A stretch of DNA of 64,000 bases from Alloalcanivorax gelatiniphagus (GTDB lineage Bacteria; Pseudomonadota; Gammaproteobacteria; Pseudomonadales; Alcanivoracaceae). This document shows positions 1 to 64,000 of the stretch, in pieces; the first letter of the stretch is position 1; the number at the start of each line of letters is the position of its first letter. The stretch lies in contig NZ_VCQT01000035.1 in assembly GCF_005938655.1 (NCBI RefSeq), forward strand, positions 1-64,000, given 5' to 3'. The notes beneath the pieces are model-generated. The model was not told where the DNA came from. It saw only the letters and a list, made by a program, of their open reading frames with translations, and ran no database searches. The translations under genes and the position numbers were made by a program.

Positions 1-26
1 GCTTGCGGCTTGCAGCTTGCCCTTGC
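1..26. repeat. short GCTTGC-type tandem repeat at window edge
   Basis: GCTTGC recurs three times in the first 20 bases (GCTTGCG, GCTTGCA, GCTTGCC), directly downstream of the fimX stop codon. Similar 'CTTGCAACTT' words occur in the parC-parE spacer. It may be the edge of an intergenic repeat cut by the window; too little is visible to classify it. Confidence 0.3.
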
Positions 27-2105
27 CTACCCGTCCGTGGTTTCCGCCACTTCCAGACGGTCCATGGGCGCCTGCAGGTAGTAGCCCTGCAGGTAGTCCA
101 CCCCGCCCAGGGTCCACAGGGTCTGCATCTGGGCGGCGGATTCCACGAACCCCACCACGGTGCGGCGGCCGCTGTCCTGCACTTGCTGGATCAGCTCGGC
201 GAAGCGCTCGCGGCTCTCGGATTTGCCCAGTTCCTGGGTGAACGACCCTTCGAACTTCACCATGGTGGCGGGAATGTGCTCGAACAGCTTGAACGGGTCC
301 AGGCTGCCGCCGAACCGGCTGATCGACAGCCCGCAGCCCTGTTTGCGCATGGCCTGGGCGAAGGCGCCGGCCTGCTTCAGGTAGTTGACCGTGTCGCCCT
401 CGGAGAACTGAAAAATCACCTGCTCGCCGGACAGGCGGGCGGCGCGCATGGCCTTGGACAACCATTCCGCCAGCCCCGGCTCGCCCAGGGAGTAACCGCT
501 CAGATTGACCAGCAGGGTGACCTTCTCTTCGTGGGCGGCGGCGGCGCGCATGGCGTTGAGCACCACCCAGCGGTCCACCTTGCCGGCCATGCCCTGATCG
601 GCGGCCACCGGCATGAAGGCGGCGGCGGCCAGGTCATCGCCCTGCTTCTGCGGCATGTGCACGAACACCTCGAAGATCTGCTCGCCGTCGTCGCGCAGGC
701 TCATCAGCGGCTGATAGCGCAGCCGGAAACTGCCCTTCTCCAGGGCCTGGCGGATACTCAGCGCCACCGCCTCGTTGGAACCGGCGGCCACGTCGTCCAT
801 GGGGTCGTGGATTTTGATGGCGTTGCCCTGCTCGTCGTTCTGACGCTGGGCCTGGTTACAGCACTTCAGGGCCTTGGTGAGAATGTCCTGGCTGCTGCGC
901 GCGTCCTCCCGGGCGAACGCTACCCCGAGGCTGGCGGTGATGTGCACGGTGCGGTTGGCCACCTCCGGCATCAGGGTCTCGATGCCGGCGCGCAGGGTCT
1001 CCGCCAGGGCCGCCGCCTCGTCGATGTCATTGATCGACTTCAGCACCGCGAAGTCCTCACCGTCCACCCGCGCCAGGCGGGCATCGGCGCAGTGCCCGCG
1101 CAGCCAGTCCGCCACCGTGCGCAGCACCTCGTCGGCGCCGCCCATGCCCAACCGGGACTGGTGCTGCTCGAAGTCGTCCAGGCGCAGGTACAGCACCGCC
1201 GCCAGCTGCCCCTGGCGGGCCGCGTCGCTGACCGCCTGATCAAGCTGTTCCATGAACCAGCTGCGGCTGTAGAGGCCGGTGATCTGGTCGGTCTGGCTGA
1301 TTTCATGGAGCCGTTCCTGCAGGGCGTTTTCGTCCAGGCTGGCGGCACGGATCACGATCTGGGTACAGGCCTCGCCGTCGTAGGTGCTGGGCGAGAAAAT
1401 AAAGTTGGCTTCGAATTCGTGGCCTTCGGTGTGCACGCCCCGGCACTCCAGCTCATTGGTCTGGTTCTGGTCCTGGGCGCGGTTGCGCAGCAGTGTCTTG
1501 AGGCGGCCGTGGTCGCTGGCCGAGACCATGTCCATGATCGGCACCCCGGCCAGCTCCTCCGCATCCTGGTAGCCGAACATGCGCGCATAGTTGTCATTGG
1601 CCTGGATGTGCATGCCGTCCAGCACATAGGCGATGGCGTCGCGGCTCTGGTCCATCAGCAAACGCAGCCGTTTCTCGGCCTCGTGGCGGGTGATTTCCGA
1701 GTGCTGCAGCTCCTTGCGCAGGCGCAGGAATTCCATCAACCGGTCCACGCACTGCATCAGCAGTTCCCGGTCGTCCTTGGGCGCCACCGCCCGGGCCCCG
1801 GCGTTATAGGCATCGCGGACGATGGTGGCGTCGTAATCGTCGCTCAGCAGCACCACCGGCAGCACCTTGCCGAGCCGGTTGATGTGGGCCATGGCGCTTT
1901 CGAAACTGCCGTCGCCAAAACGCGGCCGGCACAGCATCAGCTCCCAGGCGCCGCCCTTGAGCGCCCGCACCAGATCGTCCTCGTTGAGCGCCAACTGCGC
2001 CCGCGTCGCACGGCCGGCGTTACGCAGGGCGTTCATCAATTGTTCGGCTTCATCCTGGGAATCGTGGGCGATCAACAAGCGGAGGGTATCGAGAGCGTAT
2101 GTCAT
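27..2105 (-). CDS. fimX: FimX-like degenerate REC-PAS-GGDEF-EAL protein (c-di-GMP receptor for type IV pili)
   Basis: A 692-residue protein, almost exactly the length of P. aeruginosa FimX (691). A receiver-like domain (about 1-125) lacks a clear phosphoacceptor Asp, having LMLCRP where an Asp is expected. A PAS domain (about 140-260) is followed by a GGDEF-type domain (about 270-440) whose signature has become VDGEDF (347-352), and an EAL-type domain (about 455-690) whose EAL triad reads EVF (479-481). Loss of both catalytic signatures matches the family, in which FimX binds c-di-GMP through the EAL fold and promotes type IV pilus assembly at the cell pole. Catalysis is therefore unlikely. 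It lies 81 bases downstream of a PilZ-like gene on the same strand and is probably its operon partner, behind a CRP/Vfr-type site at 3686-3714. A generic GGDEF/EAL protein is the alternative, but domain order, length and context favour FimX. Confidence 0.85.
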   Translation of the reverse strand: MTYALDTLRLLIAHDSQDEAEQLMNALRNAGRATRAQLALNEDDLVRALKGGAWELMLCRPRFGDGSFESAMAHINRLGKVLPVVLLSDDYDATIVRDAYNAGARAVAPKDDRELLMQCVDRLMEFLRLRKELQHSEITRHEAEKRLRLLMDQSRDAIAYVLDGMHIQANDNYARMFGYQDAEELAGVPIMDMVSASDHGRLKTLLRNRAQDQNQTNELECRGVHTEGHEFEANFIFSPSTYDGEACTQIVIRAASLDENALQERLHEISQTDQITGLYSRSWFMEQLDQAVSDAARQGQLAAVLYLRLDDFEQHQSRLGMGGADEVLRTVADWLRGHCADARLARVDGEDFAVLKSINDIDEAAALAETLRAGIETLMPEVANRTVHITASLGVAFAREDARSSQDILTKALKCCNQAQRQNDEQGNAIKIHDPMDDVAAGSNEAVALSIRQALEKGSFRLRYQPLMSLRDDGEQIFEVFVHMPQKQGDDLAAAAFMPVAADQGMAGKVDRWVVLNAMRAAAAHEEKVTLLVNLSGYSLGEPGLAEWLSKAMRAARLSGEQVIFQFSEGDTVNYLKQAGAFAQAMRKQGCGLSISRFGGSLDPFKLFEHIPATMVKFEGSFTQELGKSESRERFAELIQQVQDSGRRTVVGFVESAAQMQTLWTLGGVDYLQGYYLQAPMDRLEVAETTDG

Positions 2106-2186
2106 CGGCGCCGGTGCTCATCCGTTATTCGTAGGGCAACCATTGTGCCTGACCGGACCCGGTTCTCCAAAGAACTGAATCGGGAT

Positions 2187-3638
2187 TCAATCCCAGCGCA
2201 GGCGATAGCGGCACGCCTCCGCCGAGCCGTCCACGCGAACCCCGAGACGGGCCAGCCGGGGCGGGCCGTCCCATACCGTGATGCGCGCGCCGCTGGCGAA
2301 ACCGGCGGTGGGCACCAGCAGGGTGTCGCCGGCGGCCGCCGGCAGCAACAGGGCCGGGGTCGGCAGGGTGTCCCCGTAGCCATGGCTGATGCGCACCGGG
2401 CGGGCATCGGCGGGCAGCAGCCGCACCCCCAACCGGACCCCGTCCGGCTCCCGGGCCAGCCAGCGCACCTCGCCGACCCGCCAGGGGGCCGCCTCCTCCA
2501 CGCCACCCAGCGCCAACACCGCGCCCACCCGCAGGGTGTCCGGCGTGGCGCCCGGCCAGATCAGCCCACAGCCTTGCTCGTTGCGGTCCAGGCAGTAGGC
2601 CGGCGCGGCGTCGTGCCGATGGGCCGGCTGCTCCAGGCAGGCATGGGCGCCGTTCAGGCCAAGCACCACGGTGAGCCTGTCCTCGCTGGGCCGGCGCGCA
2701 TCCTGGCGGTCCCGGGGCACCGACCAGACCGTGCGCAGATGGGCCAGCAACAGCGACGGCAACGGGCCCGGCCGGCCATCGCCGGCCAGGGCCCGGGCCA
2801 GGGTACGGGTGTCGAAATGACGGCATCGGGGGCCGCCGTCGTGGTCCGCCGGCGCCGGCCCGCGATCCTGATCCAGAATCACCTGGAAGCCGCCGTCGGC
2901 GGCAGCGGCATCCAGCGTCAGCCAGCGACCCCAGTGACCGGCGGCGCGGTACAAGGCCACCAGCGCCGCCGGCCGCAGTTGCTGTGGCTGGGCACTGGCC
3001 ACCAGCAGCACCCGCGCATAGGCGTCGTGCACTGAACTTTCATGGCCGGGGGCCTCCGGATCGGCCACCGTCAGGGCCTGCAGCCCCTGGTATTCGGCGG
3101 TGGCATAAAGGCGGTGCAGCCGCCACCAGAGCCCCGGCTCGGCCAGCGAATACAGCAGCCAGTACTGCCACAGTCGCTGGCCCAGGGCATCCAGGGCCCG
3201 CTGCACGGCGGTGGCGGCGGCCTGGCGCCGGGCCGGCCCCGGGGTGCTGGCCAACAGCGCCGCCGCCACCTGCTGATACCCCCGCGCCAAAGTCTCGAAC
3301 AGGTCCTGCACCTGCTCGGCGGAGCGGCGCGCCGCTTGCGGCAGACTCAAGGGAGCATCCAGATAGTGGCTCTGCAGTACCGGCAGCAGGCGGCACACCC
3401 AGGGGCGGACTTCTTCCAACAGGGCCAGACGGCGGCGGGTATCGATACGCAGGCGGGTCAGTTCATCAAGCAGGCGCAGCAAGCGCGCGGCGCTGAGCGT
3501 CGGGTCCTCCGGCGGCAGCGTCGCCAGCCAGGCCCGCAACCCCGGCACCCGGGTGCTGGCCAGGGAGAAATTGTCCAGCGGAGCGGCGCCCCCCTCCGGC
3601 AGCGCCCACGCCAGATCCTTTGGCCATGCGTCATGCAT
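2187..3638 (-). CDS. PilZ-like domain protein upstream of fimX
   Basis: A 483-residue soluble protein with no signal peptide or membrane segment. The N-terminal two thirds are Leu/Ala/Arg-rich and look helical. The C-terminal part (about 350-470) has the beta-rich look of a PilZ-type domain, with LDRNEQGCGL resembling a degenerate D/NxSxxG motif, followed by RVGEVRWLAREPDGVRLGVRLL. The canonical RxxxR is not obvious. An uncharacterised protein occupies the same position next to fimX in P. aeruginosa (PA4958 beside PA4959), so it is probably a conserved partner in c-di-GMP-dependent pilus control; that role is inference. The ATG is preceded by AAGGA at a good distance. The 101 bases between it and epmB hold a perfect CRP/Vfr-type palindrome about 60 bases before the start codon. 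Confidence 0.6.
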   Translation of the reverse strand: MHDAWPKDLAWALPEGGAAPLDNFSLASTRVPGLRAWLATLPPEDPTLSAARLLRLLDELTRLRIDTRRRLALLEEVRPWVCRLLPVLQSHYLDAPLSLPQAARRSAEQVQDLFETLARGYQQVAAALLASTPGPARRQAAATAVQRALDALGQRLWQYWLLYSLAEPGLWWRLHRLYATAEYQGLQALTVADPEAPGHESSVHDAYARVLLVASAQPQQLRPAALVALYRAAGHWGRWLTLDAAAADGGFQVILDQDRGPAPADHDGGPRCRHFDTRTLARALAGDGRPGPLPSLLLAHLRTVWSVPRDRQDARRPSEDRLTVVLGLNGAHACLEQPAHRHDAAPAYCLDRNEQGCGLIWPGATPDTLRVGAVLALGGVEEAAPWRVGEVRWLAREPDGVRLGVRLLPADARPVRISHGYGDTLPTPALLLPAAAGDTLLVPTAGFASGARITVWDGPPRLARLGVRVDGSAEACRYRLRWD

Positions 3639-3685
3639 CGGTGATTGTCCTTCACCCAGGGGCGGGCACGCCCCGGCATGACCCG

Positions 3686-3714
3686 CCGTTTTTGTGAACT
3701 ATTTCACAAAACGG
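3686..3714. promoter_or_regulatory. CRP/Vfr-type operator palindrome
   Basis: The sequence contains TGTGA (3693-3697), six bases, then TCACA (3704-3708), a perfect match to the CRP core TGTGA-N6-TCACA. The symmetry extends outward through TTTT/AAAA to CCG/CGG with one bulged T. It lies between epmB and the PilZ-like/fimX operon, both on the minus strand, centred about 62 bases upstream of the PilZ-like start. A possible minus-strand promoter (TTTACA, 17 bp, TACCGT) lies just upstream and would end near the palindrome, so repression is as possible as activation. The lack of a T-run argues against a terminator. Confidence 0.65.
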
Positions 3715-3739
3715 TACGGCAAAGCCCTGTCTGTGTAAA

Positions 3740-4747
3740 TCAGCCTTTCAGCACGGTCTTGCTGTGCCGCCCTGGCTCCTCGCGGGCCAGGCGCGGCACC
3801 AGAAAGCCCGGCAGGCGGGCACGCAGGGCATCGTGCAGAGCCAGCGCCCGGTGGTCGGACACGGCGAAATGGGCGGCGCCGGCCACCGCGTCCAGCTGGT
3901 GCAGGTAGTAGGGCAACACGCCGGCGTCGTGGAGCCGGTCGGACAGCGCCGCCAGGGTCTCCGCGTCGTCGTTGACCCCGGCCAGCAACACCGCCTGGTT
4001 CAACAGGGTCACCCCGGCCCGCCCCAGCGCCCGGCAGCGGCCGGCCAGGTCCGCGTCGATTTCCCGGGGGTGGTTGGCGTGCAGCACCAGGGTGACCCGC
4101 CAGCGCGGGGTGTCCAGCAACGCCCGCAGCTCGTCGTCCAGACGCTCCGGGATCACCACCGGCGTGCGGCTATGGATGCGCAGCCGGTCGAGGTGGGGAA
4201 TCGCCGCCAGTTCGTCCATCAGCCCGGCCAGCCGCTGGTTGCTCAGGGTCAGCGGGTCGCCGCCGCTGAGGATCACCTCGCGGATATCCGGGTGGGCGCG
4301 CAGCCAGTCCAGCGCCTGCTTCCAGCGCCCGCCGGACAGATGGCTCTGGTAGGGAAAGTGACGCCGGAAACAGTAGCGGCAGTGCACCGCGCAGGCGCCG
4401 GTGACCACCAGCAGGGCGCGGCCATGGTATTTGTGCAGCAGCCCCGGCACCGGGGTGTGGTCGGCCTCCGCCAGGGGATCGGCGCCGTAGCCGGGCACGG
4501 TGTCACGTTCGCGGCCGCTGGCCAGCACCTGGCGCAGCAGCGGGTCGTGCGGGTCGCCGGGGGTGATGCGCGCCAGGTAGCGGCGCGGCACCCGCAGCGG
4601 GAAATCGCTGTCCCCGTCGATGCCACCGGGCAGCTGTTCCGGGCGCAGCCCCAACAGCGCGCACAGCTCCGCCGCATCGGTGACCAGGTCCGCCTGCAGG
4701 CGGCGCCAATCCGGCACCTGCCAACCGTCGGCCTCCTGAGTTATCAT
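3740..4747 (-). CDS. epmB: EF-P beta-lysylation protein EpmB (lysine 2,3-aminomutase family)
   Basis: Radical-SAM enzyme that converts (S)-alpha-lysine to (R)-beta-lysine, used by EpmA to modify elongation factor P. Counting from the ATG at 4747 (335 aa), the [4Fe-4S]/SAM motif CxxxCxxC is Cys119, Cys123 and Cys126 in [17 protein letters not shown]; the glycine-rich strand [11 protein letters not shown] and [11 protein letters not shown] are also typical of the lysine-aminomutase family. An in-frame ATG seven codons upstream (4768) exists, but 4747 has AAAAGG at good spacing and gives an N-terminus like that of other EpmB proteins. It is divergent from efp with only 53 bases between the start codons, so both promoters must overlap or lie inside the genes. 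No EpmC hydroxylase gene is present in the window. Confidence 0.93.
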
Positions 4748-4800
4748 GGCCAACCTTTTCAACGCCATCCGGAAATTCCCGCAACAGTGGATCAGAGTCT

Positions 4801-5370
4801 ATGGCCAGCTATTCTACCAGCGAATTCAAATCCGGCTTGAAGCTCATGCTCGACGGCGACCCGTGTTCGATCATCGAAAACGAGTTCGTCAAACCGGGCA
4901 AGGGCCAGGCCTTCAATCGCGTGAAACTGCGTAACCTGAAAACCGGCAAGGTGATCGAACGCACCTTCAAGTCCGGCGACAGCCTGGAAGGCGCCGACGT
5001 GCTCGACGTCACCATGCAGTACATCTACAGCGATGGCGAATTCTGGCACTTCATGGACCCCAACACCTTCGACCAGAAGCCCGCCGGCGCCGACGCCGTG
5101 GGCGACGCCAAGCAGTGGCTGAAGGAAGAGGACATGTGCGAAGTCACCCTCTACAACGGCGAGCCGCTGAGCGTGTCCCCGCCCAACTTCGTGGAGCTGG
5201 AAATCACCCAGACCGACCCGGGCCTCAAGGGCGACACCGCCGGTACCGGCGGCAAGCCGGCCACCCTGAGCACCGGCGCCGTGGTGCGCGTGCCCCTGTT
5301 CGTGCAGGAAGGCGAGGTGATCAAGGTAGACACCCGCACCGGCGAATACGTGGGCCGCATCAAGAACTGA
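4801..5370 (+). CDS. efp: elongation factor P
   Basis: EF-P (189 aa) binds stalled ribosomes between the P and E sites and relieves pausing at polyproline. The three beta-barrel domains are complete: an N-terminal KOW-like domain, the [14 protein letters not shown] middle segment and the C-terminal [29 protein letters not shown]. The modified lysine is Lys34 in the loop VKPGKGQAF, the residue that receives beta-lysine in organisms carrying EpmA/EpmB, as this one does. It is followed after 8 bases by epmA, with epmB divergent upstream, so substrate and both modifying enzymes form one compact cluster. The Shine-Dalgarno is weak (GGATCAGAG). Confidence 0.97.
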
Positions 5371-5378
5371 GCCCGCCC

Positions 5379-6317
5379 ATGAGCGATGCATCCTGGCGGC
5401 CCACCGCCGCCCACGATGCCCTGAAGGCGCGCGCCGACCTGCTGAGGACGGTGCGCGCCTTTTTTGATGGGCGCGGCGTACTGGAAGTGAGCACCCCGCT
5501 GCTGGCCGCCCACGCGGTCAGTGACGAGCATATCGACGCCATCGAAGTGCCCGGCCACGGCTGGCTGCAAACCTCCCCGGAATACCACATGAAGCGGCTG
5601 CTGGCCGCCGGCAGCGGGCCGATCTACCAGATCGCCCGGGCGTTCCGCCATGGCGAGGCCGGCGCCCGCCACAACCCGGAATTCACCCTGCTGGAATGGT
5701 ACCGGCCGGGCTTCGATCTGAACGCCCTGGTGGAGGAGTGCCTGGCGCTGCTGACGCCGCTGTGCGGGGCCGGCGCCGAACGCCACCGGTTCCGCGAGCT
5801 GTTCGCCACGGTCACCGGGCTGGACCCGCTCACCGCCCCGGCCAGGGAACTGGCCGCCCGGGCGGAACGGGCCGGCGCCCCGGCGGGCCTGAACGGCCCC
5901 CAGGCGGTGGACTATCTGATGGCCGTGGAGGTGGAAGCGGCCCTGGACCCGGCGCTGCTCACCGTGGTGGAGGACTTCCCCGGCTGGGCGGCGGCGCTGG
6001 CACAGACCACCGAGGACCGGGACGGCGCCCCGGTGGCGCGGCGCTTCGAGATCTATCACCGGGGGCTTGAACTGGCCAACGGCTACCAGGAGCTACTGGA
6101 CGCCGACGAGCAGGCGCGCCGCTTCGAACGGGACAATGAGAAACGGCGCGCCAGCGGCAAACCGCCGATGACCGCCGACCCCTACCTGCTGGCCGCCCTG
6201 CGCGCCGGTCTGCCGCCGTGCAGCGGCGTGGCCCTGGGCCTGGAACGGCTGCAGATGGCGGTCAGCGGCGCCGGGCGCATCGAGCAGGTGTGGGCGTTTC
6301 CCAGCGAGCGGGCTTGA
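5379..6317 (+). CDS. epmA: EF-P--(R)-beta-lysine ligase EpmA
   Basis: A 312-residue class II lysyl-tRNA-synthetase-like enzyme without an anticodon-binding domain. It adenylates (R)-beta-lysine and attaches it to Lys34 of EF-P. Class II motif 2 is FRHGEAGARHNPEFTLLEWYRPG-like (residues about 88-110) and motif 3 is GVALGLERLQM near the C-terminus. E. coli EpmA has 325 residues. The chosen start (ATG, MSDASWRP) lies 8 bases after efp; a longer reading through efp in another frame is not credible. Probably co-transcribed with efp, giving coupled supply of substrate and ligase. Confidence 0.95.
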   Translation: MSDASWRPTAAHDALKARADLLRTVRAFFDGRGVLEVSTPLLAAHAVSDEHIDAIEVPGHGWLQTSPEYHMKRLLAAGSGPIYQIARAFRHGEAGARHNPEFTLLEWYRPGFDLNALVEECLALLTPLCGAGAERHRFRELFATVTGLDPLTAPARELAARAERAGAPAGLNGPQAVDYLMAVEVEAALDPALLTVVEDFPGWAAALAQTTEDRDGAPVARRFEIYHRGLELANGYQELLDADEQARRFERDNEKRRASGKPPMTADPYLLAALRAGLPPCSGVALGLERLQMAVSGAGRIEQVWAFPSERA

Positions 6318-6322
6318 GGGGT

Positions 6323-6415
6323 ATCGCGGCTGAAGCCGTCAGGGGTGCATCGCGGCTAAAGCCGCTCCTACACAACCTGCCGTGCCCTCTTTGTAGGAGC
6401 GGCTTCAGCCGCGAT
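6323..6415. repeat. REP-like cluster (three copies, subtype GGCTTCAGCC)
   Basis: Three copies of the REP-like word lie in the spacer between epmA and the hydrolase gene: a partial reverse copy at 6323-6338, a full reverse copy at 6349-6372, and a full forward copy TGTAGGAGCGGCTTCAGCCGCGAT-type at 6392-6415. The last two face each other and can fold into a long hairpin. Both flanking genes end here convergently, so the structure may also stop or protect transcripts. Confidence 0.8.
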
Positions 6416-6420
6416 CGGCA

Positions 6421-7341
6421 TCAGGCCCCCACCACCACCGTTTCACCCTCCCCCACCCGCTGACAATTGGCATCGATCAGGTCCGCGATGCGCGGCTGCA
6501 CCGTGGGCGGGATGTCATGGCCCATGCCCTTGAGGATCGCCAGCCGGGCACCGGGGATGGCCCGGGCGGAGGCCTTGCCGCCGGCGGGGCGGATCAGCGG
6601 GTCGGCGCCGCCATGGATCACCTGGGCCGGGCAACGCACCCGCTTGAGCCGCTTGGTAAGGTTGCCGGTGGCGAGGATGGCCAGGAACTGATTGCGCACG
6701 CCGCGCGGGTTCAGGCCCCGCTCCCAGCTGCGCCGGAACATGTTCTCCAGCTCGTCGCGGCCCGGGTCCAGGGTGCCGCCCAGCTTCGCCATCATGTCCA
6801 GGCCGAACGCCACGTACTGGTCCACGGTTTCGATTTTCACCCGCGGCGCCACCAGGGTTTTCAGCGCCGCCGGTTTGGGTGGCGGCAGCAACTGACTGTT
6901 GGTGCTGGACATGATCGAGGTGATGCTGAGCACCCGCCCCGGGTGGGTGGCGGCGGCCAGCTGCACCACCATGCCGCCCATGGAGGCGCCCACCAGATGG
7001 GCGCGCTCGATGCCCAGGGCATCCATCAGGCCGAAGGTGTCGGCCACCAGGTCATCCAGGGTGTAGGGCGCGTGCACCCGGGCACCCACCATATAGCGCA
7101 GCATGGCCTGCATCGGGCCGTACTTGAACGGTTTGCGGATGTACGAGGATTTGCCGGCGTCCCGGTTGTCGAAGGCGATCACCCGGTAGCCCCGGTTGGC
7201 CAGGGCGTCGAGCAGCCCCTCCGGCCAGAACACCAGTTGCGCGGACAGGCCCATGACGAAGATCAGCGGGACGCCGTCCTCCGGGCCACGGGTTTCGTAG
7301 AACAGTTCAATGCCGTTGCTGTGCACCGTGCCGGTGGCCAT
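6421..7341 (-). CDS. alpha/beta hydrolase
   Basis: A 306-residue soluble alpha/beta-hydrolase-fold protein. The nucleophile elbow is GASMGG (Ser120), the acid is in HGGADPLIRP and the His in KGMGHDIP, completing a Ser-Asp-His triad. The oxyanion region is FVMGLSAQLVFW. Family members include lipases, esterases and polyketide-cyclase-like hydrolases, and substrate cannot be read from the sequence. A longer in-frame reading starts upstream, but the ATG at 7341 (MATGTVHSNG) has AGAGAGG in front and matches the family's N-terminus. It lies downstream of the acylase gene on the same strand but behind a strong terminator (7379-7414), so it is probably transcribed separately, with its promoter near or inside that terminator. 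Confidence 0.85.
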   Translation of the reverse strand: MATGTVHSNGIELFYETRGPEDGVPLIFVMGLSAQLVFWPEGLLDALANRGYRVIAFDNRDAGKSSYIRKPFKYGPMQAMLRYMVGARVHAPYTLDDLVADTFGLMDALGIERAHLVGASMGGMVVQLAAATHPGRVLSITSIMSSTNSQLLPPPKPAALKTLVAPRVKIETVDQYVAFGLDMMAKLGGTLDPGRDELENMFRRSWERGLNPRGVRNQFLAILATGNLTKRLKRVRCPAQVIHGGADPLIRPAGGKASARAIPGARLAILKGMGHDIPPTVQPRIADLIDANCQRVGEGETVVVGA

Positions 7342-7378
7342 GGGCGCCTCTCTCTGAGTGGGAACAGGCGCACAACAT

Positions 7379-7414
7379 AAAAAAGCCCGGCGGCGCCCAC
7401 AAGCGCCGCCGGGC
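7379..7414 (-). terminator. rho-independent terminator of the acylase gene
   Basis: A perfect 12-bp stem (GCCCGGCGGCGC at 7385-7396 pairing with 7403-7414) with a 6-base loop, followed on the minus strand by TTTTTT. It lies 26 bases after the stop codon of the acylase gene. Confidence 0.9.
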
Positions 7415-7439
7415 ATTCTGGCCCAATGGGCCGGAGGCG

Positions 7440-9815
7440 TTACTCGCTCAATTCCAGGATGGAAAGGCGCGCATTCTCGATTTGCTCCCGGGTGAAGGGC
7501 ACCCGATGCCATTGCTTGCGAGAGTAAGCCTCGGTGTAGTCCGCGTAGTGCGGGCTGGTGGGGTCGGTGGATTCGCCGTGGGACAGCAGCGTGTAGGCAC
7601 GCACCGGCTCACCTTCAGGGAAATCCACCACGTGCAGGTAGGTGTTACGCAGCACGGTGAAGTAACCCTCGTAGCCCTCGCCGCCATATTGCGGGATGTC
7701 GGTACCCGCCTTGGGGTACTTCTGCACGTCGCCCAGGGGCGCGTCCAGGGCTTCGCCGCTGTCGATCACGGCGGCCACGCCGTCGGAGAACGCCTGGCGC
7801 ACCGCATTCAGCACTTCGCTGTCGCCGCTGTTCAGACCGGACGGCGTGTGCACCGGATCATTGGCGTCGAACGGCACCGCGTACAGGTCGGGCACATCGC
7901 GCAGCTCCTCCCAGATGGCGGTCCAGACGTGGGCGCCCACGGCGTCCAGGTTGCCGGTGTTGTCCCAGTTCTGCAGCACCTGGCAGGCCTGTTGCTCATC
8001 GCCGGTCAAATTGCCACCACAGACCTCGGAGAGCACCGGTTGCTTGAGCATCTCAGCGCTGAGCACGCGGCTGTTGAGCACGATATCGCGCAGCCGGGTG
8101 CTGTTGATCTGGGAACCGGCGAAGCCGTCACGGCTGTCGAAGCGGTCTTCCACCAGGGTGTGGCCCAGGCGACTGCGCAGGCTCTGTTCATAGCCTTCCC
8201 GGCCGCTGATGGCGGCGTAGCCGGTGAGCGGCGCCTTGGCGTTGGTGAGCCAGTAGCTGTCGTTCATGTTGGCCACATAATCGCGGCGGAACAGGTAGGG
8301 CAGATTGGCCGGGCCGAACGCCCCCGGCAGCACCGCGTCCGCGTCCTGCCGCCAGTCACAGTCGGAGGTGGCGCCGTTCAGCAGCGGCAGCCCCGCTGCC
8401 AGAGCGGCCACCTGGCAGGAGCCCAGCATGCTGTCCGGCACATTGGGCACGGCGGTGATGTCGGAATACAGGGCGCGCTCATCGCCACGGCCGATGGCGG
8501 TGGTGTTCACCCAGGGAATGCCCACGTGTTCCTTGATGGCGGCAAAGAAATCATCCAGGGATTCCGCCTGATCGAAGGCCAGGAAGTTCTGGAATGACTG
8601 GGTATTTTCCAGGTTGATGTCGCGCAGGGTGATGGCGGTGTTGTTGCTCCAGGGCGGCAGTTGCGGATTGCCGAAATCGACCATGGGGCCGTACTCGGAG
8701 CGGTACAGGGTTTTGGTTTCCGGCTGCAGGGAGCCGTCCTGCTGTTTCACCTGGATGGTGATCTCCACCGCTTCCAGGGCCTTCGACTGCCCGTCTTTCA
8801 TGTAGTGGGTGGCGTCGGCCATTTGCAGCAGGTAGGGGGTGAAGCGACGGGCGGTGGATACGGTGTGCGCCCAGGCGATGTTGTTGTTGAAGCCGATCAG
8901 CACCATCGGCGCGCCCATGATGGAAACACCGGACACATCCAGTTCGCCGGGAATGGTGAGCTGCAGCTGGTAGAAGCGATCCACGCCTTCCAGGTACCAG
9001 TGCGGGTTGGCGAACAGCAGACCGCCGCCGGAATCGGTGGCCTCGGCGCCGAACGCCAGGGTGTTACTGCCGATGCCTTCCTGGCCACCGACCCAGAAAC
9101 GGTGCTCGTTGTCATCGGACCCGTCGCCGGCGCCGCGCACCAGGTTGGTGGGGCCGGCCATTGGCGGCTGGGCGTTAACGATTTCCTCCAGCAGGTTGGC
9201 GCTGCTGGCGGCCAGGTTCAGGGCCACCAGACGCCGGAACACGTCCTGGTCGGTGATGGTGTCCAGCCAGGGCTCGTCCCGGCAGGTGAGATGCCGCCCG
9301 GCGTGCTGACCGGCCTTCACCTCGCGCACATAGCGGCTGAAACCGGCGGCGAAGCCCTCGGACAGTTGCCGCACGTCGGCGGGCTGCACGGAGCGGAAGC
9401 TGTCCACCTGATCGTCGTTGACCACGAAGCGGAAGAAGAAGTCCGCGTCCCGGTTGGTCGGGCTGCCGAAGGTGCCCATGGGGGCGGCCTTGGCGTCCGG
9501 CCCGAAATAGCGGGAGCGTTCGCCCCGGAAGGTGACGTAGGCGGAGGCCAGCACGCACAGGTTGTCCTCGGCGATGGCGTAACCATGGCCATAACCGACG
9601 CCGCCATAGCTGTCGGCGGTGATGTGGGGAATGCCGTAGGTGGTACGTTCAATGGTGGCCTGGTAGGCCTTGGCGTCCTCGCCGTGGTGGTGATTGCTGT
9701 CGCCGCCGCAGGCGGCCAGGGCCACCGTCAAACCGAGAACGACACCGCGCGACCAGATCGGCGGTCGAAGGGGATGGTCATTGTTGTCTCCCGAGTTGTT
9801 GTTATGCGGAGGCAA
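7440..9815 (-). CDS. lipoprotein Ntn-hydrolase acylase (penicillin/AHL acylase family)
   Basis: About 791 residues. A lipobox LAAC (Cys36 from the TTG start) followed by GGDS suggests an outer-membrane lipoprotein. The precursor has an alpha-chain region (ERTTYGIPHITADSYGGVGYGHGYAIAEDNL), a spacer, and the autoprocessing site GIG|SNTLAFG, making Ser250 the N-terminal nucleophile of the mature beta chain; GFNNNIAWAHTVS is also family-typical. The family hydrolyses amide bonds of beta-lactams, acyl-homoserine lactones or cyclic lipopeptides, and the substrate here is unknown. The start is uncertain. The in-frame TTG at 9815 has GGAGG four bases away, while an ATG at 9781 with GGGAGA is out of frame and ends after 17 codons, so a small frameshift in the signal-peptide region is possible. 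Confidence 0.85.
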   Translation of the reverse strand: MPPHNNNSGDNNDHPLRPPIWSRGVVLGLTVALAACGGDSNHHHGEDAKAYQATIERTTYGIPHITADSYGGVGYGHGYAIAEDNLCVLASAYVTFRGERSRYFGPDAKAAPMGTFGSPTNRDADFFFRFVVNDDQVDSFRSVQPADVRQLSEGFAAGFSRYVREVKAGQHAGRHLTCRDEPWLDTITDQDVFRRLVALNLAASSANLLEEIVNAQPPMAGPTNLVRGAGDGSDDNEHRFWVGGQEGIGSNTLAFGAEATDSGGGLLFANPHWYLEGVDRFYQLQLTIPGELDVSGVSIMGAPMVLIGFNNNIAWAHTVSTARRFTPYLLQMADATHYMKDGQSKALEAVEITIQVKQQDGSLQPETKTLYRSEYGPMVDFGNPQLPPWSNNTAITLRDINLENTQSFQNFLAFDQAESLDDFFAAIKEHVGIPWVNTTAIGRGDERALYSDITAVPNVPDSMLGSCQVAALAAGLPLLNGATSDCDWRQDADAVLPGAFGPANLPYLFRRDYVANMNDSYWLTNAKAPLTGYAAISGREGYEQSLRSRLGHTLVEDRFDSRDGFAGSQINSTRLRDIVLNSRVLSAEMLKQPVLSEVCGGNLTGDEQQACQVLQNWDNTGNLDAVGAHVWTAIWEELRDVPDLYAVPFDANDPVHTPSGLNSGDSEVLNAVRQAFSDGVAAVIDSGEALDAPLGDVQKYPKAGTDIPQYGGEGYEGYFTVLRNTYLHVVDFPEGEPVRAYTLLSHGESTDPTSPHYADYTEAYSRKQWHRVPFTREQIENARLSILELSE

Positions 9816-9893
9816 GGGGCCTCCAGACCGGAAAAGCCTACGTGAAAACCCGTAACCGGTACTTGAACGCAGCGGCTATTCCGGGAAACGGCG

Positions 9894-10165
9894 CTAGGGC
9901 CTGTTCACACTACTTGCATCACGCCTGCTGGATGTCATTTTGGTCTCCAGCTAGGCGGAGGGAGCGCGGTTTGGTCATTCCAAATAAGCGACCGACAACG
10001 ACGCTGGAGGCCAAAAAGGCGCCAGCCCTTCGGGTTGTGGCTAAAAACCCACCCCTCCGCGTTACTCGTCGTTCATTTGGCGCCACCAAACTTCTCTCCT
10101 CGTGCCTTGATGGGTGGGTTTTTAGCCACAACAGGCGTAATGCAAGTAGTGTGAACAGGCCCTAG
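9894..10165. mobile_element. 272-bp MITE-like element with long terminal inverted repeats
   Basis: Arms of about 35 bp at 9894-9928 and 10131-10165 are inverted repeats of each other with only about two mismatches; both begin CTAGGGCCTGTTCACACTAC. A second, nested inverted repeat of about 21 bp lies inside (10033-10053 and 10110-10130, GTTGTGGCTAAAAACCCACC type). No transposase is encoded; open frames across the element do not resemble proteins. The outer CTAG (or its central TA) could be a target duplication. The TAG stop codon of the AraC gene lies in the right arm. It fills most of the 346-bp gap between the acylase and AraC genes. Confidence 0.7.
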
Positions 10166-10929
10166 AGCATGCTCACTTCCATCCCACGGGCCAGGAATGA
10201 GGGCGTCAGACCGAAGAACTGCTTGAGGGTGCGGGTCAGGTGGGCGGCGTCGGAGAATCCCACATCGTGGGCCACCATGGACAACGGTTCGTGCCGGGCG
10301 ATGAGCTCCACCGCGCGGCGCATGCGCGCCCACAGGGTGTAGCTTTTGATGGAAATGCCCATCTTGTCGGAGAACAGATGCCGCAGCCGGTGGGCGGACA
10401 GCCCCACCTCCGCGCCCAGTTCCTCCAGGGTGCTGGTCAGCGGCAGTTCCTTTTTGATTTTCTGGGCGATGTGGATCACCCGCATGTCCATGGGCATGCG
10501 GATCGGTCGGTAGCCGCTCAGGGCCTGGGGCAAGGCGGTGGTCAGCCGGAACAGGCCGGCGGGATCCAGGCTGCCATCCCGGGCGCCGCGCAGGGTGGCC
10601 GCGTCGATGCGCCCCGGGGTGACGATCACCGGGCGCACCGGTTGGCGGCCGAGCATGGCGGCCAGGCAGTGGTATTCGTAGCTCTGCGGGTCGAAGTTCA
10701 TGGACAGCAGCGGCGCGCGGCTGGCATCCAGGGAACGGGCGGTCTGATTGCCGACCAGGGCGGCCGGATACTCGGCCACCCCGCCCCGTTCATCGCCAAG
10801 CCGGAAACCGGGCTCGCCCAGGGACACCAGCAGGGTGACGGTGTGCCGCTGGGTGAGGCCGGAGACGATGCTTTCGGTCAGGTACAGAAAACGGTCGTCC
10901 CACACGTACAAGCGGTTCTGGTACGACAT
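10162..10929 (-). CDS. AraC-family transcriptional regulator
   Basis: A 255-residue protein. The C-terminal 100 residues carry the two helix-turn-helix motifs of the AraC/XylS family: TLEELGAEVGLSAHRLRHLFSDKMGISIKSYTLWARMRRA, then MVAHDVGFSDAAHLTRTLKQFFGLTPSFL. The N-terminal 150 residues (MSYQNRLYVWDDRFLYLTES) resemble a small cupin-like sensor; no ligand can be named. Start: ATG preceded by GGGAAGGG. The stop codon lies inside the terminal repeat of the MITE-like element, so the last few residues may have been altered by the insertion. The nearest downstream gene on the same strand is the acylase, a possible but unproven target. Confidence 0.88.
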   Translation of the reverse strand: MSYQNRLYVWDDRFLYLTESIVSGLTQRHTVTLLVSLGEPGFRLGDERGGVAEYPAALVGNQTARSLDASRAPLLSMNFDPQSYEYHCLAAMLGRQPVRPVIVTPGRIDAATLRGARDGSLDPAGLFRLTTALPQALSGYRPIRMPMDMRVIHIAQKIKKELPLTSTLEELGAEVGLSAHRLRHLFSDKMGISIKSYTLWARMRRAVELIARHEPLSMVAHDVGFSDAAHLTRTLKQFFGLTPSFLARGMEVSML

Positions 10930-10982
10930 GGCGCCCTTCCCGAGATCTTGTTATTGGTATTCCAGGAGCCGGCGGCCCGGCC

Positions 10983-11831
10983 TCAACGCAGGCGGATACC
11001 GGCCGGCTCGATGACGATTTCGCCGTCCTTGTACAGTTTGCCAATGGCCTGCTTGAAGGCGTTCTTGCTGCAACCGAAGGCGGCGCGGATGTCCTCCGGG
11101 GCGCTCTTGTCCCCCAGCGGCAGAAAGCCGTCTTCCCGCCGCAGCCGCTGCAGCACGCGCTCCGCCACGCCCTCGCGCTTGGCGGCGCCGGGCGGGTTCG
11201 GCGACAGGCTCAGACGCCGGTCTTCCCGCAGCCGCTGCACATAGCCGGTGAGCCGCTGGCCCGGCTTCAGGTCCGCCGCGCCGTCCTCCGCCAGCAGGCC
11301 CCAGTAGCGGTCTTCCACCGCCACCTTGTAACCCAGCTCGGTGCGCTGCACCACCACCAGGGACACCGCGTCGCCCTGGGCGAACTGGTCACAGGTGTCT
11401 TCCAGCCAGCGGTCCAGGCGGGCGCTGGCGAACAGCCGGCCGGACCGGTCACGGACCACCCGCACGGTCTGCCAGCGGCCCACTTCCGGGCGGTTGCCCT
11501 GTTCCGCGAACGGCAGCAGCAGATCCTTGGGCAGCCCCCAGTCCAGGAACGCCCCCACCCGGCTCACGGACACCACCCGCAGGCGGCCCACCTGACCGGG
11601 CAACAAGCGGGGCAGGCGGGCACTGGCCCGGGGCTGGCCATCGCCGTCCTCATAAAGAAACACGCGTAGCGACGCGGCGGTGGGGTCCTCGCCCAGTTCC
11701 CGGGCCGGCAGCAACACCTCGCCCAGGGTGCCGCCGTCCAGCAGCAGGCCGGCGCGCACCCGGCGCAGCACCGGCAGCACCGCCACGGTGCCGGTATCGG
11801 GATGGGGGCTCACGGTGTCGCTGCTCACCAC
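10983..11831 (-). CDS. S1-like RNA-binding protein of the CvfB family
   Basis: A 282-residue protein with successive OB/S1-like domains (VSRVGAFLDWGLPKDLLLPFAEQ is a clear S1 segment, about residues 88-110). A C-terminal winged-helix-like part reads DIRAAFGCSKNAFKQAIGKLYKDGEIVIEPAGIRLR. CvfB proteins bind RNA; the Staphylococcus aureus member affects virulence regulators, but the role in gammaproteobacteria is not defined. The start is GTG: two overlapping GTG codons (11831, 11828) lie across the stop codon of the upstream DUF2058 gene, the second giving a GTGA overlap, so the pair is translationally coupled. Confidence 0.85.
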   Translation of the reverse strand: MVSSDTVSPHPDTGTVAVLPVLRRVRAGLLLDGGTLGEVLLPARELGEDPTAASLRVFLYEDGDGQPRASARLPRLLPGQVGRLRVVSVSRVGAFLDWGLPKDLLLPFAEQGNRPEVGRWQTVRVVRDRSGRLFASARLDRWLEDTCDQFAQGDAVSLVVVQRTELGYKVAVEDRYWGLLAEDGAADLKPGQRLTGYVQRLREDRRLSLSPNPPGAAKREGVAERVLQRLRREDGFLPLGDKSAPEDIRAAFGCSKNAFKQAIGKLYKDGEIVIEPAGIRLR

Positions 11832-12361
11832 ATCAGGTCGTCGGGAATCGGGTAATCCGCGTAGGGATCGTCCTCGTCGAGTCCGGCGCCCTTCTCATTG
11901 AGCACCACCACCACCGCCTCATCGCGCTGGCGGATTTTCTCGGCGATCGCCGCCGGCACCAGCTCGTGGCGCTCACCCAGGGCGACGATGGCGATCAGGC
12001 CCCGGGCCAGCTGGTCCTGCTGGCGGGCGGTGACATTGAGCTTCTTGATCTTCTTGTCCTGCACGAACTGGTAGGACTGATCGGCGTCGTTCCGGGCCAG
12101 CCGGTGCTGCTCGATCAGCTGGCGGATCTGGGCGGCGATTTCCTTCTCGCGCTGGCGTTCCTGGTTTTCACGGGCCAGGGCGCGGTCACGCTCCGCCTGC
12201 TCGGCGCGCTGGCGCCGGGCCCGCTCCGCCGGGTCCTCGAACTCGATTTCGCCCCGTTTGGCGCGGTTGGCGTCCTCGCGCTTCGCCTGTTTGGCGCGGC
12301 GCGCCTTCTTTTTGTCCGCCAGCCCGGCTTTCATGAGCTGGTCTTGCAATGAATTGGCCAT
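11825..12361 (-). CDS. DUF2058 family protein (YaiL-like)
   Basis: A 178-residue protein starting MANSLQDQLMKAGLADKKKARRAKQAKRE, the hallmark opening of DUF2058 proteins. A long, highly charged Lys/Arg/Glu-rich segment (about 15-95, probably helical or coiled coil) is followed by a compact C-terminal domain (SYQFVQDKKIKKLNVTARQQDQLARGLIAIV). Function is unknown; the basic N-terminus would suit nucleic-acid or ribosome association, which is inference. An upstream in-frame ATG (12397) adds 12 atypical residues and is not preferred. It overlaps the downstream CvfB-like gene by a few bases and is its operon partner. Confidence 0.88.
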   Translation of the reverse strand: MANSLQDQLMKAGLADKKKARRAKQAKREDANRAKRGEIEFEDPAERARRQRAEQAERDRALARENQERQREKEIAAQIRQLIEQHRLARNDADQSYQFVQDKKIKKLNVTARQQDQLARGLIAIVALGERHELVPAAIAEKIRQRDEAVVVVLNEKGAGLDEDDPYADYPIPDDLMW

Positions 12362-12413
12362 GGTGAATCCGTACGGTTTTACTGACCGCACGAGCATAAA
12401 GGAAAGCCCCGCC

Positions 12414-12441
12414 TTGACGCCATCCTGATGCCAGCTAAGGT
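12414..12441 (+). promoter_or_regulatory. candidate sigma70 promoter of the TIGR04219 gene
   Basis: TTGACG (12414-12419), a 16-bp spacer and TAAGGT (12436-12441) lie about 90 bases upstream of the start codon. The -35 matches five of six consensus bases; the -10 is weak. Confidence 0.4.
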
Positions 12442-12529
12442 AAAAGACTGATAGCGAAGCAATACCACCGCCATCCCCTCAACACGATTCCGATCAAAAC
12501 AACTCTCCACAAAACAAGGACCCGCACCC

Positions 12530-13270
12530 ATGAAGCGTCTCACTATGATCGCAGCGCTGGCGGCCGCCGCCCCCGCCACCCAGGCCGCCCCCCTGGTGGA
12601 TGTTTACGCCGGCGGCTACAGCTGGGACACGGAAACCTCCGGCACCATCGCCTCCGGCGACAATGACATCGACATGGAAGATGACCTGGGCTTCGACGAC
12701 AGCGACCAGACGGTGCTGTTCGTGGGCGTGGAGCACGCGGTGCCGATCCTGCCCAATGTGCGTGTGCGCTACATGGATTTGTCCGACGACGGCCGCAACA
12801 CTCTGATCGAGCCAATCACCTTCAACGGCCAGGCGTTCACCGGCGACGTGGCCTCCGAGTACGACATGGACATCCTCGACGGCACCTTCTACTGGACCCC
12901 GGTGGACAACGTGGTGAAGCTGGATCTGGGCATCACCGTGCGGCGCCTGGACGCGAAAATCACCATCCGTTCCGACACCCTGGGCAACTCCGCCACCGAG
13001 AAGGCCGACGAAACCTTCCCCATGGGCCACCTGGCGGTGCACGCCAACCTGCCGCTGACCGGTGTTTACCTGGGCGGCGAGGTCAACGCGGTGGAGTACG
13101 ACGGCAGCGGCATCCGCGATTACACCGCCCGCATCGGCTGGCGCTCGGACTTCCTGCTGGGCGTGGAAGCGGGCTACTCGCGCATGGAAATCGAGCTGGA
13201 CGACGTGGGCGGGCTGGATTCGGACCTGGAGATTGGTGGGCCTTATCTGGCGGCTACTTTGGCGTTCTGA
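12530..13270 (+). CDS. TIGR04219 family outer-membrane beta-barrel protein
   Basis: A 246-residue exported protein. The signal peptide MKRLTMIAALAAAAPATQA is followed by APLVDVYAGGYSWDTETSGTIASGDNDIDMEDDLGFDD, typical of TIGR04219 barrels. Alternating hydrophobic strands continue to the end, and the chain ends with Phe (YLAATLAF), the usual barrel-assembly signal. The family is widespread in marine gammaproteobacteria and has no known function. SD CAAGGA lies upstream of the ATG. It is monocistronic, and its 3' end faces the acyltransferase gene across a REP-like hairpin. Confidence 0.88.
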   Translation: MKRLTMIAALAAAAPATQAAPLVDVYAGGYSWDTETSGTIASGDNDIDMEDDLGFDDSDQTVLFVGVEHAVPILPNVRVRYMDLSDDGRNTLIEPITFNGQAFTGDVASEYDMDILDGTFYWTPVDNVVKLDLGITVRRLDAKITIRSDTLGNSATEKADETFPMGHLAVHANLPLTGVYLGGEVNAVEYDGSGIRDYTARIGWRSDFLLGVEAGYSRMEIELDDVGGLDSDLEIGGPYLAATLAF

Positions 13271-13279
13271 TCGCGGTTG

Positions 13280-13342
13280 ATCGCGACTGAAGTCGCTCCT
13301 ACAACAACATACCGCTTTTGTAGGAGCGACTTCAGTCGCGAT
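13280..13342. repeat. REP-like inverted pair (subtype GACTTCAGTC)
   Basis: A reverse copy (13280-13303) and a forward copy (13319-13342) of TGTAGGAGCGACTTCAGTCG-type repeat face each other across a 15-base loop, forming a 24-bp perfect stem. Compared with the copies at 6.3 kb, both halves of the inner stem differ (GGC/GCC becomes GAC/GTC), so pairing is kept. It separates two convergent genes and could act as a bidirectional transcript end. Confidence 0.85.
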
Positions 13343-13350
13343 AACGGCCG

Positions 13351-14247
13351 TTATCCGCGATCCGGATCATCAAGCAACGCCTGAATACGGACATCCTTCT
13401 CCGCCCACAGGCCACTGACCCACTTCTGCACCCGGGCCCGGAATTGCCGGTCCTCCTGGTAATCCCCCTGCCACAGCCAGGGCTCCAGCTTGAGGGTGCG
13501 CACGTCCACGATCACCCGCTGGACCTGGCCGCTGAGCAGCGCCCAGAAACCCGGCGGTTTGCCCTCCGGGTACACCACGGTCACGTCCAGCAGGGCATCC
13601 AGGTTGTCGCCCAGGGCCGCCAGCACGAAGGCCACGCCGCCGGCCTTGGGCCGCAGCAAATAGCGGTAGGGGGAATTCTGCCGGGCCTGTTTGGCCGGCG
13701 TGCAGCGGGTGCCTTCCAGAAAATTCACCACCGTCACCGGCATGTCGACGAACTTCGCGCAGGCGGCCCGGGTGATCTCCAGATCCTTGCCCTTCAGGTG
13801 CGGCCGCTTTTCCAGCTGGCTCTTGCTGTAGCGTTTCATGAACGGGTAATCCAGCGCCCAGAACGCCAGCCCCAGAAACGGCACCCAGATCAGCTCCTTC
13901 TTGAGGAAGAACTTGAAGTACGGCGTTTTGCGGTTGAAGGTCTGCACCAGCGCGGCGATATCCACCCAGGACTGGTGGTTGCTGACCACCAGATAGGAGG
14001 TGTCCTGGCGCAGCCCCTCGTCGCCACGGATATCCCACCGGGTGGGGGTCATCAGGGCGAAGATCGCCTTGCACAGCTCCGCCCAGGTTTCAGCGATCCA
14101 CATTACCCCGGCGGACAGCCGCGTCTTGTTCCGTTGCCCCGGCACCACCAGCTTCAGCAGCGCCACGGCCATCATCGGGCCGATCAGTACCAGGGTGTTC
14201 AGCAGCAACAGCAAAAAAGTGACGATACCGGTCAATAGGGCCCGCAT
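13351..14247 (-). CDS. PlsC-type 1-acyl-glycerol-3-phosphate acyltransferase family protein (YihG-like)
   Basis: A 298-residue membrane enzyme. The N-terminal segment LLTGIVTFLLLLLNTLVLIGPMMAVALL is one or two transmembrane helices. The acyltransferase motifs are NHQSWVD (the HX4D catalytic pair) and FLEGTR, with VTVVYPEGKPPGFWALLSG further on. Members move acyl groups from acyl-ACP/CoA to lysophospholipids at the inner membrane; the YihG subgroup, of about 300 residues, has been linked to unsaturated acyl chains. It stands alone between the outer-membrane barrel gene and parC, on the minus strand. Confidence 0.87.
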   Translation of the reverse strand: MRALLTGIVTFLLLLLNTLVLIGPMMAVALLKLVVPGQRNKTRLSAGVMWIAETWAELCKAIFALMTPTRWDIRGDEGLRQDTSYLVVSNHQSWVDIAALVQTFNRKTPYFKFFLKKELIWVPFLGLAFWALDYPFMKRYSKSQLEKRPHLKGKDLEITRAACAKFVDMPVTVVNFLEGTRCTPAKQARQNSPYRYLLRPKAGGVAFVLAALGDNLDALLDVTVVYPEGKPPGFWALLSGQVQRVIVDVRTLKLEPWLWQGDYQEDRQFRARVQKWVSGLWAEKDVRIQALLDDPDRG

Positions 14248-14300
14248 CCGCCAACGCTCCTCTTCCTCGGATCAAAGCGGATGATACCTAAAAATGCCGA

Positions 14301-16538
14301 TTAATCACGCCGCTCCACTTCTAGAACATCCACGTTCTGGAAGCCCCTTGGCAGTTTGGCGCCGCGCCGGCCACGCTCGCCCAGGTAGTGCTCCAGATCG
14401 CCGGGTTTGAGGCTCAGATGGCGCTTGCCGGCACGGATAACCAGCAGGTCCCGTGGCCCCAGCACCTGCACGTCCTGGACGAACTCGGTGCGGTCCGCCA
14501 CCCGCGCGGTGGGAATCGACATCATCTTGTTGCCCTTGCCCCGGGTCATCTCCGGCAGGTCACGGACCGGGAACACCAGCAGGCGCCCCTCGTTGGATAC
14601 CAGCGCGATCAGGTCCTGATCCGGATCGTTCACCCGGCAGGGGGCCAGCACCTTGGCGCCATTGGGCACATTGAGCACGTTCTTGCCAGCCTTCTTGTTG
14701 GCCAGCAGGTCGCCATAGCGCACCACGAAGCCGTAGCCCGCGTCGGTGCTCATCAGGTAGGCGTCCTTCTCCTTGCCGATCACCGCCGCCACGAAGCGGG
14801 CGCCGGAGGGCGGGCTGACCCGGCCGGACAGGGGCTCGCCCTGCCCCCGGGCGCTGGGCAATGTATGGGTGGGCAGCGAATAGCTGCGCCCGGTGGAATC
14901 CAGGAAGCACACCGGCTGGTTGGATTTGCCCTGGGCGGCGGCCAGGAATTTATCCCCGGCCTTGTAGCTGAGCCCGGCGGCGTCCACGTCGTGGCCCTTG
15001 GCGGCACGAATCCAGCCCTTCTCGGACAGCACCACGGTGACCGGGTCGGCGCCGATCAGATCGGTTTCGTCCAAGGCCCGGGCCTCGGCGCGCTCCACTA
15101 TCGGAGAGCGGCGCTCGTCGCCGTACTTCTCCATGTCCTCTTCCAGCTCGGAGGCGACCAGCTTCTTCATTTTGGCCGGCGAATCCAGGGTCGCCTGCAG
15201 GTAGGCGCGCTCCTCGGCAAGCTCGTCCTGCTCGCCACGGATTTTCATCTCTTCCAGCTTCGCCAAGTGGCGCAGTTTCAGTTCCAGGATCGCTTCCGCC
15301 TGGCGGTCGCTGAGCCCGAAGCGTTCCATCAGCACCGGCTTGGGCGCGTCCTCCCGGCGGATGATCTCGATCACCTCGTCGATGTTCAGATAGGCGATCA
15401 GCAAACCTTCCAGGATATGCAGCCGGTCCTCCACCTTGTCCAGGCGGTACTGCAGACGACGGCGCACGGTGGTCAGCCGGAACTGCAGCCATTCGGTGAG
15501 AATGGTGTCCAGGCTCTTCACCTGGGGCCGCTCGTCGATGCCGATCATGTTCAGATTGACCCGGTAGTTCTTCTCCAGGTCGGTGCTGGCGAACAGGTGG
15601 CTCATCAGCTGTTCCACGTCCACCCGGTTGGAACGGGGGGTGATCACCAGGCGGGTGGGATTCTCGTGGTCGGACTCGTCACGCAGATCGCTGACCATGG
15701 GCAGCTTTTTCTTCTGCATCAGGTCGGCGATCTGCTCCAGCACCTTGGCGCCGGACACCTGGTAGGGCAGCGCCGTGACCACGATATCGTTTTCCTCGCG
15801 CTCATAGACGGCGCGCTGCTTGAGGCTGCCCTTGCCTTCCGCGTACATGCGGATGATGTCGTTGCGGGGGGTGACGATTTCCGCTTCGGTGGGGAAGTCC
15901 GGGCCCTGGATGTGCTCCAGCAGATCATCCAGGGAGGCCCCCGGGTCCTTGAGCAGATGAATACAGGCCCGCGCCACTTCCTTCAGGTTGTGGGGCGGAA
16001 TGTCGGTGCTCATGCCCACGGCGATGCCGGTGGTGCCGTTGAGCAGCACATTGGGCAGCCGCGCCGGCAACAGCTTGGGCTCGTCCATGGTGCCATCGAA
16101 GTTGGGCACCCATTCCACCGTGCCCTGGCCCAGCTCGGAGAGCAGCACTTCCGCGTAGGGGGCCAGCTTGGATTCGGTGTAACGCATGGCGGCGAACGAC
16201 TTGGGATCGTCCGGGCTGCCCCAGTTGCCCTGGCCGTCCACCAGCGGATAACGGTAGCTGAACGGCTGCGCCATCAGCACCATGGCCTCATAGCAGGCGG
16301 AGTCGCCATGGGGGTGGAACTTACCCAGCACGTCACCCACGGTACGGGCGGACTTCTTGTACTTGGCGGTGTTCTTCAGCCCCAGCTCGCTCATCGCATA
16401 GATAATGCGCCGCTGCACCGGCTTCAGGCCGTCGCCGATCTTCGGCAACGCCCGGTCCATGATCACGTACATGGAATAATCCAGGTACGCCTTCTCCGTG
16501 TAATCGCGGAGGGAAAGATCTTCGAAATCGTCAGCCAT
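14301..16538 (-). CDS. parC: DNA topoisomerase IV subunit A
   Basis: The 745-residue DNA-cleaving subunit of topoisomerase IV, which decatenates daughter chromosomes. The active-site tyrosine is Tyr120 in AAMRYTES. The quinolone-resistance region is [14 protein letters not shown] with Ser80 and Glu84 (E. coli numbering coincides), the susceptible form. The C-terminal beta-propeller region follows (about 500-740). The start [25 protein letters not shown] is family-typical; an in-frame extension of 20 residues upstream is not. It lies downstream of parE on the same strand, separated by a 230-base gap containing an inverted-repeat element, so the two subunits may be transcribed separately. Confidence 0.96.
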
Positions 16539-16617
16539 TACGTTTTTGCCTTGTTGGTCGCCCCGGCGCATGGGGGTGCGCAGAGGCTGTACGTCCAATC
16601 CTGCCGTAAGAGTCGCG

Positions 16618-16772
16618 AGTTAAAAGTTCCAAGTTGCAAGCCGCGTGACGGGCCTTGCCAATCGGCAAGACCGTGCCCGCGAAGTCCCTTTAAAGCGCCA
16701 GCGCGGAGCACGCCGCTTTGCGCACAAAGGGCACATCCTCGCGTTGCAACTTTTAACTTTAAACTTGCAACT
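16618..16772. repeat. imperfect inverted-repeat element between parE and parC
   Basis: The left edge GAGTTAAAAGTTCCAAGTTGC is mirrored at the right edge by TTGCAACTTTTAACTTTAAA-type sequence, enclosing about 110 bases with a smaller hairpin (GGCCTTGCCAATCGGCAAG region, 16649-16672). The 'AAGTTGCAA/TTGCAACTT' words recur in the arms. It looks like a palindromic intergenic repeat or decayed MITE. No gene is visible inside. Confidence 0.5.
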
Positions 16773-18658
16773 TAAACCTCAGCCAGATTGCCTTTCTGTT
16801 CCAGCCAGACCTTGCGGTCGGAGGCGCGCTTCTTGCTCAGCAACATGTCCATCAGCTGGTGGGTGTCGTCGGCGCTGTCCACGCTCAGGCGCACCAGCCG
16901 GCGGGTGTCCCGAGCCATGGTGGTTTCGCGCAGTTGCAGCGGGCTCATCTCGCCCAGGCCCTTGAAGCGGGTGACGCTGATCTTGCCGCGTTTCTTTTCC
17001 GCCTTGATGCGGTCCAGCACGCCGGCCCGTTCTTCCTGGTCGAGGGCGTAATAGACATCCTTGCCCACATCGATGCGGTACAGCGGCGGCATCGCCACGA
17101 ACACATGGCCGCCACGCACCAGCGCCGGGAAGTGGCGCAGGAACAGGGCGCACAGCAGGGTGGCGATGTGCAGGCCGTCGGAGTCCGCGTCGGCGAGAAT
17201 GCAGACCTTGCCGTAACGCAGGGCGCCGATGTCGTCGCTGCCCGGCTCGATGCCCAGGGCCACGGCGATATCGTGGATTTCCTGGCTGCCCAGCACTTCC
17301 CCCGGGTCCACTTCCCAGGTGTTCAGGATCTTGCCGCGCAGCGGCATGATGGCCTGGTAGACCCGGTCCCGGGCCTGCTTGGCGGAGCCGCCAGCGGAGT
17401 CCCCTTCCACCAGGAAGATCTCGGTCTGGGCCGGGTCATCGCTGGTGCAGTCGGCCAGCTTGCCGGGCAGCGCCGGGCCGCTGACCACTTTCTTGCGGGT
17501 CACCTTCTTGGCGGCGCGCAGGCGTTTCTGGGCGTTGTTGATGCACAGCTCGGCGAGGCGCTCGGCTTCGTCGGTGTGCTGGTTGAGCCACAGGGAGAAG
17601 GCGTCCTTGACCACCCCGGACACGAACGGCGCGGTCTGCCGGGAGCTGAGCCGCTCCTTGGTCTGGCCGGCGAACATGGGGTCCTGCATTTTGACGCTGA
17701 GCACGTAGCAGGCCCGGTCCCAGATGTCCTCCGGAGTCAGTTTGACGCCACGCGGCAGCAGGTTGCGGAATTCACAGAATTCGCGCATCGCCTCCAGCAG
17801 GCCGGAGCGCAGGCCGTTGACGTGGGTGCCGCCCTGGGCGGTGGGGATCAGGTTCACGTAGGACTCGGTGACCAGCTCGCCGCCTTCCGGCAGCCACAGT
17901 ACCGCCCAGTCCACCGCTTCGGTGTCGCCGCTCATGGCGCCCTCGAACGGTTCCGTCGGCACCCGCTCCCAGCCCCGGGTGCTGTCCACCAGGTATTCCA
18001 CCAGGCCGTCGGCGTACTCCCAGGTTTCGCTTTCGCCGGTCTGCTTGTTTTCCAGGGTGACGTTCAGCCCCGGGCACAGCACCGCCTTGGCGCGCAGCAG
18101 ATGGCGCAGCCGCGTCACCGAGATTTTCGGCGAGTCGAAATATTTCTCGTCCGGCCAGAAGCGCATGATAGTGCCGGTGTTGCGCTTGCCCACCGTGTCG
18201 ACCACTTTCAGGTCGCTGACCTTCTCGCCGCCGCCAAATTCCATGTGGTGCAGCTGGCCGTCGCGCTTGACCAGCACCTCCAGCTTTTTCGACAGGGCGT
18301 TGACCACCGACACGCCGACCCCGTGCAGGCCGCCGGAGAACTGGTAGTTCTTGTTGGAGAACTTACCGCCGGCGTGCAGGGTGGCGAGGATCACTTCCAC
18401 GCCCGGTTTCTTCTGCACCGGGTGCGGGTCCACCGGCATGCCCCGGCCGTCGTCTTCCACTTCGACGCCGCCGTCGGCGAGCAGGGTCACTCGGATGCTT
18501 TTGGCGTGGCCGGCCAGGGCCTCATCCACGGAGTTGTCCACCACTTCCTGGATCAGGTGGTTGGGACGGCTGGTATCGGTGTACATGCCCGGGCGCTTGC
18601 GCACCGGTTCCAGGCCCGACAGGACCTCGATGTTTTCGGAGGTATAGGTGTTGCTCAT
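16772..18658 (-). CDS. parE: DNA topoisomerase IV subunit B
   Basis: The 628-residue ATPase subunit of topoisomerase IV. The GHKL ATP-binding motifs are EVVDNSVDEALAGHA, DDGRGMPVD and GGLHGVGVSVVNALS. The transducer follows, then the TOPRIM domain with FLVEGDSAGGSAKQ, ILADADSDGLH and the C-terminal LQLRETTMARDTRRLVRL. The N-terminus MSNTYTSENIEVLSGLEPVRKRPGMYTDTSRPNH separates ParE from GyrB, as does the short length. The gene follows yqiA by 27 bases, the same pairing as in E. coli and pseudomonads, so the two are probably co-transcribed. Confidence 0.97.
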   Translation of the reverse strand: MSNTYTSENIEVLSGLEPVRKRPGMYTDTSRPNHLIQEVVDNSVDEALAGHAKSIRVTLLADGGVEVEDDGRGMPVDPHPVQKKPGVEVILATLHAGGKFSNKNYQFSGGLHGVGVSVVNALSKKLEVLVKRDGQLHHMEFGGGEKVSDLKVVDTVGKRNTGTIMRFWPDEKYFDSPKISVTRLRHLLRAKAVLCPGLNVTLENKQTGESETWEYADGLVEYLVDSTRGWERVPTEPFEGAMSGDTEAVDWAVLWLPEGGELVTESYVNLIPTAQGGTHVNGLRSGLLEAMREFCEFRNLLPRGVKLTPEDIWDRACYVLSVKMQDPMFAGQTKERLSSRQTAPFVSGVVKDAFSLWLNQHTDEAERLAELCINNAQKRLRAAKKVTRKKVVSGPALPGKLADCTSDDPAQTEIFLVEGDSAGGSAKQARDRVYQAIMPLRGKILNTWEVDPGEVLGSQEIHDIAVALGIEPGSDDIGALRYGKVCILADADSDGLHIATLLCALFLRHFPALVRGGHVFVAMPPLYRIDVGKDVYYALDQEERAGVLDRIKAEKKRGKISVTRFKGLGEMSPLQLRETTMARDTRRLVRLSVDSADDTHQLMDMLLSKKRASDRKVWLEQKGNLAEV

Positions 18659-18685
18659 AGATGTCCTAAAAAACGCCGCGGGGGG

Positions 18686-19270
18686 TTACAGCTCGATTCC
18701 GCAAAAGCGCAACACTAGCGGAATAAAGGCGTCGAAGTCATCAAAGCCATGGCTGCCGCCCAGCCCCCGGTAGAGATGGCAGTCGGCGTAGTATTCCCAA
18801 CCGTCCCGCCAGTCCAGGGATTCGTCGCCGGTCTGGGTGAGCAGCAGCAGCTGCTCCGGCCGCTCGATCGCCGGCACCTCGTAGTGGCGCAGCTGCGCCA
18901 CCCAGGCCGGATCCAGCTGGTAGGCCTCGCCAGTGTGGTAGTTATGATTGATACCTGTGTATTTGTCCAGTAGTTGCCAGGGCCGCACCGCCGGATTGAT
19001 CAGCGCCGCGCGCAAATCGTGGTGGGCGGCCAGCCAGGTGGCGTAAAAGCCCCCCAGCGAGGAACCCAGCAGCGCGCAGGGGCCGGCGGCGGCCATGGTG
19101 GCCTCCAGCAGCGCCATGGCCCGGCGCGGTTCCGGCGGCAGGGCCGGAATGTGCAGCCGGTCGGCGGCGCCGGCCCGTTCGAACACGTCACGCAGCACAC
19201 CGGCCTTGAACGACGCCGGGGAGCTGTTGAACCCATGGATATAGATCAGGCTGGTGGCCGGTACGTTCAT
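18686..19270 (-). CDS. yqiA: YqiA/YcfP family alpha/beta fold hydrolase
   Basis: A 194-residue small esterase-like protein. It opens with SLIYIHGFNSSPASFKAGVLRD and has the nucleophile elbow GSSLGGFYATWLA, an acid in LLTQTGDESLDWRDG and the C-terminal His in GGSHGFDDFDAFI. E. coli YqiA has esterase activity in vitro; its physiological substrate is unknown. The position directly before parE is conserved across gammaproteobacteria. The chosen start (ATG 19270, MNVPATS) gives the normal length; an in-frame start 11 codons earlier is possible. It is divergent from the Na/Pi-symporter-like gene across 147 bases. Confidence 0.9.
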   Translation of the reverse strand: MNVPATSLIYIHGFNSSPASFKAGVLRDVFERAGAADRLHIPALPPEPRRAMALLEATMAAAGPCALLGSSLGGFYATWLAAHHDLRAALINPAVRPWQLLDKYTGINHNYHTGEAYQLDPAWVAQLRHYEVPAIERPEQLLLLTQTGDESLDWRDGWEYYADCHLYRGLGGSHGFDDFDAFIPLVLRFCGIEL

Positions 19271-19417
19271 GGTGTCACCGTCGGCGGGCAAATCGGACGC
19301 CAAGGGTACCGGGCCCGGCGGCGGCGGGCCAGAGAACGGTGGCCGAGCGGCTTCGCTGGCTGCTATAAACGATGTTCATAAAGGGAATCCCGAAGGAGGC
19401 CGCCAGGAAGGCCCGCC

Positions 19418-21049
19418 ATGCTCACTCTGATGCATCTGGTGTCCGCGGTGGCACTGCTGGTCTGGGGCACGCACATCGTGCGCACCGGGGTGCTGCGCGT
19501 GTACGGGGCCCGGCTGCGCCGCTGGCTGGGCGGGCGCATGAACCGGGTGGTGGCGTTCGGCGCCGGCACCGGCGTCACCGCCCTGGTGCAGAGCAGCAAC
19601 GCCACCGCCCTGCTGGCCAGCGGCTTCGTCGCCGACGGCCTGATGCCGCTGGCCACGGCCCTGGCGATTCTGCTCGGCGCCGACCTGGGCACCGCGCTGA
19701 TGGCCCGGGTGCTGACCCTGGATCTGGCCTGGCTGTCGCCGCTGCTGGTGATCGTCGGGGTACCGCTGTTCCTGTCGCGCAAGCAAAGCCGCCCCGGGCA
19801 GTTGGGCCGCGTGGCCATCGGCCTGGGGCTGATCCTGATGGCCCTGGAACAGATCATCACCGCCATGGGGCCGATCACCGAGGCCCGGGGCGTGCAGGTG
19901 CTGTTCGCTTCGCTGACCGGCGACCTGGTGCTGGACGCCCTGGTGGGCGCCCTGTTCACCCTGATCACCTGGTCGAGCCTGGCGGCGGTGCTGCTCACCG
20001 CCACCCTGGCCGCCACCGACGTGCTGTCGCTGCCGGTGGCGCTGTCCCTGGTGGTGGGCGCCAACGTGGGCAGCGGCCTGCTGGCGCTGATGAACACCAG
20101 CCTGCAAAACGTGGCCGGGCGCCGGGTGGCGCTGGGCAATCTGCTGTTCAAACTGCTCGGGCTGGCGCTGGTGCTGCCGGCGATCCCGCTGCTGGCGCGC
20201 TACCTGGCCACCCTGCCGTTCGGGCCACAGGACCTGGTGATCGGCTTCCACGTGGCCTACAACGGGCTTCGCTGCCTGCTGTTTCTGGCGCTCACCGGCC
20301 CCATGGCGCGGCTCACCCGGCGCCTGATGCCGGACCGGCCGGACGCCGCCGATGACCGGTCCCGGCCGCGCCACCTGGACCCGGCGGCCCTGGACACGCC
20401 ACGGCTGGCCCTGGCCAACGCCACCCGGGAGGTGCTGCGCATGGGCGACACCGTGGAAACCATGCTCGACGCCATCGTCGAGGCGCTGCGCAATGAACGG
20501 GTGGGCAGCGACCGGGACCTGGGCGCTTTGGACGACGATCTGGACGAGCTGTACACCGGCATCAAGCTGTACCTGGCCCGGGTGTCCCTCGCCCAGTTGC
20601 ACGAGAGTGACCGGCGGCGCTGGTCCCAGGTGGTGGAGATGAGCATCAACCTGGAGCAGGCCGGGGACCAGATGGAACACATGATGGAGAAGGTGCGTGA
20701 CCGCAAGACCGCCCGGCGCCGCTCGTTCTCCGACAGCGGTTTGCAGGAGCTGATCGATCTGCACGGCCTGCTCAAGGCCAACCTGCGGCTGGGCCTGTCC
20801 GTGTTTCTCAGCGGCGACGAGGAAAGCGCCCGGCAACTGCTGATGGAGAAGAACCGTTTCCGCTCCCGCCAGCGACAGCTTTCCCACGCCCATCTGGAAC
20901 GGCTGCACCGCAAGGTGGTGGAGAGCATTGAGACCAGCTCCCTGCACCTGGAGCTGATCGGCGATATGAAGCGGCTTAATTCGCTGTTCTGCGCGGTGGC
21001 TTTTGCCGCGCTGGAAGGGTTGGACGGCGAGGACGACCGGCGGGGGTGA
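19418..21049 (+). CDS. Na/Pi cotransporter (NptA/PNaS) family protein with PhoU-like C-terminus
   Basis: A 543-residue protein. About the first 300 residues are hydrophobic membrane helices containing the two inverted-repeat signature regions of the family: TALVQSSNATALLASGF (usual QSSSATT) with LLGADLGTAL, and TLITWSSLAAVLL with VVGANVGSGLLALMN. The remaining 200 residues are charged and helical, as in PhoU (VLRMGDTVETMLDAIVEAL, LEQAGDQMEHMM). Related proteins import phosphate with sodium, but the altered QSS motifs, the second beginning WSS, leave the substrate open. It sits on the plus strand inside the otherwise minus-strand nudF-yqiB-cpdA-yqiA-parE cluster. SD: GAAGGAGG and GGAAGG lie upstream of the ATG. 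Confidence 0.85.
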   Translation: MLTLMHLVSAVALLVWGTHIVRTGVLRVYGARLRRWLGGRMNRVVAFGAGTGVTALVQSSNATALLASGFVADGLMPLATALAILLGADLGTALMARVLTLDLAWLSPLLVIVGVPLFLSRKQSRPGQLGRVAIGLGLILMALEQIITAMGPITEARGVQVLFASLTGDLVLDALVGALFTLITWSSLAAVLLTATLAATDVLSLPVALSLVVGANVGSGLLALMNTSLQNVAGRRVALGNLLFKLLGLALVLPAIPLLARYLATLPFGPQDLVIGFHVAYNGLRCLLFLALTGPMARLTRRLMPDRPDAADDRSRPRHLDPAALDTPRLALANATREVLRMGDTVETMLDAIVEALRNERVGSDRDLGALDDDLDELYTGIKLYLARVSLAQLHESDRRRWSQVVEMSINLEQAGDQMEHMMEKVRDRKTARRRSFSDSGLQELIDLHGLLKANLRLGLSVFLSGDEESARQLLMEKNRFRSRQRQLSHAHLERLHRKVVESIETSSLHLELIGDMKRLNSLFCAVAFAALEGLDGEDDRRG

Positions 21050-21055
21050 CCGGCC

Positions 21056-21862
21056 TCAGTAGCCTTTCACGGTAAGGTCAACGCTGAACTCGATGCCTTC
21101 CACGCGACTCACGGCGGTGTCGATGCGGCCGTCCGGCCACAGGTCCAGCCAGCGGTAGCCGGGGCTGGCGTCGTCCACCGCGAAATCCTCGCTGCCGGGC
21201 TTGAACTGCACGCAGGTGCTGGGCACCGCCAGCAGCCGCACGCCGTTGCGCTCGGCGTCGTATTCCTGATGCACATGCCCCCAAACAATGCCGCGCACCC
21301 GGGGGTGGGCGTCGATCACCTGGAAGAAGCGGTCGGCGCTGGCCACCAGCTGGGTGTCCAGCCAGCGGCTGCCCATGGGCACCGGGTGATGGTGCAGGCA
21401 GACCAGCACATGGTCGCCCCGGGCCGAGGCCAGGGCCTGGTCGAGAAAGCTCAGGTCGTCGTCGAACAGTTCGCCGGGCACCTCGCCGGGAATGGTGGAA
21501 TCAAGCAACACCAGGGTCCAGTTGCCCTCCTCCGCCACGCACGGGCTGATGCGCCCGGCCTGGCCGCTGAGCGCGCGCAGCATCGGCGCCGGCTTGTCGT
21601 GGTTGCCTTCCAGCCAGTAGACCGGCGCTTCAAGCACCGCCAGGGTGTCTTCCAGACGTTGGTAGGATTCGTAGGAGCCGTCCTGGGAAAGGTCGCCGGT
21701 GGCCACCACGAAATCCGGTACCGGGCGTTCCCGGCGCGCACGCTCAAGCACTTGCTCCAGGCTGAACTGGGTGTTCAGGCCCAACAGCTTGCCGTCGCGG
21801 TCCGCGAACAGGTGAAAATCGGACAACTGCACCATGCGCAGCGGTTGCACCGGTTGCGTCAA
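21056..21862 (-). CDS. cpdA: 3',5'-cyclic-AMP phosphodiesterase
   Basis: A 268-residue class III cyclic nucleotide phosphodiesterase that hydrolyses cAMP. All metallophosphatase motifs are present: SDFHLF (DxH), ATGDLSQDG (GDxxxDG), EGNHD (GNHD), CLHHHP and WGHVH. These ligate the two metals. The most likely start is TTG (21862), with GGGAG seven bases upstream; the first ATG in frame (21835) lacks a Shine-Dalgarno and cuts into the first strand. A terminator at 21931-21968 separates it from yqiB, so it has its own promoter. In the same window a CRP/Vfr-type operator precedes fimX, so cAMP supply and a probable cAMP-controlled operon lie close together. Confidence 0.94.
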   Translation of the reverse strand: MTQPVQPLRMVQLSDFHLFADRDGKLLGLNTQFSLEQVLERARRERPVPDFVVATGDLSQDGSYESYQRLEDTLAVLEAPVYWLEGNHDKPAPMLRALSGQAGRISPCVAEEGNWTLVLLDSTIPGEVPGELFDDDLSFLDQALASARGDHVLVCLHHHPVPMGSRWLDTQLVASADRFFQVIDAHPRVRGIVWGHVHQEYDAERNGVRLLAVPSTCVQFKPGSEDFAVDDASPGYRWLDLWPDGRIDTAVSRVEGIEFSVDLTVKGY

Positions 21863-21930
21863 AGCCCCGCTCCCGTTGTTCTCTAAGGTGAAGGTGGTCG
21901 TGATACCCGCGCCGGCGCGGGCCCCCAGTC

Positions 21931-21968
21931 AAAAAACCGCCGGTGTCCTCCCCAGGGAGACCGGCGGC
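21931..21968 (-). terminator. rho-independent terminator after yqiB
   Basis: On the minus strand GCCGCCGGT pairs with ACCGGCGG around a GGAGA/TCC-containing loop and is followed by TTTTTT. It ends the thiC-nudF-yqiB transcript before cpdA. Confidence 0.85.
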
Positions 21969-22049
21969 TCTACGGTTATAACCAAGATAATGGCGGTTTG
22001 CCAGGAGGGGCGCCCGGTTTCTGGAACCAATGCGCAGTACCCGGGCCGG

Positions 22050-22504
22050 TCAGTCGCCGGTGGTACCGGAGCGGCCCCAGGCCGGCGCCGCGTCGCGGCC
22101 ATGATCATGCACGTGGGTCAGCCATTCCCCCAGAAAGCGATTCCACTGGGCTTTCTCGTCGCGCTGGTGCATCTGCGAGTTGGGGTACGGGTAGCGCGCC
22201 TGCACTCGCTGGAACGGGCTCGCCTCGGTGACCTCGGCGACCCGTGCATCGTGGTACAGCCGCACGGTCAGACTGGGCGCCGGCACGGCGTCGTGCAGGG
22301 CCTGGTCCCGCAGGCACAGGGTGGTGGTGTACGGCGAGCGCTCCAGCACCTGGATGTGCACCGTGCGCGGGCGGCCACGGCCCAGCGCCAGGTCGAGACT
22401 TTCCCGCTCGCCCAGGGCGCGCAGAAACGGCAGCAGGCGGGCGTAGTTGGATTCGCACTGGGCCATCAGGTCGCGGAAATCCAGGCGGTAGCGGCGCGGC
22501 GCGC

Positions 22505-22508
<4 letters not shown>
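22050..22508 (-). CDS. yqiB: DUF1249 family protein YqiB
   Basis: A 152-residue protein of the DUF1249/YqiB family: RRYRLDFRDLMAQCESNYARLLPFLRAL at the N-terminus, then an SLTVRLYHDARVAEV strand segment and the conserved YPYPNSQMHQRDEKAQWNRFLGEWL. No function is established. The start codon overlaps the nudF stop as ATGA, so translation is coupled. The order nudF-yqiB-cpdA is conserved from E. coli to Pseudomonas. An in-frame start 15 codons upstream lies inside nudF and is not preferred. Confidence 0.92.
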
Positions 22509-25178
<2,670 letters not shown>

Positions 25179-25240
25179 TTACTATTACCATACTGCCCAG
25201 TTCAGCTTTCCAAGAACCTTCAGACACGGTGGATGAATCC

Positions 25241-26668
25241 ATGAAGCGCAGTTCCCTAACGCCCCTCGGCATGCTGATGGCCCTGCTGGCCGCCGGCGCC
25301 GTCCAGGCCGCCGATCTCACCGACGTGGCCAACGCGGCCTGGGATTACGACGGCACCTGGCGCGCCGATCGCAAAACCTGGGAAGCGGAGCAGGAAACCC
25401 TGGTACAGGGCCGCGCCGCCCTGCTGCCGACCATCGATGCCAGCCACCGCCATTCGGAAATCAACCAAACCTACGAATCGACGGGTGACCTGGAGATAGA
25501 CGGTAGATCCCGTTCCACCTCGGTGACGCTAACGCAACCGCTGTTCCGCCTGGATGCCTTCTACGGCTACAAGGAAGCCAAGTCGCTGACCTCCGTAGCC
25601 CAGGCCGAGTTCTACCAGTCCCGCCAGGATTTCGTGCTGCGCGTGGCGCAGGGCTACTTCGGCGTGCTGCGCGCCTGGGACACCCTGGTGTCCGCCCAGG
25701 CCGAGGAGAAGGCGATCAGCCGGCAGCTGGAACAATCCCAGGAACGTTTCGATGTGGGCCTGGTGGCCAGCACCGATGTGGAAGAAGCGCGCGCCGCCTA
25801 CGACCTGGCCCGGGTGAACCTGATCGTCGCCGAGCAGGAATTCGATATCGCCCGCGACCAGTTAGAAACACTCACTGGTCGTAAATGGGAGACGCTGGCG
25901 GAGTTGCGCGACGATCTGCCGATGGAGGGGCCGCAACCGTCAAAAATGAACGCCTGGATCGATAAGGCCGCGTACCAGAATCCGCAGATTCTCGCCGCCC
26001 GCTACAGCGCCAAAGCAGCGGGTTTTACGGCCGACCGACAACTGGGGGCCATGCTTCCAAAGGTTCAGTTGTTCGCTGAGTATCAACACAACCACAATAC
26101 CGATCCAAGCGTCTCGGGGGGCGACCCCGGCAATCAACTCACGCAATTCTACTCGACGCAACCGGACACTAATTCAAAGACTATCGGCATTGAAGTAACC
26201 GTGCCGCTGTTCCGCGGTGGCGGCCTCAACAGCCAGCGCAAGCAGGCGGCCCTGCTCGCCGACGCCGCCGGCCAGCGGTACCAGCAGACGATCCGCGACA
26301 TCAGCCAGCAGGCGCGCACCTTCTACCGCACCGTGGAAGCGGACGCCCTGCGCGTGGAAGCGCGCCGCCAGGCGATCCGCTCCACCCGCTCCGCCCTGGA
26401 AGCGACCCAGTCCGGCTACGAGGTGGGCACCCGCAACGTGGTCGACGTGCTCAACGCCCAGCAGGCGCTGTACGCCGCCCAGCGGGACTACGCCAACGCC
26501 CGCTACGACTACATCCTGGACACCCTGACGCTGAAGTCCGCCGCCGGCGAACTGGACGTGGAGGATCTGGTGGCGGTGAACGACTGGCTGTCCGGCCAGG
26601 AAACCCTGGACCTCTACAACCCGGACCTGGAAGGCCAGAGCGAAGCGCAGATGTTCAGCCCGCGCTGA
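25241..26668 (+). CDS. tolC: TolC family outer-membrane channel protein
   Basis: A 475-residue outer-membrane efflux/secretion duct. The signal peptide MKRSSLTPLGMLMALLAAGAVQA is cleaved before ADL. Two OEP repeats follow: about 30-220 (VTLTQPLFRLDAFYGYKEAKSL, RVAQGYFGVLRAWDTLVSAQAEEKAI, ERFDVGLVASTDVEEARAAYD) and about 240-430 (VTVPLFRGGGLNSQRKQAAL, GYEVGTRNVVDVLNAQQALYAAQRDYANARYDYI). These form the coiled-coil tunnel and barrel shared with inner-membrane pumps. The ATG at 25241 is chosen because it begins the signal peptide; a GTG four codons upstream is also in frame. The thiC-tolC divergence is conserved in pseudomonads. The 3' end overlaps the convergent waaA by 55 bases. Confidence 0.95.
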   Translation: MKRSSLTPLGMLMALLAAGAVQAADLTDVANAAWDYDGTWRADRKTWEAEQETLVQGRAALLPTIDASHRHSEINQTYESTGDLEIDGRSRSTSVTLTQPLFRLDAFYGYKEAKSLTSVAQAEFYQSRQDFVLRVAQGYFGVLRAWDTLVSAQAEEKAISRQLEQSQERFDVGLVASTDVEEARAAYDLARVNLIVAEQEFDIARDQLETLTGRKWETLAELRDDLPMEGPQPSKMNAWIDKAAYQNPQILAARYSAKAAGFTADRQLGAMLPKVQLFAEYQHNHNTDPSVSGGDPGNQLTQFYSTQPDTNSKTIGIEVTVPLFRGGGLNSQRKQAALLADAAGQRYQQTIRDISQQARTFYRTVEADALRVEARRQAIRSTRSALEATQSGYEVGTRNVVDVLNAQQALYAAQRDYANARYDYILDTLTLKSAAGELDVEDLVAVNDWLSGQETLDLYNPDLEGQSEAQMFSPR

Positions 26669-27891
26669 AGCGCGCCCCGATTGGCGGCCACCACCCCGGC
26701 GGCCGCTTCCCCCCGACGCCGGCGCTCGCCGGCGTCGTCGTAGAGGGCGGCCAGCGCCGCCGCCAGTTCCTCTTCCCCGGACACCACCGTAAGCGCCCCC
26801 GCCTCGTCCAGCAGGGCGGCGATGGCGGTGAAGTTGTGCAGCGCCGGCCCGGTCAGCACCGGCGTACCCCAGGCGGCGGGTTCGAGCAGATTGTGGCCGC
26901 CCACCGGCACCAGGGAGCCGCCCACGAAGGCCAGATCGGCGGCGCCGAACAGCATCAGCAGCTCGCCCATGGTGTCCGCCAGGTAGACCGCCACGCCGTC
27001 GTCCACCGCCTCCTCCCGGCTGCGCCGGGCGAGGCCCAGGCCGGCGCGGCGGACCTGGCCGGCCACGTCGTCGAAGCGCTCCGGATGACGGGGCACCAAA
27101 ATCAGCAGGGCATCCGGCCGCGCGGCCCGCAGCCGGCGGTGGGCGGCCAGCACGATCTCATCCTCTCCCGGGTGGGTGCTGGCGGCGATCCACACCGGCC
27201 GCTCGCCCCAGGGCGCGCGCAGGGCGGCGGCCCGGTCGCGCACCGCGTGGTCCAGGGTCAGGTCGAATTTGACGCTGCCGTTGACCACCAGTTGCGACCG
27301 GCTCGCCCCCAGGGCCTGGAAGCGGTCCGCCTCCGCCTCGGTCTGCACCGCCAGGGTGTCGAAGCGCGCCAGCATGGGCCGCACCAGGCGCGGCAGTTTG
27401 GCGTAGCCCCGGTAGCTTTTCTCCGAGAGCCGGCCGTTCATCAACAGCAGCTTCGCCCCCCGGGCCTTGGCGGCGGCGCACAGGTTGGGCCACAGCTCGG
27501 TTTCCAGGATCACCACCAGGCGCGGGTCGAAGGCGTTCAGGAAGCGCCGGTAGGCTCCGGGAAGCTCCCACGGGCAGTACACGTGGGTGACGCGGTCGCC
27601 GAACAGGGCGCGCACCCGCTCGGAGCCGGTGGGCGTGGTGGTGGTCACCACCAGGGGGGTATCCGGGTGAGCCGCCAGCAGGCCCTCGATGAGCGGCGCC
27701 GCCGCCAGGGTCTCGCCCACCGACACGGCGTGCACCCAGACGCTGCCGCTCAGGGTGCCGCGCCGGTAGCCCAGCGCCAGGCGCTCGCGCCAGCGTTGCC
27801 GGTAGGCGGGCGCGCGCCGGCCGCGCCACCAAAGACGCAGGAACAGCAGAGGCAGGGACAGGTACCAGAGCAGGGTGTACAGAGCGCGCAT
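26614..27891 (-). CDS. waaA: 3-deoxy-D-manno-octulosonic acid (Kdo) transferase
   Basis: A 425-residue GT30 glycosyltransferase that adds Kdo from CMP-Kdo to lipid IVA at the cytoplasmic face of the inner membrane, an essential step of LPS core synthesis. The N-terminal anchor is LYTLLWYLSLPLLFLRLWWRGR. The presumed catalytic Glu is in WVHAVSVGETLAAAPLI. The donor-side motifs are IAASTHPGEDE, AFVGGSLVPVGGHNLLEPAAWGTPVLTGP and FTAIAALL. The coding end overlaps the tolC end tail to tail by 55 bases. It is divergent from the FAD oxidoreductase gene across a promoter region holding a perfect 20-bp palindrome. Confidence 0.96.
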   Translation of the reverse strand: MRALYTLLWYLSLPLLFLRLWWRGRRAPAYRQRWRERLALGYRRGTLSGSVWVHAVSVGETLAAAPLIEGLLAAHPDTPLVVTTTTPTGSERVRALFGDRVTHVYCPWELPGAYRRFLNAFDPRLVVILETELWPNLCAAAKARGAKLLLMNGRLSEKSYRGYAKLPRLVRPMLARFDTLAVQTEAEADRFQALGASRSQLVVNGSVKFDLTLDHAVRDRAAALRAPWGERPVWIAASTHPGEDEIVLAAHRRLRAARPDALLILVPRHPERFDDVAGQVRRAGLGLARRSREEAVDDGVAVYLADTMGELLMLFGAADLAFVGGSLVPVGGHNLLEPAAWGTPVLTGPALHNFTAIAALLDEAGALTVVSGEEELAAALAALYDDAGERRRRGEAAAGVVAANRGALQRGLNICASLWPSRSGL

Positions 27892-27925
27892 GTGCGATCC
27901 ATCGAGAGCGGCGAAGAGAGCGGAC

Positions 27926-27945
27926 CGGCTATGCTAGCATAGCCG
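27926..27945. promoter_or_regulatory. perfect 20-bp palindrome in the waaA/FAD-oxidoreductase divergent promoter
   Basis: CGGCTATGCTAGCATAGCCG is identical to its reverse complement. It contains TATGCT on each strand, matching the -10 consensus TATAAT at four of six positions, so it could be a symmetric bidirectional -10 region or an operator. It lies 22 bases upstream of the plus-strand start and 34 upstream of the waaA start. Confidence 0.6.
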
Positions 27946-27967
27946 CGCATTGAACCGAGGTAGAGCC

Positions 27968-29188
27968 ATGACCGACAGCGCCCGGACGCCCACCCTGACA
28001 CCGGACATTCTGATTTTCGGCGGCGGCATCGCCGGCCTGTGGTTGATCAACCGCCTGCGCGAACGCGGCTACCAGTGCCTGCTGCTGGAAACCGGCACCC
28101 TGGGCGGCGCCCAGACCCTGGCCAGCCAGGGCATCATCCACGGCGGCCTGAAATACGCCCTGGGCGGCGGCCTGTCCAGCGAGTCCGAGGCGATCGCCGG
28201 CATGCCGGACCGCTGGCGCGCCGCCATCGACGGCCGCGACAAGGTGGATCTGAGCGGCCTGCGGGTGCTCGCCGACACCCAGAACCTGTGGTCCACCGGC
28301 TCCGTGGCCAGCCGCATGACCAGCTTCTTCGCCAGCAAGATGCTGCGCGGGCGCATCGAGAAGCTGAAGCGCGACCAGTTCCCCTCGGCCCTGGCCAACC
28401 CGCGCTTCAAGGGCCAGGTCTACCGGCTCGACGACCTGGTGGTGGACACGGAAAGCCTGCTGCGGGTGCTGGTGGCGCCGGTGCGCGACCGGCTGCTGCG
28501 CTTCGACCCGGGCCGCGATCATCTGGAATGGGGCGACGACGGCCTGCGCGCGGCGCGCATCAACGGCGTGCGCATCGAGCCGCGCCTCACCGTGCTGGCC
28601 GCCGGCGAAGGCAACGCCGCCCTGCTTGCCGACGCCCAGAAAAGCCGCCTGTTCCCCCGCGAGGCGGCGCAAAGCCGGCCCCTGAAAATGGTACTGGTGA
28701 AGCACCGGCTGGGCCACCGCCTCTACGCCCACTGCGTGGGCGCCAGCAATAAGCCGCGCCTCACCGTCACCACCCATGAGCTGCCCGACGGCGACCTGGT
28801 CTGGTACCTGGGCGGCGAACTGGCGGAAAAAGGCGTGGAGCGCAGCGACGAACAGCAGATCGCCGCCGCCCGCGCCGAGCTGGATGCCCTGTTCCCGTGG
28901 CTGGATTTCGGCGACGCCCGCTTCGCCATTCTCGACGTGGCCCGCGCCGAGCCGCGCCAGCACGGCCTGGCCAAGCCGGACAACGCCTACGCCCGCCGGG
29001 ACCGGGACCTGATCATCACCTGGCCCACCAAACTGACCCTGGCCCCGGACCTGGGCGACCGGGTCGACGCCCTGGTGGACGAACACGGGCTGACGCCCGG
29101 CGCGCCCCTGGGCGAGGTGCCCGAGGCCCTGCCCCGGGCTCCGGTGGGCCAGCCCCAGTGGTACCGCAGCTTCGGAGAACACGGATGA
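27968..29188 (+). CDS. FAD-dependent oxidoreductase (glycerol-3-phosphate-dehydrogenase-like DAO family)
   Basis: A 406-residue cytoplasmic protein. The N-terminal dinucleotide-binding motif ILIFGGGIAGLWLINRLRERGYQCLLLET is followed by SQGIIHGGLKYALGG, the DAO/GlpD-type FAD contact. RLTVLAAGEGNAALL is the second FAD strand. The substrate is unknown. In P. aeruginosa a similar FAD oxidoreductase/aldo-keto reductase pair follows the waaA region (PA4991-PA4992), so the unit is conserved. Start: ATG 27968 with GAGGT upstream. Its TGA overlaps the start of the aldo/keto reductase (ATGA), so the two are translationally coupled and probably act in one pathway. Confidence 0.85.
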   Translation: MTDSARTPTLTPDILIFGGGIAGLWLINRLRERGYQCLLLETGTLGGAQTLASQGIIHGGLKYALGGGLSSESEAIAGMPDRWRAAIDGRDKVDLSGLRVLADTQNLWSTGSVASRMTSFFASKMLRGRIEKLKRDQFPSALANPRFKGQVYRLDDLVVDTESLLRVLVAPVRDRLLRFDPGRDHLEWGDDGLRAARINGVRIEPRLTVLAAGEGNAALLADAQKSRLFPREAAQSRPLKMVLVKHRLGHRLYAHCVGASNKPRLTVTTHELPDGDLVWYLGGELAEKGVERSDEQQIAAARAELDALFPWLDFGDARFAILDVARAEPRQHGLAKPDNAYARRDRDLIITWPTKLTLAPDLGDRVDALVDEHGLTPGAPLGEVPEALPRAPVGQPQWYRSFGEHG

Positions 29189-29970
29189 GCTTCCTGCGCG
29201 CGCTCGGCGACACCGGCCTGACGGTGAGCGCCCTGGGCCTGGGCACGGTGAAGATCGGCCGCGACCAGGGCGTCAAATACCCCACCGCCTTCACCATCCC
29301 CGACGACGACGCGGTGCGCCATCTGCTGGCCCGGGCCCGGGACCTGGGCATCAACCTGATCGACACCGCCCCGGCCTACGGCCGCAGCGAGGAACGCCTC
29401 GGCCAGCTGCTCAGCCACCGGGACCACTGGGTGATCGTCACCAAGGTGGGCGAGGAATTCGAACACGGCGAGAGCCACTTTGACTTCACCCCGGAACACA
29501 CCCGCGCCTCCGTGGAACGCAGCCTGCGCCGGCTGAACACCGACCATCTGGATGTGGTGCTGGTGCACTCCGACGGCAACGACCTGGACGTGCTGCGCCA
29601 GGGCACGCTTGAAGTGCTCGACGACCTGAAGCGGGAAGGAAAGATCCGCGCCACCGGGGTCTCCACCAAAACCGTGCAAGGCGGCATGGAAACCCTGCGC
29701 CGGGCCGACATCGCCATGGTCACCTACAACCTGGCGCAACAGGACGAAAAGCCGGTGATCGACTTCGCCGCCGAACAGGGCAAGGGCATCCTGATCAAGA
29801 AAGCCTTCGCCAGCGGACACCTGCCCGCCGACCACCCGGACCCGGTGCAGGCCAGCCTGGACCAGGTGCTGGGCACCCCCGGCGTCGGCGCGGTGATCGC
29901 CGGCACCGTGAACCCGGCCCACCTGGAAGAAAACGTAGCCAAGGCCCGCCGCGCCTGCGGGGAGCGATAA
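29185..29970 (+). CDS. aldo/keto reductase
   Basis: A 261-residue TIM-barrel NAD(P)H-dependent oxidoreductase. It opens with LGDTGLTVSALGLGTVKIGRDQG and includes GINLIDTAPAYGRSEERLGQLL (catalytic Asp and Tyr), VIVTKVGEEF (Lys), the LDVVLVHSDGND strand carrying the His, and the C-terminal TPGVGAVIAGTVNPAHLEENV cofactor region. The catalytic tetrad Asp-Tyr-Lys-His is therefore complete. At 261 residues it is shorter than many family members (about 280-330). Start: ATG overlapping the preceding stop. The substrate is unknown; coupling to the FAD oxidoreductase suggests sequential reactions. Confidence 0.88.
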   Translation: MSFLRALGDTGLTVSALGLGTVKIGRDQGVKYPTAFTIPDDDAVRHLLARARDLGINLIDTAPAYGRSEERLGQLLSHRDHWVIVTKVGEEFEHGESHFDFTPEHTRASVERSLRRLNTDHLDVVLVHSDGNDLDVLRQGTLEVLDDLKREGKIRATGVSTKTVQGGMETLRRADIAMVTYNLAQQDEKPVIDFAAEQGKGILIKKAFASGHLPADHPDPVQASLDQVLGTPGVGAVIAGTVNPAHLEENVAKARRACGER

Positions 29971-30017
29971 GAAGGTTCATCGCGACTTACCGGGAAGAGC
30001 GGGTCATTGTCTGGGAC

Positions 30018-30203
30018 GCGGAGCTGTGTGGGTCCCTTCCGGGATCGCTCAAGCCCGCAAGCGGTCCGGCCACCCATCACAGATGGGCGGCGTTCGGCGG
30101 CGCGCGAAGCAGTGCTTCGCAACACGCTTGCCTCACCCCTGGGCGCTCCCGTTTTTGGCATCCCTGCCAAAAAGGGTCCCGGAAGGGACCCACACAGCTC
30201 CGC
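30018..30203. repeat. 186-bp inverted-repeat (MITE-like) element
   Basis: A 27-bp arm at 30018-30044 (GCGGAGCTGTGTGGGTCCCT...) recurs as its exact reverse complement at 30177-30203. Inside are small palindromes (GCGAAGCAGTGCTTCGC near 30104-30120, and TTTTTGGCATCCCTGCCAAAAA-type at 30151-30172). No protein is encoded. It lies in a 542-base gene-free stretch, whose remaining content is a single REP copy and a terminator. Confidence 0.65.
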
Positions 30204-30285
30204 TCCGAGGTAGCGGAACCGTTCTTGGTTCCAAACAGCGTTGAACCTGGGTGGGTATTGGTGGCGGCTTGGTAGCCTCGCTTGT

Positions 30286-30309
30286 TGTAGGAGCGACTTT
30301 AGTCGCGAT
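30286..30309 (+). repeat. single REP-like copy (subtype GACTTTAGTC)
   Basis: A solitary forward copy of the TGTAGGAGCGAC...GTCGCGAT repeat, with no inverted partner nearby. Confidence 0.75.
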
Positions 30310-30402
30310 GAATCTGGCACGGTGGTTGATCGCGACTACCGCTTCCTTTAAGCGCCAACACCACACTACGGAGCCATGCTTGCCGCTAAACCGATGAACC
30401 AT

Positions 30403-30426
30403 AAAAAAGCCCCTCCGAAGAGGGGC
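30403..30426 (-). terminator. rho-independent terminator of the DUF6351 gene
   Basis: On the minus strand GCCCCT and AGGGGC form a 6-bp stem with a TCTTCGG-type loop, followed by TTTTTT. It is about 85 bases downstream of the stop codon at 30513. Confidence 0.7.
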
Positions 30427-30512
30427 CGAATCTCGCCAAACATCACCATTATCCGGTGTCCCGAGCCTGACGAGCGAAACACACGATCATGCTCTCCCTT
30501 TAACAAGCCGTG

Positions 30513-32855
30513 TCAGAGTCCCTCCGGCCGGCCCTGGTCGGGCAAGGTGTAGTCACACACACCGTCGGGGAAGATCGCGTTGAGGCGGTTGACCTGGTCG
30601 GAGGTGGGCTGCCAGGTGCCGTAGGTGCCGTCTTCCAGGGCCACGGATACCGGCTTGAGCGCGCACTTGAACACGTCGCCCTCGATGGGCGCGCCGGCGA
30701 CGATCCGCGAGGTGGAGTACACCGGGAAGTAGGCGGTGCAGGCGCCGTCCGCCTGGTCATCCAGAATGCCGTTCCAGACATCGTCGCCCCGGGCGATCAG
30801 ATTGCCCTGGGTGTCGAAGCAGGTGTCCATGGCCTGGGCCGGTTTGTTGGCGGCCACGCCCGCTTTCGGGTTGGCGCGCAGGTTGGCCATCCAGTCGTCG
30901 ATCACTTCCAGGGCCAGGGGCACGGCGCTGTAGTCTTCCTCGGGCCGAGCGTCGGCGAACCAGATCACCTGGTTGTCCGCGTTGCCGTCGTAGTCGAGCA
31001 TGCGCTGGCGCACCGCGAAGGACTGGTGCACGTTGTGCATGTTCAGCTCGTGTTCCAGGTAGGGCCGGTAGTCGATGATCGGGATGCCTTCCGCCTTGCC
31101 ATGGAACACCATGCCGGAATTGTAGGCGCCGTTGATCGCTTCCAGGTCCCCTTGGGTACGCGGTGCCGGCGATGACGGGTCGCTGCCCAGGGTCATATTG
31201 CGGCTGCTCCAGGGGTCGAACATCGACGGGTCGTTCATCACATCCTGCACCGAGCCCAGGAACGGGAAGCCTTCCTGCACCATGTCTTTCTGGTCTTTCC
31301 AGCCGCCCACCCGGGCGTTCAGGTCGAGGAATTCCTCCGGGGTGATGTTGTGTGCGTTCAGCGCCTCCAGGCCGTACTGCACGCCCACGTTGTCGAACAG
31401 GGTGTGCGGGTAGCCTTCGCCGTCCACGCCGTAGATGTTGCGCAGGTCGTCGTAGTGGCTCCAGTTCACCGTGGCCATCAGACCGGCGGGTTGCATCTGC
31501 TCCTGGTTGTCCGCCTCACCGTAGTAGGGGTTCATGGTCAGCGGCGTCAGGCCGCGCCAGGATTCCACGCATTCGGTGGAACCCGGCGCGCCGCCGTAGT
31601 TCAGTTGCTGCTTCAGCGGGTAGAGCGGGTCTTCCACATCGTCCTCGGCGTTGAGACCCACCAGCCAGGTGCGGTTCTTGGTGGTGGCCCACTTGGGGTT
31701 GTCCTTGTCGGTGGCGTCCATGTAGTACTCGAGCAGTTCACAGTCACCGATGTGGATGGTCTGGGTGACCATGTCCGGGTAGCTCTGCACCGGAATCGCC
31801 GCGTCGATCAGACCGGGATGATTCTGCGCGTACACGTACTGCTGAATGGCACCGCCGGAGGCGCCCAGACCCACGGTGTAGAGCGGCTCGCCGTATTCCT
31901 CCAGGAACCGTTCCTTGACCATCAGCGCGGTCTCGCCGCCCACCTGCATGTTGTAGTGCTCGCTCATGCGGGTGCCGGTGGAGTAGATGATGGCATAGCC
32001 CTGGCCGAGCACGTCGGGCTGCAGGGCACGGCGTTTGTAGTCCATGCGCCCCTGGGTGTGGCCGATGCCCACGCCACCCTGGAAGCGGAACATGAGCCGG
32101 CCATTCCACAGGTCGGTGTCCAGGGAACCGGCTTCCTCGCCGGCGTCGGCGAGCATGGCGATGGAATAGATAAAGCGGTTGATGGTGCCGCGCTCCCAGC
32201 GCACCACGAAGTCCACCACGCGGCCGTCCGACAGGGTGGTAGTGGCCATGTCCGACGGCCGCGAGCCGCCCTCCGGCAGGGGCTGATACTCGCCGCCGGT
32301 GGTGCGGTACCAGTATTCGGTGTAGGGCTCGAGGCCGCAGTCCCGGCTCAGGCCGATCTGCTGGTTCTGGTCGTCATAGACCGGAAAGCCCTCGTTGCCG
32401 TCGGTGTCCACCAGCGGCTGCTTGCCCAGCTCGGACACCGTGGTGCATACGAACGGGTATTGGTGGGGGCCGGAAAACATGGGGCCTTCCACCGGGTGGT
32501 TGGTGAGGGTCAGGCGGGCCAGGGTGCCGTGGTCCGGGTGCCAGACGGTGAGTTCGTTCTCCCCTTCTTGCAGGCCCCGCACCATCCCTTCGACGCCGTC
32601 GTCGCTGGCCTGGAAACCTTCGGTGTCCAGGTCCTCGCCGTTGAGGCGCAGGCGCGCCCCGTCCAGCAGGCCGGCGTCACCGCGCACCGCCACCCGGGCG
32701 TCTCCGCCGCTGACCCACTGGGGTTCGCTGGACACCACCCGCAGGCTGGCGGAGGGCGTGGCTTCCGGGGAATGGGAACTGGAGTCGCCGCCACAGGCGG
32801 TGAGCAGGCAGGCGGTCGCCAACGCGAGTGCGCTGCCCGTTACGCGTACAGACAT
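30513..32855 (-). CDS. DUF6351 family lipoprotein, putative alpha/beta hydrolase (paralogue 1)
   Basis: A 780-residue exported lipoprotein: signal MSVRVTGSALALATACLLTAC with lipobox Cys21 and then GGDSSS. An N-terminal beta-sandwich-like part (about 30-120, LRVVSSEPQWVSGGDARVAV) is followed by FSGPHQYPFVC and a large catalytic region with the nucleophile elbow GLGASGGAIQQYVYAQNHPGLIDA. The C-terminus ends in RLNAIFPDGVCDY. Family proteins are annotated DUF6351; esterase-type chemistry is inferred from GxSxG only. A clear paralogue lies at 48323-50542. Start: ATG 32855, with GGAG upstream and the signal peptide beginning there; a longer in-frame reading is rejected. The promoter region carries a 35-bp bipartite box (32931-32965) shared with two other lipoprotein genes. 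Confidence 0.85.
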   Translation of the reverse strand: MSVRVTGSALALATACLLTACGGDSSSHSPEATPSASLRVVSSEPQWVSGGDARVAVRGDAGLLDGARLRLNGEDLDTEGFQASDDGVEGMVRGLQEGENELTVWHPDHGTLARLTLTNHPVEGPMFSGPHQYPFVCTTVSELGKQPLVDTDGNEGFPVYDDQNQQIGLSRDCGLEPYTEYWYRTTGGEYQPLPEGGSRPSDMATTTLSDGRVVDFVVRWERGTINRFIYSIAMLADAGEEAGSLDTDLWNGRLMFRFQGGVGIGHTQGRMDYKRRALQPDVLGQGYAIIYSTGTRMSEHYNMQVGGETALMVKERFLEEYGEPLYTVGLGASGGAIQQYVYAQNHPGLIDAAIPVQSYPDMVTQTIHIGDCELLEYYMDATDKDNPKWATTKNRTWLVGLNAEDDVEDPLYPLKQQLNYGGAPGSTECVESWRGLTPLTMNPYYGEADNQEQMQPAGLMATVNWSHYDDLRNIYGVDGEGYPHTLFDNVGVQYGLEALNAHNITPEEFLDLNARVGGWKDQKDMVQEGFPFLGSVQDVMNDPSMFDPWSSRNMTLGSDPSSPAPRTQGDLEAINGAYNSGMVFHGKAEGIPIIDYRPYLEHELNMHNVHQSFAVRQRMLDYDGNADNQVIWFADARPEEDYSAVPLALEVIDDWMANLRANPKAGVAANKPAQAMDTCFDTQGNLIARGDDVWNGILDDQADGACTAYFPVYSTSRIVAGAPIEGDVFKCALKPVSVALEDGTYGTWQPTSDQVNRLNAIFPDGVCDYTLPDQGRPEGL

Positions 32856-32904
32856 GTTGCTCTCCTCGATATTTTTGTTATCGCCGGGCTGTGCCGGATG
32901 ATTC

Positions 32905-32965
32905 AAGGTAGGAGGGACGGCGGCCGCATAACAGGTACAGTTTTGCGGAAGTGGCTGGAACAGTG
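32905..32965 (-). promoter_or_regulatory. bipartite activator box and -10 for the DUF6351 paralogue 1 gene
   Basis: On the minus strand CACTGTTCCA (32965-32956), 15 bases, then CTGTACCTGT (32940-32931); 19 bases after the CCTGTT word is TACCTT (32910-32905), a plausible -10. The two halves are a direct repeat of CTGTnCC with a 23-bp period. The same box with identical spacing occurs at 32970-33004 (plus) and 50654-50688 (minus). Confidence 0.6.
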
Positions 32966-32969
32966 ACAC

Positions 32970-33031
32970 CACTGTTGCAGTGAAAAGGGGGCAACTGTGC
33001 CTGTTTTATCCGCCGCCCGGCGGGCTAGATA
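32970..33031 (+). promoter_or_regulatory. bipartite activator box and -10 for the 33074 lipoprotein gene
   Basis: CACTGTTGCA (32970-32979), 15 bases, CTGTGCCTGT (32995-33004), then TAGATA (33026-33031) as a -10, about 43 bases before the ATG. It meets the oppositely oriented box at 32931-32965 head to head across ACAC, forming the perfect palindrome AACAGTG-ACAC-CACTGTT. Confidence 0.6.
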
Positions 33032-33073
33032 ACGGCTTCAAAAAACAATAAACATTGTTCGGGAGAACTGACC

Positions 33074-35275
33074 ATGCCCTTATCCGGCGCTTCCCGCGCG
33101 GCCCTGGCCGGCGCGTGTCTGCTTACCCTGCTGTCCGGTTGCGGCGGCGATTCCGGCTCCTCCGGTGGCTCAACGGCGCCCGCCGCCGGCGTGGACCTGT
33201 CCGGCCTGAATCTGGAGACCGCCGAATACTGCGACCTGACCGTGGCCACCCGCTGCCTGTACCCGTTCCCCAATGACTATTTCACCCGCGCCGACCCCGG
33301 CACCCCCACCGGGCGGCGGGTGAATTTCCAGCGTGCCGCCATGCCGGTGGCGCAGCCGGTGTCGATCGCCGCCAACCCCTACGCGCCGGTTGGCGTGGAA
33401 ACCACCGAGGCCACCCCCATCGATCCCAGCGAGTGGAACCGCAACGACGGTTTCTCCCCCGGGGCGATGATCCAGACCTGGCTGCCGGACGTGGACCTGG
33501 CCGCCAGCGGCGCGGTGGGCATTGGCGACCTGTCCGACACCTTCAACCCGGATGCGCCGATCCTGCTGCTCGACGGACAAACCGGCGAGCGGCAACTGAT
33601 GTGGGCGGAGCTGGACGCCAACGCCAGCAGTGACGCCGGCCGCGCGCTGATCATCCGCCCGGCGAAAAACCTGCTGGAGGGCCGCACCTACATCGTCGCC
33701 CTGCGCAATCTGGTCAACGGTGCCGGCGAAACCATCCCGCCGTCGCCGTTGTTCCGCGCCTACCGGGACGGCCTGGACACCGGCAAGCCGGCGCTGGAAG
33801 CCCGCCGCCACACCATGAACGAGCTGTTCGAGACCCTGGAAAGCCACGGCGTGGCCCGGGACGGCCTGGTGCAGGCCTGGTCGTTCACCGTGGCCAGCCA
33901 GAAGAGCCTCACCGAGCGGTTGCTGCACATCCGCGACCGGGCCTTCGCCGGCCTGGGCGGCGGCGCTCCGGCGTTCACCATCGACCAGGTGGGCATCGAC
34001 ATTCAGGGCCAACCCCGCGCCGGCCTCAGCCGGGGCATCAGCGGCACCTTCCAGGTGCCCAATTTTCTGAATCAGCCCGGTGGCGGGCCCGGTTCCAGCT
34101 TCCACTACGACAACACCGATGATCCGGACGCCCTGCCCGAGCAGTTGAACGGCGACGACACCGTCACCGCCCGCTTCCGTTGCCAGGTGCCGGAAACCGC
34201 CGTGTCGGACTTCAACGACCCGGCGGCCCCGGTGACGCCGGCGCGGGCCGCCCTCTACGGCCATGGTCTGTTCGGTGAAGGCCCCGGCGGCGAGTTCCGC
34301 TCCGGCAATGTTCGCGCCATGCAGACCGAACACAACATCCTGTTCTGCGCCACCGACTGGATCGGCATGGCCCAGGAGGACTTCCTGGCCGGTGTGATCC
34401 ACCGCATCCTGGCGGACGTGTCGCGGCTGCCCCGGCAACTGGACCGCAGCCAGCAGGGCCTGCTCAACGCCATGTTCCTGGCGGAGTTGCTGCGTCATCC
34501 GGACGGTTTCGCCAGCCACCCGGCGTTCCACCATGGCACCGACAACGCGCTGATCTATGACCCCTCGGAAGTGTTCTACGACGGCAACAGCCAGGGCGGC
34601 ATTCTGGGCGGCGCGCTGGTGGCCACCGCCCCCAATATGCACCGTGGCGTGCTGGGCGTGCCGGGCAGCAACTACAGCCTGCTGCTGCGCCGCTATGGTC
34701 CCTTCCCGCAGCGTTTCGGCGTGATCCTGTACCAGGCCTACCCGAATGAGCTGGACCGCAGCCTGGTGCTCGGCCTGATGCAAATGCTCTGGGACCGGGC
34801 GGAAAATAACGGCTATCTGAGTCACCTGGCGGGACGCTACCTGCCCGGCACCCCGGCCAATAAGACCGTGTTGCTACAAGCGGCCATGGGCGATCATCTG
34901 GTCACCAACTGGAGCGCGGAAATCATGGCCCGCAGCATCGGCGCCGCCATCCACGAACCCACCGCCCGTCTCGGTGAGCACCCGGATGCCAACCCCTATG
35001 TGGCGATTCCGCGCATCGAGCAATACCCCTACCACGGCCATGCGCTGATGGTCTGGGATTCCGGCGACTACGATCCGGTCAGCGGCCACGGCACCCCGTT
35101 CGCGCCCAGCACCAACACCGGCCCGGTGCTCGGCGAGGACCCCCACGAATCGCCGCGCAACACGGTCAGCGCCCGCCAGCAGAAATCCGCGTTCCTGCGC
35201 TCGTTCGGCGCGGTCGTTGATGTGTGCGGCAACAGCCCCTGCTACAGCGATGACTACACCGGCCTGAGCCGCTAG
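33074..35275 (+). CDS. putative lipoprotein esterase/lipase (alpha/beta hydrolase type)
   Basis: A 733-residue lipoprotein: MPLSGASRAALAGACLLTLLSGC gives lipobox Cys23, then GGDSGSSGGS. After a linker come AEYCDLTVATRCLYPFPNDYFT and a long region ending in a hydrolase-like part with YGHGLFGEG, the nucleophile elbow YDGNSQGGILGGALVA, and YHGHALMVWDSGDYDP, which may hold the His/Asp of a triad. There is a Cys pair near the C-terminus (VCGNSPCYSDD). I recognise the overall plan as that of uncharacterised bacterial cell-surface lipoproteins; substrate is unknown. It is divergent from the DUF6351 gene and shares its box type, so the two are probably co-regulated. SD: CGGGAGAA. It ends in a 4-base tail-to-tail overlap with the MocR gene. 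Confidence 0.8.
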   Translation: MPLSGASRAALAGACLLTLLSGCGGDSGSSGGSTAPAAGVDLSGLNLETAEYCDLTVATRCLYPFPNDYFTRADPGTPTGRRVNFQRAAMPVAQPVSIAANPYAPVGVETTEATPIDPSEWNRNDGFSPGAMIQTWLPDVDLAASGAVGIGDLSDTFNPDAPILLLDGQTGERQLMWAELDANASSDAGRALIIRPAKNLLEGRTYIVALRNLVNGAGETIPPSPLFRAYRDGLDTGKPALEARRHTMNELFETLESHGVARDGLVQAWSFTVASQKSLTERLLHIRDRAFAGLGGGAPAFTIDQVGIDIQGQPRAGLSRGISGTFQVPNFLNQPGGGPGSSFHYDNTDDPDALPEQLNGDDTVTARFRCQVPETAVSDFNDPAAPVTPARAALYGHGLFGEGPGGEFRSGNVRAMQTEHNILFCATDWIGMAQEDFLAGVIHRILADVSRLPRQLDRSQQGLLNAMFLAELLRHPDGFASHPAFHHGTDNALIYDPSEVFYDGNSQGGILGGALVATAPNMHRGVLGVPGSNYSLLLRRYGPFPQRFGVILYQAYPNELDRSLVLGLMQMLWDRAENNGYLSHLAGRYLPGTPANKTVLLQAAMGDHLVTNWSAEIMARSIGAAIHEPTARLGEHPDANPYVAIPRIEQYPYHGHALMVWDSGDYDPVSGHGTPFAPSTNTGPVLGEDPHESPRNTVSARQQKSAFLRSFGAVVDVCGNSPCYSDDYTGLSR

Positions 35276-36717
35276 TCGCCACCGGCGGCCGCCAGTTCGG
35301 CGGCCGCTTCTCCCAGCCAGCACAATGCCCGGCGCACCGAAGGTGTGATCGGGCTGCCGGCGTTGAGGCGCAGATAATCCGCGTGCTTGCCATCCAGGGA
35401 AAACACGCCGCCGGGAAACACATGGATGCCCCGGGCGGCGGCCCGCTGGAACAGGTCCAGGGTGTCCACGCCACCGGGCAGCCGCACCCACAGCACGCAG
35501 CCGCCGGTGGGCCGGGTCAACCGGGTGCCCGGCGGGAAATAACGGCGCACCTCCCGGGCCATGGCCTCCACCTGGTCGTGCAGATGCAGGCGCAGTTCGC
35601 GCAGATGCTGGGTATAGAAGCCGCTCTCCATCAGCCGTCCCATGACGATCTGGGAAATGGAGGTGGAGGTGATGGTGCTCAGTTGCTTGAGTTCCCGGAA
35701 ACGTTTCTGGAAACGGCCCGCCGCCGCCCAGCCGATGCGCAGGCCGGGCATCAGGCTTTTCGAAAAGCTGCTGCAATACAGCACCATGCCGCTGCGGTCG
35801 AAGGCCTTGGCCGGCGGCGCGCTGTCCTTGTAGACGGTGTCGCCCCAAACATCATTCTCGATCAGCGGCACCTGGTAGCGCTCGGACAGCGCCACCAGGG
35901 CCGCCTTGCGTTCCAGGCTCATGGTGAAGCCCAGCGGGTTCTGGGCATTGGTGGACACCAGGCAGGCGGCCACGCCGCCGCGCTGAAACACCTGCTCCAG
36001 GGCCGCCAGGCTGATGCCCTGGCGGGGATGGGTGGGCACTTCCACCACCTTGCGCTGGTGGGTCTCCAGCAGCAGCAGGGCGCCGTAGTAGGTGGGCGAT
36101 TCCACTACCACCGTGTCACCGGGCCGGCTGACGCTGCGCAGCGCCAGGGACAGGGCCTCCATGGCGCCGCTGGTGACGATGATGTCCTCGGCGGTGACCG
36201 GCACCTCATAGGACAGGCTGCGGCGCGCCAGATGGTGGGTGAACAGGGCGCTGCCGTTGGGGTGCATGTAATCCCAGACTTCCAGGGCGTGATGGCGGGT
36301 CACATCGCGGATGGTGGCCATCACCCGGTCCACCGGCAGCACCTCCGGCCCGGGCAGCGCGATGCCGAGCCGCACCATGTCCGGGTCGGCGTGCAGTTCC
36401 ATGTAGTGCAGCACCTGTTCGCTGAGCGACACCTCCACCGGCAGCAGCGGGTAGCGGGAGCCGTCCGGCTCGGGGATGTCGTGCACATCGGAATTGCGTA
36501 CATAGACGCCGGACTGCGGGCGGATCTCCAGGTAGCCTTCCGCTTCCAGCTGACGGTAGCTCTGCATCACCGTATTGACGCTGACCTTGAACATGGCGCT
36601 CATGCGCCGTACCGAGGGCAGCTTCTGGCCGACGGCGAAGGACCCGGCGCCGATCTGCTCCAGCAGACGCCGGCTGATGCGTTCGTAAAGGAAGCGGTCG
36701 TCGATCACCGGCGACAC
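35272..36717 (-). CDS. MocR-type PLP-dependent transcriptional regulator (GntR HTH + aminotransferase)
   Basis: A 481-residue fusion. The N-terminal GntR winged helix (about 1-75: LYERISRRLLEQIGAGSFAVGQKLPSVRRMSAMFKVSVNTVMQSYRQLEAEGYLEIRPQSGVYV) is joined to a fold-type I aminotransferase domain (about 110-470) with STNAQNPLGF, IENDVWGDT and the PLP lysine in YCSSFSKSLMPGLRIGW. MocR proteins sense PLP-linked ligands and control nearby genes. Start is GTG: 36717, or 36708 with AAGGTG at good spacing. A perfect 12-bp palindrome lies just upstream (36734-36745). Its relation to the adjacent lipoprotein genes is unknown because transcription is convergent. Confidence 0.88.
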   Translation of the reverse strand: MSPVIDDRFLYERISRRLLEQIGAGSFAVGQKLPSVRRMSAMFKVSVNTVMQSYRQLEAEGYLEIRPQSGVYVRNSDVHDIPEPDGSRYPLLPVEVSLSEQVLHYMELHADPDMVRLGIALPGPEVLPVDRVMATIRDVTRHHALEVWDYMHPNGSALFTHHLARRSLSYEVPVTAEDIIVTSGAMEALSLALRSVSRPGDTVVVESPTYYGALLLLETHQRKVVEVPTHPRQGISLAALEQVFQRGGVAACLVSTNAQNPLGFTMSLERKAALVALSERYQVPLIENDVWGDTVYKDSAPPAKAFDRSGMVLYCSSFSKSLMPGLRIGWAAAGRFQKRFRELKQLSTITSTSISQIVMGRLMESGFYTQHLRELRLHLHDQVEAMAREVRRYFPPGTRLTRPTGGCVLWVRLPGGVDTLDLFQRAAARGIHVFPGGVFSLDGKHADYLRLNAGSPITPSVRRALCWLGEAAAELAAAGGD

Positions 36718-36733
36718 CTTATGTTGTTATCGT

Positions 36734-36745
36734 AATGGCGCCATT
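36734..36745. promoter_or_regulatory. palindrome upstream of the MocR gene
   Basis: AATGGCGCCATT is a perfect 12-bp palindrome 16 bases before the GTG start; candidate autoregulatory operator. Confidence 0.4.
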
Positions 36746-36865
36746 CTGCCCTACCCGACCGGGTTTGTAACCGCGCCCGCCGGGCCTTCGTATTTCGGCC
36801 TCCGAGCGGATATTGCATACTGTGCGCCGCGATCCCCACCCTCACGCCCTGAGGCAGGCAAGGCA

Positions 36866-37519
36866 ATGATCGACTGGAAAGACATCGACACCGTGCTGCT
36901 GGATATGGACGGCACCCTGCTGGACCTGGCCTTCGACAACTGGTTCTGGCAGCGCCATGTGCCCGAGCAGTACGCCCTGAGCCGCGGTCTGCAATACGCC
37001 GAGGCGGAACGGATACTGCAGGACTGGATCGCCAGCCACCTGGGCACGCTGAACTGGTACTGCCTGGATTTCTGGACCCGGGAACTGGACCTGAACATCG
37101 CCGCCTTGAAACGGGCCGCCGCCGACCGCATTACCGTGCGCCCGGGGGCGGAGGCGTTTCTGGGCGCCCTGCGCGACGGCCCCCGGCAGGTGATCATGGT
37201 CACCAACGCCCACCGGGAGGCCCTGGACCTGAAGCTGGAGCGCACCGGCATCGACCGTTATTTCGATGCCCTGGTGTCCAGCCACGACTACGGGCACCCC
37301 AAGGAAGCCCAGGATTTCTGGCGGCGGCTGCGTGAACAGCACCCGTTCGACCCGGCCCGGGCGCTGCTGGTGGACGATTCGCTGCCGGTGCTGCACTCCG
37401 GCCGGCTGTACGGGCTCGGCCATCTGGCCAGCATCCTGCAGCCGGATTCCAGCCTGCCGGCGCGCACGCACACCGACCCGTTCCCGGCCATCGGCGACTT
37501 CCTGCGGGTGTTGCCGTGA
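36866..37519 (+). CDS. yrfG: HAD-type GMP/IMP nucleotidase YrfG
   Basis: A 217-residue HAD-superfamily phosphatase. HAD motif I is LLDMDGTLLDL (nucleophile Asp), motif II VTNAHREA, and motif IV LLVDDSLPVL with an upstream Lys in GHPKEAQ. The segment DNWFWQRHVPEQYA is typical of YrfG, which dephosphorylates purine nucleotides such as GMP and IMP. The gene is first in a tightly packed yrfG-hslR-hslO group: its TGA overlaps the GTG of hslR. The same order, leading to pckA, is found in E. coli. Confidence 0.9.
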   Translation: MIDWKDIDTVLLDMDGTLLDLAFDNWFWQRHVPEQYALSRGLQYAEAERILQDWIASHLGTLNWYCLDFWTRELDLNIAALKRAAADRITVRPGAEAFLGALRDGPRQVIMVTNAHREALDLKLERTGIDRYFDALVSSHDYGHPKEAQDFWRRLREQHPFDPARALLVDDSLPVLHSGRLYGLGHLASILQPDSSLPARTHTDPFPAIGDFLRVLP

Positions 37520-37911
37520 GCGAGGGCACCCGCATTGATTCCTGGCTGTGGGCGGCCCGCTTCTTCAAGACCCGCAGCCTGGCCAAGCAGGCCATTGAAG
37601 GCGGCAAGGTGCAGGTGGACGGCGCCAAGGCCAAGCCCAGCAGGACGGTGACGCCCGGCACGGTTTTGGACATCCGCAAGGGCGACCAGCTGTGGACGGT
37701 GGTGGTGGAGGGCCTGAGCAACAAGCGGGGCCCGGCCAGCGCCGCCGAGCAGCTCTACCGGGAAACCGAGGACAGCCTGGCGGCCCGCCAGCAGAGTGCC
37801 GAACAGCGCCGGCTGGCGCGCATGGCCGCCCCGGTGCCCGACCACAAACCGAGTAAGAAGGAGCGCCGCGATATGGCGCGCTTCCGACGTGACCACGAAG
37901 GTGACCTGTGA
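37516..37911 (+). CDS. hslR: heat shock protein 15 (ribosome-associated S4-domain protein)
   Basis: A 131-residue S4-like RNA-binding protein. The S4 motif is [40 protein letters not shown]. The C-terminal tail is strongly basic ([21 protein letters not shown]). In E. coli Hsp15 binds free 50S subunits carrying nascent chains and helps recycle them after heat shock. The start is GTG in a GTGA overlap with yrfG, and its end overlaps the hslO GTG the same way, so all three are translationally coupled. Confidence 0.94.
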
Positions 37912-38780
37912 GCAATACCCACGCGTCCGATCAAAAGCAACGTTTCCTGTTCCCCGATACCGATGTGCGCGGCGAGCTGGTGCGCCTGGACCGCAGCCTG
38001 GCGTCGATTCTCGGCGCCCATGACTACCCGATGGCGGTACAGGGTCTGGTCGGCGAGGCGGTGGCCGCCGTGGCGCTGCTGGCCGGCACCCTCAAGTTCC
38101 GGGGCCGGCTGAGCCTGCAGGCCCAGGGCGGTGGCCCGGTGTCGCTGCTGCTCGCCGAGTGCACCCACGACGGCCAGCTGCGCGCCCTGGCCCGCCACGA
38201 CCATCGGGCCGACGAACAGGTGGCCATGGGCGACCTGCTCGGCAACGGCACCATGGTGATCACCATCAGCCCGGAGGGAGGACGCCAGTACCAGGGCATC
38301 GTGCCCCTGGAAGGCGACACCCTGGCCCGCTGTCTGGAAGCCTACTTCCGCCAGTCCGAACAGCTGCCCACCCGCCTGTGGCTGGCCGCCGGCAACGGCC
38401 GCGCCGCCGGCATGCTGCTGCAGCGGCTGCCGGACCGGGCCGCCGACGCCGAACACAACGCCGAGCGCTGGCAGCATCTGGAAACCCTGGCGGACACCCT
38501 GCGCATGGAAGAGCTGCTGGACCTGGACACGGAAACGGTGCTGCGCCGGCTGTTCCATGAGACCCCGCCCCGGCTGCCCGACCCCCAGGCCATGCGGTTC
38601 GGCTGCACCTGCTCCCGGGAGCGCACCCGCAACGCCTTGCTGTCCCTGGGCGTCGACGAGATCCGCCAGCTGCTGGAAGAGGACGGCGAGGCCACCCTGA
38701 CCTGTGATTTCTGCCTGTCCCGGCAGCATTTCGACGCCGTGGACCTGGCCGAACTGGCCCGCGAGGCCGGCGGCGGCTGA
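37908..38780 (+). CDS. hslO: redox-regulated chaperone Hsp33
   Basis: A 290-residue holdase chaperone that is activated by oxidation. The C-terminal zinc motif is CTC (in [10 protein letters not shown]) and CDFC ([13 protein letters not shown]), the CXC-X27-32-CXXC set whose cysteines form disulphides under oxidative stress. The N-terminal chaperone domain has [12 protein letters not shown] and the oligomer-interface [19 protein letters not shown] start overlaps hslR. A weak hairpin without a long U-tract follows (about 38796-38826). pckA begins about 115 bases downstream. Confidence 0.95.
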
Positions 38781-38896
38781 GGCCCGCGCCCCGGCCCGGC
38801 GTCGACATCGCCAGGACGCCGCTTTTCTGTCATAATCGCGCGCCTGTCAGCGTAGCCAGCAAGTGCTCAGTCAAGGTGCCAAGCCCAGGAATAATC

Positions 38897-40441
38897 ATGA
38901 CGAACCCTATGACCTATAACGATCTCAGCCCGGCCCAGCTCGTCGAACTGGCCGTCCAGCGCAAAGAAGGCCAGTTGTCCGATACCGGCGCCCTGGTGGT
39001 GGAAACCGGCCACCGTACCGGCCGCTCCCCCATGGACCGCTTTATCGTCGACGAGCCGAGCACCAGCGAACACATTCACTGGGGCGCCATCAACCGGCCG
39101 TTCCCGGCGGACAAGTTCGACGCGCTCTGGGATCGCGTGGCCGCCTTCGTGACCGAGGACGACACCTTCGTTTCCCACCTGCACGTGGGCGCGGACACCG
39201 ACCACTATCTGGCGGTGAAGGTCACCGCGCAGACCGCCTGGCACAATCTGTTCGCCAACACCCTGTTCATCCGCCCGGAGAAGTACAACCCGCGCGGCAA
39301 GGAAGAGTGGCAGATCCTGCACGCGGTGAACTTCCAGTGCGACCCGGAACGGGACGGCACCAACTCCGACGGCACCGTGATCTTCAACTTCGCCCAGCGC
39401 AAGATTCTGATCGCCGGCATGCGCTACGCCGGTGAAATGAAGAAAGCCATGTTCGCGGCCCAGAACTTCCTGCTGCCGGAAAAAGACGTGCTGCCCATGC
39501 ACTGCTCCGCCAACGTGGGCGAGAACGGCGACGTGGCCCTGTTCTTCGGCCTGTCCGGCACCGGCAAGACCACCCTGTCCGCCGACCCGTCCCGTTACCT
39601 GATCGGTGACGACGAGCACGGCTGGGGCAAGGACGTGGTGTTCAACATCGAAGGTGGCTGCTACGCCAAGTGCATCGACCTGAGCCAGAAGAACGAACCG
39701 ATCATCTGGGACGCCATCCGCTTCGGCGCGGTGCTGGAAAACGTGGTCCTCAATGAGGAAACCCGGGTTCCGGATTACAGCGATGTGTCCCTGACCGAGA
39801 ACACCCGGGCCGCCTACCCGCTGGAAAACGTGGAAAAGCGCGTGTTCGAGAACCGCGCCGGCGAACCCAAGCACGTGATCTTCCTGACCTGTGACCTGAC
39901 CGGGGTGCTGCCGCCGGTATCCCGGCTCACCCACGAAGGCGCCGCCTACCACTTCCTGAGCGGCTACACCGCCCTGGTGGGTTCCACCGAGGTGGGCGCC
40001 GGCAAGGGCATCAAGAGCACCTTCTCCACCTGCTTCGGGGCACCCTTCTTCCCGCGCCGCGCCGGCGAATACGCCGAGCTGCTGATCAAGCGGGTCAAGG
40101 AATTCGGTTCCAAGGTCTACCTGGTCAACACCGGCTGGACCGGTGGCCCCTACGGCGAGGGCGAGCGCTTCAGCATCCCCACCACCCGTGGCGTGATCAA
40201 CGCCATCCTCACCGGTGAACTGGACGATGCCGAAACCGAGCACCTGGACATCATCAATCTGGACGTGCCCAAGCAGGTGCCGGGCGTGGACAGCAAGCTG
40301 CTGATGCCCAAGAACACCTGGGCCAGCCCGGAAAACTACGAGCAGAGTGCCCGCGATCTCGCCGAGCAGTTCCAGAACAACTTCGCCGAGAAGTACGCGG
40401 ACGTTTCCGACGAGATCCGCGCCGCGGGCCCGAAGGCCTGA
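38897..40441 (+). CDS. pckA: phosphoenolpyruvate carboxykinase (ATP)
   Basis: A 514-residue gluconeogenic enzyme converting oxaloacetate and ATP to phosphoenolpyruvate, expected to matter for growth on alkanes, fatty acids or other C2-yielding substrates. The kinase P-loop is [15 protein letters not shown], the metal site LIGDDEHGW, the substrate Arg in [14 protein letters not shown], and the ATP-family segment [17 protein letters not shown]. The ATG at 38897 has AGGA at good spacing; a GTG seven codons earlier is in frame but has no Shine-Dalgarno. A strong terminator follows. Confidence 0.97.
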
Positions 40442-40461
40442 AGCCGGCCCCGCGCCCCACG

Positions 40462-40491
40462 AAAAAGCCCGCCACACCGGCGGGCTTTTTT
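40462..40491 (+). terminator. rho-independent terminator after pckA
   Basis: GCCCGCC and GGCGGGC form a GC-rich stem over a short ACACC-type loop, followed by TTTTTT. An A-run on the other side makes it potentially bidirectional. Confidence 0.92.
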
Positions 40492-40601
40492 CGTATCGGG
40501 GCCGGGACCGATCGGTCAAATCACGCAAAACCGGCGCGGGCACGATTTCGCGCTTTTCTCCACGGCGTTAGACTGGCCGCCGTGACGCAAGGAGTCCGTT
40601 G

Positions 40602-41894
40602 ATGAGCAAACCCAAGATAGTCGTGGTCGGCGGCGGCGCCGGCGGCCTGCCGCTGGTCACCCAACTGGGGCGCAAGCTCGGCAAGTACGACCGCGCCGAC
40701 ATCACCCTGGTGGACACCAGCAGCGTGCACGTTTGGAAGCCACGCTTCCATGAAGTGGCCACCGGCGCCATCGACGCCGACCTGGACGCGGTGGATTACC
40801 GCGCCCACGCACGCCTCAATCATTACCGTTTCGAACCGGGCTGCATGATCCGCCTGAACCAGCAGGCACGCACCATCACCCTGGCGCCGATCACCGACCA
40901 GGAAGGCGAGCAGGTGCTGCCGGAGCGGGACCTGGCCTACGATTACCTGGTCATCGCGGTGGGCTCCCAGAGCAACGATTTCGGCACCCCCGGGGTGCGC
41001 GACCACTGCCTGTTCATGGACACCCGCACCCAGGCGGAACGGTTCCGCGAGCACTTCATGAACACCTGCCTGCAGGCCAACTACCGCAACGATCCGGTGT
41101 CCGTGGCGATCGTCGGCGGCGGCGCCACCGGCGTGGAACTGGCGGCGGAAATTCACCATGCGGTGGCCATGCTCAAGCTCTACGGCCACGAGCACCTGGA
41201 CCGCAAGCAGCTCAAGGTCACCGTGGTGGAGGCCCTGCCGCGCATCCTGCCGGCGCTCTCCGAGCGGGTCTCCGCCGCCGCCCAGGAACGCCTGGAAAGC
41301 CTGGGTGTGTCGGTGCGCACCGGCGTGATGGTGGCCAAGGCTACCGAGCATGCCCTGGTCACCAAGGACGACGAGACCATCGACGCGGATCTGATGGTAT
41401 GGGCCGCCGGCGTCAAGGCACCGGAGTTTCTTGGCAAGCTGGAAGGCATCCAGGTCAACAAGATCAATCAGATCGAGGTGGAACCCACCTTGCTGGCCAA
41501 GGGCAATGACCGGGTGTTCGTGATCGGCGACTGCGCCTTCTTGAAACCGGAAGGCGCCGACAAACCGATTCCGCCCCGCGCCCAGTCCGCCCAGCAGATG
41601 GCCCATCACACCGCCAAGAACCTGCAGCGGCTGCTGATGAACCGGGACCCGAAACCGTTCGAGTACCGCGACCACGGCTCCCTGGTGTCGCTGTCCAACT
41701 ACAGCTCCGTGGGCATGCTGATGGGCAACCTGAAAGGCGGTAACTTCTTCGTCGAAGGCTGGCTGGCGCGGATCATGTACGTCAGCCTCTACCGCATGCA
41801 CCAGGCCGCTCTGTACGGCTGGCCGCGCACCCTGCTGCTGCTGGCGGCGGGCCGGTTCAGCAAACTGGTACGGCCGCGTCTGAAGCTGCACTGA
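40602..41894 (+). CDS. ndh: type II NADH dehydrogenase (NAD(P)/FAD-dependent oxidoreductase)
   Basis: A 430-residue monotopic respiratory enzyme that passes electrons from NADH to quinone without pumping protons. The FAD motif KIVVVGGGAGGLPLVTQLGRKLG is followed by DYLVIAVGSQSNDFGTPGV, the NADH motif VAIVGGGATGVELAAEIHHA, and RVFVIGDCAFLKPEG. The quinone-side AQSAQQMAHHTAKNL and C-terminal amphipathic helices (RIMYVSLYRMHQAALYGWPRTLLLL) are as in Ndh. SD AAGGAG precedes the ATG by 8 bases. It stands alone after the pckA terminator. Confidence 0.93.
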   Translation: MSKPKIVVVGGGAGGLPLVTQLGRKLGKYDRADITLVDTSSVHVWKPRFHEVATGAIDADLDAVDYRAHARLNHYRFEPGCMIRLNQQARTITLAPITDQEGEQVLPERDLAYDYLVIAVGSQSNDFGTPGVRDHCLFMDTRTQAERFREHFMNTCLQANYRNDPVSVAIVGGGATGVELAAEIHHAVAMLKLYGHEHLDRKQLKVTVVEALPRILPALSERVSAAAQERLESLGVSVRTGVMVAKATEHALVTKDDETIDADLMVWAAGVKAPEFLGKLEGIQVNKINQIEVEPTLLAKGNDRVFVIGDCAFLKPEGADKPIPPRAQSAQQMAHHTAKNLQRLLMNRDPKPFEYRDHGSLVSLSNYSSVGMLMGNLKGGNFFVEGWLARIMYVSLYRMHQAALYGWPRTLLLLAAGRFSKLVRPRLKLH

Positions 41895-41934
41895 ACCAGA
41901 CTCCACACCTTTATTCACCGCTGGGAGGGACCCC

Positions 41935-44322
41935 ATGGCCGTGTTCACCGGCTGGCTGTTGATCATTATCGGACTGGTGGTGGGGGCCGGCGGCGCCTGG
42001 CTGCTGTGGCTGGGCGGCAGCGCCTACTATGTGCCGGCGGGGCTGGGCTTTCTGCTCACCGGCGCGCTGATGGTGGCACGGCGCCCCGGGGCGCTGTGGA
42101 TCTACGCCCTGCTGCTGCTCGCCACCGGCGCCTGGTCGGTGTGGGAAGTGGGCCTGGACTTCTGGGCCCTGGTACCCCGGGGCGCGGTGATCCTGGCCAT
42201 CGGCCTGTGGCTGCTGCTGCCGTTCATCAACCGGGGCCTGAACGGCACCGGTGGCCAGCCCTGGACCCTCACCGCCGGCCCGCTGGCGGGCACCGTGGTG
42301 TTGGCCGCCGCCCTGGCGCTGCTGTGCTGGCAGCGCGACCCCCACGACCTGCAAGGCGCGCTGCCCGGCCCCCGCGCCCCGGCACCGGCCAGCGACATGG
42401 AAGACGGCGACTGGCACGCCTATGGCCGCACCGCCCAGGGCCAGCGTTACTCGCCCCTGGACCGGATCACGCCGGACAACGCCAGCCAGCTCCGCAAGCT
42501 GTGGACCTATCACACCGGCGACCTGCGCGGCGACGGCGACCCCACCGAAACCACCTATGAAGTCACCCCGCTGAAGGTGGACGACACCCTGTATCTGTGT
42601 ACCCCGCACCACCGGGTGATCGCCCTGGACGCGGACACCGGCAAGGAGCGCTGGAAGTACGACCCGGAAATCGACCGCGACATCAGCCGCCAGCACCAGA
42701 CCTGCCGTGGGCTGTCCTACTTCCCCGGGCACCGCGCCGACGACGCCCTGGAGAACGACGGCGAAAGCGCCCTGGCGGCGTCCGGCGCCGGCCTGGACGA
42801 GCCGCCGCCCAGCGCCGAGGATCGCCGCTGCCGCCGGCGCCTGTTCCTGCCCACCGCCGACGGGCGCCTGATCGCCCTGGACCCGGACGACGGCCGGCGG
42901 TGCCGCCAGTTCGGCGACCACGGCGCGGTGGACCTGTGGGCCAACATGCCCCATCGCCAGGACGGCTTCTATTATTCCACCTCGCCGCCGGTGGTCACCG
43001 AGGACCGGGTGATCGTCGGCGGCGCGGTGAACGACAACGTCTCCACCACCGAGCCCTCCGGGGTGATCCGCGCCTACGACGTGGACAGCGGCGAGCTGCT
43101 GTGGAACTGGGACCCGGGCAATCCGGAGCAGACCGCGCCCATCGCCGAGGGCGAAACCTACAGCGCCAGCACCCCGAACAGCTGGTCGGTGTCCAGCGTG
43201 GACGAGGAGCTGGGGCTGGTCTTTGTGCCCATGGGTAATCAAGTGCCAGACCAATGGGGCGAGGACCGCAACCCGGCCGCCGCCCGCTTTTCCTCCTCCA
43301 TCGTCGCCCTGGAACTGGCCACCGGCCAGGTACGCTGGGTGTTCCAGACCGTGCACAACGATCTCTGGGATATGGACGTGCCGGCCCAGCCCGGCCTGAT
43401 CGACCTGACCATGGGGGACGGCACGGTGCCGGCGCTGGTGGCGCCCACCAAGCAGGGCGACATCTATGTGCTGGACCGGCGCACCGGCGAACCGCTGCTG
43501 CCGGTGAAGGAACGGCCGGCCCCCGCCAGCCTGGGCTACCAGACCGTGGCGGCCAGCCAGCCCGCCTCGACGCTGAGCCTGGAGCCGCCGCCGCTGCGCG
43601 GCCGCGATATGTGGGGCGCCACCCTGTTCGACCAGCTGGCCTGCCGCATCCAGTACCACCGCCTCCATTACCAGGGCCGCTACACCCCGCCCTCGGAGCG
43701 TGGCAGCCTGATCTACCCGGGCAACTTCGGGGTGTTCAACTGGGGCGGTCTGGCGCTGGACCCGCGCCGCCAGGTGGCCTTCGCCTCCCCCTCCTATCTG
43801 GCGTTCGTGTCCACCCTGGTGCCCCGGGACGACGCCACCACCAACTATGTGTCCGACGGCAAGCCCGGGCTCGGTGAAAACCATGGCGCGCCCTACGCGG
43901 TGACCCTGAAGCCGTTCCTGTCGCCGCTGGGGCTGCCCTGCCAGCAGCCACCCTGGGGCTATGTGGCCGGCCTGGATCTGGTCAGTGGCGAGGTGGTCTG
44001 GCAACACCGCAACGGCAACGTGCGCGACCTGGCGCCGGTGCCGCTGCCGTTCGAGATGGGCGTGCCGGACCTGGGCGGCCCGATCATCACCGCCGGCGGC
44101 GTGGCGTTCATGAGCGGCAGCCTGGACAACACCGTGCGCGCCTACGACCTGACCAGCGGCGAAACCCTGTGGCAGGACCGGCTGCCCGCCGGTGGCCAGG
44201 CCACGCCCATGACCTACAGCGATTCCCAGGGCCGCCAGCGGCTGCTGGTGGTGGCCGGCGGCCACGGCTCCCTGGGCACCCGGGCCGGCGACGCCATCAT
44301 CGTCTACGGCCTGGAACAGTAA
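41935..44322 (+). CDS. gcd: membrane-bound PQQ-dependent glucose/quinate/shikimate-family dehydrogenase
   Basis: A 795-residue quinoprotein. Five N-terminal membrane helices (about 1-140) carry the ubiquinone site. A periplasmic eight-bladed propeller follows, with WHAYGRTAQGQRYSPLDRITPDNASQLRKLW, the PQQ-contacting HQTCRGLSYF, SSIVALELATGQVRWVFQTVHNDLWDMDVPAQP and GGVAFMSGSLDNTVRAYDLTSGETLWQDRLPAGGQATPM. It oxidises aldoses or polyols in the periplasm and feeds electrons to quinone; the exact sugar is unknown. No PQQ biosynthesis genes are in the window. SD GGGAGGG. A second, soluble PQQ sugar dehydrogenase lies 2.6 kb downstream. Confidence 0.92.
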   Translation: MAVFTGWLLIIIGLVVGAGGAWLLWLGGSAYYVPAGLGFLLTGALMVARRPGALWIYALLLLATGAWSVWEVGLDFWALVPRGAVILAIGLWLLLPFINRGLNGTGGQPWTLTAGPLAGTVVLAAALALLCWQRDPHDLQGALPGPRAPAPASDMEDGDWHAYGRTAQGQRYSPLDRITPDNASQLRKLWTYHTGDLRGDGDPTETTYEVTPLKVDDTLYLCTPHHRVIALDADTGKERWKYDPEIDRDISRQHQTCRGLSYFPGHRADDALENDGESALAASGAGLDEPPPSAEDRRCRRRLFLPTADGRLIALDPDDGRRCRQFGDHGAVDLWANMPHRQDGFYYSTSPPVVTEDRVIVGGAVNDNVSTTEPSGVIRAYDVDSGELLWNWDPGNPEQTAPIAEGETYSASTPNSWSVSSVDEELGLVFVPMGNQVPDQWGEDRNPAAARFSSSIVALELATGQVRWVFQTVHNDLWDMDVPAQPGLIDLTMGDGTVPALVAPTKQGDIYVLDRRTGEPLLPVKERPAPASLGYQTVAASQPASTLSLEPPPLRGRDMWGATLFDQLACRIQYHRLHYQGRYTPPSERGSLIYPGNFGVFNWGGLALDPRRQVAFASPSYLAFVSTLVPRDDATTNYVSDGKPGLGENHGAPYAVTLKPFLSPLGLPCQQPPWGYVAGLDLVSGEVVWQHRNGNVRDLAPVPLPFEMGVPDLGGPIITAGGVAFMSGSLDNTVRAYDLTSGETLWQDRLPAGGQATPMTYSDSQGRQRLLVVAGGHGSLGTRAGDAIIVYGLEQ

Positions 44323-44404
44323 CCCGGCGGACGCCGGGCCCCGGCAATGGCCAGGGCGAGGGCCAGGCCCTACACTCGATGATTCTTCGAGACGGACGCT
44401 GGTT

Positions 44405-45325
44405 ATGAAGCACATTCTGCTGCGCGCCTATCACCTGCTCAGGGACGCGGTGCGCTACTGGCTGGACGCCAACGCCATCAGCTACGCCGGGGCGCTGGCG
44501 TTTTTCACCCTGTTCTCCATCGCCCCGGTGGTGATTCTGGCGGTGCAGGTGATCGGCCTGGTGATGAGCACCGACGCGGCCATGGCGCAGATCATGGCGC
44601 AATTGAACGATACGGTGGGCCCGGAAGCGGCACAGACGGTGCGCGAGGCGGTGGAACGCAGCCGCCTGGACGACAGCGGCATCCTGCCCACCCTGGTGGG
44701 CATCGGCGCCATGCTGCTGGGCGCCACCACCGTGTTCGGTCAGATGCAGCGCTCGCTGAACAATATCTGGGACATCGCCCCCAAGCCGTCACGCAATACC
44801 TTCCTGGCGCTGCTGAAAAGCCGGCTGCTGTCGCTCACCGTGGTGCTGTCCATCGGCTTCGTGCTGCTGGTGTCCCTGTTTCTGAGCGTGCTGGTGCAGA
44901 CCCTGATGGTGTTCGCCCGGGACTGGCTGCCGATCCCCGGCGGCCTGGTGGTGGCGGTGGAAACCCTGGTGTCGGTGGCGGTGGTCACCGCCCTGTTCGC
45001 CACCATCTTCAAGGTACTGCCGGACGCGGTGCTGCGCTGGCGGGACGTGCGCCTGGGCGCGCTGATCACCGCCCTGCTGTTTATCTTCGGGCGCTTTCTG
45101 ATCGCCTTCTATCTGTCGCACACCGCCACCGCTTCCACCTATGGCGCCGCCGGCTCGCTGGTGCTGTTGCTGCTGTGGGTGTACTACTCGTCCCTGATTC
45201 TGTTGTTCGGCGCCGCCCTCACCCGCGCCTGGACCGAGGCCAACGGTGTCCATATCCGGCCCAGCTCCGTGGCCGTGCGCGTGCAGCGGCGGGTGCTGGA
45301 GGACAAACACGGCGAGCAATTCTGA
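44405..45325 (+). CDS. YihY/virulence factor BrkB family membrane protein
   Basis: A 306-residue inner-membrane protein with about six transmembrane helices. The family signature ANAISYAGALAFFTLFSIAPVVILAVQVIG is in helix 1 and LVLLLLWVYYSSLILLFGAALTRAWTE in the last helix. The family was once called ribonuclease BN, which proved wrong; function remains open. The charged C-terminal tail is short. SD is not obvious. It follows gcd by 82 bases that hold a GC-rich hairpin without a U-tract, so readthrough from gcd is possible. Confidence 0.9.
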   Translation: MKHILLRAYHLLRDAVRYWLDANAISYAGALAFFTLFSIAPVVILAVQVIGLVMSTDAAMAQIMAQLNDTVGPEAAQTVREAVERSRLDDSGILPTLVGIGAMLLGATTVFGQMQRSLNNIWDIAPKPSRNTFLALLKSRLLSLTVVLSIGFVLLVSLFLSVLVQTLMVFARDWLPIPGGLVVAVETLVSVAVVTALFATIFKVLPDAVLRWRDVRLGALITALLFIFGRFLIAFYLSHTATASTYGAAGSLVLLLLWVYYSSLILLFGAALTRAWTEANGVHIRPSSVAVRVQRRVLEDKHGEQF

Positions 45326-45374
45326 GCCGCCGCCTTTGATAACCGCATTTCATAACAACCAAAGGGAGAGCCAG

Positions 45375-46175
45375 ATGAATCCACCAGCCCCGGGGGACAC
45401 GTCCCTGAAAGACCGGGTCATTCTGATCACCGGTGCCGGCGCCGGTATCGGCCGCGCCACCGCCGAGCTGCTGGCCGCCGAAGGGGCCCGGCTGATGCTC
45501 GCCGATATCGACCCGGCCGCCGCCGAGTACGCCGCCGAGACCCTGCGCGCCACCGGCGCCGAGGCCCGCGCCTGTGCCATGGACGTGACCCGCGATGCCC
45601 AGGTGCGCGACGCGGTGGCGGCCACCCTGGACGCCTATGGCCGCCTGGACGGCGCCTTCAACAACGCCGGCATCGAGGAAGAAAACGACAAGGTGGCGGA
45701 GGTGGACGAAGTCCTGTTCGACCGGGTGATGGCCATCAACGTGAAGGGCGTGTGGCTGTGCATGAAGCACCAGACCGCCGCCATGGCCGCCCACGGTGGC
45801 AGCATCGTCAACACCGCCTCGGTGGCCGGCTTGGTGGGCGCGCCGCGCCGGGCCGCCTACGCCGGCAGCAAGCACGCGGTGGTGGGCATGACCAAGAGCG
45901 TGGCCGCCGAGTACGCCCGCCAGAACATCCGCGTCAACACCGTGTGCCCGGGCATCATCCGCACCGCCATGATGGAACGTGCCATTGAGCAGGCCGCCCG
46001 CGCCGGCTACGCCAGCGAGGAAAAGCAGCGCCAGTTCCATGCCGCCATGCATCCCCTGGGGCGGGTCGGGGAAGCCTCCGAAGTGGCCCAGGCGGTGCGC
46101 TGGCTGCTGTCCGACGCCTCGTCCTTCGTCACCGGCCACCAGCTGGCCGTGGATGGCGGTCTCACCGCCCTTTGA
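45375..46175 (+). CDS. short-chain dehydrogenase/reductase (SDR)
   Basis: A 266-residue classical SDR. The cofactor motif is TGAGAGIG (in VILITGAGAGIGRATAELL), with Asp in LADID suggesting NAD preference. NNAG and the catalytic Ser (NTASVAGLVG) are followed by YAGSK (Tyr-x-x-x-Lys) and VCPGIIRTAM. The C-terminal SSFVTGHQLAVDGG is typical of glucose-dehydrogenase-like SDRs. The substrate is unknown. SD AAAGGGAGAG precedes the ATG. It is followed after 31 bases by a GST gene, probably in one operon. Confidence 0.92.
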   Translation: MNPPAPGDTSLKDRVILITGAGAGIGRATAELLAAEGARLMLADIDPAAAEYAAETLRATGAEARACAMDVTRDAQVRDAVAATLDAYGRLDGAFNNAGIEEENDKVAEVDEVLFDRVMAINVKGVWLCMKHQTAAMAAHGGSIVNTASVAGLVGAPRRAAYAGSKHAVVGMTKSVAAEYARQNIRVNTVCPGIIRTAMMERAIEQAARAGYASEEKQRQFHAAMHPLGRVGEASEVAQAVRWLLSDASSFVTGHQLAVDGGLTAL

Positions 46176-46206
46176 GTTTTTTGTTTTTTTATCGGGAGAG
46201 TTTTCA

Positions 46207-46866
46207 ATGCTGACACTGCACGGCTTCGACGCCAGCAACTACGTGAACATGGTCAAATTCGCCCTGCTGGAAAAGGGCATCCCCTTTGAGCAGGCCACCC
46301 TTTACCCGGCCCAGGAAGAGCCGGTACTGGCGCTGAGCCCCATGGGTAAGGTGCCGGCGCTGCAAACCGAACAGGGCTATCTGTCCGAGGCCAGCGTGAT
46401 CCTTGAATACCTGGACGACCTGGGCCAGGGCCCGGCCCTGTATCCGGCGGAGCCGTTCCAGCGCGCCCGCGTCAAACAGTTGGCCAAAATGGTGGAGCTG
46501 TATCTGGAGCTGCCGGCACGGCGCTGCTATGCGGAGGTGTTCTTCGGCGGCCAGGTCAGCGACGAGACCAAGACCCAGGCCCGGGAAGCCCTGCTCAAGG
46601 GCATCCACGCCCTGCGCCGCTCGGCGGATTTCTCCCCTTACCTGGCCGGCGACCAGTTGAGCGCGGCGGACGTGATGTTCCTGTACAGCGCCGACCTGGC
46701 CCAGGCGGTGGCCGGCAAGCTGTTCGGCCTGGACCTGCTGGCCGAGGCCCCGGGCAGCGCCGAGCTGCTGCAACGTCTCAACGAGCGTGACAGTGCCAAA
46801 CAGGTGGCCGCCGACCGGGACGCCGCCATGGCGAAATTCCTCAAATACGCCCGCGGCGGTAAATAG
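46207..46866 (+). CDS. glutathione S-transferase family protein
   Basis: A 219-residue protein. The N-terminal thioredoxin-like domain (MLTLHGFDASNYVNMVKFALLEKGIPFEQATL) contains the cis-Pro GKVPALQT and ESxVI-type glutathione contact SEASVILEYLDD. The helical C-terminal domain starts near residue 90 (QRARVKQLAKMVELYLEL). The first-helix catalytic residue is not clearly Ser, Cys or Tyr. SD CGGGAGAG. Together with the SDR upstream it may form a detoxification or degradative unit; the substrate cannot be read. Confidence 0.9.
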   Translation: MLTLHGFDASNYVNMVKFALLEKGIPFEQATLYPAQEEPVLALSPMGKVPALQTEQGYLSEASVILEYLDDLGQGPALYPAEPFQRARVKQLAKMVELYLELPARRCYAEVFFGGQVSDETKTQAREALLKGIHALRRSADFSPYLAGDQLSAADVMFLYSADLAQAVAGKLFGLDLLAEAPGSAELLQRLNERDSAKQVAADRDAAMAKFLKYARGGK

Positions 46867-46937
46867 ACCGCCGCCTTCACGGCACCTGGGCGGCGTGGCA
46901 TGCTCAATGGCTGTTTCTTCAGCTTTCGGAGTCCGCC

Positions 46938-48068
46938 ATGTCGCCCCGCTTCCGTTCCCCCTCCCTGGCCCTGTCCGCCGTCCTGATGGCCGGCTGCGCC
47001 GGGGCGGACGCCCCGCTGACCCCCGAGGAACGCGACAACCTCAGCGCCACGCCGGTGGTGGAGGGGCTGGACCAGCCCTGGTCGCTGGCGATGCTGTCCG
47101 ACAGCGAATGGCTGATCAGCGAACGCGGCGGCGCCCTGCGCCGGGTGGTCCAGGGTCAATTGCGGGACACACCGGTGAGCGGCGTGCCGGCGGTGGTGGC
47201 CAAGGGCCAGGGTGGCCTGTTCGACGTGCTGCCCCACCCGGATTTCGCCGACAACCATCAACTCTACCTGAGCTACGCCAAGGCCTGCGGCGACGGCGGC
47301 GCCACCACGGCGGTGGGCCGTGGCGTGTACCGCGACGGTGAACTGGTGGACTTCCAGGATCTGTTCGTGGCGGAAAGCGCCTGCACCGATACCGCAAAGC
47401 ATTTCGGCGGGCGCATCGTCATCGACGACGACGGCTATCTGTTCCTGACCGTGGGCGATCGCGGCGAACGGGACCGCGCCCAGGACACCGGCGACCACGG
47501 CGGCAGCGTTCTGCGGCTGCACGACGACGGCCGGGTGCCGGAGGACAATCCCCTGGTGGGCGACGCCAATGCCCAGCCGGAGATCTGGAGCTGGGGCCAT
47601 CGCAATCCCCAGGGCCTGGCCCTGCACCCGGACAGCGGCGAGCCCTGGCTCAACGAGCACGGCCCCCGGGGCGGCGACGAGATCAACCGCGTGGAAGCCG
47701 GCGTCAACTACGGCTGGCCGGTGATCACCTACGGCCGCGAGTACTATGGGCCGTCCATCGGCCAGGAAAAGAAAGACGGCTACGCCCAGCCGCTGCACTA
47801 CTGGACCCCGTCCATCGCCCCCTCGGGCATGGTGTTCGTGACCAGCCAGCGCTACCCGGACTGGCGTGGCGACGTGCTGTCCGGCGCCTTGAAACTTACC
47901 CACCTGAACCGGGTGCGCTTCGACGGCACCGAGGCGGTGGAGGAACTGCGCTACCTGACCGACCGGGGCGAGCGCCTCCGCGACGTGCGCCAGGGCCCGG
48001 ACGGCTACCTCTATCTACTCACCGACGCGCCGGACGGCAAGCTGCTGCGCGTGGAGCCACCGTCATGA
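46938..48068 (+). CDS. soluble PQQ-dependent aldose sugar dehydrogenase-like lipoprotein (YliI/GDH-B family)
   Basis: A 376-residue lipoprotein (lipobox MAGC, Cys20). The beta-propeller domain of the sorbosone/glucose dehydrogenase family includes VVEGLDQPWSLAML, GGLFDVLPHPDFADNHQLYLSYA, HFGGRIVIDDDGYLFLTVGDRG, WSWGHRNPQGLALHPDSGEPWLNEHGPRGGDEINRVEAGVNYGWPVITYG and YWTPSIAPSGMVFV. Members oxidise aldoses with PQQ. Lipidation would anchor this one in a membrane, whereas E. coli YliI is periplasmic. Its stop overlaps the start of the DUF5062 gene. Confidence 0.9.
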   Translation: MSPRFRSPSLALSAVLMAGCAGADAPLTPEERDNLSATPVVEGLDQPWSLAMLSDSEWLISERGGALRRVVQGQLRDTPVSGVPAVVAKGQGGLFDVLPHPDFADNHQLYLSYAKACGDGGATTAVGRGVYRDGELVDFQDLFVAESACTDTAKHFGGRIVIDDDGYLFLTVGDRGERDRAQDTGDHGGSVLRLHDDGRVPEDNPLVGDANAQPEIWSWGHRNPQGLALHPDSGEPWLNEHGPRGGDEINRVEAGVNYGWPVITYGREYYGPSIGQEKKDGYAQPLHYWTPSIAPSGMVFVTSQRYPDWRGDVLSGALKLTHLNRVRFDGTEAVEELRYLTDRGERLRDVRQGPDGYLYLLTDAPDGKLLRVEPPS

Positions 48069-48304
48069 AGAAACTGAAAAACGAGAAGGAACTGGTCAAG
48101 AAAGCCATCACCATGGGCATGGAGTATGGCGAGAAGCGCGGCGTGGTGGAGTTCGAAGCCACCGATTCCGCCGCCGAAAAAGTGGAATACATTTACCGGC
48201 TGCTGGTGCACGACAAGCTGATCCAACCGTTGCCGGAGGATCAGGTGTCGCAGCAATCCATGCAGCACAAGCTGGCGATCTGGGCTTCGAAGCAGAAGCC
48301 CTGA
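48065..48304 (+). CDS. DUF5062 family protein
   Basis: A 79-residue, highly charged soluble protein (MKKLKNEKELVKKAITMGMEYGEKRGVVEFEATDSAAEKVEYIYRLLVHDKLIQPL...) of the DUF5062 family, found mainly in marine gammaproteobacteria; no function is known. It starts in an ATGA overlap with the PQQ sugar dehydrogenase gene, so it is translated with it. Confidence 0.88.
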   Translation: MKKLKNEKELVKKAITMGMEYGEKRGVVEFEATDSAAEKVEYIYRLLVHDKLIQPLPEDQVSQQSMQHKLAIWASKQKP

Positions 48305-48322
48305 CCGCCGGGCGGGGTGGCG

Positions 48323-50542
48323 TTAGTCCCGCGCCGAGTAATCCAGCCAGGTGCCTTCCAGGGAACGCTGCTCAACACCCTTGCGGCTGTAATCACAGAC
48401 CCCGTTGGGGAAGATCGCGTTAAGACGGTCCCACTGACCGCCAGTGAAGAACACATTGCCGTAGTCGAAATCGTCGGTGGGCCGCAGTTCGCACTTGAGG
48501 ATGTCGTCGGCCACCGGACCACCGGCGGCGATTCTCGGCGTCGGCGTCTTCGGATAAAGGCTGTTGCAGACCCCGGCCTCATCGAAGGTGGCCACTTCGT
48601 TGACGCGCTCACCGTTGTCCACCCGCCAGCAGGCATCGGTCGCCGTGGTGGGCTTGTGGTCCACCACCTTGGCGGCGCTGAGCGGCGCCGGATCGGCGAC
48701 CAGGTCATCCAGCCATTGGCTCATCAGCTCGAACTGCCGCAGGGAAACCTGTTCGGCCAGCTCGGCCAACGCTTCCTGCTGGTCTTCCCCCAGGTTCAGC
48801 AGCATCGCCAGCTCCGGTCGGGGGAACAGCCAGACCACCTGATTGTCGGCGTTGCCGTTCTCGCGGATCAGTTTTTCGCGGATCTGGATGTCGTTGTAGA
48901 TGGTATGAATATCGGCGCCGGGCTCGGCGTAGAAGCGGAGGTGAAAGATCGGCACCGTGGCCAGGCCACCACCGCCGGTGCCCACCCGGCCGCGCCCATA
49001 GGCGAGCGCCAGGGCCCGCGGGTCGGCCACGGTACGCTCGGCGGCCAGCTTGCCGTCGGCGTCAAAACCGCCCACGCCCGCGTTCACATCGAGAAACTCG
49101 TCCACGGAAATGTCGCCGGCGCGCAGCGCCTGCAGGCCGTACTGAATGCCCACGTTGTCCAGCGGACGCCGCACGATGCCGGTGTCCGGATCGGTGCCCA
49201 AGGTATTGATATTGATGTCGTACAGGGAGCAGCGCACGCCGCCCGGGTTGGTGACCGGGTCATAAACCAGGCTGGCGTTGCGCAGGCCACAGGCCGGCGA
49301 CACCGAACCGCTGTCGACCACGATGGCGTCGCCATTGCCGAAGTCCCAGTTTCTGCAGGTGCCGGGCAGATGACCTTCAAACGCCTGGCGGGTGGCGTCG
49401 TCCGCCGGGTGGGCGGTGAAATAGCGATTCAGCAGCCGGCAATCGGAAACCGCCTGGGCGGTGCCGAACACATCCGGGAAGGCGGCATTGGGCATCACAC
49501 CATCCAACAGGCCGGGGTAGTTCTGGGCGATCAGCATTTGCTGAATGGCACCGCCGGAACCGCCCATGCCGACCATCCACATGGGCACGCCGTACCCTTC
49601 GATAAAGCGCTCCTTGACCATCATCATGGTCTCGGCGGCGACCACGTCGTTGACGTTGACCTTGTTCACATTGAGCGTGGAGATGATGTAGCCGTAGCCG
49701 CTGGCGATGGCGTGGTTGGCGCCGCTGTCCTTGAACACATCGCCGAAATCGTTATCGCCCTGGTTGTATTGCGCGCCGGTGGACTCACCCAGGCGGAACA
49801 CCAGCCGGCCATTCCAGCCGCTGTCGTTCCAGGTGCCCTCCACCTGAGGATCTTCCAGCACCGCGATGCGATATATGGAACGGTTCACGGTGCCGGATTC
49901 CACCCGCACGATGTAGGGAACGGTGTCGCCGCCTAGCGTGGTGGTAGTGGCCAGATCCGACGGGCGCGGGCCATAGGGGTCGGCCAGCACCTGGCGCTCC
50001 CCGGCCTGATTGAAGTAGAAGTAGTCCAGCCGCCGTTCCACCGAGCAGTCCGTGTCCAGCGGCGCGCCCAGGTCGGAGTCCACCGTGCGGCATTCAAACG
50101 GCATCAGGTGCGGCCCGGAGAACACCGGGCCGGCGGCGGGATGATTGACCACCTGCAGCGACGCACTCAGGGTCTCGCCCTTCATCGTGGTCGCCTCCAC
50201 CTCCACCCGGCTGGGGCCCAGTGGCAGGCCGGAGATAACACCGGACAGATCGCCGTCGCGCACTTCCATATCCGGGCTTTCCGGTAGCTCCGCGCCATCC
50301 ACCCGCACCCGCACCGCCGGCTTCAGCGCCTCATCCGCATGCAGCCGCACGCGCATGTCGCCGCCGGTCACCCGGGCCGCGTCGCTGGACACCACCGACA
50401 GGCTCAGGGCCCGGGTTTGCTCACCGTCGTCATGGTGACCACCGTCACCGCCACAGGCCAGCAACAACATGCCCAGCGTGGCGACCACGGCGCCCTTGAG
50501 CCCGTTTGCCGAGCGCTCATCCCTTTCATTTTTTATATTCAT
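48323..50542 (-). CDS. DUF6351 family lipoprotein, putative alpha/beta hydrolase (paralogue 2)
   Basis: A 739-residue lipoprotein with signal GLKGAVVATLGMLLLAC (lipobox Cys30) followed by GGDGGHHDDGE. It is collinear with the protein at 30513-32855: SLSVVSSDAARVTGGDMRVRL, VVNHPAAGPVFSGPHLMPFEC, MVGMGGSGGAIQQMLIAQNYPGLLDG (nucleophile elbow GGSGG), DNVGIQYGLQAL, GNADNQVVWLF and RLNAIFPNGVCDY all have counterparts there. Esterase-like chemistry is inferred; substrate unknown. Start: ATG 50542 (MNIKNERDER), before the signal peptide; another ATG eight codons upstream is in frame. A 35-bp box identical in layout to the two at 32.9 kb lies upstream (50654-50688). Confidence 0.85.
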   Translation of the reverse strand: MNIKNERDERSANGLKGAVVATLGMLLLACGGDGGHHDDGEQTRALSLSVVSSDAARVTGGDMRVRLHADEALKPAVRVRVDGAELPESPDMEVRDGDLSGVISGLPLGPSRVEVEATTMKGETLSASLQVVNHPAAGPVFSGPHLMPFECRTVDSDLGAPLDTDCSVERRLDYFYFNQAGERQVLADPYGPRPSDLATTTTLGGDTVPYIVRVESGTVNRSIYRIAVLEDPQVEGTWNDSGWNGRLVFRLGESTGAQYNQGDNDFGDVFKDSGANHAIASGYGYIISTLNVNKVNVNDVVAAETMMMVKERFIEGYGVPMWMVGMGGSGGAIQQMLIAQNYPGLLDGVMPNAAFPDVFGTAQAVSDCRLLNRYFTAHPADDATRQAFEGHLPGTCRNWDFGNGDAIVVDSGSVSPACGLRNASLVYDPVTNPGGVRCSLYDININTLGTDPDTGIVRRPLDNVGIQYGLQALRAGDISVDEFLDVNAGVGGFDADGKLAAERTVADPRALALAYGRGRVGTGGGGLATVPIFHLRFYAEPGADIHTIYNDIQIREKLIRENGNADNQVVWLFPRPELAMLLNLGEDQQEALAELAEQVSLRQFELMSQWLDDLVADPAPLSAAKVVDHKPTTATDACWRVDNGERVNEVATFDEAGVCNSLYPKTPTPRIAAGGPVADDILKCELRPTDDFDYGNVFFTGGQWDRLNAIFPNGVCDYSRKGVEQRSLEGTWLDYSARD

Positions 50543-50627
50543 GGTGCCTCTTTGAATTGTTGTCATACATCATGGCCGGGCACCGGGGACGAACCCGCAC
50601 GATGCGCTCACCGAAACCGTCAGCCAG

Positions 50628-50688
50628 AGGCTAGGCCGATCAAAGCGGGCCAGACAGGCACAGATCAGGGAAAAGCGTTGGAACAGTG
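50628..50688 (-). promoter_or_regulatory. bipartite activator box and -10 for the DUF6351 paralogue 2 gene
   Basis: On the minus strand CACTGTTCCA (50688-50679), exactly 15 bases, then CTGTGCCTGT (50663-50654); 19 bases after CCTGTC is TAGCCT (50633-50628) as a possible -10. It leaves a leader of about 80 bases. Same half-sites and spacing as the two boxes at 32931-33004. Confidence 0.6.
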
Positions 50689-50728
50689 GTCGGCAACCCA
50701 CGGAGTGAGACAACCAGCGGCGGCGGGG

Positions 50729-52144
50729 TCAGCGGGGCGCCGCCGCGCCCCCCACCACCTCCGCCAGGGCGGCCACGCCCCGGTCGATGGCGTCGCCGTC
50801 GATCACCCCGAACCCCAGTAGCAAGCCGTCCAGCCCGGGGTCGCCGGCATGGAACGGCGCCAGCGGATTGGCGCGCACATCGGCGGCGTCCAGCCGCGCC
50901 GCCAGATCGGGCACCGGCGCCGTGAAGCGCAGCGCCATATGGATGCCGGCCACCTGGGGCAACGGCGTCCACAGGCGCGGATACTCCGCCAGCGCTTTCT
51001 CCAGGCGCGTGCGCCGGGCCGCATACAGGCGCTGCATGCGCCGCAGGTGGCGGGCGAAATCACCGCCGATCATCAGCCTGGCCAGCGCCCGTTGGGTGAC
51101 CAGCGGCGGGTAGCCATCGTTGAAGGCCCGCGCCCGGGTCAGCGCCGTGGCCAGCCCCGGCGGCATCAGCAGATAACCGAGCCGCAGGTCCGCGTGCAGC
51201 ACCTTGGAGAACGAGCCCAGGTAGGCCACCCGGCCGTCCCGGTCCAGGCTTTTCAAGGCGTCCAGGGGGCGGCCCTGGAAGCGGAACTCACCGTCATAGT
51301 CGTCCTCCACCACCAGGGCGTCGTGGCGCCGGGCGAACGCCAGCAGCGCCAGCCGCCGTTCCAGGCTCATCGGCATGCCCAGGGGAAACTGGTGGGAGGG
51401 CGTCACATAGACCAGGCTGGCCGACGCCGGCAGCTCATCCACGCACAGGCCCTGCTGGTCCACCGGCACCGGCACCACCCGGGCGCCCCGGGCCTCGAAC
51501 ACCGCCCGCGCCGGCGGGTAGCCCGGCTCTTCCATCGCCACCGTGTCGCCGGGGGCGACACGTACCCGCGCCAGCAGGTCCAGGCCCTGTTGGGCGCCCT
51601 GGGTGATCAACAGGGCGTCGCCGTCACAGGCCAGCCCACGGCTGTAGCCCAGGTAGCGGGCGATGGCCAGGCGCAGCGACGCCTCTCCCTGCGGGTCGCC
51701 ATAGAAGCCGATGTCCCGGGAGGTCTCACGCAGGGCCGCCATCATCGCCCGGCGCCAGGCCGCCCAGGGCAACAGCGCCCGGTCGGTAACGCCACCGGGA
51801 AAGTTGTGCCGGCCCGGCGCCAGCCGGCCGGCCCAGGCCGGCGGCGACCGCCAGTGCGCGCCGGGGCCGGGCCCGGCCTGCCGCAACGTCTGTTGCGGCG
51901 GCGGTGGCACCCGCAGCACGAAGGTGCCCCGGCCCGTTGTGGCGCCCAGAAATCCCTCCGCCGCCAGGCGCTCGTAGGCCTCCACCACCAGCCGCCGGGA
52001 CAGGCCCAGTTCCGCCGCCAGCACCCGGCTGGGCGGCAGCCGTTCGCCCGGGGCCACCTGCCCGTCCAGCAGGGCCCGGCGCAGGGCCTCGTAAAGCCGC
52101 TGGCCGAGGCCGCCGGCCCCGTCCAGGGAAAGATGAATCTGCAC
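50729..52144 (-). CDS. MocR/PdxR-type PLP-dependent transcriptional regulator
   Basis: A 471-residue GntR-aminotransferase fusion. The winged helix (about 1-75: GQRLYEALRRALLDGQVAPGERLPPSRVLAAELGLSRRLVVEAYERLAAEGFLGATTGRGTFV) is followed by a Pro/Gly-rich linker and a fold-type I domain with VTPSHQFPLGMPM, VVEDDYDGEFR and the PLP lysine in LGSFSKVLHADLRLGYL. Start is GTG (52144). It is divergent from a carboxymuconolactone-decarboxylase-like gene, a common arrangement for MocR regulators and their target; direct repeats lie between them. Confidence 0.9.
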   Translation of the reverse strand: MQIHLSLDGAGGLGQRLYEALRRALLDGQVAPGERLPPSRVLAAELGLSRRLVVEAYERLAAEGFLGATTGRGTFVLRVPPPPQQTLRQAGPGPGAHWRSPPAWAGRLAPGRHNFPGGVTDRALLPWAAWRRAMMAALRETSRDIGFYGDPQGEASLRLAIARYLGYSRGLACDGDALLITQGAQQGLDLLARVRVAPGDTVAMEEPGYPPARAVFEARGARVVPVPVDQQGLCVDELPASASLVYVTPSHQFPLGMPMSLERRLALLAFARRHDALVVEDDYDGEFRFQGRPLDALKSLDRDGRVAYLGSFSKVLHADLRLGYLLMPPGLATALTRARAFNDGYPPLVTQRALARLMIGGDFARHLRRMQRLYAARRTRLEKALAEYPRLWTPLPQVAGIHMALRFTAPVPDLAARLDAADVRANPLAPFHAGDPGLDGLLLGFGVIDGDAIDRGVAALAEVVGGAAAPR

Positions 52145-52159
52145 CGTCCGGCCTCGCTG

Positions 52160-52196
52160 ATTGGTCCCGTTAAAGGGTCGAAATTGGATCCTGTTA
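52160..52196. promoter_or_regulatory. ATTGG direct repeats in MocR/CMD divergent promoter
   Basis: ATTGGTCCCGTTA (52160-52172) and ATTGGATCCTGTTA (52183-52196) are near-identical and 23 bp apart, about two helical turns. An inverted CCAAT follows at 52202-52206. MocR regulators often bind direct repeats of this kind; this is a candidate operator. Confidence 0.5.
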
Positions 52197-52256
52197 TCGA
52201 ACCAATCCGATTCTACCCTGAGCGGGTCCCTTCCTCGACCGCCTCAAGGAGGCCCC

Positions 52257-52694
52257 ATGAAAGCCCGATTCGATTACCAAAAAGCTTCACCGGACGCCAT
52301 CAAGCACCTGTTCGGCTGTCAGAAGGTGTACGCCGCCAGCGGCCTGGAGCCGCGCCTGATGCATCTGGTGGAACTGCGCGCCTCGCAGATCAACGGCTGT
52401 GCCTTTTGCATGCACATGCACGCCGGCGAAGCGCGCAAGATCGGCGTGCCCGACGAGGTGCTGGACACCCTGCCCGGCTGGCGCGAGGCGCCTTGGTTCA
52501 GCGACCGGGAGCGCGCCGCCCTGGCCTGGACCGAGCGGCTCACGCGGCTGGCCGAGCCGGTGGATGACAGCCAGGAGTACGACCGGCTGGCCACCCACTT
52601 CACCGAGAAAGAACGCACCGACCTGACCTATCTGATCGCCATGATCAATGCCTGGAACCGCTTCGGCGTCGGCTTCCGGCGCGAGCCGGAATAG
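52257..52694 (+). CDS. carboxymuconolactone decarboxylase family protein (AhpD-like)
   Basis: A 145-residue AhpD-fold protein. The redox motif is CAFCMHMH (Cys48, Cys51, His55), which in AhpD relatives supports peroxidase or disulphide-reductase activity; LFGCQKVYAASGLEPRLMHLVELRASQING is the typical lead-in. True 4-carboxymuconolactone decarboxylases lack the CxxC pair, so a redox role is more likely. SD CAAGGAGG precedes the ATG. Divergent from the MocR gene, which is its probable regulator. It converges on the TonB-receptor gene. Confidence 0.9.
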   Translation: MKARFDYQKASPDAIKHLFGCQKVYAASGLEPRLMHLVELRASQINGCAFCMHMHAGEARKIGVPDEVLDTLPGWREAPWFSDRERAALAWTERLTRLAEPVDDSQEYDRLATHFTEKERTDLTYLIAMINAWNRFGVGFRREPE

Positions 52695-52716
52695 TCACCG
52701 GGGGGCGGCGGCGCGC

Positions 52717-55107
52717 CTAGAAATCCGCGGTCACCGACAGCACCGCGGTGCGCGGCGCGCCCACCGTCAGCATGCTCCAACTGTTGACGCTGGCCCAGTA
52801 GGCCTTGTCGCCCACATTCTGGACGGTCAGCCGCCAGGTCACCGGGGTACCCGCCAGCCGGCTCTGATAGCGGGCGCCCAGGTCCCAGGTGGTCCATGAC
52901 GGTAGCTGCTGTTGATTGCTATTGGAAAGATACTGCTCGCCGGTATGGTTGGCGGACACCAGCAGCGTCAGGTTGGGCACCGCCGCCGGGTCCCATTCCG
53001 CGGTGGCGTTGGCCTGGAAGTCCGGCACCCCCACCGGCTTGTTGCCTTTCACCGACGGGTCCCTGGCCCGGGTCAGTTCGGCGTCCATGACCATCATCCC
53101 GGTCATCAGCCGCAGCCGCTGGCCCAGCTCCCCAAACACCATTACCTCCAGGCCCCGGTTGCGTTGCTCACCGCCGGCCCGGTAGACACCGGCGCCGTTC
53201 AGCTCACCGAAGGGCTTGGTGATCTGGAACACATCCAGGGTGGCGCCGAGAGCCCCCCGGTCCAGCTTGACGCCGGCTTCGTATTGCTTGGCCACATAGG
53301 GTTCCAGGGCCTGGCCGGCGTTGGCCGCCGCCGCCGGGGCGATCTCACCCCGGCTCAGGCCCTCGGTGTAGTTGCCGTAGAGCGACACGCCGCTCCAGGG
53401 GGAGACCATCAGTCCGGCGAACAAAGCGGTGTCGCCTTCGTCGTAGTGGTCGCTGCCGGGGGCGGCATTAAAGTTGTCGGTCTCGATGTCCTGCCGGCGG
53501 GCGCCCAGAGTCACCTGCAGGCGGCGGTCCAGGAACGACAGGGTATCGGCCAGGGCCAGACCTTTCAGCTTGGACTCGGACATGCGTGGGATATGAGCGG
53601 GCCGGGCCACGTTCAGCTCCGGCCGCGACACCGGATCATAGATATTGGAATCGTAGGACGAGCTGGCGTAGACCGCGCCGCGCCGGTATTTCTCCCGGTA
53701 ACCGCTGACCTGAACGGAGACCTCATGCTCCACGCCGGCGGTGTCGAACAGGGCCCTCAGGCCGGCGTCGGCGGTGCGGCGCTGATTGCGGAACAGCATG
53801 TAGGACGGGGAATCCCGGGTATCGCCCTGGGCGTTCTGGATGGTCGGGTAGCCGAACAGTCGGTCCACTTCGCTGTCGCCGCCGCCCAGGTTGGCGAACA
53901 CCATCAGGTGCTCACTGAGGTCGTACTCGGTGGAGAACAGCAGGGAGCGGTCGTCCACCCGGGACCATTCCCATTTCTGGGTCACGTTGCGGCGGCCATC
54001 CGGCGCCGAGGGCAGCGGCACGCCGCTGGCCAGCATCAACTCCCGGGACGGGGCGTCGTAATCTTCCCGCTGGGCCAGCAGGTCCAGGCTGGCGCGCAGG
54101 CGCTCGCCCTGATAATCCAGCGCCAGGGCGGAGTAGCGAGAAGTCCGCTGCTGGTGATCCAGGCGGGTGTCGCCGTCGGTGTAGCCGGCGTTGAAGCGCA
54201 GCCCCCAGCGGTCGTCCTCGCCGGCCCTGCGGCTCAGGTCCACGCTGCCACCGAACTGCTGGTCCTGGGTGTACTGGGCTTCGACCCGGTTCAGGTCATT
54301 GGCCGGTGCCCGCTTGGACACCACGTTGATGGTGCCGCCCACACTGCCATTGGGCGACAGCCCGTTAAGCAGGGTGGACGGGCCCTTGAGCACCTCCACC
54401 CGCTCCGCGTAACCGGTCAGCACCCGATAGTTGGGGGCCACGCCGTAGACGCCGTTATAGGACACTTCACCGGAGTTGCCCTCGTTCATGGCGAAGCCAC
54501 GGATAAAGAACGAATCCAGCATGCCGCCGGCGCCGCTGGCACCGCGCACCGACGGATCGTTGCGCACCATCTCCGCCACGGTGCGCGCCTGCAGGTTGTC
54601 GATGGTCTCGCGGGTGTAGCTGGTGATGTTCACCGGCGCGTCCATATAGTCCTTGTTGCCCAGCATGCCCACCTGGCCGCCGCTGGCCAGCTGGCCGCCC
54701 CCGTAGGGCACCGGCAGGGCCATGGCCGGGGAAGCGCCGATGCCGCCGGTCACTTCCACCCGCTCCAGCTGCTGGCCGGAGATCGGCTGGATCACGTAAA
54801 GATCCGGCCCGGCCACGGTGCCCGCCAGGCCGGTGCCGGCCAGCAACTGGTTGAGCCCATCGGCCACGCGGTACTGGCCATGCAGACCCGGGGAGGACTT
54901 GTCGGCCAGCGAATCGGAATCGGCCTGGAGGGTAATGCCGGCGCGCTCGGCGAACCGGTGCAGCGCCGGCGCCAAGGGCCCGGCGGGGATGTCGAAAGCC
55001 TGTTCGCCGGCGGGCGCGGCCGCCGCCGAAAGGGCAAACAAAGCGCTGATCAGCAGGCCGGCCAGCGGCCGCCCTAAGGCACGAAACGACAAGGTCATGG
55101 AAATCAT
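52717..55107 (-). CDS. TonB-dependent siderophore receptor with STN signalling domain
   Basis: A 796-residue outer-membrane receptor. The signal peptide ends near SALFALSAAAAPA. The STN domain (about 35-105: FDIPAGPLAPALHRFAERAGITLQADSDSLADK...) marks receptors that signal through FecR. A TonB box-like stretch is followed by the plug (about 150-260: NITSYTRETIDNLQARTVAEMVRNDPSVRG, RGFAMNEG, RVEVLKGPSTLLNGLSPNGSVGGTINVVSKRA), then the 22-strand barrel ending in aromatic Phe (AVLSVTADF). It imports a ferric siderophore; ligand unknown. It follows the FecR gene by 90 bases. Start: ATG 55107, or 55098. Confidence 0.93.
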   Translation of the reverse strand: MISMTLSFRALGRPLAGLLISALFALSAAAAPAGEQAFDIPAGPLAPALHRFAERAGITLQADSDSLADKSSPGLHGQYRVADGLNQLLAGTGLAGTVAGPDLYVIQPISGQQLERVEVTGGIGASPAMALPVPYGGGQLASGGQVGMLGNKDYMDAPVNITSYTRETIDNLQARTVAEMVRNDPSVRGASGAGGMLDSFFIRGFAMNEGNSGEVSYNGVYGVAPNYRVLTGYAERVEVLKGPSTLLNGLSPNGSVGGTINVVSKRAPANDLNRVEAQYTQDQQFGGSVDLSRRAGEDDRWGLRFNAGYTDGDTRLDHQQRTSRYSALALDYQGERLRASLDLLAQREDYDAPSRELMLASGVPLPSAPDGRRNVTQKWEWSRVDDRSLLFSTEYDLSEHLMVFANLGGGDSEVDRLFGYPTIQNAQGDTRDSPSYMLFRNQRRTADAGLRALFDTAGVEHEVSVQVSGYREKYRRGAVYASSSYDSNIYDPVSRPELNVARPAHIPRMSESKLKGLALADTLSFLDRRLQVTLGARRQDIETDNFNAAPGSDHYDEGDTALFAGLMVSPWSGVSLYGNYTEGLSRGEIAPAAAANAGQALEPYVAKQYEAGVKLDRGALGATLDVFQITKPFGELNGAGVYRAGGEQRNRGLEVMVFGELGQRLRLMTGMMVMDAELTRARDPSVKGNKPVGVPDFQANATAEWDPAAVPNLTLLVSANHTGEQYLSNSNQQQLPSWTTWDLGARYQSRLAGTPVTWRLTVQNVGDKAYWASVNSWSMLTVGAPRTAVLSVTADF

Positions 55108-55197
55108 TGTCCGGTGTCCTGATGCGGTGAATTCAATGTCTATACCGGGAAGGACACGGGAGATCGGAAAAGGGGACAGCCCTCGCGAAAAAGATCG

Positions 55198-56163
55198 TCA
55201 GCGAGCAGCCACGCGCACCCAATAGGGCGTCATGAACGACACCGTCACCGGCAGGGTGGCCGGCAAGGCCGCCAGAATCGGATCGGTGCGATCAAGCTGG
55301 AAGGTGCCGGTGATGCGCAGGTCGGCGACCGTCGAATCGCACTGCAGCACGCCGTGCCGGTAGCGGCCCAGCTCGGCCAGAAAGCGCGCCAGGGGCATGG
55401 CATCGGCCACCAGGCGCCCCCGGGTCCAGGCGGCGCGGCTTTCCAGCGCCGGCCAGTTGGCCGCCAGCCCCTGATCATCGAAGCCGGTGGCCTGGCCGGC
55501 GCCGACCACCCGCCCCGGGGCCGGCGCCGGGCTCTGCCCGGGCCGCACCGCCACCGCGCCCTCGAACACCGCCAACTCAGAGAACCCCGGCTCGGTGCGG
55601 CGCACCAGAAAACGGGTGCCCAGAGCCTGCATCAGGCCTTCGTCGGTGCGCACCCTCAGGGGCCGGTCGGCGGGGTCGCCACCGCTGGCCACCAAAATCT
55701 CGCCCCGATGGAGACGCAGCAGGCGCTGGGCGCCGTCGAAACGCACGTCCAGGGCGGTGTCGGTGTTCAGGTTCAAACGGGTACCGTCACTGAGCACCAG
55801 CTCCCGGCGTTCGCCGACGCCGGTGCGGTGGGTGGCGCGCCAGGCATCCAACGGCAGAGCGCGGCCGGCCATATAGGCCGCCGGCGCCACGCCAATCAAC
55901 AGGGCCAGATGTTTCAGCGCGGTGCGCCGATCCACACGCCGGCGTCGATCCAGGGTGCGCATCCCCAAGTCCGCGGGAATACCCTGGAAGGTCTCCGCCA
56001 CCCTCAGGGCGCGCTGCCAGGCCTGCTCGTGCCGCGGCGAGCTGGCCCGCCAGCGCGCCAGCTCGGCGCGGGCACCCGCGTCCAGATCGTCCTCCCGCCA
56101 CCGCAGGAACCAGTGCGCCGCCTGCCGGGCCACGGCGCGGTCCAACGGTATGTCGTCCGTCAT
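55198..56163 (-). CDS. FecR family anti-sigma/signal transducer
   Basis: A 321-residue inner-membrane regulator. The cytoplasmic N-terminus (about 1-75) has AARQAAHWFLRWRE-like and WRASSPRHEQAWQRALRV motifs that hold the sigma factor. One membrane segment follows (ALKHLALLIGVAPAAYMAG, about 85-103). The periplasmic FecR domain reads TGVGERRELVLSDGTRLNLNTDTALDVRF and LHRGEILVASGGDP, and a C-terminal domain would contact the receptor's STN. The start overlaps the sigma-factor stop as ATGA; an in-frame start six codons earlier is less likely. Confidence 0.93.
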   Translation of the reverse strand: MTDDIPLDRAVARQAAHWFLRWREDDLDAGARAELARWRASSPRHEQAWQRALRVAETFQGIPADLGMRTLDRRRRVDRRTALKHLALLIGVAPAAYMAGRALPLDAWRATHRTGVGERRELVLSDGTRLNLNTDTALDVRFDGAQRLLRLHRGEILVASGGDPADRPLRVRTDEGLMQALGTRFLVRRTEPGFSELAVFEGAVAVRPGQSPAPAPGRVVGAGQATGFDDQGLAANWPALESRAAWTRGRLVADAMPLARFLAELGRYRHGVLQCDSTVADLRITGTFQLDRTDPILAALPATLPVTVSFMTPYWVRVAAR

Positions 56164-56681
56164 TCCATCAACAGAATGCATTCTTCCAACGCCCGGGCCA
56201 TGTAACGTTTCACGGTGCGCTCGCTCACCCCGAGATGGTCGGCGATGACGGCATAGGTGAGCCCCTCAAGCTGGGCCATCAGAAAAGCGGTTCGCACCGC
56301 CCGGGGCAGGCGGTCGAGCATGGCGTCCACCGCCTGCAGAGTCTCCAGCAAATCCAGGCGCCATTCCGGTGACGGCGCCTGCTCCTCCGGCATTAACGCC
56401 AGCGCCTCCCGGTAGGTGCGCTCCAGGGAAAGACGCCGGTAATGGTTGACCAGCAGGCGGCCGGCCACCGTGCTCAGGTAGGCGCGCGGCTCGCGCAGCG
56501 CCAGGCCGCCGCGGTCCCGGGCGGTGAGCAGCCGGATAAAGGTATCCTGGGTGAGGTCCTCGGCGCTGTGGGCGCACTCCAGCCGGCGGCGCAGCCAGCC
56601 GCGCAACCAGCCCGCGTGGGCACTGTAGAGCTGGTCGATACGCGCCTCGACCGCTGCCGGACTGTCCTCGGCGATGGCCAT
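56160..56681 (-). CDS. ECF sigma factor, FecI-like iron-starvation type
   Basis: A 173-residue ECF sigma factor. Region 2 is QLYSAHAGWLRGWLRRRLECAHSAEDLTQDTFIRLL and region 4 LPRAVRTAFLMAQLEGLTYAVIADHLGVSERTVKRYMARAL. The order sigma-FecR-TonB receptor is the cell-surface signalling cassette: ferric siderophore binding at the receptor releases the sigma factor through FecR. Start ATG 56681 has GGGGAAGG immediately upstream; an ATG six codons earlier (56699) lacks a Shine-Dalgarno. A Fur box lies just upstream, so iron represses the unit. Confidence 0.93.
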   Translation of the reverse strand: MAIAEDSPAAVEARIDQLYSAHAGWLRGWLRRRLECAHSAEDLTQDTFIRLLTARDRGGLALREPRAYLSTVAGRLLVNHYRRLSLERTYREALALMPEEQAPSPEWRLDLLETLQAVDAMLDRLPRAVRTAFLMAQLEGLTYAVIADHLGVSERTVKRYMARALEECILLME

Positions 56682-56702
56682 CCCCTTCCCCAATATCATT
56701 CA

Positions 56703-56725
56703 ATAATGGGAATTATTATCATTAT
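56703..56725 (-). promoter_or_regulatory. Fur box
   Basis: On the minus strand ATAATGATAATAATT runs into CCCATTATT; this matches the Fur consensus GATAATGATAATCATTATC in most positions of two hexamers. It is 20-45 bases upstream of the sigma-factor start, in an A/T-rich island unlike its surroundings. Confidence 0.75.
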
Positions 56726-56787
56726 ATGGGTCCACAGGCCAGCCCCGGGTGCCCGGAGACCGGCCGGCCTCCGGGTCTTCGGCCGCC

Positions 56788-58464
56788 CTAATCGCCGTCG
56801 GTGATCGCCCCCAGGGAGGCGGAGCTGACGGTCCTGGCGTATTTGGCCAGCACGCCACGGGTGTAGCGCGGTGCCGGCGCGCTCCAGGCGGCGCGGCGGC
56901 GTTCCAGTTCGGCGTCGTCCACGCCCAGGGTGATGGTGTCCGCTTCCGCGTCGATGATGATTTCATCGCCGGTTTCCACCAGGGCGATGGGGCCGCCCTC
57001 CTGAGCTTCCGGGGTCAGGTGGCCGACCACGAAGCCGTGGCTGCCGCCGGAGAAGCGGCCGTCGGTGATCAGCGCCACGTCGTTGCCCAGCCCCCGGCCC
57101 ATGATCGCCGAGGTGGGGGTGAGCATTTCGCGCATGCCCGGGCCGCCCTTGGGCCCTTCGTAGCGGATCACCAGCACATCGCCGGCGGTGACGGTGCCGT
57201 CCATGATGCGGGCGGTGGCTTCCTCCTCGGAGTGGAACACCCGGGCGGTGCCCTTGAAGTAGGTGCCTTCCTTGCCGGTGATCTTGGCCACCGCGCCGGT
57301 GGGCGCCAGGTTGCCGTAGAGGATGCGCAGGTGGCTGTCCTTTTTGATCGGGTTATCCAGGGCATGGATGATGTCCTGCTCCACCGGATAGGGGGCCACG
57401 TCGCGCAGGTTTTCCGCCAGGGTGTTGCCGGTGACGGTGAGGCAATCGCCATGCAGCAGGCCGGCGTCGAGCAGGGTCTTCATCAGCGGCTGGATGCCGC
57501 CGATGGCCACCAGTTCACTCATCACATAGCGGCCGCTGGGTCGCAGGTCCGCCAGCACCGGGACCTTTTTACCGATGCGGGTGAAATCGTCCAGCGACAG
57601 CTCCACGTCCACGGTGTGGGCCATGGCGATCAGGTGCAGCACCGCGTTGGTGGAGCCGCCCAGGGCAATCACCACGGTGATGGCGTTCTCGAACGCCTCC
57701 CGGGTGAGGATGTCACGGGGCTTGATGTCCCGGTCGAGCAGATTCAGCACGGCGGCGCCGGCGGCCCGGCAGTCCTCCAGCTTGTCGTTGTCCTCCGCGT
57801 TCTGGGCGGAACTGCCCGGCAGGCTCATGCCCAGGGCCTCGATGGCGCTGGCCATGGTGTTGGCGGTGTACATGCCGCCGCAGGAGCCGGCGCCGGGGAT
57901 CGCCTCTTCCTCCACCTGCTTCACTTCGATCAGCGACTTGTCGCCCTTGGCGTGGGCGCCCACTGCCTCGAACACGGAGATCAGGTCGGTGTGGTTCTTG
58001 CCCGGCTTGATGGTGCCGCCGTAGACGAACACCGAGGGCCGGTTAAGCCGCGCCAGCCCCATCATGCAGCCGGGCATGTTCTTGTCGCAGCCACCGATGG
58101 CCACCAGGCCGTCGAAGCCTTCGCAGCCGGCCACGGTTTCGATGGAGTCGGCGATCACTTCCCGGGACACCAGCGAGTACTTCATGCCCTCGGTGCCGTT
58201 GGCGATGCCGTCGGACACGGTGATGGTGTTGAAGATCACGCTCTTGCCACCGGCGCCGTCGGCGCCCCGTCCGGCCTCGTCCGCCAGGCCGTCGATGTGC
58301 ATGTTACAGGGCGTCACCCGGCTCCAGGTGGAAGCGATGCCGACCTGGGGCTTTTTGAAATCCTCGTCGGTAAAGCCGGTGGCGCGCAGCATGGAACGGC
58401 TCGGTGCCTTGCCGATGCCGTCCACCACCGGGGCGGAATAGCGGCGGCGGGGATCATCGCTCAT
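56788..58464 (-). CDS. ilvD: dihydroxy-acid dehydratase
   Basis: A 558-residue iron-sulphur enzyme, third step of valine/isoleucine synthesis. The cluster ligands are Cys53 (TPCNMHI), the Cys of [10 protein letters not shown] and that of [14 protein letters not shown]. The Mg-binding CDKN and C-terminal [32 protein letters not shown] are intact. The length of about 558 residues and the sequence fit the shorter IlvD type rather than the 610-residue E. coli type. Start ATG 58464 with AAGGAG; an upstream in-frame extension is rejected. A hairpin lies in the leader at 58496-58524. Confidence 0.95.
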
Positions 58465-58495
58465 CGTCAGTCTCCTTGTGCATCGGGGCGTCCGC

Positions 58496-58524
58496 GCCGG
58501 GTAGAGCGCGGGCGCTGACCCGGC
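58496..58524 (-). promoter_or_regulatory. hairpin in the ilvD leader
   Basis: GCCGGGT pairs with ACCCGGC around an inner AGCGC/GCGCT stem, about 32 bases upstream of the ilvD start. No U-tract and no leader peptide rich in Ile, Val or Leu codons is evident, so attenuation is not demonstrated. Confidence 0.35.
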
Positions 58525-58700
58525 AGGATACCAGTCCGGCGAAACGCCGCCCACGGTCCCGCACCCGAGGCGGTGGCGCCAATGCCGGCAATAGACAAAA
58601 CCAACTTCGTTTGTTCACCGCGCTCTGCGAGAATGCCCGCTTTCGGGCTTACCCGCCCTGTTCCTTTTTCTCCCCGTTATCCACGGTCCGGAGCTTGCGC

Positions 58701-59660
58701 ATGTCTTCCATTTCCCGCGCGGATACCCCTTCCGTCGCATCCCACCCCCGTCTCGCCGAACTGGCCCTGGCGCCGGGGTTCTGGTCGTTCGTGGGGCTGC
58801 GCTTTATCGCCGGCCTGCCCCATGGCGCCTACTTCGGCGTGGCCGCCCTGGTGGCCGCCGCCGCGGTGCCTCTGAATCAGCGGGCCCGGGCGGTGGGCCG
58901 GGTGATGATGGGGCTGACCGTGGCGATCCTGCTGGGGGCGCCGCTGGGCACCTGGGCCGGCAATGAGTTCGGCTGGCCGGTGGCGTTCGCGGCGGTGGGC
59001 GGCATCGCCGTGACCACCGCGCTGATGGTGCGTCTGTTCGTGCCGTTCGTGGCCGCCGACCCGGACGCCAGCCCGGTGCGGGAACTGGGCGCGCTGGTCA
59101 ACCAGCGGGTGCTGTTCACCCTGGGCATCGCCAGCATCGGCTTCGGCGGCATGTTCGCGGTGTTCAGCTATGTGATGCCCACCCTGACCCGCCAGGCCGG
59201 CATGGCCGAGTCCCTGGGCCCGCTGGTGCTGGCGATCTTCGGGGTCGGCACCATCATCGGCACCCTGGCCGGCGCGCGGCTGGCGGACTGGAACCTGGTA
59301 CGGGCGATTCCGATTATTCTGCTGTGGTGCACGGCGATTCAGGTGCTGTTCTTTTTCGCCGCCAACCAGGTCGGCGCCGGCCTGCTGTTCGTGGGGCTGG
59401 TGGGCACCAGCATGGCCCTGGGGCCGACCATCCAGACCCGGCTGATGGACGTGGCCGGCGATGCCCAGACCATGGCCGCCTCGTTGAATCACGCTGCTTT
59501 CAATATGGCCAACGCGCTGGGCGCCTGGCTGGCCGGGCTGGTGATCGACCAGGGCGCGGTGTGGTCCAGCACCGGTCTGGTCGGGGCGGCGCTGGCCATT
59601 GGCGGGTTGTTGATTTTTCTCGCCGGGCGGCGGGTGGAGAAGGGCGCGGTTCGCGGTTGA
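58701..59660 (+). CDS. MFS transporter of the AraJ type with N-terminal internal deletion
   Basis: A 319-residue protein with about nine membrane helices; full-length relatives have about 390-400 residues and 12. The N-terminal leader (MSSISRADTPSVASHPRLAELALA) looks like the usual start of TM1, but the sequence then jumps directly to PGFWSFVGLRFIAGLPHGAYFGVAALVAAAAV, the region around TM4. TM1 to TM3, including the loop 2-3 MFS motif, are missing without a frameshift. Everything after that is normal through NHAAFNMANALGAWLAGLVID. It was probably an arabinose-efflux/drug-efflux permease and is probably non-functional now. SD CGGAG lies before the ATG. Confidence 0.7.
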   Translation: MSSISRADTPSVASHPRLAELALAPGFWSFVGLRFIAGLPHGAYFGVAALVAAAAVPLNQRARAVGRVMMGLTVAILLGAPLGTWAGNEFGWPVAFAAVGGIAVTTALMVRLFVPFVAADPDASPVRELGALVNQRVLFTLGIASIGFGGMFAVFSYVMPTLTRQAGMAESLGPLVLAIFGVGTIIGTLAGARLADWNLVRAIPIILLWCTAIQVLFFFAANQVGAGLLFVGLVGTSMALGPTIQTRLMDVAGDAQTMAASLNHAAFNMANALGAWLAGLVIDQGAVWSSTGLVGAALAIGGLLIFLAGRRVEKGAVRG

Positions 59661-59666
59661 GGCCTG

Positions 59667-59826
59667 ATCGCGGCTGAAGCCGCTCCTACAGAAGACCATG
59701 CCACACCGGTTGGCGCATACACACCGGCCTGGTAGGAGCGGCTTTAGCCGCGATAATGATTTTCCGGCCGGGCCGGGGGTGCGAAAAGGCGCGGTTCGCG
59801 GCTGTAGGAGCGGCTTCAGCCGCGAT
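59667..59826. repeat. REP-like cluster (three copies, subtype GGCTTCAGCC)
   Basis: One reverse copy (59667-59690) and two forward copies (59731-59754, 59803-59826) of the 24-bp repeat. The first two can pair into a long hairpin. They fill the 171-base gap between the convergent MFS and envZ genes, the same kind of site as the copies at 6.3 and 13.3 kb. Confidence 0.85.
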
Positions 59827-59831
59827 GGGAA

Positions 59832-61148
59832 TTAACGCACCCCGGCGGAGAGCGGCTCCGGCTGCACCAGCTGGCCGGTGACCGGGAAACGGATGCGCAC
59901 CCGCAGGCCACCCTCCGGGTGGTTGTCCAGCACCATCTCGCCGTGGTGCATGTCGACGATGCGCTTGACGATGGCCAGCCCCAGGCCGCTGCCGGACAGG
60001 GTGCGCGCCATCTCGCCCCGGGAGAACGGCTGCAGCAGCAGCGGAATGTCCGCCTCGCGCACGCCCTTGCCGTGGTCGCGCACGGTCAGGCGCAGGGCGT
60101 TGTCGTCCACCTCGGTGGTGATCTCCACCGGCGGCGCGCCGTATTTGAGGGCGTTGGTGATCAGGTTGGAGAGCATCCGTTTCACGGTGAGCCGTTTGAG
60201 CATCAGGCGCGGCACATCCTCCTGGTGGATGCGCAGCTTCTCCATGGGGTACTTGGCCACCACCTCGTCGATCAGGCTGTTCAGGTTCTCGTAGTCCGGC
60301 TGTTCATCGGCGCCGTCGCGGATAAAGGCGATGAACTGGTCGAGGATGGCGTCCATGTCCTCGATGTCCTCGATAATGCCCTGGGAAATTTCCTCGTCGT
60401 CGAGAAATTCCGCCGACAGGCGCAGCCGGGTAAGCGGCGTGCGCAGGTCGTGGGAGACCCCGGCCAGCAGCAGGGCCCGGTCCCGCTGGGCCTGCTGCAG
60501 CTGGCTGGTCATGCGGTTGAAGGCCCGGTTCACCGCCTGGATCTCGGTGGGCCCGGTGCTGTCGTCGAGCACCGGCACCGCCTCGCCGCGCCCCACCTTC
60601 AGCGCCACCCGGGCCAGCCGCCGCAATGGCCGGTTGAGGCTGCGCGCGATCAGCAGGCCGCCGATCACCGCCAGCAGCGGCACGGTCACGCCCCAGCCCA
60701 GCAGCAGATAGCGGTCGTAGTCGCGGAAGAACGACATGGGCACCCGCAGCCAGCCGCCCTGGAAGGAGGGCGCGGTGACCCACAGGATCGGCTGGCGGTC
60801 GTCCTCCAGGCGCACGGTGGCGTGCTCGCCGAGCCGCGCCGACAGCTCCTCGCGGAAGCGGTCCATCACCGGCCGGGACAGCACCAGGGTGCGTGGCTCA
60901 CCGAAATCCGGCGGCGTGCCCGGCACGATGCCGGTGGTCTCGCCCAGCCGCTGCCCCAGGGAGGCATCACCGTCCGGCGGAAACACCAGCTCCGCCTGCA
61001 GGGCGGTAAGGCGGGCGTATTCACGGATGCCGGGCAGGTAGGCGTTGCGGGCAAAGAACCAGAGCGTCACGCCCTGGCTGAGACCGATCACCAGGCCGAC
61101 GATCAGCGCGGCCCGGGTAAAGGCGGTTTTGGGCAGGAAGCGGGCCAC
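59832..61148 (-). CDS. envZ: sensor histidine kinase EnvZ (AmgS-like)
   Basis: A 438-residue inner-membrane kinase. TM1 (about 12-33) and TM2 (about 148-168, LLLGWGVTVPLLAVIGGLLIA) flank a periplasmic domain of about 115 residues. HAMP (about 170-220) leads to the phosphoacceptor His233 in LAGVSHDLRTPLTRLRLSAE. The ATPase has N (NLITNALKYG), G1 (VRDHGKGV) and G2 (GSGLGLAIVKRIVDMH) boxes. It phosphorylates OmpR; in P. aeruginosa the pair is AmgRS, which responds to envelope and aminoglycoside stress. Start GTG, 12 bases after ompR. Confidence 0.94.
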   Translation of the reverse strand: MARFLPKTAFTRAALIVGLVIGLSQGVTLWFFARNAYLPGIREYARLTALQAELVFPPDGDASLGQRLGETTGIVPGTPPDFGEPRTLVLSRPVMDRFREELSARLGEHATVRLEDDRQPILWVTAPSFQGGWLRVPMSFFRDYDRYLLLGWGVTVPLLAVIGGLLIARSLNRPLRRLARVALKVGRGEAVPVLDDSTGPTEIQAVNRAFNRMTSQLQQAQRDRALLLAGVSHDLRTPLTRLRLSAEFLDDEEISQGIIEDIEDMDAILDQFIAFIRDGADEQPDYENLNSLIDEVVAKYPMEKLRIHQEDVPRLMLKRLTVKRMLSNLITNALKYGAPPVEITTEVDDNALRLTVRDHGKGVREADIPLLLQPFSRGEMARTLSGSGLGLAIVKRIVDMHHGEMVLDNHPEGGLRVRIRFPVTGQLVQPEPLSAGVR

Positions 61149-61160
61149 GGCTGCGCCGGC

Positions 61161-61871
61161 TCAGTCCGGCACGAACACATAGCCCACGCCCCACACGGTC
61201 TGGATATAGCGGGGCTTGGACGGGTCGTCTTCCAGCAGGCGGCGCAGCCGTGACACCTGCACGTCGATGGAGCGCTCCATGGCGGACCACTCGCGGCCCC
61301 GGGCCAGGCTCATCAGCTTGTCCCGGGTGAGCGGTTCGCGCTGGTTCTGCACCAGCGCCTTGAGCACCGCGAATTCGCCGGTGGTGAGCGGTTGCGGGTC
61401 GCCTTCCCGGGCCAGGGTGCGGTTGCCCAGGTCCAGGCTCCAGGGGCCGAACTGCACCACCGATTCTTCCTTGCTGGGGGCGCCGGGTACTTCCCGCACA
61501 TGGCGGCGCAGCACCGCGCGGATGCGGGCGCTCAGTTCCTTGGGGTTGAACGGCTTGGGCAAGTAGTCGTCGGCGCCGGCGTCCAGGCCCTCGATGCGCT
61601 CCGCGTCGTCGCCCTTGGCGGTGAGCATGATGATCGGCAGGTTGTTGTCCCCATCGCGCAGGCGGCGGCAGATCGACAGGCCGTCCTCGCCGGGCAGCAT
61701 CAGGTCCAGCACCATCAGCGAATAGATCTCCCGGGACAGGGCCCGGTCCATCTGTTCCGCGTCGGCCACCGCCTTCACCGCATAGCCCTGCTCTTCCAGA
61801 AAACGCTGCAGCAGACCGCGCAGGCGGGCGTCATCGTCCACCACCAGAATCTTTTCGACTTGTTCGCTCAT
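61161..61871 (-). CDS. ompR: response regulator OmpR (AmgR-like)
   Basis: A 236-residue response regulator. The receiver has the acidic cluster VVDDD (12-14) and phosphoacceptor Asp56 (LMVLDLMLPGEDG), with MLTAKGD and Lys in YLPKPFNPKEL. A winged-helix DNA-binding domain follows (LTTGEFAVLKALVQNQREPLTRDKLMSLARGREWSAMERSIDVQVSRLRRLLEDDPSKPRYIQTVWGVGYVFVPD), nearly the E. coli sequence. First gene of ompR-envZ. Start ATG 61871 (MSEQVEKILVV) with GGAG; an upstream in-frame extension is rejected. The 276-base gap to pilH holds a degenerate REP-like word near 61916 and no gene. Confidence 0.96.
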   Translation of the reverse strand: MSEQVEKILVVDDDARLRGLLQRFLEEQGYAVKAVADAEQMDRALSREIYSLMVLDLMLPGEDGLSICRRLRDGDNNLPIIMLTAKGDDAERIEGLDAGADDYLPKPFNPKELSARIRAVLRRHVREVPGAPSKEESVVQFGPWSLDLGNRTLAREGDPQPLTTGEFAVLKALVQNQREPLTRDKLMSLARGREWSAMERSIDVQVSRLRRLLEDDPSKPRYIQTVWGVGYVFVPD

Positions 61872-62147
61872 GGTGCTCCTCGGTTTTCGCCGGCCCCGGA
61901 GGGGCGCGCCCGGTGATCGCGGCGCAAGCCGCTGCGACCGCGGCGCCAGCGATTGGCCATCGCCGTCCGGCGGGACCCGCTTGGTGTACCGCGCCAGCCG
62001 GTGCCGGGCAAGCCTGGATTGTATAGAAAGATTACCGTCCGCCGAATCCGCCGGTGACGCAAATTGGCAATCAGTGCCGCTTTTCATCAAGTTACGCGCC
62101 GCCCAGCCCTTGTTATCATTGCGCCGGCGATAAGGAGACCAAGCACA

Positions 62148-62516
62148 ATGGCGAAGATTCTCGTGGTGGACGATTCCCCCACCCAGCTGACCAACCTGGT
62201 GAAAATGGTGGAGAGCCAGGGCCATCAGGCGATTACCGCCAGCAATGGGATGCAGGGCATCGAGCAGGCCCGCAGCGAACAGCCGGACCTGATTCTGATG
62301 GACGTGGTGATGCCGGAGCTGAACGGCTTCCAGGCCACCCGCAAGATCGCCAAGGACGCCGAGCTGAGCCGCATCCCGGTGATTCTGGTGACCACCAAGG
62401 ACCAGGAAACCGACAAAGTGTGGGGCGAGCGCCAGGGCGCCGCCGGCTATATCGTCAAGCCGCCCAAGGAACGCGAGCTGGCGGCGATGATCGCCAGGGT
62501 GCTCGGCGGCGCCTGA
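62148..62516 (+). CDS. pilH: PilH-like single-domain response regulator
   Basis: A 122-residue stand-alone receiver. The acidic pair is in VVDDSPTQ, the phosphoacceptor is Asp52 (LILMDVVMPELNGFQATRKI) and the conserved Lys is in IVKPPKER. VTTKDQETDKVWGERQGA is nearly identical to the corresponding stretch of P. aeruginosa PilH, part of the Chp chemosensory system for type IV pilus twitching. No pilG, pilI, pilJ or chpA genes are beside it, so it is an orphan copy. SD AAGGAG precedes the ATG. Confidence 0.85.
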   Translation: MAKILVVDDSPTQLTNLVKMVESQGHQAITASNGMQGIEQARSEQPDLILMDVVMPELNGFQATRKIAKDAELSRIPVILVTTKDQETDKVWGERQGAAGYIVKPPKERELAAMIARVLGGA

Positions 62517-62638
62517 ACAACCACACCCCGCCCCGTCAAGTCAATCTATGAACGACCGGAGTCATTCCCTATGATTCCGGTCGTTTTCGTTTACACGCCT
62601 TCGCGCCGCGCGCGCCGCCGCGCAAGTCAGGAATCCCC

Positions 62639-64000
62639 ATGCAAAGCATCGAACAGATCATCGCCCAGGAACTCAATGCCCAGCCCCGCCAGGTGGCCGC
62701 CGCCGTGGCGCTGCTCGACGAAGGCGCCACCGTGCCGTTCATCGCCCGCTACCGGAAGGAAGCCACCGGCGGTCTGGACGACACCCAGCTGCGTAACCTG
62801 GAGGAGCGTTTGCGCTATCTCCGCGAGCTGGAAGATCGCCGCGACACCATCCTGAAAAGCATCGCCGAGCAGGAAAAGCTGACCCCGGAGCTGGAAAAGG
62901 CGATCAAGGAGGCGGACACCAAGACCCGCCTGGAAGATCTGTACCTGCCCTATAAGCCGAAACGTCGCACCCGCGCCCAGATCGCCCGCGAGGCGGGGCT
63001 GGAGCCGCTGGCCGAGGCGCTGCTGGCCGATCCCACGCTGAACCCGGAGCAGGAAGCCGCCGGCTACCTGAACGAAGAGCACAAGATCGCCACCGCCAAG
63101 GACGCCCTGGACGGCGCCAAACAGATTCTCATGGAGCGCTTCGCCGAGAACGCGGAACTGCTCACCCGGCTGCGTACCTGGCTGTGGGACAACGCCCATG
63201 TGCAGGCCCGGGTGGCGGACGGCAAGGAAGACGAAGGCGCCAAGTTCCGCGACTACTTCGAACACGACGAAGCGCTCAAGTCGATTCCCAGCCACCGCGC
63301 CCTGGCCCTGTTCCGGGGCCGCAACGAGAGCGTGCTGCACGTCTCCATGGTGCTGCCGGAAGCGCTGGAAAACGCCGAGCCGCACCCCTGCGTGGCCATG
63401 GTCACCCAGGTGGCGGACTGGCGCGACCAGGGCCGCGCCGCCGACGCCTGGCTGGGCGAGGTGATGCGCTGGACCTGGAAGATCAAGCTCAACACCCACC
63501 TGGAAACCGAACTGCTGGGCCGGGTGCGCGAGCTGGCCGAGGAAGAGGCGATCCAGGTCTTCGCCCGCAACCTGAAGAGCCTGCTGATGGCCTCGCCGGC
63601 GGGCCCCAAGGCCACCATGGGCCTGGACCCGGGGCTGCGCACCGGGGTCAAGGTGGTGGTGGTGGACGCCACCGGCAAGCTGCTGGAGCACACCACCGTG
63701 TTCCCGCACCAGCCGAAAAACCAGTGGGACCAGTCCCTGGCCACCCTGGCCAAGCTGTGCGCCAAACATGAAGTGGACCTGATCGCCATCGGCAACGGCA
63801 CCGCCAGCCGCGAAACCGACAAGCTGGCCGGCGAACTGGTCAAGGCGCTGCGCGACAAGCTGACCATGCAGAAGATCATGGTCTCCGAGGCCGGCGCCTC
63901 GGTGTACTCCGCCTCCGAGCTGGCGGCCCGGGAATTCCCGGACCTGGACGTGTCGTTCCGGGGCGCGGTGTCCATCGCCCGCCGCCTGCAGGACCCGCTG
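62639..64000 (+). CDS. tex: Tex family S1 RNA-binding transcription accessory protein (3' end outside window)
   Basis: The first 454 residues are in the window; the whole protein is normally about 770-790. The N-terminal helix-turn-helix region ([52 protein letters not shown]) is followed by [28 protein letters not shown] and the YqgF-like RNase-H fold beginning [20 protein letters not shown]; the helix-hairpin-helix and S1 domains would follow. Tex binds nucleic acid and helps gene expression and stress survival. It lies two genes from ompR-envZ, a neighbourhood also seen in E. coli. The start codon follows AGGAATCCCC. Confidence 0.95.

Follow-up and report, generated by a model that had tools for sequence, protein, structure and literature searches.

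The analysed window comprises the first 64,000 nucleotides of contig NZ_VCQT01000035.1 of Alloalcanivorax gelatiniphagus (RefSeq assembly GCF_005938655.1; Alcanivoracaceae) and contains two divergent genes for lipoprotein-like proteins, DUF6351_A and LIP733, with two copies of a bipartite sequence element, here called the box, in between. The window further encodes a paralogue of the first protein, DUF6351_B, two MocR proteins and an AraC protein (Table 1).

Table 1. Positions of genes, boxes and -10-like hexamers within the window.
Feature	Position	Strand	Description
AraC gene	10162..10929	-	only AraC among 33 window proteins scanned against Pfam
DUF6351_A, lipoprotein-like	30513..32855	-	PF19878 (tannase-like), E 3.7e-186
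-10-like TACCTT	32905..32910	-	20 nt after the DUF6351_A box
Box before DUF6351_A	32931..32965	-	CACTGTTCCA-N15-CTGTACCTGT, 0 mismatches
Box before LIP733	32970..33004	+	CACTGTTGCA-N15-CTGTGCCTGT, 0 mismatches
-10-like TAGATA	33026..33031	+	21 nt after the LIP733 box
LIP733, 733 aa, lipoprotein-like	33074..35275	+	GNSQGG motif by eye; putative serine hydrolase
MocR1	35272..36717	-	PF00392 and PF00155; proposed regulator of the box
DUF6351_B, lipoprotein-like paralogue	48323..50566	-	PF19878, E 1.3e-225
-10-like TAGCCT	50628..50633	-	20 nt after the third box
Third box, before DUF6351_B	50654..50688	-	CACTGTTCCA-N15-CTGTGCCTGT, 0 mismatches; absent from the first-pass annotation
Second MocR gene	50729..52144	-	adjoins the third box

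The DUF6351 family is described in Pfam as 'tannase-like' and of unknown function; DUF6351_B may instead start at the ATG at 50542. LIP733 matched neither a Pfam nor an NCBIfam family at E ≤0.001, and sequence searches of the PDB with LIP733 and DUF6351_A returned no match at E ≤1; the predicted fold of LIP733 has a mean pLDDT of 45. By eye, a lipobox and a GxSxG-type serine motif can be recognized in both DUF6351_A and LIP733. The first-pass annotation, made from the sequence alone, held that the box, and not common ancestry of the promoters, links these unrelated-looking genes. The two genes indeed show no detectable common ancestry; a profile comparison of both proteins aligned no more than 46 columns, located at the signal-peptide end. 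The box moreover connects them to DUF6351_B, 18 kb away. The leaders of DUF6351_A, LIP733 and MocR1 carry the sequence AAnAAnAA (e.g. window 32856–32890 and 33038–33060), which is the CA motif of Hfq/Crc catabolite repression. It falls into the 45 nt that precede the start in 17 of 19 LIP733 and 12 of 25 MocR1 genes compared to 1 of 57 other genes, and in 17 of 30 matches to the DUF6351_A query (some of them DUF6351_B) and 2 of 7 matches to the DUF6351_B query, counts in which homologues enter many times and some starts are approximate.

Both box copies described in the first-pass annotation proved exact, including the 15-base spacer and the 23-bp period of CTGT, while a third perfect copy about 18 kb from the pair had been missed. 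The boxes of DUF6351_A and LIP733 lie back-to-back and face outward with a gap of 4 bp. Scanning the 4.2-Mb genome with the pattern CACTGTTSCA-N15-CTGTRCCTGT recovered these three perfect sites and no others at up to three mismatches, each of them before a lipoprotein gene. The reversed pattern, employed as a control at the same stringency, gave no match in this genome, and shuffled windows contained 0.02 matches on average at up to three mismatches versus the three observed in the window. The consensus of 41 sites resolves the box into an 11-bp direct repeat, ACTGTnYCwGT, with a period of 23 bp, rarely 24 bp, the former slightly exceeding two helical turns. We rejected the notion that the paired boxes form one palindrome for a single dimer because the third box is solitary and the gap between back-to-back boxes varies between loci, from 4 bp (window, L068) through 10–12 bp (L024, L108, L109 and L110) to 32 bp (L020), 68 bp (L071) and about 330 bp (L102).

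The strict pattern at up to two mismatches was found in 15 of 193 genomes, one of the 15 being that of the window, with two matches for the reversed control; the matches in genomes G020, G048, G147 and G177, which have two mismatches and lack the linked genes, were taken as chance. Alignment of 29 distinct sites yielded a longer consensus in which the 15-base spacer is partly conserved. With the refined pattern at up to one mismatch, 41 matches were obtained in 20 of the 46 family genomes (reversed control, 1), 39 of which are situated at the MocR1 locus or before DUF6351_B. At zero mismatches in 390 genomes of the order, there were 20 matches in 10 genomes, all 20 at these loci, and none for the reversed control. 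The off-locus one-mismatch matches in G019, G032 (C1) and G418 (C40) are taken as chance.

The box precedes DUF6351_A in all 19 family genomes that have the locus, LIP733 in all 15 that have this gene at the locus (two boxes with a 24-bp period) and DUF6351_B in all three orthologues found, and the same genes are preceded by such boxes in other Alcanivoracaceae and in some Pseudomonas/Halopseudomonas. No box was present upstream of eight DUF6351 genes unlinked to MocR1 (a subset of the unlinked genes listed), or of four unlinked LIP733 paralogues (with almost no upstream sequence in L074 and about 350 bp in L070). L107 has two DUF6351 genes, and the first of them lacks a box and counts as a miss. 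Across 27 loci the period of the repeat was 23 bp in 38 cases, 24 bp in two and otherwise (13 to 36) in three. The table of 41 sites pools sites found with the strict pattern and with CTGT-N19-CTGT, so that the invariance of both CTGT cores is partly by construction, and omits G007, G008 and G010, near-copies of retained rows, as well as the two boxes with a 24-bp period. The loose CTGT-N19-CTGT scan also matched away from genes (L102 at 4109, L109 at 4440). Inheritance of the box solely with duplicated promoters is unlikely, since spacers and flanks diverge while box and -10 are retained; 26 of the 41 sites are left after dropping those at least 55% identical in spacer and flanks. The box is real and conserved, and most likely an operator-promoter module. 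A further box with a -10 of TAGATA occurs in the Alloalcanivorax xenomutans/balearicus group (L020 10176–10210, L028 10093–10127 and L069 8298–8332), the last of these being an orphan at a locus that lacks LIP733.

MocR1 combines an N-terminal GntR winged helix (PF00392, residues 10–73, E 9e-18) with a C-terminal fold-type-I aminotransferase-like domain (PF00155, residues 128–455, E 1.3e-31), and its residues 9–407 match the GabR structure 4n0b. All 19 aligned orthologues share K320, contained in an SFSK motif, and R450, whose presumed roles follow from the aminotransferase fold; K320 would be the candidate PLP-binding lysine. Orthologues of at least 67% identity are encoded in 19 of the 46 family genomes, and the box without mismatch is present in these same 19. 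MocR1 is found in none of the 27 others, among which there was a single one-mismatch match to the box (G019) and no perfect one. Likewise, in the 390 genomes of the order, MocR1 (E ≤1e-118) is present in 10, identical to the 10 box-bearing genomes. As linked MocR1 and target genes may be gained or lost together, this co-occurrence is not independent evidence, and the Fisher values computed for it disregard phylogeny. LIP733 is missing from the locus in G002, G003, G006 and G011, all of which keep MocR1 and the box, and the comparison of 12 loci revealed that only MocR1 and DUF6351 genes are common to all of them (LIP733 to 10), MocR1 being the sole shared regulator gene.

A pattern-based scan of a species-genome collection with the MocR1 alignment detected 22 loci, including a 25% fragment. 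Of the full-length or doubtful loci, we inspected the seven most distant, with MocR1 identities of 55–70%, which belong to two Pseudomonas (WN033 and MYb185), two Halopseudomonas, MAGs labelled Moraxellaceae and Rhodobacteraceae, and one member of the Ectothiorhodospiraceae. Six of the seven (MocR1 57–70%) carry a box or boxes before DUF6351 and, where present, LIP733, and 10 of the 11 refined-pattern matches (up to one mismatch) in the seven genomes are at the locus. The seventh, L112 (MocR1 55%), has no box by pattern and a degenerate candidate with a 24-bp period by eye only. The contig binned as Rhodobacteraceae (L102), whose MocR1 shows 70% identity, is perhaps a mis-binned Alcanivoracaceae contig or the result of a transfer. 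MocR proteins often repress their own genes, autoregulation being common in this family and not universal. By eye, no complete box stands in the 220 nt upstream of the 19 MocR1 orthologues, which gives no indication of autoregulation.

Counted in nucleotides from the box, the TA of a -10-like hexamer begins at an offset of 20 or 21 in 38 of the 41 sites. A full TAnnnT is found at this offset in 34 of 41, compared to at most one site at any of 68 other offsets, and in 20 of the 26 sites left after removal of similar ones. The -10 hexamers are weak, 27 of 41 sites agreeing with the consensus at 3 of 6 positions, and the best -35 at a spacer of 15–19 nt agrees with its consensus at 2–3 of 6 positions in 36 of 41 sites. 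The poor -35 and the fixed distance to the -10 therefore place the second half-site in the position of the -35. This agrees with the proposal of the first-pass annotation that a bipartite direct-repeat box occupies a class II activator position at a fixed distance from a -10-like hexamer, with two corrections: in the window the distances are 20 nt (minus strand) and 21 nt (plus strand) instead of 19–20, and TAGATA, described as TAnnnT-like, does not strictly conform to this pattern due to its final A. From the geometry of these sequences we infer that activation is favoured over repression.

Taken together, we consider it probable that the box is the operator of MocR1 and that MocR1 activates a small surface-hydrolase regulon from a class-II-like position. 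What is directly established for this reading is the sequence, its conservation, its restriction to the locus, its co-occurrence with MocR1 and the promoter geometry; from there, we infer binding, activation, effector and enzyme activity. Against this reading weigh the linkage of MocR1 to its targets, the missing complete box ahead of MocR1, the exceptions in L112 and L107, the weak -10 hexamers and a period slightly longer than two helical turns. MocR1 would bind as a head-to-tail dimer with one winged helix per 11-bp direct repeat, the repeat starts lying 23 bp, or about two helical turns, apart. The downstream half-site would replace the -35 hexamer about 20 nt before the conserved TAnnnT -10, and in this place bound MocR1 could recruit RNA polymerase in a class-II-like manner. 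An amino-containing effector, sensed through the PLP-binding domain, would switch the activity of MocR1. The regulon would be tiny and mostly local, with DUF6351_A and LIP733 controlled via the paired boxes and DUF6351_B via the box 18 kb away. It appears quite unlikely that MocR1 on the box instead acts as a repressor that covers the -35 region and blocks RNA polymerase until released by an effector. The overlap of the box with the -35 position would suit repression as well; however, a repressed promoter would be expected to possess a usable -35, yet 36 of the 41 sites offer no better than the 2–3 matching bases, and the fixed distance between box and -10 rather suits polymerase contact. Moreover, in the part of a survey of MocR regulons that we draw on, the structural targets of GabR, TauR and PdxR are activated (PMC5320631).

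The first-pass annotation favoured an activator of the AraC/XylS type, whose class II sites likewise have direct-repeat half-sites at the -35, and suggested a search for a co-varying regulator of this type. The one AraC gene we tested is matched in 15 of 19 box genomes and in 0 of 27 others (E ≤1e-70). Against its role as the box regulator stands its position 22 kb from the boxes and its inconsistent retention with the box: at this cut-off G009 (whose assembly is 90% complete), G028, G030 and G035 yield no match; the gene is incomplete in G001 (residues 1–181), G003 (1–201) and G011 (116–255) and interrupted by a stop in G002, and all of these genomes keep the box. The AraC gene was also not seen within the distant 20-kb loci, and AraC sites typically have a spacing of 21 bp, unlike the 23-bp period of the box. 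As the gene is without a match at this cut-off in four and broken in four of the 19 box genomes, we rejected it as the regulator of the box and regard an AraC/XylS-type activator as very improbable; the regulator that is linked to the box and inherited along with it is instead of the MocR (GntR-aminotransferase) type. Between the AraC gene and a gene for a penicillin-amidase-like lipoprotein sits a MITE-like element (window about 9895–10170) with inverted ends containing GTTCACACTACTTGCAT, a sequence matched at 10 places of the genome with no more than one mismatch, eight of which form four inverted pairs with starts 122 or 237 bp apart. A related hairpin is located upstream of MocR1 in L022.

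A further scenario is that an unlinked regulator reads the box and MocR1 is a mere neighbour, for which it speaks that our whole-genome searches covered three regulators only (MocR1, the AraC gene and the second MocR gene). MocR1 is, however, the only regulator gene that the 12 compared loci share, and its presence tracks that of the box in 390 genomes, leaving this scenario with very little probability. In the window and in G003, the second MocR protein is encoded immediately upstream of the DUF6351_B box; it is nevertheless hardly credible as the reader of the box and was rejected because its distribution mismatches that of the box, with matches (E ≤1e-120) in 10 of 19 box genomes, in 5 of 27 boxless ones and in none of the seven genomes of genus g3, all of which keep the box. 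Its gene faces one of the carboxymuconolactone decarboxylase family (window 50729–52694), and the two likely represent a separate MocR divergon.

The MocR1 reading can be compared to described systems. According to Suvorova and Rodionov 2016 (PMC5320631), MocR operators mostly consist of direct and/or inverted repeats at slightly variable helical-turn spacing and mostly contain a TGT or TGG group; direct repeats are bound by GabR and TauR, and two direct boxes (186 regulons) are among the common operator types, as far as the part of the survey used here describes them. Both features, repeats at helical-turn spacing and a TGT/TGG group, are found in the box, which contains ACTGTnYCwGT twice and thus, as judged from its sequence, fits the MocR operator rule in that part of PMC5320631. 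As in GabR/TauR-type systems, the regulator consists of a GntR winged helix and an aminotransferase domain, its targets adjoin its own gene, and the operator comprises two direct boxes with a TGT core, a near-constant spacing of about two turns and a position suited to activation. Unlike in these systems, most of the loci read have MocR1 either in convergent orientation to its presumed targets or upstream of them, and no box before it was seen. The best NCBIfam match of MocR1 is PdxR (NF052282, 250.9 bits, under the curated cut-off of 320 bits); in contrast to PdxR of vitamin B6 metabolism, the targets seen for MocR1 are not pdx genes. The MocR themes named in the portion of PMC5320631 consulted are PLP, GABA, taurine, ectoine, redox enzymes, transporters and PLP enzymes, from which surface lipoprotein hydrolases differ. 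Limited literature searches (MocR operators; DUF6351; MocR with Alcanivorax; MocR with lipoprotein, esterase or hydrolase) did not reveal a description of this regulon, consistent with the first-pass statement that no regulon with this motif was known. The MocR1 regulon is most likely new and of a known kind.

A more speculative and rather unlikely extension is that a B6-bound MocR sensor reports an amino compound freed by hydrolysis at the cell surface and induces the very lipoprotein hydrolases that release it, in a nutrient-scavenging feedback. Back-to-back boxes 4–12 bp apart would then function as a cooperative two-way switch, and catabolite repression acting on the mRNA would come in addition through the CA-rich leaders. 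Such a feedback, if true, would be unlike the published MocR themes.

With MocR1 as their likely regulator, two uncharacterized families of surface hydrolases gain a promoter and a testable class of inducer, and MocR control would reach beyond the themes of amino acids, vitamin B6 and redox. Three boxes in a single 18-kb stretch, along with many conserved variants, offer a compact setting in which to test how MocR dimers in head-to-tail arrangement recognize direct repeats and activate transcription.
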